Positions 1 to 39,498 of a stretch of 39,498 bases of DNA are shown piece after piece. The stretch's first letter is position 1. Each line of letters starts with the position of its first letter. The stretch is from Dehalococcoidia bacterium (GTDB taxonomy: Bacteria; Chloroflexota; Dehalococcoidia; Lucifugimonadales; UBA3495). The stretch spans positions 1 through 39,498 of the forward strand of contig JAJEDS010000014.1 in assembly GCA_022821365.1 (NCBI GenBank). The letters are read 5' to 3'. A program made the translations under genes and the position numbers. Under the pieces are notes generated by a model. It was not told the DNA's origin, made no database searches, and saw nothing but the letters and a program-made list of their open reading frames with translations.

Positions 1-74
1 AGCATAACTATAGAAAGGCACTCCCCTGAAAAATGTGCGCGATTTCGATGACACCTACAGTACGTTAATTCTAA

Positions 75-97
75 ACATTTAGTATAATGATAAATGT
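75..97 (+). promoter_or_regulatory. Putative -10 box (TATAAT 83-88) inside a 7-bp inverted repeat ACATTTA/TAAATGT
   Basis: ACATTTA-gtataatga-TAAATGT read directly; lies upstream of the leucine dehydrogenase gene. Confidence 0.5.
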
Positions 98-155
98 AAG
101 GAGTCATATAGGGTCTGGCCCACTTGGACAGGCGACTCCTCTGGAGGTAGGAAGT

Positions 156-1226
156 ATGCAACTGTTTGAGATTATGAGCGAATTTGGTTACGAGCAAATG
201 GTAATGTGCTCCGACCCGGCCTCCGGCCTGAAGGCCATCATTGCCATCCACGACACGACCCTGGGGCCGGCCTGCGGCGGCACCCGGATCTGGCCCTATG
301 CCACGGAGGAGGCAGCCCTGCAGGACGCACTGCGTCTGGGCCGGGCCATGACCTACAAGTCCGCCACTGCCGGCCTGAACATGGGCGGTGGCAAAGGCGT
401 CATCATAGCCGACCCCAACACCCAGAAGACGGAGGCCCTGCTCCGGGCCTATGGTCGGTTTGTCGATACGCTCGGCGGTCGTTACCTGACCACTACCGAC
501 GTGGGCAGCACCGGTCGGGACCTGGAGTTTGTAAGCCAGGAAACCGGCTACGTGGTGGGGCTGCCCCTGTCCCTGGGCGGCAGCGGCGACACGTCCATTA
601 TGACCGGCCTGGGCGTGTACATGGGCATGAAGGCGTGCGCCAGGGAAACCTGGGGGGCCGATTCCCTGCGGGGGAAGCGGGTGGCCATGCAGGGCTTTGG
701 CAAGGTGGCCTATCACACCGCACAGCACCTGTTGGAAGAGGACGCCCAGGTGGTGGTTTCCGACGTCTACAGCGGCGCGCTGGACAGGGCCAGGGACATG
801 GGTCTGAAGGTGGTAGCGCCGGAGGAAATCTACGACGTCCAGTGCGATATTTTCTCCCCCTGCGCCTTGGGTGGAGTGATAAACGGTGATACCATACCGC
901 GGCTAAGGTGCCAGGTGGTCGCCGGCGGGGCCAACAATCAGCTCCTGACAGACGAGGATGGTGAGGAACTTCACCGGAGGGGAATCCTGTACGCGCCGGA
1001 CTACGTGGTGAACGCCGGCGGGATAATCAACGTTTCCGCCGAAGTGGGAATGGCCTACAACCCGGACCTGGCCAGGGAAAAGACGGAGCGCATCTACGAA
1101 GTCATGGAGCGGGTAATTCACACGTCCAAGCGGGAGGAAATACCCACTTTTATGGCCGCAGACCGCCTGGCCGAGGACCGCCTTGCCTCGGTTCGGGGTG
1201 TGCGCCAATTGCGCCGCGCTCGCTAG
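156..1226 (+). CDS. ldh: Leucine dehydrogenase (Glu/Leu/Phe/Val dehydrogenase family)
   Basis: MQLFEIMSEFGYEQMVMCSDPASGLKAIIAIHDTTLGPACGGTRIWPY and NMGGGKGVI; start moved to the ATG at 156, which has GGAGGTAGGA upstream. Confidence 0.9.
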   Translation: MQLFEIMSEFGYEQMVMCSDPASGLKAIIAIHDTTLGPACGGTRIWPYATEEAALQDALRLGRAMTYKSATAGLNMGGGKGVIIADPNTQKTEALLRAYGRFVDTLGGRYLTTTDVGSTGRDLEFVSQETGYVVGLPLSLGGSGDTSIMTGLGVYMGMKACARETWGADSLRGKRVAMQGFGKVAYHTAQHLLEEDAQVVVSDVYSGALDRARDMGLKVVAPEEIYDVQCDIFSPCALGGVINGDTIPRLRCQVVAGGANNQLLTDEDGEELHRRGILYAPDYVVNAGGIINVSAEVGMAYNPDLAREKTERIYEVMERVIHTSKREEIPTFMAADRLAEDRLASVRGVRQLRRAR

Positions 1227-1280
1227 ACCCGCCGGGGAATTGCTTCGAGTGGACTGGCGGCAACAAGGGGCAACAAGGGG

Positions 1281-1302
1281 GGGAGGGCAAAACGGCCCTC
1301 CC
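1281..1302. terminator. Probable terminator hairpin between convergent genes
   Basis: GGGAGGGC-aaaacg-GCCCTCCC between the stops of the + and - strand genes. Confidence 0.5.
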
Positions 1303-1337
1303 TCCCTGGCCGTTCAGAACGCCAGGCGATTCAGCCG

Positions 1338-2138
1338 CTATTCGACGTTTAGCGTGGCCTCGCCAAGTCCATCAATCGAAACCACGGCCCTGTCGCCCTT
1401 ATTCTGGAACTTGGGTGGCACAATGCTGCCCGTGATTACCACCGTCCCGGCGGGCAGCCCCTCACCCTCGCCCGCCAGTTTATTTGCCAGCCAGGCCAAA
1501 GGTTCCAAGGGGTGGCCCATCACGTCTGACCCGTAGCCGGAACCAACCTCTTCTCCGTTGACGGTTGCTATGCCCTTGGCGGCCGCCAAATCCAGGCTGC
1601 GCCAGTCCGAAACCGGCGGCCCCAGGATGGCGCCGGCATTGGAAATGTTGGTCGCCACTGACGTCAGCGTCCTGACCAGGCCGTACACGCCTTCGGGCAG
1701 CCGCATGTCAATCACTTCGAAGGCGGCCATAACCTCACCCACAGCCCCAGCCACCGAGTCCCGAGTGTAAGGCGCGCCGGACGGAGGCAGATCGGAAGCC
1801 AACCGCACCGCAACCTCGCATTCGAAGCCCAGCCGCCGGTAGGCGTCGGATTTTAGAGTCGCGGGTGACTGGTAAATGGTGGTGGACATCAACGCCCCGG
1901 CACAGGGTTCGGTCCAACCGGCCTGCTGCTGCATGGCGGCGGTGGTGTAGGCCAGCTTGTATCCGGCCACCTGGCCCTGTTCTTCTGCCAGCAGTTCCAG
2001 GTATTCCCGCTGTACTGCGTATGCCTCGTCGATGGCTCCAATGTTCCAGGGCCCGGGAAGGGCAGTGAATGGTTGCCCGTCCTGGTACTCGGCGAAGAGG
2101 GAACGTGCAGCTTCAACGATTATGGCGCTGGATAACAT
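1338..2138 (-). CDS. 2-keto-4-pentenoate hydratase / fumarylacetoacetate hydrolase-family protein
   Basis: MhpD-like sequence (AVQREYLEL, GYKLAYTTAAMQQQAG, FECEVAVRLASDLP, VAAFEVIDMR). Confidence 0.85.
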   Translation of the reverse strand: MLSSAIIVEAARSLFAEYQDGQPFTALPGPWNIGAIDEAYAVQREYLELLAEEQGQVAGYKLAYTTAAMQQQAGWTEPCAGALMSTTIYQSPATLKSDAYRRLGFECEVAVRLASDLPPSGAPYTRDSVAGAVGEVMAAFEVIDMRLPEGVYGLVRTLTSVATNISNAGAILGPPVSDWRSLDLAAAKGIATVNGEEVGSGYGSDVMGHPLEPLAWLANKLAGEGEGLPAGTVVITGSIVPPKFQNKGDRAVVSIDGLGEATLNVE

Positions 2139-2231
2139 GTAAAGGCCTCCATTGTTTGGTTTCCCTGGCTGATCTGGCGGCTATCCCGGAAATAAGGGCC
2201 GGGTGTCCTGGAGCAGGTGATACAAATGAGA

Positions 2232-2267
2232 AGGTCGGACTGAGCGCTGGTGGGCGCTGTCCGACCT
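2232..2267. terminator. Strong hairpin, terminator-like
   Basis: AGGTCGGAC-tg-AGCGC-tggtgg-GCGCT-GTCCGACCT followed by GTCTTTCC. Confidence 0.5.
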
Positions 2268-2318
2268 GTCTTTCCTACGAGTACGGGCTAGCCGGGAACA
2301 GAATCCCGGCCGAAGGTC

Positions 2319-2525
2319 TTAGTGAGCTTCGCTGGGAGCTTCGAACCCCGCGTCCCGGTGTCCGCCGTCACAGAAGGGCTTGTTGCTGGAGGCGCCGCAG
2401 CGGCACAGGGAGACCCACTGTCCCTCGGGAATGGAGTAGTTGTTGCCGGCCTGATCAACGATTTCAATGGGGCCGGTGACACGGTTGGGCCCGTTGGCCC
2501 GAATTTCGATCTTCACGTCTGCCAT
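2319..2525 (-). CDS. CDGSH iron-sulfur domain protein
   Basis: CRCGASSNKPFCDGGH motif; 68 aa. Confidence 0.9.
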   Translation of the reverse strand: MADVKIEIRANGPNRVTGPIEIVDQAGNNYSIPEGQWVSLCRCGASSNKPFCDGGHRDAGFEAPSEAH

Positions 2526-2660
2526 GAATTTTCCTCCCCTTTACGTTTATTTGGTCAATGATGTATAGCCGGCCCTGGCACATGACTTGCAATGGCGCCA
2601 AAGCTTATCTGGACAGCAACGCTAGTCTGACAGCGGTACAAATCAGTGTCAAGGTACGGT

Positions 2661-2891
2661 CTAATGGAAGCAGCCGCCACCGCAGCAACCGCCGCCCCGC
2701 ATGGGGGGCACCGGCATCTGGCTGAACTCGCTGCTGCCGGAGGAGTCACCAGCGGTGATGGATGCAAAGACCGAGAGAGCCCGCTTGGCAGGCTGCTCGC
2801 ACTGGGGGCAGTCGGCTCCCGTCGCGCTCATGGACTGCAGTTTTTCAAACTTGTGGTTACAGGTAGGGCACATGTACTCATAAATGGGCAT
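2661..2891 (-). CDS. FmdB-family zinc ribbon protein
   Basis: MPIYEYMCPTCNHKFEKLQSM...CPQC. Confidence 0.88.
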   Translation of the reverse strand: MPIYEYMCPTCNHKFEKLQSMSATGADCPQCEQPAKRALSVFASITAGDSSGSSEFSQMPVPPMRGGGCCGGGCFH

Positions 2892-3063
2892 GGTGAGTCA
2901 TCCTCCCGGGAATTTCGTAAATTACTGAATGGAAATTTACCCGACCTCAAGGTGGTAGTCAAGGATTCTGGCTGTCGCGGCGACGTGAGAATCAGGAAAC
3001 CGCCTTCATTCGACAGTCGGTTATACCAATTGACGGCTGCAGGGTTTGGGGGTTGCTAAGATT

Positions 3064-3789
3064 CTACACAGTTTGGTCTTGACGCCGGCTAATGAACCAT
3101 AGATAGCCGCTGCTGACTGACACCAACAAGGCAGCCCCGGCGATTGTTGTAAATGCTATCCGCATCGTGGCGTCAAACCAGAACCCTTGGGGGAACATGA
3201 TCAGCAGGTAATCGGTTCGTGGGTCCAGCTGCCACAGGTCATTGGTGAAGCTGACCTGGTGGAAGAGAAGGAACAAGGAGTCAAACCCCACCAGTGCAAA
3301 CAGTCCTACCGCAAGGACCAACGCCAGCGTTAGAAGGCCCCCATAGAGTCCCAACGTTGCCATTTGCCGGGCGAAGCCCCGCCGCCATAAGTAGTAGCCC
3401 CCGCCATTGACTATCAGCAGAAACACCAGGGTTATGGCCGCCACCCAATAGACGCCGCGGACCAGTCCCTTAACGTCCCGCATGTGGTGGACCTCGCGTT
3501 CGTTATAGAGTTCCCGTTCCATTCCATAGACGGGAACAACAACCCTCAGGGGTTCTTCCGGCGAGTTGAAGTAACGGCGGAGCTCGGCGCCCACCCGTAT
3601 CAGGTCTTCGTCGGTGATGCCCGAATACACCGAGATGTTGTACTTCTCGAAGCCCCTCCGGTACAGCCCTGGATCGTTAATTGCCCAGGTAACGCTGGCG
3701 GCGATAAGAAACAAGGGGACTGACACTACGGCCAAAACTGCCAGTGTGCGCCTGAGTCCTTCGGGAACATTGATATGTGGGGCTTTCAA
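3064..3789 (-). CDS. Integral membrane protein, TIGR01906/DUF1461-like
   Basis: FEKYNISVYSGITDEDLIRVGAELRRYFN, LYNEREVHHMRDVK and several hydrophobic segments. Confidence 0.75.
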   Translation of the reverse strand: MKAPHINVPEGLRRTLAVLAVVSVPLFLIAASVTWAINDPGLYRRGFEKYNISVYSGITDEDLIRVGAELRRYFNSPEEPLRVVVPVYGMERELYNEREVHHMRDVKGLVRGVYWVAAITLVFLLIVNGGGYYLWRRGFARQMATLGLYGGLLTLALVLAVGLFALVGFDSLFLLFHQVSFTNDLWQLDPRTDYLLIMFPQGFWFDATMRIAFTTIAGAALLVSVSSGYLWFISRRQDQTV

Positions 3790-3900
3790 AATGGCATATC
3801 CTCTCGGCGGGGGACCGTAACGGATCAGGTGCGATTGCCTTCTACACTAGCACCGCACTCCCGGTTGAGCAATCAGGGGCAGCCCTCTATAATTCCCGCC

Positions 3901-4713
3901 ATGATTGATGAACAGCCCTCTCAGCTATTGCCGGACAAGGACCTGGGCGACTTTCAGACCCTGGTTGACGTGGTCGCCAGGTTACGGGCTCCCGGGGGTT
4001 GTCCCTGTGACCGGGAGCAGACCCATGAGTCTCTGAAACGCCACCTGCTCGAAGAGTGTTACGAAGCCCTGGAGGCCATCGACCAGGGCACGCCCTCGCT
4101 GCTGGCGGAGGAACTGGGCGACATTCTGGTGCAGGTCGCCTTCCACGCCGACATCGCCCGGGAGGCGGGCGACTTTACCCTTGCCGATGTGCTGACCGCC
4201 ATAAACAGCAAGCTGGTGCGTCGCCATCCCCACGTATTTGGGGATACCAGCGTTTCCGATGCGCGGGAAGTGGAACTTAACTGGGAGCAGTTGAAGGCCG
4301 CCGAACGGGCCAAGCAGGGAGTCCGCAAGTCGCCGGTGGACGGCATACCCAGCGCACTGCCGGCTCTCAGCTACGCCCAGCTTATGCAGGACCGGGTTGC
4401 GCGGGTGGGTTTCGAATGGGAAGACGTAGGCGGCGTCATCGACAAGCTGGTTGAAGAGGCAGGGGAGTTCCGGAAGGCTACAACCGACGCCGAGAGGGTC
4501 CACGAACTTGGCGACCTGTTCCTGGTGATGGTCAACCTTTGCCGGTGGATGGACGTACAGGCCGAAGACGCGCTGCGCCAGGCTAACGGCCGGTTCCGGT
4601 CGAGGTACCTGAAAATGGAAGAACTGGCCGAGCAGCGGGGCCTGGACTTTGAGCAGTTGCCCCTGGACAACAAAGAAGCGCTCTGGCAGGAAGCCAAAAA
4701 GATTGTAGGTTAA
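3901..4713 (+). CDS. mazG: Nucleoside triphosphate pyrophosphohydrolase MazG
   Basis: LRAPGGCPCDREQTHESLKRHLLEECYEALEAID, two MazG-type domains; ATG at 3901 preferred over the ORF start. Confidence 0.92.
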   Translation: MIDEQPSQLLPDKDLGDFQTLVDVVARLRAPGGCPCDREQTHESLKRHLLEECYEALEAIDQGTPSLLAEELGDILVQVAFHADIAREAGDFTLADVLTAINSKLVRRHPHVFGDTSVSDAREVELNWEQLKAAERAKQGVRKSPVDGIPSALPALSYAQLMQDRVARVGFEWEDVGGVIDKLVEEAGEFRKATTDAERVHELGDLFLVMVNLCRWMDVQAEDALRQANGRFRSRYLKMEELAEQRGLDFEQLPLDNKEALWQEAKKIVG

Positions 4714-4780
4714 CTCCGATACCGGGTCAGATACAGTCTTCCGGTGGCGCCATTCGGAATGAAAGAAGGGTGGTCAGGAA

Positions 4781-5218
4781 ATGGCGGCATTGAAACGGGT
4801 TTTATCAGTCTATCTCCTGGTAATCGCCCTGCTGGTCGGTATTAACTGGGTCGCCACGCCTTTGTATCACGATGGCACCGCCAACTATTGGACTTGGGAG
4901 ATCCTCAACTGGTTCATGGCAGTGGCAGTGATCATTGTCCTTGTGGTCAACAGCGTCCGGAAGCACCGCTTCTGCCGCCTAGAAGAGGACGACAATACCA
5001 TCACGCGGGAATACCTGGAAATCAACGTCGCTTTCGCCGCCTCCATTGTTCTCACCCTGTGGTACTTCTGGAACTGGTTTGCCAGTCTCAACCCGGGCAG
5101 TGAACCCGAAGTCGTGGGCCTGATTCACCTGGAGTGGTGGGCCTTCGTTAATCCCATCGGGGTGCTGGTTTACGCTTACACCGGGGCCCACCTGTGGCGC
5201 ACTGCTGCGGCCGACTGA
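4781..5218 (+). CDS. Hypothetical membrane protein (about 4 TM segments)
   Basis: 145 aa with regularly spaced hydrophobic helices. Confidence 0.65.
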   Translation: MAALKRVLSVYLLVIALLVGINWVATPLYHDGTANYWTWEILNWFMAVAVIIVLVVNSVRKHRFCRLEEDDNTITREYLEINVAFAASIVLTLWYFWNWFASLNPGSEPEVVGLIHLEWWAFVNPIGVLVYAYTGAHLWRTAAAD

Positions 5219-5321
5219 AGTTAAAGAGGCAGCTGAAGGCAGTTCTGAAAGCGGACCCGCATGCAGAGGGCTACCAACTTCAAGGCAGACAAAGTTTCCA
5301 ATTTATAACGGCCGGGAATTC

Positions 5322-6458
5322 ATGCAACTTACAGAAAGCCACGCCAGGTCATTCGTCAAAGCGGCCCAGGACCTGGAGCCTCACATCCATGCAGCGCAGG
5401 AAGAGATGGACCGCGAACGCAAGATTCCTGACCATCTTGCTCGCCTGGTGGACAAGGCCGGGATTTATCAACTTTTCCTGCCGGCCAGCATGGGCGGCCC
5501 GCAGTTGCATCCCGTCATTGCCTACCAGGCCATGGAAGAAGTCTCGCGTGTAGAAGCCTCGGTGGGCTGGTGCGGGTTGCTCTCCAACGGCGGCGCCCTC
5601 TTCACCGGCAACTTTACTCCCGAAGCCGCCCGTCGCATGTTCGGCAATCCCCCCGAGTTTCGCTGCGCCGGTTCCTTCCGACCACTGGGAGAATCATGCC
5701 CCGTGCCCGGGGGCTACCGGGTAAACGGCCGTTGGGACTACGCCAGCGGCATAGCCAATGCCAATTGGCTTTTCATAAATTCCCGGGTAGTGGACGACGA
5801 CGGGCCACGGCTGACTGAAGCCGGCCGGCCCGACACGGTTATGCTGTTCACTCCAATGGAAACGGCAACGGTGTACGATACCTGGCACGTGGTTGGACTT
5901 TGCGGCACTGGCAGTAACGATTTCGTGCTGGAGGACGTATTCGTCCCAACAGAGCGCTCCTTCCGCCTTTATGACCCGCCCCTTGAGCCGGGGTTTCTTT
6001 ACCACCCCAGGACCTTATTGATCGCTATCTGGGTGCTGGTGTCGGCCGTGGCCCTGGGCGCGGCCAGGGGGGCGATGGATGCCTTCAAGGAATTGGCCTC
6101 CGGATCGGGGACCACCATATCCACCACCCTGTTGCGGGACCGACCACACGTCCAGTCGAAGGTGGGTGAGGCTGAAGCCATGATCAGCGGCGCTCGGGCC
6201 TACCTGCTGGACGCAATGAACCGGGCCTGGGACTCATTCTCCGAGGATATGCCCCTGCCCAGCCCCGATATTGCCCAGGCCAGGCTGGCCATCACCCAGT
6301 CCATACACCAGGCTGCACGGTCGGTGGACATTCTGTTCCACGCCGCCGGGACCAATGCCATCCACCGCCGCAACGGTCTGGAGCGGCGCTGGCGGGACGT
6401 GCATGTGGTGGTGCAGCACGGGGCAGGCCTGTTATCCAACTACGAATTTGGAGGCTAG
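5322..6458 (+). CDS. Acyl-CoA dehydrogenase-fold flavin-dependent monooxygenase-like protein (HsaA/HpaH-like)
   Basis: IYQLFLPASMGGPQLHP, EEVSRVEASVGWCGLLSNGG, WDYASGIANANWL, C-terminal HAAGTNAIHRRNGLERRWRDVHV. Confidence 0.85.
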   Translation: MQLTESHARSFVKAAQDLEPHIHAAQEEMDRERKIPDHLARLVDKAGIYQLFLPASMGGPQLHPVIAYQAMEEVSRVEASVGWCGLLSNGGALFTGNFTPEAARRMFGNPPEFRCAGSFRPLGESCPVPGGYRVNGRWDYASGIANANWLFINSRVVDDDGPRLTEAGRPDTVMLFTPMETATVYDTWHVVGLCGTGSNDFVLEDVFVPTERSFRLYDPPLEPGFLYHPRTLLIAIWVLVSAVALGAARGAMDAFKELASGSGTTISTTLLRDRPHVQSKVGEAEAMISGARAYLLDAMNRAWDSFSEDMPLPSPDIAQARLAITQSIHQAARSVDILFHAAGTNAIHRRNGLERRWRDVHVVVQHGAGLLSNYEFGG

Positions 6459-6519
6459 GCGTTGATGGGTCTGCGCCCCAATGATGCGGGCTGGTAGTGG
6501 GACGGGCCCGAGACTTCGG

Positions 6520-7365
6520 CTAATCGTACGGATTGCCCAGCAGGGCGGAGGGGTCGAGATAGAAAACACCGCCGGCCAGCAGCCTGGGCAGGTCCGGACC
6601 CAGAATGCCGACTGCCGGCGCTTGGCCAGCGGGGCGGCCGGTGAGCCTCTCCGACAGGGTGCGCCTGGGCCGCAGCCAGCGAGGCTTTGCCTTTCCCGAT
6701 TCAATTCCGGCTAACTGGCCGGCCAGTTGCAGCGACTGATCAAAGTCCATCAACTCGTCCACCAGGCCTATTTCCTTGCCCCGGCGCGCGGTGAACACCT
6801 CTCCCGTGGCGAGTTCCCGTGCCTGTTCATCGCTCATATCCCTTCCAGCCATCACCACTGCAAGGAAACTCTCGTATATTTCGGAAATAAGCCCCTGGAA
6901 TTTTTCCGATTCCTCAGCGGTCGGGCTGCGCCAGAATCCTCCCATGTCCTTCAGCCGCCCCCCCTTTATCACCGATACCTCGATTCCGGCCCGTCCCAAC
7001 AATTGTTCCATGATGGGACGCAGGTAGATGACGCCTATTGAACCGACCAGGGCGGAAGGCAGCGCGGTAACCTTGCTGGCGCCGCAGGCGATGTAATAGC
7101 CCCCGGATGCTCCCATGTCGCGAATGTAGGCAACCACCGGCTTCTGGGCCGCAACTTTTGCCACATTCAGGTACAGCGCTTCCGAGGCCGACGCCGATCC
7201 CCCGGGTGATTGAATGTCCAGCAGAAGGGCCCGGTAACGCCGATTAGTTGCAACCTCGGAGAAGAGCTTGGAGTACATTGTTTCTCGAACCCGCGTGCCG
7301 ATGCTGCCGTGGAGTTCAATGACGGCAACGCCATTACCGCGTCGGAACCTGGGGAGAGAGGGCAT
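6520..7365 (-). CDS. S49 family signal peptide peptidase (SppA-like)
   Basis: LDIQSPGGSASASEAL, YIRDMGASGGYYIACGASKV, GSIGVI motifs; no obvious N-terminal TM segment. Confidence 0.88.
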   Translation of the reverse strand: MPSLPRFRRGNGVAVIELHGSIGTRVRETMYSKLFSEVATNRRYRALLLDIQSPGGSASASEALYLNVAKVAAQKPVVAYIRDMGASGGYYIACGASKVTALPSALVGSIGVIYLRPIMEQLLGRAGIEVSVIKGGRLKDMGGFWRSPTAEESEKFQGLISEIYESFLAVVMAGRDMSDEQARELATGEVFTARRGKEIGLVDELMDFDQSLQLAGQLAGIESGKAKPRWLRPRRTLSERLTGRPAGQAPAVGILGPDLPRLLAGGVFYLDPSALLGNPYD

Positions 7366-7486
7366 AGTGGGACCTCTGCAATATGTGAATTGTCAGAGGT
7401 TATAGTAGCACAGTGGCGAAGGGCGACTCGGCCGCCCTCGCCGGCAGGGTTCCGTTTCAGATTGCATAAGAAGCAAAGTTCGTAGA

Positions 7487-7506
7487 GGCAGACCTATGTG
7501 TCTGCC
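7487..7506. repeat. Short palindromic repeat (GTAGAGGCAGAC...GTCTGCCCTTG)
   Basis: GGCAGAC-ctatgt-GTCTGCC hairpin in an intergenic region. Confidence 0.45.
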
Positions 7507-7616
7507 CTTGTTTCACACACGAAACCACCTGAATCGAAGCTCTATCGCCCTCGCCAGGGTGATCGCATTTTGATCAGTACGACCGGTTCGCCCAGGTCTG
7601 TTACGGCCTGTTTCCA

Positions 7617-7693
7617 AACACGGAGACACAGAGAACTCGGGGTTACACTGAGAAGCTCTGCGCTCCTCTGGGTGCTCTGCGCCTCAGTGGTTA
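7617..7693. repeat. Interspersed palindromic 'CACAGAG' type repeat, copy 1
   Basis: AACACGGAGACACAGAGAACTC...CTCTGCGCTCCTCTGGGTGCTCTGCGCCTCAGTGGTTAA. Confidence 0.7.
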
Positions 7694-7729
7694 AGGATAT
7701 TCTCAAAGTACGGTGGCCGGGCGCCTGCG

Positions 7730-8818
7730 TTAATCTCCCCGTAAGTCCGAAACCCGGGGACCCACTTCTTCCATTAACAGCTGGAGGCATTCGTGCTCCC
7801 ATTCCGGATCGTCCGGGTCCTGGGTTATGGCCAGCAGGTGGCCGAAACCGCCGGCCTGCTCGTACAGGTTGCGGATGCGGTCGGCGCACTCCTGGGGGTC
7901 GCCGACAATCCAGATGTTCTCCATCATGTAGTCCACGTCCACCGCCCCGTCCGGCATTGCGAGGTCGATCTTGGTGGCCTGCAGCTGACCCGACCCCTGG
8001 CGGTTGGGCAACTGGTGCTGGACGTAGTTGCGACCCAGCACTGCCCTGGCCCGCTCCCTCGCCAGTTCCGGCGTTCGGGCCACGAAGACGTCTCGGCCAA
8101 TGCGCCAGTCCCGCCGACTGCATTCCTTGCCGGCGCTGGCCGCCCCTTCCTCCACCACCGTCCAGTGGTCCCGCAGGTGCTGGGGCGCCAGGTTGGAACT
8201 GCTCATGGGAATCCACCCTTTCTCCCCGGCCACGCGAATGGAACCGGAGGCGAGGGAAGTTGCGGCCACGCCGATGGGCGGGTGGGGCTGCTGGTATGGC
8301 TTCATGTGCAGACCCCGTTCCATCACCGGGTCCAGTTCCGGCGCGTCCACCTGGAAGAACTTGCCGTTGTAAGTGAACTTGCCATCGGCCTCCCAGATTT
8401 TGAGGATAATGTCCAGGGCCTCGGCCGACCGCTCGCGCGGGTCAATACCCGTGTCTGCGCCCACGCCAAATAGCGACAGGTCGGTGGGAATTGCCCGGTG
8501 CCCGATACCCCAGTAGATGCGGCCGCGGGAAAGATGGTCAAGCATGGCAATTCGGTGGGCCACTTCCACGGGGTTGTGAATGGCCAGCAGGGTAACCCCA
8601 GTTGCCAGCTTGATTTGATCGGTCATGGCCAGGGCCTTGGCGATCAATAGGTCGGGGCAGGGAGCGTTTTCCCAGCGTTCAGTAATGTGCTCTCCAATCC
8701 AGGCTTCGTGGTAGCCCAGCCTGTCCGCCTCCACTATCAGCGCCAGGTCCCGGTCATAGGAGTCGGCATAGGACCGGTGGGGTGGGTGCAACGGCATCAT
8801 AAACAGGCCAAATTCCAT
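7730..8818 (-). CDS. LLM class flavin-dependent oxidoreductase
   Basis: MEFGLFMMPLHPPHRSYADSYDRDLALIVEADRLGYHEAWIGEHITERWENAPCPDLLIAKAL. Confidence 0.92.
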   Translation of the reverse strand: MEFGLFMMPLHPPHRSYADSYDRDLALIVEADRLGYHEAWIGEHITERWENAPCPDLLIAKALAMTDQIKLATGVTLLAIHNPVEVAHRIAMLDHLSRGRIYWGIGHRAIPTDLSLFGVGADTGIDPRERSAEALDIILKIWEADGKFTYNGKFFQVDAPELDPVMERGLHMKPYQQPHPPIGVAATSLASGSIRVAGEKGWIPMSSSNLAPQHLRDHWTVVEEGAASAGKECSRRDWRIGRDVFVARTPELARERARAVLGRNYVQHQLPNRQGSGQLQATKIDLAMPDGAVDVDYMMENIWIVGDPQECADRIRNLYEQAGGFGHLLAITQDPDDPEWEHECLQLLMEEVGPRVSDLRGD

Positions 8819-8955
8819 CAGAAATCTCCCCTGGAGCCGCGAGTTTCAGCGGCGCCGGTTCACATTGGTTTGATATTGCTGGCGCAATTGTAATTGGCCT
8901 GACTGGGGGCGGCAAGCTGAAGCTGCGGTGGCAGGGCCGTGTGGTGGGGGTTCCT

Positions 8956-9027
8956 TTAACCACAGAGACGCAGAGTCGCGCAGAGAATCTCCGTGCACCT
9001 CTGCGTACCCTGCGTCTCTGTCGTAAC
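8956..9027. repeat. Interspersed palindromic 'CACAGAG' type repeat, copy 2
   Basis: TTAACCACAGAGACGCAGAG...CACCTCTGCGTACCCTGCGTCTCTGTCGTAA. Confidence 0.7.
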
Positions 9028-9210
9028 AAAGCCTGGAAAAGAAACCATTAAACCGGATGACAACATAAGATGAACTGGACAAGGAAGTGGTTCCCAGCCG
9101 TTGATGGCTACAGGTGAGTCCACTTCCGCTCCCGCCTTTCGCCGCATCTGGTACCATGTTGCGGGCAGGTTCACGGAAAATACGGCGTTGATTGATCCTG
9201 TGGAGGACTA

Positions 9211-10047
9211 TTGCACATGCGGCTCAATGACAAGGTGGCCTTGATCACCGGCGCAGGAAGGGGTATTGGCCGGGCCATAGCGCTGGCCTTTGCCGGGGAA
9301 GGCGCGAAGCTGGCGCTGTCAGCCAGGAGCGTGGACCAACTGGAGGAAACGGCAGGGCAGGCCCGATCGAAGGGCGCGGAGACTTGCGTTATCGCAGCCG
9401 ACGTTACCCTGCGGGAATCGGTGGAACGGATGGCGCTTCAGGCGGTGGAGCGCTTTGGCCGGATTGACGTGCTGGTGAACAATGCCGGCATTGTGGGGCC
9501 CATCGGCGCGCTGGAAGACAACGACGTGGACGCCTGGGTACGCACAATCGAGGTGAACCTGGTGGGGACATATCTTTCTTGCCGCTCGGTGATTCCGGTA
9601 ATGGCTGCTGGCGGTGGCGGACGAATCATCAACCTGTCCGGTTCAGGTTCAACATCAGCCCCTTACCACCTTTCCGCCTATGGGTCATCCAAGGCGGCAA
9701 TCATCCGGCTGACGGAAATACTCTCGCTGGAACTGGCGGACAAGAACATCCAGGTGAACGCCCTTGGGCCAGGGTCCATCCATACCCGAATGTGGGAGGA
9801 GATTACCGACGGCGCCCAGGCGGTGGGCGACACCGAGTTATATGAATTTGGCCTCCAGGTAACCGGCGGTGGCGGCGCCTCCATCGAGCGGGCCGCGGAA
9901 CTGGCGGTCTGGCTGGCCAGCGATGCCGCCGACGGCCTGAGTGGCCGCCTGATTCACGCCGTCGCCGACGACTTCCCCAACCTGACGCCGCAAATACCGG
10001 AGATTATGGCTTCAGACAGGTACACTCTGCGCCGCGACGAGGGGTAA
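9211..10047 (+). CDS. SDR family NAD(P)-dependent oxidoreductase
   Basis: ALITGAGRGIGRAIALAFA, NNAG, S-x-YGSSKAA active-site region; start 9211 or 9217. Confidence 0.9.
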   Translation: MHMRLNDKVALITGAGRGIGRAIALAFAGEGAKLALSARSVDQLEETAGQARSKGAETCVIAADVTLRESVERMALQAVERFGRIDVLVNNAGIVGPIGALEDNDVDAWVRTIEVNLVGTYLSCRSVIPVMAAGGGGRIINLSGSGSTSAPYHLSAYGSSKAAIIRLTEILSLELADKNIQVNALGPGSIHTRMWEEITDGAQAVGDTELYEFGLQVTGGGGASIERAAELAVWLASDAADGLSGRLIHAVADDFPNLTPQIPEIMASDRYTLRRDEG

Positions 10048-11199
10048 TCACACCGCCACCGCCACCTCAACGGAATTGATGGGCGGCAGGTTTTCCGCCA
10101 TCACTTCCCAGTGGTCGCCCTCGTCCCTGCTGTAGAAAATCTGGCCGTTGACGGTACCCACGTACACCCCCGCCGGATCCAGGGTGTCGGTGGCCATGCC
10201 CTCGCGCAGGACGTGGATATAGGCGTGCTCCTGGGGCAGGCCCCTGGTCAGGGGCTCCCAGTCCTGGCCGCCCGTGCGGCTGCGGAAGACGCGAAATCTG
10301 CCTCCGGAGGCGTATCGGATTCCGCCACCTACGTCGGTTCCCAGCGCCTCGTCCTCGGGCATTACGAAAAGGGTTTGGGGGTCGCGGGGATGCAGGCCCA
10401 CCACGAAACCGAATCGGGAGGGCAGCCCATCGGTAATATCAGTCCACTGGTCGCCGAAGTTGTCTGTACGATAAACTCCGCAGTGGTTTTGTTGATACAG
10501 CAGGCCCGGCGTGGCTGACTGGGGCAGCAACTTGTGGGGACACTGCCCCCATTCCGGCAAGGGGTCTGCAGGATTGAAGTCGGCCCGCACGCCCTGGTTG
10601 GTTGGGCGCCAGTTCTCGCCCCCGTCGTCGGTCCGGAAAACGCCGGCCGCGGAAATACCAATCCACATCCGCTGTGGGTCTTCCCGGTCCAGGGCTATGC
10701 TGTGAAGACACAGTCCGCCAAACCCCGGCATCCATTGTGAACGGGTGGGGTGCTTGCCCAGGCCCTCTACTTCGTGCCAGGTGGCGCCGCCATCGGTTGA
10801 CTTGAACAGGGCGGCAGGCTGGACTCCGGCATACAGGGTGCCTGGCTCTCCCGCCCGGCCTGGCTCAATGTGCCAGATGTTCGCGACGGTGGGCCCGTCG
10901 TGTTCCGCGTACTCCGGTTTATCGGTAAACCGGGGCTGTTCGGAGGACTGTTCCCAGGTCCCGCCCAGGTCGTCGCTGTATTCAACCTGGGGCCCAAACC
11001 ACATACTGTTGCTGGCGGAGAAGATCCTGCCACCGGCGCGGGAGTCATAAATCAGGTGGTAGATGTCGGTGCCCGGGTTATAGGGGCCGGATAGCTGCCA
11101 CCGGCGTCGGGACTGGTCGCCGTTGAGGATGAAGGCGCCCTTGCGGGTGCCCACCAGCATCAGAAGATCGCCGGGGCGTGCGACGGCGGCGTCTGTCAT
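10048..11199 (-). CDS. WD40/YVTN/BNR-like repeat protein (sialidase-superfamily beta-propeller)
   Basis: Repeated SxDGGxxW-type Asp-box motifs (STDGGATWHEV, RTDDGGENWRP, RSRTGGQDWEP, SRDEGDHWEV). Confidence 0.85.
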   Translation of the reverse strand: MTDAAVARPGDLLMLVGTRKGAFILNGDQSRRRWQLSGPYNPGTDIYHLIYDSRAGGRIFSASNSMWFGPQVEYSDDLGGTWEQSSEQPRFTDKPEYAEHDGPTVANIWHIEPGRAGEPGTLYAGVQPAALFKSTDGGATWHEVEGLGKHPTRSQWMPGFGGLCLHSIALDREDPQRMWIGISAAGVFRTDDGGENWRPTNQGVRADFNPADPLPEWGQCPHKLLPQSATPGLLYQQNHCGVYRTDNFGDQWTDITDGLPSRFGFVVGLHPRDPQTLFVMPEDEALGTDVGGGIRYASGGRFRVFRSRTGGQDWEPLTRGLPQEHAYIHVLREGMATDTLDPAGVYVGTVNGQIFYSRDEGDHWEVMAENLPPINSVEVAVAV

Positions 11200-11226
11200 T
11201 TTACCTGCTCCTCAAGCGGGAGTTGT

Positions 11227-11352
11227 CCTGGCGGCAGCCATTCTGCCGGCGCAGGGGCGATTCGCGAATCGCCCCTACGCCGGTGGCGAAGGACCGCCGC
11301 CAATTTGCCAATCGAATATTGCACCCTGGGATTGGCCTGGCGGCGGCCATTC
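11227..11352. repeat. Compact structured element: 38-nt palindrome plus second hairpin, bounded by 17-bp direct repeats
   Basis: CCGGCGCAGGGGCGATTCG/CGAATCGCCCCTACGCCGG (11246-11283); CCTGGCGGC(A/G)GCCATTC at 11227-11243 and 11336-11352. Confidence 0.55.
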
Positions 11353-11358
11353 CAGCAC

Positions 11359-12324
11359 TTAGGGGGTGAGAATTACCTTGCCGTGGGTCCCCCGATTTGA
11401 CAGATGTTGGTGGGCCTGGGCCACTTCAGACATGGGCAATACCCGATCCACCACCAGCCGGACCCTGCCGTCCGCCAGCATGGGGAAAAGTTCGGCCATA
11501 GCCGCCGGGTGGTCCAGCCTGCCCACCGGAGACCGGCCCATGCTGAAACCGATGACGGTGCGGTTGGCGCCGAAGATGTCTCCCCCGGCCAGATTCGCCG
11601 CAGTACCGGAAGCATTGCCGTAGGAAATGAGCTTGCCGTAGGAGGCTACGCAGCGGACGCTCTTTTCTAGGACCGGTCCGCCTACGCATTCCAGCACAAG
11701 TTCCACACCGCTGCCGCCGGTCATCTGCCGGACCTCTTCCTCAAAGTCCTGGGCCACGTAGTTGATGGTCTCATCGGCGCCCAGGGAGCGCGTAAGGTCC
11801 AGCTTTTCGGTGGAGGAGGCAGTGGTGATGACCCGGGCGCCGAAGGCCTTGGCCAACTGGATGGCCACGGTTCCCACGCCGGATGCGCCAGCCTGGATCA
11901 GAACCGTGTCGCCCGGCTGCACCTGACCTCGAGTCTTGAGCAGGTGGTAAGCGGTGAGAAATACGATGGGCATTCCGCCGGCGTGCACCGGATCCAGGGA
12001 TTCAGGGTAGGGGAAGACAAAGCTGGCGTTGATGGAAACGTACTCGGCATTGCCCTGGGGGCCCATGCCCATGACCTTCTGCCCGACGCTGAGGCCTTCC
12101 ACCCCCTCGCCCACTTCCACAATGGTCCCCGCGGCTTCCAACCCCAGGGTAGAGGGCAGGTCGGGACCAGGGTAGTTGCCCTGGCGCCGCATAATGTCGG
12201 CATAGTTCACGCCCGAAGAATCCACCTTGATAATGACCTGGCCGGGCCTGATGGTGGGTTCAGGCACTTCGGCCCACTGCAGCACTTCCAGGCCGCCAAA
12301 ATCTTCGATTCGTACCGCTTTCAT
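11359..12324 (-). CDS. NADPH:quinone oxidoreductase-like zinc-type alcohol dehydrogenase superfamily protein
   Basis: MKAVRIEDFGGLEVLQWAEVPEP, GASGVGTVAIQLAKAFGARV. Confidence 0.9.
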   Translation of the reverse strand: MKAVRIEDFGGLEVLQWAEVPEPTIRPGQVIIKVDSSGVNYADIMRRQGNYPGPDLPSTLGLEAAGTIVEVGEGVEGLSVGQKVMGMGPQGNAEYVSINASFVFPYPESLDPVHAGGMPIVFLTAYHLLKTRGQVQPGDTVLIQAGASGVGTVAIQLAKAFGARVITTASSTEKLDLTRSLGADETINYVAQDFEEEVRQMTGGSGVELVLECVGGPVLEKSVRCVASYGKLISYGNASGTAANLAGGDIFGANRTVIGFSMGRSPVGRLDHPAAMAELFPMLADGRVRLVVDRVLPMSEVAQAHQHLSNRGTHGKVILTP

Positions 12325-12345
12325 TGTTTTTCTCCGGTTAAACAT

Positions 12346-12430
12346 GGATGGACAGGATATACGGGATCGAATGACTCGATTCTGATTATGACTGCGAAGT
12401 CACCCAATATCCTGTCTAGCCTGCCCATCC
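12346..12430. repeat. Palindromic interspersed repeat of 'GGATGGACAGGAT' type
   Basis: GGATGG-ACAGGATAT (12346-12360) paired with ATATCCTGT (12407-12415) and CCATCC (12425-12430). Confidence 0.6.
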
Positions 12431-12444
12431 CTGTCTATACAAAA

Positions 12445-13431
12445 TCAGCTTTGGGGACGCAGCTGGGGCGCCGACAGCACCTCCGGGTTGATTACCCGAA
12501 CGGATTCGCCGGCGGCGTAGGCCCGCACGTCCTCAATGGCCCCTGCATAGAAGGCCCGGTAGCCCTCCTCGGTAACGTATCCCAAATGGGGGGCAATGAT
12601 GGTGTTGTCCAGCCTGAGGAAAGGATGGTTGACCGGCAGAGGCTCTGTGTCGAAGGTGTCCAGGGCCGCGCCGGCGATGGCCTTTCGCTCCAGGGCGCCC
12701 ACCAGCGCCGCCTCGTCCACGATGGGGCCACGCGAGATGTTTACCAGGCAGGCGGTGGGCTTCATCAACCCAATTTCCCTCGCTCCTACCAGGCCCAGGG
12801 TGCGTTCACTCAAGCGCAGGTGTACCGAGGCTATGTCAGACTGGCGGAACAGAGTGTCCTTGTCCACCAGGGTGGCCTGGCACTCGGCGGCTCTTTCGGC
12901 GGTGAGGTTCTGGCTCCAGGCGATGACGTTCATCTGGAAGGCGTTGCCCACCCGGGCCATGAGGCCGCCAATGTGGCCCAGGCCAATCAGGCCCAGGGTC
13001 TTGTCTTTCAGGCCCACGCCGATGCTGGTCTGCCAGTGGCCCTCCCGGGTAAGACGGTCCTCCTGGGGTATCTTCCGCAGCAGGCCGATTATCAGGCCCC
13101 AGGTGAGTTCGGTGGGACCTTCACCGGCGCCGCCGGTGCCGCAGACCACGATGCCCAGTTCGGTGGCGGCCTCCACGTCAAAGGAGGCGTTGCGCCCTCC
13201 GGTAGTTATGAGGAGGCGCAGGTCGGGCAGCCGGGTCAAAACCGAACGGGGGAATGCGGTGCGCTCCCGCATACCGATAACGGCGTCGAAGCCTTGCAGC
13301 CGCTCCACCAGCGCGTCCTCGTCGGCCAGGTGGTCCCGGAAAACCACGGGCTCCCAGCCACCGGGCAAGGTCGACCAGTCGGCCATTTGCAGGGCGACGT
13401 CCTGGTAATCGTCCAATACTGCAACTTTCAA
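12445..13431 (-). CDS. D-2-hydroxyacid dehydrogenase family protein
   Basis: LGLIGLGHIGGLMARVGNAFQMNVIAWSQNLT, NISRGPIVDEAALVGAL, DTFDTEPLPVNHP, APHLGYVTEEGY. Confidence 0.92.
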   Translation of the reverse strand: MKVAVLDDYQDVALQMADWSTLPGGWEPVVFRDHLADEDALVERLQGFDAVIGMRERTAFPRSVLTRLPDLRLLITTGGRNASFDVEAATELGIVVCGTGGAGEGPTELTWGLIIGLLRKIPQEDRLTREGHWQTSIGVGLKDKTLGLIGLGHIGGLMARVGNAFQMNVIAWSQNLTAERAAECQATLVDKDTLFRQSDIASVHLRLSERTLGLVGAREIGLMKPTACLVNISRGPIVDEAALVGALERKAIAGAALDTFDTEPLPVNHPFLRLDNTIIAPHLGYVTEEGYRAFYAGAIEDVRAYAAGESVRVINPEVLSAPQLRPQS

Positions 13432-13451
13432 TGCTAGATACTCCTGTCAGG

Positions 13452-14501
13452 CTACTTGAAGTGAGGGGCGACGTCCTTTGCCAGAATTTCCATGCTGCGC
13501 ATCACCCGGTCGGGAGGAATCAGGCCCCCGGGATTGAGTTCGGCGATGACGCTCTTGAGGCCCAGGTCATCCTGGAGGGTGGTGAGGCGGTCAATCAGGC
13601 CCTCGGCGGAACCGAAGGCAACCTTGGTTTCCAGCATCCTGTCGAAGGACATCTCGGCCAGGCGGTCACCCCGTCCCTGGCGCAGTTCGGTGGCCTCGGT
13701 GCCAGCGCGGCCGGCCGAGTCGCGGTACAGGGAACTCATCCTGCTGAAGTAGGCGTGAATGCTTTCGGACGGTTCATCCAGGGCGGCCTGCTCAGTCTCA
13801 CCGGCGTAAATTGGTATGCGAAGGGAGACGTCCCCGTCGCCGGGGTGGCCGGCCTGCTGCCAGGCCTCCCGGTACTTCTCCAGGTTAACCCGCAGGTCGT
13901 TAACGTCCATGCCTCTCAGGCCCACGAAAATGGGCATACCCTGCTGGCCCATGCGGGGGAAAGTCTCCTCGGTGGTGGCGGCCACCCGCAGGGGCGGATG
14001 GGGCTGGGTGTAGGGAGTGGGGGAGATGTGGGCGCTGTCAATCTGGAAGTATTCGCCGTGATAGGAGAATGCCTCTCCCTTCCACGCTTCCAGGATGATC
14101 TCCAGGGCTTCCTCGAACCGTCCGCGGCTTTCCTCGTAGGGAATGCCGTAGACGTCGTAGGCGCGGGGGAAGGCGCTGCGGCCAATGCCGAAGTCGAAGC
14201 GACCCTCGGCAATCTGGTCCACGGTGGCCATTTCCTCGGCAATGCGCAGGGGGTTACCCAGGGGCAGCACGGAAACGGCGGTGCCCACCCTCAGGCGCTC
14301 GGTACGGGTGGCAATGGAACTGGCGATGACCGCGGGGGAAGAGAGGACGGTGCGGGTCGGCGCGAAATGGACTTCGGAAAGCCATGCCTCGTCCAGGCCC
14401 CACTCCTCGGCGGCGTCCACCAGGGCAAACCCTTCCTTGAAAGCCTCGATCTGGCTGCCGCCGTCGCGGCGTTCAAACTGCATGAATATGCCAAAGTCCA
14501 T
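13452..14501 (-). CDS. LLM class flavin-dependent oxidoreductase
   Basis: MDFGIFMQFERRDG...DEAWLSEVHFAP...RTERLRVGTAVSVLPLGNPLRIAEEMATVDQIAEGRFDFGIGR; start set at 14501 with GGAGGAATT upstream. Confidence 0.92.
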   Translation of the reverse strand: MDFGIFMQFERRDGGSQIEAFKEGFALVDAAEEWGLDEAWLSEVHFAPTRTVLSSPAVIASSIATRTERLRVGTAVSVLPLGNPLRIAEEMATVDQIAEGRFDFGIGRSAFPRAYDVYGIPYEESRGRFEEALEIILEAWKGEAFSYHGEYFQIDSAHISPTPYTQPHPPLRVAATTEETFPRMGQQGMPIFVGLRGMDVNDLRVNLEKYREAWQQAGHPGDGDVSLRIPIYAGETEQAALDEPSESIHAYFSRMSSLYRDSAGRAGTEATELRQGRGDRLAEMSFDRMLETKVAFGSAEGLIDRLTTLQDDLGLKSVIAELNPGGLIPPDRVMRSMEILAKDVAPHFK

Positions 14502-15132
14502 AATTCCTCCCGCAGAGCTTCCCTGTTCGATTGGGGAACCCGCTGCTTTGGTGTTTGCTGGGGCAGGCGCCCTGTGGAGAAGCTTGCTGCGATTGCCGCC
14601 AGTCAGATTTGAGCAGTGCGCTAAAGTTAAACACAGGGCCAAGGTGGGGTCAAGGAGGAGCCAGGGCAATTGCATTTTGAAGAGTTCAAGGGAGGCCATC
14701 GGCTGCGGTGAGCTGAAAAAACCGGTTCCGGCGGAAGATGGCGGTAGTTCGCCAAATTATACCCAGATTTGCGGAGGTGAGAAATTTTTGATTTTCCGCA
14801 CATTTCCGCACATTTTGGCTCACTCCCGGTTGCCTGCCAATTTATGGGCTGCCCCCGGTCTATCAACGGGGAGATCGGAGGCGCTTGAGGCAACAAAGGA
14901 TAAACTGAGTTTTCCCATGAATCCCGGTTTCAGCATATTGGGGCGCCAGGCAGGGAGGCAAGAGGTTGCTGCCAGTAAAAAGCGGGAACGGCCTTGATAG
15001 TCTCACCGTTGAGGAAGCGAGAATTCATAGCTCGATCGCCCTGAGGAGGAGCAAGCCCGGTAGACCGCCAGGGACGAACGTTGAGGAGTTGGCAAATAAC
15101 AGAATAACGCTGGGATTCTGCACAATAGAATG

Positions 15133-15160
15133 GGGCCACCCAACCCAGGTTGGGTGGCCC
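15133..15160. terminator. Strong terminator hairpin downstream of the ABC solute-binding gene
   Basis: GGGCCACCCAACC-ca-GGTTGGGTGGCCC (13-bp arms). Confidence 0.65.
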
Positions 15161-15189
15161 TGATGGACCTCGGGAAACTGAGGAAGTTC

Positions 15190-17184
15190 CTATTCGCCGC
15201 CGGGGACTCCCTGGGTCTGGCCGGAGAACCCGGAATCGCTGTAGTGGTTCGGGTCAATCCACATGTGGGCCCACCGCAGGTGGCTGGAGGTGGGACCGGG
15301 GAAGTGGACATAGCCCCGGACCTCAGGCCAGAAGGCAACGCCTTCCTGTTCCCAGAAGGAGGGGAAGTTCCAGTATTGCTGCATGAGCTCTATCTGGATT
15401 TCCTGCCCCAGCTGCTTCCGCTCCTCGAAGGCAGTCATCTTGCCCAGTTCCTCAAACTTTGCCTCTACCGAGGCATTGCAATCGGTGCCGGGAGTCTGGA
15501 AGTTGTACAGGCTGGCGCAGCGGTGGTAGTGGCCCAGGCCCAGGAACGGGTCGTCCACGCCGGCTACGCCACCGGTTGAGGCCATGAAGTCGCCCCAGTC
15601 GCCGGCTTGCCTGGACTTCCGGTAGGCGATGGTCTCAATGACATCAAAGTCGGTCTTGATGCCCAGCAGGCGCAACTGTTCCTGCATGTAGGTTGCGCGG
15701 TTGACCCGCTGGTTGTCGCTTTCCACCGTCAACACGTAGGTCTTGTCGAAGTCGAAGCCTTCCTCGTTAAGAATCTGGATGGCCGCGGCCCGTTGGGCCT
15801 CCATGTCGTCAGGTGGACACCAGCCGGGGATGCTGCAGGCCTGGTCTTCCGTTACGGCCCAAGGGCTGCCGGGAGGCATCAGGCCCAGTCCGGTGGAACC
15901 GTAGCCCTGGAGAGTAACCTTGATACCGGTCAACTTGTCGAATCCCATCGCAACGGCCTGGCGAACCCGGACGTTGTCGAAGGGAGCGTTTCGGGTGTTG
16001 ATCCACAAGTTCTCGCTGGAACGGGTGGCCCGGATCACGGTCTGGATCTGGTCGTGCTTCACGTACTGGTCATATTGACCGAAGTTGCGAATCCAGTGCC
16101 AGTCAGTCTGGTGGGCCAGCATGGCCGCCTGCTGCGCGGATTCGTCAAGGATGCCGAAGATGGTCAGGTTGTAGATGTAGGGCAGTCCATCGACGTGATA
16201 GTCGGGGTTGCGCGTGAAGTGCTGCTCGTCTACACCCACCTGCTGGCCCTCGTCCCAGGTAAACGGGCCCGTTCCCACAGAAACATCCTGGAACATGGCT
16301 TCTTCGCCGCCGGCCTGGAACCAGGCCTTGTTAAATATCATGGCGGCCGGGTTGCCGAAGCTCAGCAGGGGCACTGCCGAAGGGCTGGTAAACCTGAACT
16401 TCAGGGCCGATTCGTCCACGCACTGCATCTGGCTCAGGTCCACGTCGGTCAGGCGGTTCTTCATGTAAGAACCGGTGATGCCTTCTTCCGTGATCATAAT
16501 TTCGTAGCTGTAGCGGGCGTCCTCACAGGTCATTGGTTCGCCGTTGTGCCACATCACGTTGTCTTTAAGGAAGAAGGTTACGCCCTGAAGGTCGTCATCT
16601 ACAGTCCAGCCGTAGGCCAGGCCGGGGATGTAGGGCCCGCCAGGATCATACGGATCGTCCTGGATCAGGGTGTCGTGGGTGGGAACCCGGTAGCGGATGG
16701 TGGTACCGCTGCGGGCGCCCCAAACATTGGCGTGCTCCAGGGGGTCTTCATAGTTTATGCGGAGCGTTCCGCCGTAAACCGGTTCGCCATAAAAGGCCGT
16801 GGGGGGCTTCCAGTATGATGCGAACGAGGGGGCTTCCCGTGGCCCCATAGCCGACTCGGACACCGGAGCCAATGCGGCCTGTGCCACCGTCGTGGGGGTT
16901 GGTACCGGTTGATCGGCGGGTTGCTGGGCCGGAGCGGCGGAAGAGCCACCGGCGCCCGAACCGGACTGCTGCTGTTGTTGTGCCGCCGGTTGCGATGGGG
17001 CGGAAGGAGCCGCCGGCTGGCCGGGGGCCGCCTGCTGCTGGCTGGCGGCAGGGGCAGAGGACTGCTGGGCCGGCTGCTCTTGAACTTCGGTTGCCGCACC
17101 ACAGGCCACGACAAACATCATGCTCACCAGCGCGCCAGACAGGAAAAGGCGCCACAGTTTCCACTTCCTGTTTTTGCTGATCAT
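15190..17184 (-). CDS. ABC transporter substrate-binding lipoprotein, peptide/nickel family 5
   Basis: N-terminal signal with VVACG lipobox, Gln/Pro/Ala-rich linker, SBP_bac_5 pattern (LKDNVMWHNGEPMTCEDARYSYE, VRQAVAMGFDK); GGGAGGAATA before the ATG. Confidence 0.9.
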   Translation of the reverse strand: MISKNRKWKLWRLFLSGALVSMMFVVACGAATEVQEQPAQQSSAPAASQQQAAPGQPAAPSAPSQPAAQQQQQSGSGAGGSSAAPAQQPADQPVPTPTTVAQAALAPVSESAMGPREAPSFASYWKPPTAFYGEPVYGGTLRINYEDPLEHANVWGARSGTTIRYRVPTHDTLIQDDPYDPGGPYIPGLAYGWTVDDDLQGVTFFLKDNVMWHNGEPMTCEDARYSYEIMITEEGITGSYMKNRLTDVDLSQMQCVDESALKFRFTSPSAVPLLSFGNPAAMIFNKAWFQAGGEEAMFQDVSVGTGPFTWDEGQQVGVDEQHFTRNPDYHVDGLPYIYNLTIFGILDESAQQAAMLAHQTDWHWIRNFGQYDQYVKHDQIQTVIRATRSSENLWINTRNAPFDNVRVRQAVAMGFDKLTGIKVTLQGYGSTGLGLMPPGSPWAVTEDQACSIPGWCPPDDMEAQRAAAIQILNEEGFDFDKTYVLTVESDNQRVNRATYMQEQLRLLGIKTDFDVIETIAYRKSRQAGDWGDFMASTGGVAGVDDPFLGLGHYHRCASLYNFQTPGTDCNASVEAKFEELGKMTAFEERKQLGQEIQIELMQQYWNFPSFWEQEGVAFWPEVRGYVHFPGPTSSHLRWAHMWIDPNHYSDSGFSGQTQGVPGGE

Positions 17185-17368
17185 TATTCCTCCCTAATGG
17201 TGGTTCCCTGGTTTTCGGGTACTTGTTCCATTGGTTAGAGGTCTGATAGATGTGAGCTTTGCCAAAGATCGGTAATCACATCTGTACCGCTGATACCGCG
17301 GAGTCATGGGTCTACAGGAGCCTGGTGCAGGGCCTGTTCAATTTAATGCTACGACTGCCCAGGGTTAG

Positions 17369-17395
17369 CTAACCCGGCAAGCCACGCAATTTCAT
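17369..17395 (-). other. Putative 8-aa leader ORF (MKLRGLPG*) with strong SD
   Basis: GGGAGGTGAATAAATG; stop overlaps the palindrome GGGTTAGCTAACCC (17362-17375). Confidence 0.35.
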
Positions 17396-17537
17396 TTATT
17401 CACCTCCCTTTTGAATGTGTACGTCAATTCGGAGAGTACGGTATGCCACCGACAAGAGGTTGGCATGCTTTATTCATAGAGGTTGGTTACCCGGGGCAAT
17501 TGATACTGCAAATCCGCCCTTCCCGAATTATCCGGCG

Positions 17538-17567
17538 AGTATATTGTCAGAATGATCGGAATGTCAA
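17538..17567 (-). promoter_or_regulatory. Sigma70-type promoter for the ABC solute-binding gene leader
   Basis: TTGACA-N18-TATACT on the minus strand. Confidence 0.6.
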
Positions 17568-17935
17568 TCTTGTGAAATAAAGTACAATCGTGATTCGTAA
17601 AAAGATAACCTGATGGTTGCATTTTAGTATGTAAGCGCAAGGGTAGACCAAGGTTTAGCGTTATTCTAATGTGCGGGCGTACGCCAAGAGTGGAAAAAGG
17701 AGAGGTTCAATTTTGCTGTAGGTTGCGGGAGAGTCGTTTCCAGGCTGTGCAGCCGGATTACCCAGAAGTTTTATCCCGAAGAGGTAGACCGGCTGTGCCA
17801 AACTGCCTGCTATGAGGGGCGGCGGCTAGTGCGACAGGAACCTGGCAATACGCAGCCGACTTGCTCTTGTCGGGCTTGCTAGCAACTGACGGGAGGATGC
17901 AGTGAAGACAGGGGGATTGTTATTGAGGGTTACCC

Positions 17936-19933
17936 CTAACTCGCGAGCGTCTTCTGCTCAGCGGCCAAGATTCGCCGCAGTTCGTAGATCTCGTCCCTGA
18001 CCTGGGCCGCTTTTTCGAACTCCAGGTTGCGGGCGGCGTCCTTCATCTGGACCTCCAGGTCCTTGATTACCCGGAACATATCCTCGCGGGACATTTCCTG
18101 GCGCATGACCCGGTAGCTGGCGCGGTTCTCGCCAACGCCCTTGATAGTCTCGGTGATGTCGTGGACCGCTTTCTGGATGCTCTGGGGCTCGATGCCGTTT
18201 TCCCGGTTGTGAATGTCCTGCAGGTTGCGGCGCCGGTTGGTCTCGTCAATGGCGAATTTCATGGAGTCAGTGACGCGGTCGGCGTACATGATTACGTGGC
18301 CATCCGCGTGGCGGGCGGCGCGGCCGATAGTCTGAATCAGGGAGGTAGTGGAACGCAGATACCCTTCCTTGTCCGCATCCAGGATGGCTACCAGACTTAC
18401 TTCGGGCAGGTCCAGACCCTCCCGGAGCAGGTTGATCCCCACCACAACGTCGTAGACGCCCAGGCGGAGGTCGCGCAAAATTTCCACTCGTTCCAGGGTG
18501 TGAATGTCGGAGTGCAGGTAATGGTTGCGAATTCCCATTTCCGACAGGAAGTCGGCCAATTCTTCCGCCATTCGCTTGGTCAGGGTGGTTACCAGGCACC
18601 GCTGCCGCTGGTCCACCCTCAGCTTGATCTGCTGCAGCAGGTCGTCGATCTGCCCCTCTGAAGGCTTGACCTCAATGGTCGGGTCCAGCAGGCCTGTGGG
18701 CCGGATAACCTGCTCGACGATGGTAGTGCTGTGTTCCATTTCGTAAGGCCCCGGGGTGGCTGAAACGAAGATAACCTGGTTGACGTGGCGTTCAAACTCG
18801 CCGAAGTTCAGGGGCCGGTTGTCCAGGGCAGAGGGCAGGCGGAATCCGTAGTCCACCAGGGTCTGCTTGCGGGAAATGTCCCCGTGGTACATGCCCCTTA
18901 CCTGGGGCAGGGTCATGTGCGATTCGTCTACCAGAAGCAGGTAGTCCTCGGGGAAGTAGTCCAGCAAAGTATGGGGAGCCGTACCGGCGTCCCTTCGGGA
19001 AAGGTGGCGGGCGTAGTTCTCCACCCCGGCGCAGAAGCCCGTTTCCTGCAGCATTTCCAGGTCGTAGTGGGTGCGGCTTTCCAGGCGGGCTGCTTCCAGG
19101 ACCTTTTCCTGACGCTTCAGTTCGGCCAGCCGCTCCGCCAGTTCCACGCGAATGTCCTCGCAGGCCAACGCCAGCTTTTCCTTGCTGGTGACGAAGTGCT
19201 TGGCCGGGTAGATGGCAGTTTCCTGCTGCTGTCCCAGGACTTCGCCGGTCAGAGGGTCCAGCGTTACGATGCGTTCCACCTCGTCGCCGAAAAACTGGAT
19301 ACGCGTGGCGACTTCCTCGTAAGCCGGCACCAGTTCCAGTACGTCGCCCCGCACCCGGAACTTGCCGCGGGACAGTTCCATATCGTTGCGCTCGTACTGC
19401 ATTTCGATTAGCTGGCGCAGCAGGCGGGTCCGTTCCCGTATCTCCCCCACCCGCACCTGGGCCACCAGGTTGAAATAGTCCTGGGGATCGCCCAGGCCGT
19501 AGATGCAGTAAACGGAGGCCACGATGAGCACGTCCCGCCGCGTAAGCAGGGAAGTGGTGGCGGAGAGGCGGAGCTTGTCCAGTTCTTCGTTGATGCTGGC
19601 GTCCTTCTCGACGTAAGTATCGGTGCGCGGAACGTAGGCTTCCGGCTGGTAGTAATCGTAGTAGGAGACGAAGTATTCGACGGCGTTGTTGGGGAAGAAT
19701 TCCTTGAACTCGGTGGCTAGCTGGGCGGCCAGGGTCTTGTTATGGGCGATGACCAGGGTGGGCCGCTGCACTTCCTGGATAAGGTTGGCCATGGTGAAGG
19801 TCTTGCCGCTGCCGGTAACGCCCAGCAGCGTCTGGTGGACCAGGCCGTCGTTGACCCCATTGACCAGCCGCTGAACGGCCCGGGGCTGGTCGCCGGTCAT
19901 TTGAAAATCGGATGCCAGTTGGAATTCAGGCAT
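17936..19933 (-). CDS. uvrB: Excinuclease ABC subunit B
   Basis: [56 protein letters not shown] motif at the C terminus. Confidence 0.98.
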
Positions 19934-19994
19934 GGCGTTACCCTTATTAAAAAATCTACGATGGGGTACTGTCTACGCTTTCCCGGAGTTTGAC

Positions 19995-20252
19995 CTATCC
20001 CTGCCTAATCCTTCGAGTGTATTCGTCATGGCCGCCCACCCAAAACCAGACAAAGACCCCGTCGCTCTCCACCGCAAGGGCACGGTACGCAGCTCCTATG
20101 CGAGCCGACCAGAATCTCCCCACCTTTCCGAAGTGGAGCGAAGGGTGCCTGGGATCTTCCTTGAGCAAGGTGAAATTCTGCCTGGCAACTCGCTGCATCG
20201 GCTCTGAAAGCTGTTGAAAATAAACCCAGAATTGCGGCGTGGTTCGGTGCAT
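19995..20252 (-). CDS. RelE/ParE-like toxin of a type II toxin-antitoxin system
   Basis: LKEDPRHPSLHFGKVGRFWSARIGAAYRALAVESDGVFVWFWVGGHDEYTR. Confidence 0.8.
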   Translation of the reverse strand: MHRTTPQFWVYFQQLSEPMQRVARQNFTLLKEDPRHPSLHFGKVGRFWSARIGAAYRALAVESDGVFVWFWVGGHDEYTRRIRQG

Positions 20253-20456
20253 CTATAGTTCTTGTAGTGTGCCGTTCTCCTTTGCTTCCATAGCCTCTGC
20301 AACCAATGAGTCCAGCTTCCCCGCCGCATCATCAGCCTCAATCTCCTCATCCCACCTCGCCCATTCCAAATCGGTAAACCACTGACGCAATTGCATGTAT
20401 TCTTCTACAGGTAGTGACAGAATTGCCTCCTGAATTTCCGCAACGCTGGACATCAT
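20253..20456 (-). CDS. Cognate antitoxin-like protein
   Basis: IQEAILSLPVEEYMQLRQWFTDLEWARWDEEIEADDAAGKLDSLVAEA; its stop abuts the toxin start. Confidence 0.75.
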   Translation of the reverse strand: MMSSVAEIQEAILSLPVEEYMQLRQWFTDLEWARWDEEIEADDAAGKLDSLVAEAMEAKENGTLQEL

Positions 20457-20576
20457 AACAACTGCCTCACTTCAACCATTCAGATCGGAATCTTCATCAA
20501 AATACCACTCTTGATAGAGTCAATTCATGAAAATTAGCGCCGATTCTTCAATAGAATTTCCTTACAGAGAGGGTTA

Positions 20577-21161
20577 TCACCAGCCCCCAATCAACTGCAA
20601 TGCCTGTCGCAGGTAGTCCTCTATGGTAAAGTCAGGGGAGCGGTCCAGGCTTGCCAGTACCCGGCGTATTTCGGCGGTGGAATACCCCATGGACTGCAGG
20701 ACTTCAATCAGCTCGTTGTCAGTTGTGTGTGCCCCCGATTCTTCGGCATCAACCTCCACGCCTTCCATCTTGCCCTTGAGTTCCAGGATGATGCGTTCGG
20801 CAATGCGGCGGCCCACGCCGGAAACGCCGCTGAGCTTGGCGGAGTCTCCCAGCGCGATGGCCTGCTGCAGGCCCGCGGCGCCCAGTCCCGAAATCAGGGC
20901 CAGCCCCAGGCGGGGGCCCACGCCGGATACGCCCTGTGTTACCAGGAACAGGTCCAGGGCCGCCTGGCTGGTGAAGCCGTAGAGTATGGGGTGCTCGTCG
21001 CGAATTCTCAAATGGGTGAACAACTTGACCTGGCTGCCCACCGCTCCCAAGGTCAGTATTTCCGAGGCGGGAACCTGGACCTGGAAGGTGACGCCGCCGA
21101 CGGTAACCTGTACCCAGTCGTCGCCGGTTGCTGCCAGTACGCCGTTGACTCCCGCTATCAT
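20577..21161 (-). CDS. ruvA: Holliday junction branch migration protein RuvA
   Basis: YGFTSQAALDLFLVTQGVSGVGPRLGLALIS; SGVGRRIAERIILELKGK; start at 21161. Confidence 0.95.
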   Translation of the reverse strand: MIAGVNGVLAATGDDWVQVTVGGVTFQVQVPASEILTLGAVGSQVKLFTHLRIRDEHPILYGFTSQAALDLFLVTQGVSGVGPRLGLALISGLGAAGLQQAIALGDSAKLSGVSGVGRRIAERIILELKGKMEGVEVDAEESGAHTTDNELIEVLQSMGYSTAEIRRVLASLDRSPDFTIEDYLRQALQLIGGW

Positions 21162-21175
21162 GGCCTGCCCGCCGG

Positions 21176-21697
21176 CTAGCGTTCCGATCCGGGAACAATT
21201 TCCCTGGCGAGGGCAGATTGCTGGCTGCTGTGGATGAGATGGCAAACGCCAACGGACAGGGCATCGGCGGCATCTGGGTCCGGCAAGGTCTCCAGGCCCA
21301 GGGTGGCGGCCAGGGCCCGCTGCATCTGGTCCTTGGTGGCGGCGCCGTAATCGGCCACGGCTCGTTTTACTTCGGCGGGACTGTAGCGGTGGACGGGAAT
21401 GCCGGCGCTGGCCGCGCCAATCAGGACCAGCGCCTGGGCCTGACCCACGGCAATGGCGGGACCAATGAACTGGCGTTCGCCCCGACCGATGAACGGCTCC
21501 TCCACGGCCACGGCATCGGGGTTGAAGACGCTGATCATGTTCCGGACGTGGGTGAATAGCTGGAACAGCCGTTCCTCAATGGCCATGTATCTTGACAGGG
21601 TTACGACGCCGTAGTCCACCACTTCGGTGGTGGGTTCGCTGACCAGGAACCCGTAGCCCATTTTGATAGTTCCAGGGTCAATCGCCAGAACTCGCAT
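21176..21697 (-). CDS. ruvC: Crossover junction endodeoxyribonuclease RuvC
   Basis: MRVLAIDPGTIKMGYGFL; AVEEPFIGRG; SPAEVKRAVADYGAATKDQMQ; DAADALSVGVCHL. Confidence 0.96.
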   Translation of the reverse strand: MRVLAIDPGTIKMGYGFLVSEPTTEVVDYGVVTLSRYMAIEERLFQLFTHVRNMISVFNPDAVAVEEPFIGRGERQFIGPAIAVGQAQALVLIGAASAGIPVHRYSPAEVKRAVADYGAATKDQMQRALAATLGLETLPDPDAADALSVGVCHLIHSSQQSALAREIVPGSER

Positions 21698-21732
21698 TTA
21701 GAGGCCTCACAGGGTGAGTCGCCAAATAGAAC

Positions 21733-21778
21733 GGGTGCTGGAAGCATTTGCCGTTAGCCGGCCAATTTTCCAGCACCC
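21733..21778. terminator. Terminator-like inverted repeat downstream of yebC
   Basis: GGGTGCTGGAA / TTCCAGCACCC, 11-bp arms, 24-nt spacer. Confidence 0.5.
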
Positions 21779-21797
21779 CGCTTCTTTATCGAGAAAA

Positions 21798-22565
21798 TCA
21801 GGAGGATGCCCCGTACTGTTCCAGCACCTCGGGAGGGAAATCGGCGTTGGTGTAGGCCTTCTGGATGTCGGTCAGGTCTTCCAGCAGGTCCAGCAGGCGC
21901 AGGGTCTTTTCAGCGGCCTTGTTGTCCAGGGCCACGGTGGCCTTGGGGACCAGGGAAATGTCCGAGGAGGTGAAGGAAACTTCCTCCGCTTCCAGGGCCC
22001 TCTGGGTGTCCTGGAGCGTGTCGGGAGCGGTGTGAATCTCCAAAATGCCGTCTTCTATCTTTACATCCTCGGCGCCGGCGTCGATGGCCACTAGGCCCAG
22101 TTCCTCGGCCCGTTCCTCGTCATCCATTTCGATGGTGATTACGCCCTTGGTCTCGAAGTTCCACGCGACGCAGCCCGACTCCCCGAGGCTTCCGCCGCCC
22201 TTGTTGAAGGCGGACCGGACTTCCGCGGCGGTGCGATTCCGGTTGTCGGTAACCGCCTGCAGCAGAATGGCCCCTCCGCCCGGCCCATACCCTTCGTAGG
22301 TGATCTCGGTCAGGCTTTCCGGGCCCTCCCCGCCTTCGCCGGTACCCCGCTTGATGGCCCGGGATATGCTGTCCAGCGGCATGTTGTTGGACTTGGCCTT
22401 GTCAATGGCGAGACGCAGCCGGAAGTTCATGTCCGGGTCGCCTCCTCCTCCCTGGGAGGTGGCCAGGGTAATGTCGCGGGCCAGCTTGGTAAACAGGGCG
22501 CCCCGCTTGGCGTCGGCAGCCCCTTTGGCTCTCTTTATCGTCGACCATTTCGAATGTCCAGACAT
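21798..22565 (-). CDS. yebC: YebC/PmpR family protein
   Basis: MSGHSKWSTIKRAKGAADAKRGALFTKLARDI. Confidence 0.95.
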   Translation of the reverse strand: MSGHSKWSTIKRAKGAADAKRGALFTKLARDITLATSQGGGGDPDMNFRLRLAIDKAKSNNMPLDSISRAIKRGTGEGGEGPESLTEITYEGYGPGGGAILLQAVTDNRNRTAAEVRSAFNKGGGSLGESGCVAWNFETKGVITIEMDDEERAEELGLVAIDAGAEDVKIEDGILEIHTAPDTLQDTQRALEAEEVSFTSSDISLVPKATVALDNKAAEKTLRLLDLLEDLTDIQKAYTNADFPPEVLEQYGASS

Positions 22566-22909
22566 ACCGTTCAACTCCTCTCCGCCAACCGGCAAGTCCC
22601 ACATTCCGTATGGGCTCACGGTCGGCTGGAATTCTCAAGGTATTGTCTGGATTTTAGCACTGGCATATGTCCCGGTCAAAGTTACGAATCTGCAGAGTCG
22701 TCTTGTCGCTTGGATGGTCCACGTCGGGTAGTAAAGGTGACTCGCAATGGCGTTAACTGCAGGACAAAGAGATCTCCCTAGCAATGCCAGCCAATGCGAA
22801 AAGTCGGCAGCAGCGAGGCTTGACTCAGGTAGCGAGCTGGTTCTGATGCCCATTGGGAGATGCCTTGATGCCTGGGGCGCCAATAGAAGGAGTTCCGTTG
22901 GAGGAAATC

Positions 22910-22936
22910 AGGGGCTGGGAGGTCACCGAAGCCCCT
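22910..22936 (-). terminator. Hairpin overlapping the rimM stop region
   Basis: AGGGGCT-tcggtgacctccc-AGCCCCT then GATTTCC on the minus strand. Confidence 0.4.
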
Positions 22937-23459
22937 CCATAAGGCGGACCCGCATAACTCCCTGCTCGGTGTCCACCCCAAGAACGACTTGTGAAATGGC
23001 CGGCAACAGGACCTCGCCAGTGGGTCCGGATACGACGTACACGTCGTTGCTGCCGGTGATTATGATTTCCATAATCTGGCCCAGGTCCTCGCCCGCTTCG
23101 GTGAAGACCTGCATGCCAATTAGCTGGTAGTGAAAATACTCGCCATCCGGCAGGTCCGGCGAGTCTTCGGGTGGGGCCAACAGTTCCTGACCGGTCAGCT
23201 TCCTGGCGGCGGCAGGCCCGTCGATTCCCTCCAGCTTCAGGATCACCGTATCTCCTTTACTGCGGGAACTGGACCGGATGCTAAAGGACTCACCTTGAAG
23301 GTAGAGCGTTTCGCCGGGGTCGAACCGGTGGGGAAGTTCTGTCAGGACTTGTGCCCGAACCTCCCCGTGGACACCATGAGACCCCAGAACCCGGCCTACG
23401 ACGGCCATTGAGATTCCGGGGCCAGTACTGTCTTCTAATGGTTCAGTCAAACTTGGCAA
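22923..23459 (-). CDS. rimM: Ribosome maturation factor RimM
   Basis: VVGRVLGSHGVHGEVRAQVLTELPHRFDPGETLYL; PDGEYFHYQLIGMQV. Confidence 0.92.
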   Translation of the reverse strand: MPSLTEPLEDSTGPGISMAVVGRVLGSHGVHGEVRAQVLTELPHRFDPGETLYLQGESFSIRSSSRSKGDTVILKLEGIDGPAAARKLTGQELLAPPEDSPDLPDGEYFHYQLIGMQVFTEAGEDLGQIMEIIITGSNDVYVVSGPTGEVLLPAISQVVLGVDTEQGVMRVRLMEGLR

Positions 23460-23535
23460 ACGCTTCAGGGGAAGGAAGGCTTAACCTTCCTATGGAAGGA
23501 ATTGAGGAGAAAGCGCTCGATAGGGTCGGTTGCCT

Positions 23536-23763
23536 CTATACGATTTCAAGAAGCGCCCTGGTACCTTGCTTTATCGCCGCCACGCGAACCAGGACCCGCA
23601 TCGCCTGGGCGACCCTGCCTTGCCTGCCAATAACTTTACCCTTATCTTCGGGAGCTACTTCCAGACGAAGGATAACCTGGCCGTCTTCGATGGTTTCAGT
23701 AACCTTAACCGCTTCCGGATTGGTGGCCAGAGACCGAGCAATGTATTCTACCAATTCTTTCAT
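23536..23763 (-). CDS. khpA: KH domain RNA-binding protein (KhpA/YlqC)
   Basis: MKELVEYIARSLATNPEAV; LEVAPEDKGKVIGRQGRVAQAMRVLV. Confidence 0.93.
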   Translation of the reverse strand: MKELVEYIARSLATNPEAVKVTETIEDGQVILRLEVAPEDKGKVIGRQGRVAQAMRVLVRVAAIKQGTRALLEIV

Positions 23764-24053
23764 TCAGTCTGCTCTTCAACCGCTACCGGCTCTTCCTGAG
23801 GAGAGCGCAGTTTGTCGTAAATACCGTCCCTGTCAAAGATTCGCTTCACTGCATCTGAAGGTTGAGCGCCCTGATTCAGCCAGGCTATGGCGCGATCTTC
23901 TTTCAATACCACTGCAGGAGGGTCAACCATCGGATTGTACTGGCCTATCCACTCAACGTAGGCACCGTCCCTGGGAGCGGCCGAGTCAGCCACCACAATC
24001 CTGTAAGATGGGCTACCCTTCTTGCCCACTCGCCTCAACCGAATACGCAGCAT
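23760..24053 (-). CDS. rpsP: 30S ribosomal protein S16
   Basis: MLRIRLRRVGKKGSPSYRIVVADSAAPRDGAYVEWIGQYNP. Confidence 0.97.
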   Translation of the reverse strand: MLRIRLRRVGKKGSPSYRIVVADSAAPRDGAYVEWIGQYNPMVDPPAVVLKEDRAIAWLNQGAQPSDAVKRIFDRDGIYDKLRSPQEEPVAVEEQTE

Positions 24054-24270
24054 AAATACTCCAGACGAACAATTTTCAGCTTGCCTTCAATTTCGCCACG
24101 TAATTCTAAGAGCAGGCGAACCTGTTGTCAATTCTTACTACCTAGCATACCGAGGTAATGCAAGTCTGCTTCATCCAAGGAAACATATAATCGAAAAGTG
24201 CGCATGCAACCTTGGTCTTGTACGGCTGAAATGAGAGAAGAGGCTCGCCGTAAAGCGAGATAAAGAGGGT

Positions 24271-24465
24271 TCGGGCCCAGCCCATCTGGAGAGGCACCGC
24301 CCTGAAGAACTCTAGGTCCCGGGGGCGATGGTAGACATTGGCCTGGGCCCGACTAACGGGTTTTTGGTGATATGTGCCTTTAGGTCAGGCTCACCCCGTC
24401 GTGTCCAGACTGATGCCTACCATCGCCCCCGCATACTAAACTATGTTCCATGCCATATCACCTCC
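24271..24465 (-). ncRNA. Candidate structured leader RNA upstream of rpsP-khpA-rimM
   Basis: 15-bp stem 24320-24334/24417-24431, inner stem 24343-24353/24398-24408, SD-ATG GGTGATATG (24454-24462) complementary to 24366-24374, alternative pairing 24271-24280/24343-24352. Confidence 0.5.
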
Positions 24466-24495
24466 TTTTTCAGATTCCCGCCAAGCGGTTCCAAT

Positions 24496-24525
24496 ATTCT
24501 TAACATATCGGATTGCCCTTGTCAA
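24496..24525 (-). promoter_or_regulatory. Putative sigma70-like promoter of the rpsP leader
   Basis: TTGACA (24520-24525) N18 AAGAAT (24496-24501); -35 overlaps the inverted repeat GCCCTTGT-caac-ACAAGGGC (24515-24534). Confidence 0.4.
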
Positions 24526-24754
24526 CACAAGGGCGCAAATCGTTTACTCATTCATTTTTCGACGGCAGCAATTTGCCAAAACGCATTCACTGACCCACGG
24601 AAGGCTCTTCCGGCGGCCTATCGTTGTGTCAGCAGCTCAAACGGTGCCATAATTGTTCAAAGAGTCAAACCATGCGGGCGCGCCACACCGGAAAGTACCG
24701 GTCAAAAGTAATATGGAGGGCGGTCGCCTATGCAGGGGGATAGCGGTAACCGTT

Positions 24755-25708
24755 ATGCGCATCGTGTTCATGGGCACTCCGGAGTACGCCGTTCCGGTGC
24801 TGGAGAAACTCGGCGCTGCTCCAGGCGCCGATGTCGTAGCTGTTTACACCCCTCCCGACAGGCCAAGAGGCAGAGGCAGGGGAATAGAGTTTTCGCCGGT
24901 TAAAGTGGCAGCTTCCAAACTGGGTCTGCCCGTGGTGCAGCCCAATTCCTTCCGTTCCGGCGAGGCGATGAGTGGTCTGGCCGAATACCGGCCGGACGTC
25001 ATTGTGGTAGCCGCCTACGGCAAGCTCTTGCCCACCGGTGTGCTTGACCTTCCAGGCCATGGCTGCCTGAACATTCATCCGTCGCTGCTGCCCAAATATC
25101 GCGGGCCCTCCCCCGTGGTGAGTGCAATATTGGACGGGGTTTCGGCCACCGGCGTCTCTCTGATGCTCCTGGACGAAGGTATGGACACCGGTCCCGTCAT
25201 CGCCCGGCGGGAGCACGCCCTGGACGGCTCCGAGACTGCCGGCGACCTGACCAGGCGGCTGTTCGAAGTCGGAGCGGACCTGCTCGTAGAGACCCTGGAC
25301 CCCTGGGCGGGCGGGCGGATACAGGCGATCCAGCAGGATGAAGCCAGGGCCACCGTCACCAGGAAGCTCGAGCGAAACGATGGCAGGGCTGACTGGGAGT
25401 TGACCGCCCTGGAGCTGGAAAGGCGCCGGCGCGCTTTCACTCCCTGGCCCGGCCTTTTCACCCAGTGGCAGGACAAGTCTCTGCGGCTCGTTGATGTGTG
25501 CGCGGGTGAGAACGTGGCTGATTTTCAACCAGGAAAGCATCCAGCGCCGGGGGAAGTAGTGGCCTTGTCCCGGGCAGATGCGCCCGCAGGCATAGGCACC
25601 GCTGACGGTATTCTTGGAGTCAGAACACTGCAATTGGAAGGGCGTCGGGCGGTAGCGTGTTCGGAGTTCATAAAGGGCTATCCCGACTTTATTGGCAGCA
25701 GGCTCTAG
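24755..25708 (+). CDS. fmt: Methionyl-tRNA formyltransferase
   Basis: MRIVFMGTPEYAVPVLEKL; HGCLNIHPSLLPKYRGPSPV; start set at 24755. Confidence 0.95.
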   Translation: MRIVFMGTPEYAVPVLEKLGAAPGADVVAVYTPPDRPRGRGRGIEFSPVKVAASKLGLPVVQPNSFRSGEAMSGLAEYRPDVIVVAAYGKLLPTGVLDLPGHGCLNIHPSLLPKYRGPSPVVSAILDGVSATGVSLMLLDEGMDTGPVIARREHALDGSETAGDLTRRLFEVGADLLVETLDPWAGGRIQAIQQDEARATVTRKLERNDGRADWELTALELERRRRAFTPWPGLFTQWQDKSLRLVDVCAGENVADFQPGKHPAPGEVVALSRADAPAGIGTADGILGVRTLQLEGRRAVACSEFIKGYPDFIGSRL

Positions 25709-27093
25709 GTAACTGCCTCATTGCCGTTGTCGGGTTCTGAAAGAGCTTTCTGCTCGTTTTGGTGTTCCCTGCGTGTAATGTCCCAGGTGAGGAATGCGGC
25801 CCAAATCAGGACTCCCACAGTCAGCGCGCCGCCGGCGTACCACATGAGCGCCACCAGCCTGGTGGAAATGACCGAAAGGGCGATGTCCAGGGTCAGGCCT
25901 ACCAAACCTTCTAACTCGACTTGACCAACCATCCAGGCGCTGTTCACCACCCGGTCGACCACCCCCGGCAGCGCAAAATAGGCGACGGTCAGGAATACAA
26001 GGGATGCGCCGCCACTCATGATCAGCAGAACGTAAAACCAGCGGGCCGTTTGCCGCGGCCTTCCCCAATAAATCAAGACCACGAGGCTGGAGGCTGCCGC
26101 CAGGACAATCAGACCCAGGTTTCTGGTTCGCGCCAGGATTTCCGTAATTCGATCGCGCCACCCACCAACAGTCGACTGGAACTGCTCTTCGTCTACGTCG
26201 GCAAGTTCTTCTGCCAGGAGGGGCACCAGGTCAAGACGTCCATCACGGTCCAGGCTGGTCCTGAAATCCGCCAGCGCGGTTTCAAGGGCCGCAGCTGCGG
26301 CGGTCCGGGCGGCCTCGGCGAGCAATTGCTTCGTGTCTCCGGTTTTGAATGCCTGCCGCAGCTGTGGCGCCGCCTGCTCGAGGGCCACGCGATATCGCTG
26401 GTCAATCAGATTATTATCCAGCGCCGAAGCCAAAGCCTGGTCGAATATTTCAAGAGATTCATCCTCGCTTAATCCAGTGAGATCGGTGATTGACTGGGAC
26501 TCCAGTCCGCCGGTGGAAATCGCTTCCAGTGCGCCGGCGATTTCCTGCGAATAAGGGCTTCCCTCTACCTGGGCAGCCAGACCCTGGATTAACTGCTTAT
26601 CGACCAGGCGGGTCTGCTCAACTTTGGTGACAATAAGGTCCACTGTAGCGGCAACGACGCGGTCAAGCGGACCGGAGAGTTCCAGGTAAAGTTCCAGCTC
26701 TTCAGATTCACCGGTGGCAAAGTTGGAAAGAAGGGACAAATTGGCCTCTGCCTGGGCCTGCAGGTATTCAGGCGGGGCTACAGTTTTCATCAGGCCCTGC
26801 AGTTCGCTTGACGTCAAATAGCCTGCGTCCGTCGAGACCTCGGCCCACACCAGTTCAATGTTCTGGGTGGTGAGCACCTCGGTATAAAGTCGCTCATAGG
26901 CGTTTTGATCAGCGAGGGCGTTGGTGTAAAGCTCGTCGTCAAGCAACGCTTTCAGGTTAAGGTGGAAAAGCAGCAGCGCAACGCCCAGGAAAATCGCCAG
27001 TCCGGCCAGCATCGAAGCGAGAGCGCGAAGAATCCAGAGAAACATTACCGCACCAATCTGCCCCCTTGCGGTTGCTTTTCGCAATTGTAACAC
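25705..27093 (-). CDS. Hypothetical membrane protein: N-terminal TM, large helical domain, C-terminal TM segments
   Basis: 462-aa ORF; FLWILRALASMLAGLAIFLGVALLLF near the N terminus; three hydrophobic segments near the C terminus; start uncertain. Confidence 0.7.
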   Translation of the reverse strand: MLQLRKATARGQIGAVMFLWILRALASMLAGLAIFLGVALLLFHLNLKALLDDELYTNALADQNAYERLYTEVLTTQNIELVWAEVSTDAGYLTSSELQGLMKTVAPPEYLQAQAEANLSLLSNFATGESEELELYLELSGPLDRVVAATVDLIVTKVEQTRLVDKQLIQGLAAQVEGSPYSQEIAGALEAISTGGLESQSITDLTGLSEDESLEIFDQALASALDNNLIDQRYRVALEQAAPQLRQAFKTGDTKQLLAEAARTAAAAALETALADFRTSLDRDGRLDLVPLLAEELADVDEEQFQSTVGGWRDRITEILARTRNLGLIVLAAASSLVVLIYWGRPRQTARWFYVLLIMSGGASLVFLTVAYFALPGVVDRVVNSAWMVGQVELEGLVGLTLDIALSVISTRLVALMWYAGGALTVGVLIWAAFLTWDITRREHQNEQKALSEPDNGNEAVT

Positions 27094-27253
27094 CCTATAT
27101 TTACTTTCCCCCTACTTTGGAAGACCTGCCGGAGAGCATTGGTTGAAGGGGGGCGGCAAGCCTTCCCTGCAATGGTTTTAATTGACACTTCGAGGCCGTG
27201 GGTGATACATTTCACAAGGTTTTTATAGCTAAATTTCCTGCGAGGAAACTGAA

Positions 27254-28054
27254 ATGCCAGCCAAGATTGCCGTTCTGGCAAAGCAGGTCATAGACCCGGA
27301 AATGCCTATGGCCGCCTTCCAAATCGACTCCAACGCCAAGCGCGTGGTGACTCCCCCCAACATTCCGCCGGTCGTAAATGGCTTTGACGAAAACGCGGTA
27401 GAAGCGGCCCTTCAGATCAAGGACTCCCAGGACGTGTCTGTTACAGTAATATCCTCAGGTTCCTCCTTCGCCCTGGACGTTATGAAAAAGCCCCTGTCCA
27501 TGGGCGCGGACGAGTTGGTGCTGCTGCAGGACGATGCCTTTGACAACAGCGTGGACAGCTTCCAAACGGCCCAGTTGCTGGCTTCGGCCATTCGCAAGTT
27601 GGGCGGCTTTGACCTGATAATCTGCGGGCGGCAGGCCTCGGACTGGGATAATGCCCAGGTTCCCCTGGGGGTTGCCGAACTGCTGGGCCTATCCTGCGTG
27701 GCGTTGGGCAAGAAGGTGGAATTAAAGGACGACCGGGTCGTGGTGGAGCGGTTGATCCCGGATGGCTATGAAGTGGTGGAGGCTTCGTTGCCGGCCCTGG
27801 TTACGGTAAGCAACGAGCTGGGTCAACCCCGCTATCCCACCCTCAGGGGGATAATGGCGGCCACCCGCAAGCGCCCCACCATCTGGAGCGCATCGGACCT
27901 GGAACTTGATGGTGGCGAAATGGAGCCCAGGCTCACGCTGCACGATCTCTTCGTTCCGGTGAGCAATGCCGAATGTGAGATTATTGAAGGCGACGACGAA
28001 GTAGATGCGGGCCGCAGGCTGGCCCTCCGACTGCGGGAAGAAAATTTCTTTTAG
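27254..28054 (+). CDS. etfB: Electron transfer flavoprotein subunit beta
   Basis: VLAKQVIDPEMPMAAFQID; NGFDENAVEAALQIKD; ICGRQASDWDNAQVPLGVAELLG. Confidence 0.93.
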   Translation: MPAKIAVLAKQVIDPEMPMAAFQIDSNAKRVVTPPNIPPVVNGFDENAVEAALQIKDSQDVSVTVISSGSSFALDVMKKPLSMGADELVLLQDDAFDNSVDSFQTAQLLASAIRKLGGFDLIICGRQASDWDNAQVPLGVAELLGLSCVALGKKVELKDDRVVVERLIPDGYEVVEASLPALVTVSNELGQPRYPTLRGIMAATRKRPTIWSASDLELDGGEMEPRLTLHDLFVPVSNAECEIIEGDDEVDAGRRLALRLREENFF

Positions 28055-28138
28055 TCTTACCTTACACGAATCGGACGCCCTGGCCGGAGTACGCATTTAC
28101 CGGACGGGCGCTACTCAGATAGCGAAACGGAGGTCCTC

Positions 28139-29137
28139 ATGGCAGAGGGCAACGGAGTACTGATCATAGGGGAATCTGCCGGCGATGAGCTGAGCCTGGC
28201 ATCCCAGGAGATTCTGGCGGCGGGTCGTAAGGTGGCTGACGACCTGGGACAGGAACTGGCGATCGCCGTATTTGGGGACGCAGTAGATGCGGTGGCCCGG
28301 ACCGCTATCGCCCAGGGGGCGGACAAGGTCTACGCGGTTACGAGCCCCCTGCTGGCCCAGTTCCAGGTTGAGCTTAACCTGGCGGCGGCCGAGACCCTGT
28401 GCCGGGAGACGAGTCCTGCAATCATACTGGTTGCCCGCACAAACCAGGGACGGGAGGTTGCCCCTCGGTTGGCCTTCCGCCTGGGCGTGGGCCTGGCCCA
28501 GGACTGCCTTGAAGTGTCTATAGACACCTCTAACGGCAAGCTTTTGGCCAACCGTCCCGTCTATGGCGGCAACGCGGTGGCGGTGATCAGCTGCAACCAG
28601 ACTCCCCAGGTGGCCGCGGTGAGGCCAAAGGTGTATGTTCCCCTGGAACCGGATTCCGCCCGACAGGGCGAGGTGATTTCCTTCCCCGTGGACCTGGACG
28701 TTTCGATGGTGCGCAGCCGGGTGATCGAGGTCGTCAAGGAAGAGGCCGAAGGTGTGAAACTGGAGGATGCCAGTATCGTGGTATCCGGTGGCCGTGGACT
28801 GGGCGGTCCGGAACCCTTTGCCCAGTTGGAAGAACTGGCCAGGCTGCTGGGCGGCGCCGTTGGGGCTTCCCGGGCGGCTGTGGACTCCGGCTGGGTACCG
28901 GCCAGCTACCAGGTTGGCCTGACGGGCAAGACTATCACTCCCGACCTTTACATCACCATTGCCATTTCCGGCGCCAGCCAGCACATGGCAGGCTGCTCCG
29001 GCTCCAAGGCAATCGTTGCCATCAACAAGGATGCCGAGGCCAACATATTCAAGGAAGCCCGCTACGGCGTGGTCGGCGACTGGGAAACGGTGCTGGCATC
29101 CATGACCGAAGCGGTGCGGGAGTTGGTGCAGGAGTAG
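28139..29137 (+). CDS. etfA: Electron transfer flavoprotein subunit alpha
   Basis: [60 protein letters not shown]. Confidence 0.96.
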
Positions 29138-29188
29138 GGCTTCCGCTGATCAACAATCCCGGCCTCAAAAGCGCGAGGGTGGTGCAGC

Positions 29189-29650
29189 ATGGACAGAACT
29201 ACGGTCCTGATTGTTGGCGCCATTGGCGGAGCCATCGCCCTTGCAGTGGCAATGATTATAGTTTCCGCCTTTCGCCCCCTTTCCACCCTGGAAACGGCTT
29301 TGTGGCAGCTGATTTCCCTGGCGGCAGGCCTCTACGGTTCCTATCTACTGGGGAGGCGTGCGGCTCGGGAGGCTGCTATGGACCTCTTGCGTCTCCACGC
29401 CCGCTCCGCCGTGCGCCGGCTTCTGGCGATCCGGGGCAGTTGGCACCGCCTGTCCCACAGGATTGAAGAGTTTCAGGTAGAAGAGAGAGACCCGCGGCTT
29501 GACGTGATCCAGGCCATTGTTGAGGAACGCTCGACGATTGCCGATTCGGCCATTGAGGACTGGCGGGACGTGGCTGCGGATGAGGTTGACGAGGTCGTTT
29601 CTCTATGGGAAAGGAGTAACCCTTCTCACCCTGCGGACGATAACGGATAA
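29189..29650 (+). CDS. Hypothetical protein with N-terminal TM segments
   Basis: VLIVGAIGGAIALAVAMIIVSAF plus a second hydrophobic stretch; same strand as etfBA. Confidence 0.6.
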   Translation: MDRTTVLIVGAIGGAIALAVAMIIVSAFRPLSTLETALWQLISLAAGLYGSYLLGRRAAREAAMDLLRLHARSAVRRLLAIRGSWHRLSHRIEEFQVEERDPRLDVIQAIVEERSTIADSAIEDWRDVAADEVDEVVSLWERSNPSHPADDNG

Positions 29651-29678
29651 TTCAGCTCTCCCAAAATGCTACTGACAT

Positions 29679-30551
29679 TCAGAACGCGGAATCCGGTTCC
29701 TGCGGAACATTGCCAACCATCACGTTATCGATCAACCGCGTTCTCCCCAACCTCACTGCCGTGGAAATCATGGCCGACCCGCCAACCTGATCCAACTCCA
29801 CCAGGGACACTGCGTCCGCCACACTGACGTATTCGATTTCGTCCAGCATTGGCTCTGCCTCCAGGATGTGGCGGACTGCCAGGCGTAGCGATTCTGCATC
29901 CGTTTCCGCATTCAGCCAGAGACTGCGTGCTTCCGACAGCGCCCGGTAGACCACCGGCGCTGCCGCCCGCTGCTCCGTCGTCAGGTAAGCGTTGCGGCTG
30001 CTCAGGGCCAGGCCATCTGAATCCCGCACTGTGGGAACCGCCACAATTCCCACGCCCAGGTTGAGGTCCCACACCAGTTGCCGAATAACGGCCAGTTGCT
30101 GCCCGTCCTTCTCACCAAAATAGGCCCGGTCGGGAGCAATTACGTTCAACAGCTTGGTCACCACCGTTGCCACGCCCCGAAAGTGGCCCGGGCGCGACGC
30201 CCCCTCCAGCCTTTCCGCCAAAGCCCCCGGTTCAACCCAGGTATCAAAGCCCCGGGGATAAACCTCCTCCGGCGTGGGGGCGTACACCAGGTCCACCCCT
30301 TCCGCCTCCAGCAACGCCAGGTCCCGCTCCATGTCCCGGGGATAAGTAGCCAAATCCTCATTCGCTCCAAATTGGGCAGGATTCACAAAAATGGACACCG
30401 CAACGAAAGCGCTCTCATCCCGCGCCCGCCGCACCAACGCCAAGTGCCCCTCATGCAAGGCGCCCATGGTCGGCACCAGCCCCAGGGGACGAGGGCAGGA
30501 GCGGATAAACTGGCTGGTGGCTGCATTGGTGGTCAGGGTTTGCATGGGCAC
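29679..30551 (-). CDS. panC: Pantoate--beta-alanine ligase
   Basis: LVPTMGALHEGHLALVRRAR; VSIFVNPAQFGANEDLATYPRD; YFGEKDGQQLAVIRQLV. Confidence 0.97.
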   Translation of the reverse strand: MPMQTLTTNAATSQFIRSCPRPLGLVPTMGALHEGHLALVRRARDESAFVAVSIFVNPAQFGANEDLATYPRDMERDLALLEAEGVDLVYAPTPEEVYPRGFDTWVEPGALAERLEGASRPGHFRGVATVVTKLLNVIAPDRAYFGEKDGQQLAVIRQLVWDLNLGVGIVAVPTVRDSDGLALSSRNAYLTTEQRAAAPVVYRALSEARSLWLNAETDAESLRLAVRHILEAEPMLDEIEYVSVADAVSLVELDQVGGSAMISTAVRLGRTRLIDNVMVGNVPQEPDSAF

Positions 30552-30583
30552 ACTCGATAGATTGCCGGTTTGGAAAGGAAGAA

Positions 30584-32281
30584 CTAACCAAACAACTCAT
30601 TAATCTCCCGCTCCACCCGTTCCTCCCTCGTCTCCCCTGGTCGACCGGCCTCTGAAGCGCCAACACCCACCCTTTCCATCAGTTGGGCATAGGACTCAGG
30701 TGTTCCGTATTCACGGGTGTGGACTACCACCGGCATGGGGACGGCGTGGCCGAAAACCAGGGCCTGCTGTTTTTCCTCAAGGCGGGCCAGCACGCCTCGC
30801 AGTTGGCGGCTGCCGGACGTTCCCGACAGCACAGCTTCAATGTCCCGCTCGTTGTCCAGGGCGCAGGTGAAGCGGGTGCCGAGCTGGCTCATAACTTCCG
30901 AGTCAATACTGCCCGGGCGCTGGTCGATCACCATCAGGGTCACGTTGTATTTTCGCAGTTCCCGGGCAATGTTGGCGAAGGTGGTCTGGGAGGCTATGGA
31001 CGGACTCAGGAAACGGTGGGCCTCCTCAATCACAATGACCAGGGGCCTGGGGTCGCCGCCCTGACCGCCCTCTGCTTCCTCTTTCAACTCCACGTAGCGC
31101 TCGTGGATGCGGCGGGACAGCAGGTTGCTTACCAGGATGTAGGCGCTCAGGTCCCGCCCGTACCGGCCAAACTCCAGCACCACGTGCTTGCCCCTTTCCA
31201 GGTGTTCGATGATGGTGGCGGCGGCACTGTGGCTGTTGGCCTCCTCCAGGAAGGGGAAGCGCCGGAAGCGGGAAAGGCGGTTGTGCAATGCCCCAAGGGC
31301 CGCCCGGTTTACGCCCAGATCTTCGGCGAGTTCGCCCAGGTCAGCCCCCTGCCGCTGAAGAAACTCGGCCAGCCAGTTAACGCCCAGGCGTTGTTGCAGA
31401 TTGAATGCGGCGGAGGCGGCCACGTCCGACAGGTTCAGGTTATCCTTGAGCAGTTCAATGTCCTCTGGCTCAATTTCCCCGTAGCCGATCCTGACCACCT
31501 CGTCCGGCGATGAACCGCGTCGCCTGGAACTCTCCTCATCCAGGGTGAAGGTGGAGACGCGGGACGGGAACAGTTGCTTCAGGCCCTTGACCTGCCGGTC
31601 CCGGTCCGAGTCCTGCCCACTCCAGCCGTATTCGCTGTGCATGTCGAAAATCAGCGATGAGGCGTCGCCACCCTGAAGTATGCCCACCAGCAGCAGGCGG
31701 GTAAGGAAGGTCTTGCCGGTGCCGCTCTTGCCGAATACCCCAAAGGAGCGTCGCACCAGGTTGTCCAGGTCCAGGCAAACCCTGGTGTCCATATCCAGGG
31801 GAGCGCCTATCCAGAAATGGCGTTCGTCTTCCTGGCCGAACACCGCGGCCACGTCGGCGCCGGTGGCGGGGAAGGCCGGCGAGAAGTGGGAAGGGACCGT
31901 TTTGGCGGCCACCGGCCTTTCATCGCTGCCGCTGACCAGGGGCAGGGCCATGTTGGGCAGCACCGATACCACTCCGTAGGCCATGGTGCCGGAAACTGCC
32001 TCCATAATCACCGGGTCGCCTGAATCCGGCGGAGCGTGGCGGAGACGGGCGTCAGAGCTGTTCAGTTCCAGGTCGGTAACAACGCCAAAGAATCGGTACC
32101 GCTGGCCGCGAATGGTAACAAAGGTGCCAACCTTGACATCTTCGATGAGGATATCCCCGGTCGGGTTGAGGCGGATATCCACGCCCTCTGTGAGCGACCC
32201 GCCCACAACGGCGCCCATGGGGACGGAAAAGGGTAGTCCGCCGTCACCGCCGGATCCGCTAGGGTAGAAGCCATTGGTCAT
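30584..32281 (-). CDS. HerA-like ATP-binding protein (DUF87-type) with N-terminal HAS-barrel-like region
   Basis: FGVFGKSGTGKTFLTRLLL (Walker A), LVIVIEEAHRF (Walker B), FANIARELRKYNVTLMVIDQRPGSI. Confidence 0.9.
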   Translation of the reverse strand: MTNGFYPSGSGGDGGLPFSVPMGAVVGGSLTEGVDIRLNPTGDILIEDVKVGTFVTIRGQRYRFFGVVTDLELNSSDARLRHAPPDSGDPVIMEAVSGTMAYGVVSVLPNMALPLVSGSDERPVAAKTVPSHFSPAFPATGADVAAVFGQEDERHFWIGAPLDMDTRVCLDLDNLVRRSFGVFGKSGTGKTFLTRLLLVGILQGGDASSLIFDMHSEYGWSGQDSDRDRQVKGLKQLFPSRVSTFTLDEESSRRRGSSPDEVVRIGYGEIEPEDIELLKDNLNLSDVAASAAFNLQQRLGVNWLAEFLQRQGADLGELAEDLGVNRAALGALHNRLSRFRRFPFLEEANSHSAAATIIEHLERGKHVVLEFGRYGRDLSAYILVSNLLSRRIHERYVELKEEAEGGQGGDPRPLVIVIEEAHRFLSPSIASQTTFANIARELRKYNVTLMVIDQRPGSIDSEVMSQLGTRFTCALDNERDIEAVLSGTSGSRQLRGVLARLEEKQQALVFGHAVPMPVVVHTREYGTPESYAQLMERVGVGASEAGRPGETREERVEREINELFG

Positions 32282-32898
32282 AGCCTTGCCCTCCGCAAGA
32301 TAGCCGCGACCCGGACTGAATCGCCCACTGCCTCGCTGGCAATGGCCTGTCCGGCCCGTTTTATAAAATTATCACTGTCGGCGCGGCAGTTGGCCGCGTG
32401 ACGAAGACAGGCGACGATGACCTCATCGGCCATGGGCTGGCCCGAACCCAGCAGGAACCGGTAAAAGTCCAGGTTCTCAGTGAAACGCGCCACCTCATCG
32501 GGGGTGCAGGCGCAGACAAAGGAATGTATGGGCGGCGGAAGCGGGGGCAGCAATTGGACGGAACGGCCATCCACCTCATGCCCCACAATCAGCGCATCGA
32601 AACGGGTGGTCAACAGCCGTTCAATCTGGGGATTGCTGCGGTAGACTTCCTCCAGGCTTTCCGATCCCCGTCCCCGGGCGAGCACGGGCCTGCCCGGGTC
32701 CAGGGGTTCGGTGCGGATTCCCTGTACCACCGCGTACACCTTTGGCGCCCCCACTTTTACCAGGGCTCCGAGTTGTGGGGAGCAGTAAAGGTCATAGCAC
32801 TGTGCCGTTATTAATCGAGAGTCGGAGCCGATTACTTCCGCCAAAGGTTGGCTCATTCTTGAACTGGCTTCCTTCATAGGTTGAGCGATATGAATCAA
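32278..32898 (-). CDS. HAS-barrel-like partner protein, translationally coupled to the HerA-like ATPase
   Basis: 206-aa ORF overlapping the HerA-like start by 4 nt; LAEVIGSDSRLITAQCYDLYCSPQLGALVKV resembles a HAS-barrel. Confidence 0.6.
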   Translation of the reverse strand: MIHIAQPMKEASSRMSQPLAEVIGSDSRLITAQCYDLYCSPQLGALVKVGAPKVYAVVQGIRTEPLDPGRPVLARGRGSESLEEVYRSNPQIERLLTTRFDALIVGHEVDGRSVQLLPPLPPPIHSFVCACTPDEVARFTENLDFYRFLLGSGQPMADEVIVACLRHAANCRADSDNFIKRAGQAIASEAVGDSVRVAAILRRARL

Positions 32899-32998
32899 AG
32901 GTTGATCGAAATGGACGCCGCGGCAACAATTATAACCGCCCCGGTACGCCAGCCGTCAGAGGGCAAGCGTCATCAATATTACATAAATGGTCCCGTGC

Positions 32999-33004
32999 TA
33001 TAAT
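32999..33004 (+). promoter_or_regulatory. Extended -10 (TGCTATAAT)
   Basis: CCCGTGCTATAAT upstream of the + strand dehydrogenase. Confidence 0.5.
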
Positions 33005-33040
33005 TTTCAGGTTGCAAACTTAACCATGGAGACTGCGTTT

Positions 33041-33940
33041 ATGGCATTCAATACCGTAGCTATTTTGAGCCCCGGCGATATGGGCCACGCGGTGGGTCAG
33101 CGCCTCAGGGAGAACGAGCTTGACGTGATTACCTGCCTGGCCGGCAGAAGCGAACGGACCCGCTTTCTGGCCGGGAAGGCCGGCATCCGGAATGTATCGA
33201 CCATGGAAGAACTGGTTGAGCAGTCCGACCTGATAATGTCGATGACCGTATCCGCTGCGGTGCCTGCCCTGTGCCGGGAAGTTGCCGGAGCCATTAAGGC
33301 TACCGGTGCGGATACCCTATTTGCCGAGTGCAACGCCATCGCTCCTCAGCTTACCTGCGAAATGGAACCGATCATAACGGAAGCGGGCGGGCGCTTCGTG
33401 GACGTTTCCATTATTGGCGGGCCGCCCCGCCCTGGCTACAGTCCCCACTTCTATACTTCCGGGGAACAGGCCACCGAGTTTGAGCAACTGAACGAATACG
33501 GGCTGACCGTTATTAAGTTGGACGGCGACGTAGGGCAGGCTTCCGGCATAAAGATGTGCTATGCCGCGATGACCAAGGGTACATCGGCCCTTCACTCTGA
33601 GTTGCTTATTGCCGCGGAGTTAATGGGGCTGACTGAGCCACTGCTGGCCGAATTTCAGTCGGGCCAGTCGGCGGTCCTGCAACGAATGGAGCGTAACCTG
33701 CCCACGGTGCCGCCCCGTTCCCGCCGCTGGGTAAGTGAAATGGAAGAAATACGTGACACATTCGCCGGCCTGGGCATGACCCCTCACCTGTTTGAGGGCG
33801 TCGCCGAAATGTACCGCTTCATCGGCAGTACCCCCCTGGGCGAGGAGTTCCCTGAATCCCGAGACCGGGACAGGACATTCACCGAGACAATCAGCCAGTT
33901 GGCCCAGCACTTGCGGGAACGGCAGGCAACCAAAGACTGA
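33041..33940 (+). CDS. NAD(P)-binding oxidoreductase, 6-phosphogluconate dehydrogenase-like with DUF1932 C-terminal domain
   Basis: AILSPGDMGHAVGQRLREN; DTLFAECNAIAPQ; SIIGGPPRPGY; GIKMCYAAMTKGTSAL. Confidence 0.85.
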   Translation: MAFNTVAILSPGDMGHAVGQRLRENELDVITCLAGRSERTRFLAGKAGIRNVSTMEELVEQSDLIMSMTVSAAVPALCREVAGAIKATGADTLFAECNAIAPQLTCEMEPIITEAGGRFVDVSIIGGPPRPGYSPHFYTSGEQATEFEQLNEYGLTVIKLDGDVGQASGIKMCYAAMTKGTSALHSELLIAAELMGLTEPLLAEFQSGQSAVLQRMERNLPTVPPRSRRWVSEMEEIRDTFAGLGMTPHLFEGVAEMYRFIGSTPLGEEFPESRDRDRTFTETISQLAQHLRERQATKD

Positions 33941-33975
33941 TTCGGCGACAATGTTCCGTCCAACCGGCCAAGACG

Positions 33976-34009
33976 AAAAAAGGCCCCGGCGAACTTTGGC
34001 GCCGGGGCC
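33976..34009 (-). terminator. Rho-independent terminator of the cupin gene
   Basis: Minus strand GGCCCCGGC-N10-GCCGGGGCC followed by TTTTTT. Confidence 0.8.
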
Positions 34010-34041
34010 CCGGTGCTGTAACCAGCCTTGGAGTCAGAGAA

Positions 34042-34407
34042 CTACGCTTCCGTCTGCTCTGTCTGGCTGCCCTTGACGGTAACGGTAATGTGGGCCATGG
34101 CGGTGTCGCCGGGCGCGCCATGCCAGTGGTTCTCGCCAGCCGGAATTATTACCACGTCGCCAACGGTTATTTCCACTTCCTCGTCGTCCGTGGCCACGGT
34201 GCCCGTGCCTTCGGTAACGATGAGTATCTGATCGCCGCTGTGCTTGTGGAACTTGTTGCGGGACCCGGCGCTGAAACTGACAACGCCAAAGTTGAAGTTG
34301 TTGCTGTCGCCGGCCTCGAACGGAGCCTGGCGGGTAACTACGTTGCCGGTGAACATTGCGCTGGTTGCCTCTTCGGTGGGAACGGAATTGAGCCTGACGA
34401 CCTTCAT
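34042..34407 (-). CDS. Cupin domain protein
   Basis: FHKHSGDQILIVTEGTGTVATDDEEVEITVGDVVIIPAGENHWHG; start set at 34407 with GGAGGAGACTA upstream. Confidence 0.9.
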   Translation of the reverse strand: MKVVRLNSVPTEEATSAMFTGNVVTRQAPFEAGDSNNFNFGVVSFSAGSRNKFHKHSGDQILIVTEGTGTVATDDEEVEITVGDVVIIPAGENHWHGAPGDTAMAHITVTVKGSQTEQTEA

Positions 34408-34850
34408 TAGTCTCCTCCTAAATAACTTTACGATTTTCGTTTGAGTTACGGCTTCTTCTGTAGCTGTAAGCAATCGCTCTGCCCGTTTTCGAGCCAATCC
34501 TAATATACCTGCTGGAATGTGGTAAGTCCATACTGGGACAGTCAGCGAAATGACCGTGTACCCTACTTTGCTGACTACCGTAATGGTAATCAAGGAAACC
34601 GTTCCCGTACAAGGAGTATTCCAATTCCGAAACCCTCATACCGGAGGAAGCCGTTACCCCGAAATCTCGTCTCTCAAAGTGTCGCAAGTTAACTTGCCGT
34701 TCCCGAGTCAGTCCTTGGCCGGAAAGCCGGCTGTGTGGGCTGGTTCTTTTTCTTACCTTTGAGAAAGACCAATAAAGCCCCTGCGTTCCTTCTTGCAAGG
34801 TCAAATGTTAAAATTGAAATAGAAGCCTCACACAAACAGGGAGACTATCC

Positions 34851-35357
34851 ATGGGATTGAATCAAACCATTCAGGAAGCTTTGAATCGGCACATAAACGA
34901 AGAGTTTTACGCGTCATATCTCTACCTGTCCATGTCGGCTCACTGTGATTCGTTGGACTTGCCTGGATTCGCCCACTGGATGCGCATCCAGAGCCAGGAA
35001 GAGTATGCTCATGCCATGAATCTTTTCGACTTTGTCCAGGACCGGCAGGGTAAAGTGACGTTGCTTCCCATAGACCAGCCCGTGGTTGAATTCGGTTCGG
35101 TACTGGACGTGATGGAGGCAACCCTGTCCCATGAGCGTCTGGTCAGCAGCTTGATTAATGAACTCTACGAACTGGCGTCACGGGAAAGCGATTATCCGAC
35201 ACAGGTTCACTTGCAAGCCTTCATCACCGAACAGATCGAAGAGGAGAAAACTGCGGCGGACATCATCGCCAAGCTCAGGCTGATCGGTGAAGACGGAAGC
35301 AACCTCCTGCTGCTGGACAACGAAATGGCGGCGAGACAGCTTTCCCCCGGCCTTTAG
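34851..35357 (+). CDS. ftnA: Ferritin
   Basis: EALNRHINEEFYASYLYLSMSAHCDSLDLPGFAHWMRIQSQEEYAHAMNLFDFV. Confidence 0.93.
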   Translation: MGLNQTIQEALNRHINEEFYASYLYLSMSAHCDSLDLPGFAHWMRIQSQEEYAHAMNLFDFVQDRQGKVTLLPIDQPVVEFGSVLDVMEATLSHERLVSSLINELYELASRESDYPTQVHLQAFITEQIEEEKTAADIIAKLRLIGEDGSNLLLLDNEMAARQLSPGL

Positions 35358-35475
35358 GGAACCGCTAAATAAGTTCCCTGTCCCACTGCAGGAGAGGGTT
35401 ACGGGGACGGGGAATTTCCCGGCGGTAAGCTATCAGCCCGTCCTGACCTTCCCCACCCTGGGAAGAAGGAAATTA
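35355..35475. repeat. Interspersed palindromic repeat, copy A (starts at the ferritin stop)
   Basis: TAGGGAACCGCTAAATAAGTTCCCT...GGTAAGCTATCAGCCCGTCCTGACCTTCCCCACCCTGGG. Confidence 0.65.
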
Positions 35476-35629
35476 CTCAGATAATCCCCCGCAAAGTCCT
35501 CAGCCGGTGGCTCTCCTGCAGGCTGGCAAGTTCGCCAACATGTGCAGGCCAGGACTTTCCTGCACTTTCGAATAATGCTCAATTCCATTGGGTCTGGTGG
35601 ACCAATTGGCAGCATTGTAGCCAAAGATT

Positions 35630-35675
35630 GCATTCCATACGGCAATTCCATCTGTTATAATCGGGTATGGAATGC
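35630..35675 (+). promoter_or_regulatory. Promoter with 11-bp inverted repeat flanking an extended -10
   Basis: GCATTCCATAC (35630-35640) / GTATGGAATGC (35665-35675) around TGTTATAAT (-10 at 35656-35661). Confidence 0.6.
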
Positions 35676-35765
35676 GTTAAGGTTCTTTCCCGTGGGTAGT
35701 TGCCTCAGATGCGCTGACGCCGGATGACCTCGACCAGGCCAAATTTCTTTTATGGAGGTCGACAG

Positions 35766-36062
35766 TTGGCGCTGTCAGATAAGACCTTGGTTTGCGTCGA
35801 GTGCGCAGCCGAATTTACCTTCACTGTTGGTGAGCAAGAGTTCTTTGCGTCTCGAGGTTTTACCAACGAACCCCGGCGTTGCCCTGAGTGCCGCCAGGTA
35901 AGAAAGTCCCAGCGTTCTTTCGAGGGAGGCCCTCGCGAAATGCACCCGGCAGTTTGCGCCCAGTGTGGAATGGATACCATGGTTCCCTTCCGGCCCCGCG
36001 GTGACCGTCCGGTGTACTGCAGCGATTGCTTCAGTTCCATGCGTGAGAGCAACTACCGCTAG
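35766..36062 (+). CDS. Double zinc-ribbon protein (four CxxC motifs)
   Basis: CVEC, CPEC, CAQC, CSDC; TTG start at 35766 with GGAGGTCGACAG upstream (ATG at 35724 is the alternative). Confidence 0.8.
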   Translation: MALSDKTLVCVECAAEFTFTVGEQEFFASRGFTNEPRRCPECRQVRKSQRSFEGGPREMHPAVCAQCGMDTMVPFRPRGDRPVYCSDCFSSMRESNYR

Positions 36063-36104
36063 AGGTTGCCGGCGCATTCGAAGGTATGCGGATACTCTGC
36101 ACTA

Positions 36105-36125
36105 CCCCCGGTCTAAAGCCGGGGG
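36105..36125 (+). terminator. Rho-independent terminator
   Basis: CCCCCGG-tctaaag-CCGGGGG-TTGTTGATTT. Confidence 0.7.
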
Positions 36126-36222
36126 TTGTTGATTTCAGGACAAGGTGCTGCAGACCGGCCGATCAGCTCTGCTGGGAGCGTCCGGCCGCAAGATAAATCA
36201 GGCAAACGGAGATGAGGCATTG

Positions 36223-37386
36223 ATGCGAAACACGGCCGATGCCGTGATCATCGGCGGCGGCGTCATGGGATGCAGCCTGCTCTACTATCTCGCACGCCGG
36301 GGTGTTGGTCGGCCCTTGCTGCTGGAGCGAAACGTCCTGGGCGCCGGATCAACGGGCCGCTCTCAGGCCATTTGCCGCATGCACTATTCCAACCCAATCA
36401 CCGCCTCCATGGCCTGGAACAGCCTCCAGGTCTACGCCGATTTTGGCGAGCAAGTGGGCGGAAACAGCGGTTTTGTCAAAACCGGATACCTGGTAGTGGT
36501 GGAGGAAATTGATCGACCCAGCCTGGAACTCAACATCTCCATGCAGCAGGAACTGGGCATAAACGTGGGGCTGATATCTTCCGATGAACTCCGTGAGCTG
36601 GCTCCCATGATCGAGACCTTTCAAGGCGAAGGGTTGGCCTGGGAACCGGATTCCGGCTATGCCAATCCCTACCTGGTTACCACTTCCTTCGCCGCCAGGG
36701 CGCGGGAACTGGGGGCTGATATTATTACCCGGGCCGAAGGAACCGGCATTGAAATCAGCGGTGGCAGGGTGCGGGCGGTGCTGACCGATCAGGGGAGGGT
36801 GGAAACTCCCCTGGCAGTGGTAGCCGCCGGGCCGTGGGCCAACAGCCTTATGGACGGCGTCGGTGTCCGGTTTCCATTGATTCCCGTGCGTCACCAGGTT
36901 GCCCTGGCCACCAGGCCGCCGGGAACGCTGCCCGAACATCCCATCGTGGGCGATATTGCCCAGTCTTTCTCCTTCCGCCCGGAAAGCCCGACGTTGACCA
37001 TGGTGGGGTTTGGCGAAGACGAGGCGGAATTGGACAACTACGATGAGGGCATTGACCAGGCGGACGCCGCTGATGCCATGACTCGCCTGATCAGGCGTAT
37101 GCCAGGCATGGATCAGTCCTACTATCGGGGTGGCTGGTCCGGCCTGTTTACTACCACCCCCGACTGGCACCCCATACTGGACCGGGTGCCGGGAGTTGAA
37201 GGCCTGTTTTGCATGGTCGGCTTCAGCGGTCACGGGTTCAAGCTCGCGCCGGCTATTGGCCAGGCCATGTCCGAACTGGTCCTGGACGGGCAGGCATCGT
37301 CCATAGACCTGTCTCCCCTGCGATTCTCGCGGTTCGAGGAAGATGACCTGATTCTGTCCCGCTATCGCTATCGGGTTCTGGCATAA
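36223..37386 (+). CDS. FAD-dependent oxidoreductase (DAO family, sarcosine oxidase beta-like)
   Basis: DAVIIGGGVMGCSLLYYLARRG; GAGSTGRSQAICRMHYSN; GFSGHGFKLAPAIGQAMSELVLDG. Confidence 0.9.
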   Translation: MRNTADAVIIGGGVMGCSLLYYLARRGVGRPLLLERNVLGAGSTGRSQAICRMHYSNPITASMAWNSLQVYADFGEQVGGNSGFVKTGYLVVVEEIDRPSLELNISMQQELGINVGLISSDELRELAPMIETFQGEGLAWEPDSGYANPYLVTTSFAARARELGADIITRAEGTGIEISGGRVRAVLTDQGRVETPLAVVAAGPWANSLMDGVGVRFPLIPVRHQVALATRPPGTLPEHPIVGDIAQSFSFRPESPTLTMVGFGEDEAELDNYDEGIDQADAADAMTRLIRRMPGMDQSYYRGGWSGLFTTTPDWHPILDRVPGVEGLFCMVGFSGHGFKLAPAIGQAMSELVLDGQASSIDLSPLRFSRFEEDDLILSRYRYRVLA

Positions 37387-37545
37387 CCGTAAACGTGAGA
37401 GCCGCGGCGGCGTCCTTCTGGTTCAACTTTATTCACAAAGATTTCCCGGACTTTGTGTCTACCGAATCAAGCATAGTGTTATGATGTAAGGGAAAGGCCA
37501 TAGTGTGGCCAGGTACTAATTCCGATTTGCACAGGAGAAGTGTTA

Positions 37546-37845
37546 ATGTTTATCAGGATGGTTTGGGGCAAGCTGCGCCCCGGTAGCTGGGAGGAATACG
37601 AAAGGCACTATCACGAGCGACTGGCCGGTTCCACCGGTAACATTCAGGGCCTTAAGGAACGGCAGTTGCTCCGTAGCACTGAAGACCCCGACGAGGGCAT
37701 CAGCGTAAGTATCTGGGAGACCCTGGACGACCTGCGAGCCTACGAGACCGGCGAGTTCCGACAGGGCGTGGCCCGCGAGGTGGAGCACCTGTACCGGGGC
37801 GAGTACTGGGTCAAGCACTTCGAGATCAGTTCCACCAATACCTAG
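37546..37845 (+). CDS. Antibiotic biosynthesis monooxygenase (ABM)-like small protein
   Basis: MFIRMVWGKLRPGSWEEYERHYHERL...ISVSIWETLDDLRAYE; AGGAG upstream. Confidence 0.65.
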   Translation: MFIRMVWGKLRPGSWEEYERHYHERLAGSTGNIQGLKERQLLRSTEDPDEGISVSIWETLDDLRAYETGEFRQGVAREVEHLYRGEYWVKHFEISSTNT

Positions 37846-38040
37846 GAAACCTCTGAACAAGTCCCTTCCCCCTCGATGGGTGAAGGTTTGGATGGGGGTG
37901 ATAGCTTGCTGCCGGGAGATTCCCCCTCACTCTAACCCTCTCCCACCATGCGAGAGGGGACTCATTCAGACCTTCCCCAGGTGACGGTCTACAAAGTTCC
38001 TTTCCCCGTGATGAGGGAAAGTCGGGACGGGGGGGTCGGA
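37843..38040. repeat. Interspersed palindromic repeat, copy B plus a further unit
   Basis: TAGGAAACCTCTGAACAAGTCCCTT...GGGTGATAGCTTGCTGCCGGGAGATTCCCCCTCACTCTAACCCTCTCCC...; second unit AAAGTTCCTTTCCCCGTGATGAGGGAAAGTCGGGACGGGGGGG. Confidence 0.65.
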
Positions 38041-38141
38041 TGGCGCATTGCGGTCTCCCCCAGGTTGTGCAGAGTGCAGGAATTGCCATTATGCAGTGCC
38101 CAGGTCCTCTGACATCCACTCCCCGCATACGGATTAACAAT

Positions 38142-38170
38142 ACCAGCCCGGCCAGGCAGGCCGGGCTGGT
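38142..38170 (+). terminator. Rho-independent terminator
   Basis: ACCAGCCCGGCC-aggca-GGCCGGGCTGGT followed by TTCGTTATT. Confidence 0.75.
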
Positions 38171-38263
38171 TTCGTTATTCAACAGCTTTGGGCAGGTACT
38201 CCTCAATAGACACCCCAAATCCTGAGCATTATAGTTACGGCAATCCTTGATCCGGAGGCAACA

Positions 38264-39208
38264 ATGCGATTCGGATTCTACCTGCCCAACAGCGGTCCCA
38301 CGGCCAGGCCGGAGCCCCTGGCAGCCATCGCCAGGAAGGGCGACGAACTGGGCTTCTACTGCATGGTGGCCGGCGACCATATTCTCGTTCCAAAAGAAGT
38401 GAACTCACCCTACCCTTACACTGCGGATGGCCGGTTTCACGGTGGGGATGCCGCCGAGTACCTGGAACAACTTACTCTTCTGACCTATCTGGCCGGCATC
38501 ACCAGCAATATCCGCCTGGTTCCCAGCGTGATGATCGTCCCCTACCGTAATCCGCTTCTGGCGGCCAAAATCCTGGCGACGCTGGACGTTCTTTCCGGTG
38601 GGCGCCTGACCCTGGGAGTAGGCGTAGGCTGGATGGAGGAGGAATTCGAGGCCCTGGATGCCCCTCCTTTTGCGGAGCGGGGCGCCGTCACCAACGAATA
38701 CCTCCGTGCCTTCAAGGAGCTTTGGACCAGCGACGAACCCGCCTTCGACGGCCATTACTGCCATTTCTCCAACATTCACTTCCTGCCCAAGCCGGTGCAG
38801 AAGCCCCATCCTCCCATCTGGGTTGGCGGTCAGAGCAGGCCCGCCATGCGTCGCGCCGCGGCCCTGGGCGATGGCTGGCATCCGGTTGGCGCCATTCCTG
38901 CCGCTCCTCTGGAGCCTGAGGAACTGGCCCAGAACATATCCCTGCTGCACCGCTATGCGGAGGGCAGCGGCCGGGACCCGGCCGAACTGGAAGTGTCGAT
39001 GAAGGCCCCCCTGTACGATGCCAATACAACGCCGCCCGGAGCAGCCCGCCGCAGGTTTGCCGGCGGCCCCGAAGAGATGATGCAGGATATCCAGACCTAC
39101 GAAGACGTTGGGGTCAGCTGCATTATTTTCGATATCCGGGGCAACGACCTGAACCGCTCCCTGGAACGGCTTGAGTGGTTTGCGGAGGAGATAATGTTTC
39201 GCTCGTAA
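38264..39208 (+). CDS. LLM class F420-dependent oxidoreductase (TIGR03619-like)
   Basis: MRFGFYLPNSGPTARPEPLAAIARKGDELGF; LDVLSGGRLTLGVGVGWMEEEFEAL; PPIWVGGQSRPAMRRAAALGDGWHP. Confidence 0.93.
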   Translation: MRFGFYLPNSGPTARPEPLAAIARKGDELGFYCMVAGDHILVPKEVNSPYPYTADGRFHGGDAAEYLEQLTLLTYLAGITSNIRLVPSVMIVPYRNPLLAAKILATLDVLSGGRLTLGVGVGWMEEEFEALDAPPFAERGAVTNEYLRAFKELWTSDEPAFDGHYCHFSNIHFLPKPVQKPHPPIWVGGQSRPAMRRAAALGDGWHPVGAIPAAPLEPEELAQNISLLHRYAEGSGRDPAELEVSMKAPLYDANTTPPGAARRRFAGGPEEMMQDIQTYEDVGVSCIIFDIRGNDLNRSLERLEWFAEEIMFRS

Positions 39209-39265
39209 GTCTCCCGTAATGCACTGAATAGTGAAATGAGACGAGCGTCAAAGCGAAACTGTCCT

Positions 39266-39314
39266 GGAGTTTCCTCACCCTTGACGGGGGAGTGTCAGTG
39301 TGGGGGTGGAAACG
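39266..39314. repeat. Degenerate unit of the CCCTCACCC-type repeat, with hairpin
   Basis: GTTTCCTCACCC-ttgacgggggagtgtcagtgtgg-GGGTGGAAAC. Confidence 0.5.
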
Positions 39315-39420
39315 CATTTTGGCAAGCGCGTTGAGGAGCAACTCGCCGGTTCGGCAACAGGCTGCCCCCTGCATTGGCCCCGCCGGAAGGTAAATCACTA
39401 CCCATAACATTACATTGCGC

Positions 39421-39426
39421 TATAAT
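39421..39426 (+). promoter_or_regulatory. Putative -10 (TATAAT) of the next gene
   Basis: ATTGCGCTATAATATAAGG. Confidence 0.4.
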
Positions 39427-39489
39427 ATAAGGCTGTTCATATTCGCGGTTCTGCTGGAGCCGTCACCCATCTGACTTCAAGGAGCTTGT

Positions 39490-39498
39490 ATGTCCTCT
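39490..39498 (+). CDS. Start of a truncated downstream CDS
   Basis: AAGGAGCTTGTATGTCCTCT at the window edge. Confidence 0.35.

Follow-up and report, generated by a model that had tools for sequence, protein, structure and literature searches.

The nearest published design to the RNA described here is rnTrpL/peTrpL, the trp attenuator RNA of S. meliloti. This small RNA, synthesized upstream of trpE, where it functions in Trp attenuation, combines a short ORF with a terminating attenuator structure; once released, it acts in trans, and so does its peptide (PMC7298713). The short ORF within a small RNA and the attenuator-like fold are common to rnTrpL and the RNA of SAR202-type Chloroflexota analyzed here. 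Unlike rnTrpL, the SAR202 RNA is stand-alone in three of the four families in which it is found (f1, f4, f10 and f15), lacks a diagnostic codon run and has a peptide that is not conserved between families. Similarities are also found with the trp, his and ilv attenuators, namely, a short ORF that overlaps the 5' arm, three segments whose 1:2 and 2:3 pairings exclude each other and, in f1, a U-tract after 2:3. By contrast with these attenuators, outside f1 the RNA is not consistently followed by a gene that it could regulate, and the leader ORF, with its single fixed TTA, otherwise lacks a run of sensing codons. The S16 r-leader described from Flavobacteria (Eckert and Weinberg 2020; PMC7247131) is likewise a structured RNA upstream of rpsP and rimM. 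It comes from another phylum, whereas the SAR202 RNA has no Rfam match, occurs without rpsP and carries its own Shine-Dalgarno (SD) sequence and ORF, rpsP having a separate promoter. As for the E. coli operon containing rpsP, a 2024 review states that no information exists on its regulation (PMC10931766).

In the window, i.e., the whole stretch of 39,498 nucleotides that was analyzed, the minus strand carries the promoter, the strong ribosome-binding site and the near-perfect rod hairpin that a preliminary description had reported. We propose, with a probability of about 0.5, that they belong to an independent small RNA gene, ~250 nt long, whose bistable rod could be switched by a ribosome during translation, and that this gene represents a new RNA family of SAR202-type Chloroflexota. 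The features of the locus are as follows.

24496..24525, minus strand: promoter of the RNA gene, TTGACA-N18-AAGAAT, with 10 of 12 consensus matches (TTGACA at 24525-24520, 18 nt spacer, AAGAAT at 24501-24496)
24478..24488, minus strand: 5'-terminal hairpin CCGC-TTG-GCGG, kept in f1 and most f15 loci
24457..24467, minus strand: extended Shine-Dalgarno sequence of eleven bases, AAGGAGGTGAT
24380..24451, minus strand: short ORF of 23 codons plus stop, MEHSLVCGGDGRHQSGHDGVSLT
24398..24431, minus strand: segment 1, the 5' arm of the rod, inside the ORF
24320..24353, minus strand: segment 2, the 3' arm of the rod and alternative partner of segment 3, recognized by covariation and alternative pairing
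24271..24302, minus strand: segment 3, GGGCGGTG (24302-24295) and CTGGGCCCGA (24280-24271), which re-pair with segment 2
24261..24270, minus strand: pyrimidine/U tract ACCCTCTTTA, 3' of segment 3
24235..24259, minus strand: further terminator-like hairpin, CTCGCTTTACGGCGAG and CCTCTTCTCT
24103..24131, minus strand: rpsP promoter TTGACA-N17-TAGAAT, downstream of the RNA gene, with 11 of 12 matches
23760..24053, minus strand: rpsP (bS16), first gene of rpsP-khpA-rimM, adjoining the RNA gene and not part of it

Transcription of the RNA gene would start at ~24489, and a TTGACA-type promoter is present at the equivalent place in homologs, including those not adjoining rpsP. The 5' hairpin reads CCGAC..GTCGG in L078. 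An extra small hairpin between the 5' hairpin and the SD is found in f15 (L074, L076, L077, L078) and not in f1; in L077 it is GGCT-CCAAC-AGCC. The SD contains GGAGGTGA in all families and GGAGATGA in L024. A second SD-like motif, located atop the 5' arm (24400-24390, minus strand), is invariant in f1 as CG(A/G)GGTGA and has no start codon at a suitable distance.

The predicted fold has an energy of -101.2 kcal/mol versus -82.4 kcal/mol for dinucleotide shuffles (z -3.9), and none of 200 shuffles was as strong. The compensatory changes that the preliminary description had suggested seeking in relatives were found: 10 rod pairs are changed on both sides, against a shuffle mean of 3.0, with 0 of 500 shuffles reaching 10, and 98.3% of the rod cells are paired among 48 distinct sequences; the alignment was fitted to the structure and such counts lean towards the rod, yet controls with slid partners remained far lower, at 1-3 doubly changed pairs.

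A DNA search detected the element in almost every genome of the family to which the window belongs. Covariance models built from 28 copies (R1) and from 51 copies of all families (R2) extended the RNA to 53 of the 250 genomes of the order, namely, 46 in f1, four in f15, two in f10 and one in f4. There is one RNA locus per genome, the near-palindromic rod also scoring, more weakly, on the opposite strand. In f1, every genome whose rpsP locus was found has the RNA. The four f1 genomes without the RNA have no rpsP match either at E <= 1e-8, suggesting that the whole locus is probably missing from these assemblies. A class-level search of 295 genomes recovered the RNA only from the window's own genome, and a laxer search of 34 genomes without it gave only weak hits (E >= 0.02), which were not accepted. 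When GTDB genomes were scanned with a pattern, all 48 records obtained bore the title Dehalococcoidia, SAR202 cluster or Chloroflexi/Chloroflexota. Since the RNA is kept in 53 of 250 genomes and its rod covaries, a chance origin is ruled out, and its status as an RNA gene appears well supported by these comparisons. No tmRNA, RNase P, SRP or classical riboswitch motif had been recognized in the preliminary description; cmscan against Rfam gave no match at the gathering score and, at E <= 10, just two chance hits, both outside the rod. We found no small RNAs of SAR202 or Dehalococcoidia described in the open-access literature, and an earlier description elsewhere is possible.

The genomic neighborhood differs between the families. 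In f1, the RNA is always located between the divergent fmt gene and rpsP-khpA-rimM. In f4, f10 and f15, it is unlinked to rpsP and lies in unrelated surroundings, for example at distances of ~1.9 Mb in G037 (a single contig), 1.1 Mb in G048 and 1.0 Mb in G100, while rpsP is found elsewhere with its own promoter and without the RNA upstream. The next gene is convergent to the RNA in L083, L107, L121 and L099, and a strong terminator follows the RNA in f15 and f4. The f15 copies share a location, distinct from that in f1, beside convergent CoA-transferase-like genes; in L107 and L121 such a gene adjoins the RNA, and in L077 one other gene lies between. Within f1, 40 of the 43 loci have an own near-consensus rpsP promoter downstream of the RNA, and this promoter ends 38-61 nt before the ATG. 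The preliminary description regarded the element as a cis-regulatory leader upstream of rpsP. A structured, conserved RNA with exclusive pairings is indeed present, but the view that it is essentially a leader of rpsP-khpA-rimM is not supported: because the RNA is unlinked to rpsP elsewhere and rpsP has its own promoter, the reading moves from a leader to an RNA gene. Nor does it resemble an S16 leader in these respects, given the unlinked copies in f4, f10 and f15 and the separate promoter in 40 of 43 f1 loci, which place it outside the rpsP 5' UTR, and no described r-leader model matched in the Rfam search.

The RNA could still be thought of as a cis-acting leader or attenuator of rpsP-khpA-rimM, in which the rod would be the antiterminator and the 2:3 hairpin the terminator, with leader-peptide translation or r-protein binding setting the read-through. 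The invariable position upstream of rpsP and the 2:3 pairing plus U-tract speak for it in f1, as do three loci (L013, L022 and L037) without a recognizable rpsP promoter between the RNA and the gene; the distance from rpsP in three families and the own rpsP promoter in most f1 loci argue that this is not the general role, and we consider this explanation unlikely. A leader role may have been gained secondarily by f1. Complete synteny with rpsP and the three loci without a clear promoter leave room for a possible cis effect within this family. In these three loci, rpsP is probably transcribed via read-through of the RNA gene, because its own promoter is not recognizable there. Thus, they may offer a natural experiment in which a stand-alone RNA is turning into a leader. 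In L022, just 42 nt separate segment 3 from the rpsP ATG.

SD, AUG and ORF are present in every homolog examined, so that a putatively translatable ORF overlaps segment 1, as in attenuators. The start codon was previously placed in the ATATG of GGTGATATG; the likelier start is the ATG at 24451-24449, the one kept in relatives, and it is most likely that initiation would occur there. The complementarity of CATATCACC (24374-24366) to GGTGATATG (24462-24454), noted earlier, exists in the window and also in L009 and L010, but is absent in L011 of the same genus. Sequestration of the SD by CATATCACC was accordingly rejected, the complement being confined to close relatives and already lost within the genus. 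Outside the diverged group g12, all 35 distinct f1 versions of the ORF are 23 codons long and end in a stop that closely follows the 5' arm. The ATG and the TTA of codon 5 are fixed across f1, f4, f10 and f15, and no other codon ahead of the rod is invariant. The spacing from AUG to UUA is constant, whereas the SD-AUG distance and the frame through the rod vary: f1 and f4 read ...GDG(R/K)H..., f15 reads ...RAMVGICL..., and f10 and g12 read ...GRW and stop within the rod. A -1 frameshift at TTTAAC ahead of the rod was also considered and rejected, as the frames reached differ between families and give no consistent product.

These observations bear on whether the locus is a dual-function or small-protein gene, with the 23-residue peptide M(E/K/D)xSLTxRGDGRHxSGHDEVIVS as the conserved product. 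The excellent SD and the length and stop invariant within f1 would suit such a gene. On the other hand, other frames are used in f15, f10 and g12, codons 2-8 in f1 vary more at the first and second positions than at the third (entropies 0.85/0.60/0.49), and the rod codons are constrained at all three positions. Given the frame changes and the codon-position variation, conservation of the peptide above the nucleotide-level constraint was not observed, and it is the RNA rather than the peptide that seems to be kept, making a small-protein gene rather improbable. The ORF is presumably translated, judging from its SD, AUG and stop, and the act of translation is a likelier conserved property than the peptide.

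The exclusive pairing previously proposed between 24271-24280 and 24343-24352 is present, TCGGGCCCAG (24352-24343) being complementary to CTGGGCCCGA (24280-24271) in a manner that excludes the rod pairing of the 3' arm, and three families show an alternative pairing of this arm. The best downstream partner of the 3' arm beats nearly all shuffles (p <= 7/400) in 12 of 14 representatives. Significant 2:3 pairing is found in f1, including g12, in f10 (2/2) and in f15 (3/4); in the same shuffle test of the 14 representatives it is absent in f4 and weak in L078. Conserved exclusive 1:2 and 2:3 pairings, as expected of an attenuator, are therefore a property of f1, f10 and three of the four f15 loci, and not of f4. 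The helix has different yet complementary extensions in individual lineages (GGTTGG/CCAACC in f10, AAATAA/TTATTT in g12 and GGGTCC/GGACCC in L076), for which neither chance nor plain inheritance would readily account. In every case folded, the rod exceeded the alternative hairpin in stability when each was taken in isolation; thus, the alternative would need the rod to be held open. A TTT occurs at most 13 nt after segment 3 in 43 of 44 f1 loci, so that the 2:3 pairing resembles a terminator there, and no U-tract directly follows segment 3 outside f1. Terminator-like hairpins 3' of segment 3 occur in 16 of 51 loci versus 2.8 expected, the one in the window (24235..24259) being within the number expected there by chance. 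Pairing of the SD with the U-tract region in f1, suggested by RNAalifold, was discarded, as several of its pairs are broken in many f1 sequences.

The alternative pairing also weighs on a further explanation, that of a ribosome-binding decoy, in which initiating 30S/70S particles would be held by the extended anti-SD complement and the very stable rod behind it. The long complement of the 16S 3' end is kept across families and the rod starts ~22 nt past the AUG, just ahead of an initiating ribosome, but a decoy would explain neither the conserved alternative pairing nor why the f1 ORF has its in-frame stop past the 5' arm, and we find it distinctly improbable. An unrecognized, diverged 6S RNA (RF00013), which would likewise be a long, rod-like, single-copy RNA with its own promoter and which is otherwise unaccounted for in the group (RF00013 matched neither the window's genome nor any of 147 genomes of the order, weak evidence of absence given that, at the stricter setting, the 6S model also failed to find the Thermus and Deinobacterium controls), is highly improbable, because a consistent central bubble is lacking, the region has no hit to the covariance model even at E 10, and a conserved SD, AUG and alternative pairing do not belong to 6S.

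Thus, an RNA gene with two exclusive shapes is the best supported interpretation of the compared sequences; for its trigger and target, we infer the following. A ribosome initiating at the AUG would reach the rod ~22 nt further on, and translation of the 5' arm would open the rod and free the 3' arm for downstream pairing. The shape of the RNA would thereby report its own translation. In f1, where 2:3 pairing is combined with the U-tract, translation would favor termination, whereas under poor translation some transcripts may run on into rpsP-khpA-rimM and add to rpsP transcription. This termination logic cannot be general, because no U-tract directly follows segment 3 outside f1, and the output in f4, f10 and f15 must differ, with both shapes perhaps acting via the RNA itself, in trans or on stability. 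We tentatively suggest that the RNA is a stand-alone, trans-acting molecule whose shape is set by translation of its own short, sequence-indifferent ORF, possibly serving to sense translation capacity as a free-standing RNA, which one family has placed upstream of the ribosome-assembly genes rpsP-khpA-rimM.

Known attenuator-like bistable RNAs with leader ORFs belong to the genes under their control. The SAR202 RNA would represent the same design as a free-standing, strongly conserved gene, that is, a switch separated from a target in cis. Should translation of the ORF serve no other end than to shift the RNA from one fold to the other, this RNA would sense translation directly. The host group is uncultured and found largely in marine samples. 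At a minimum, the locus defines an uncatalogued RNA family, which can be added to Rfam and searched for in existing marine metatranscriptomes.
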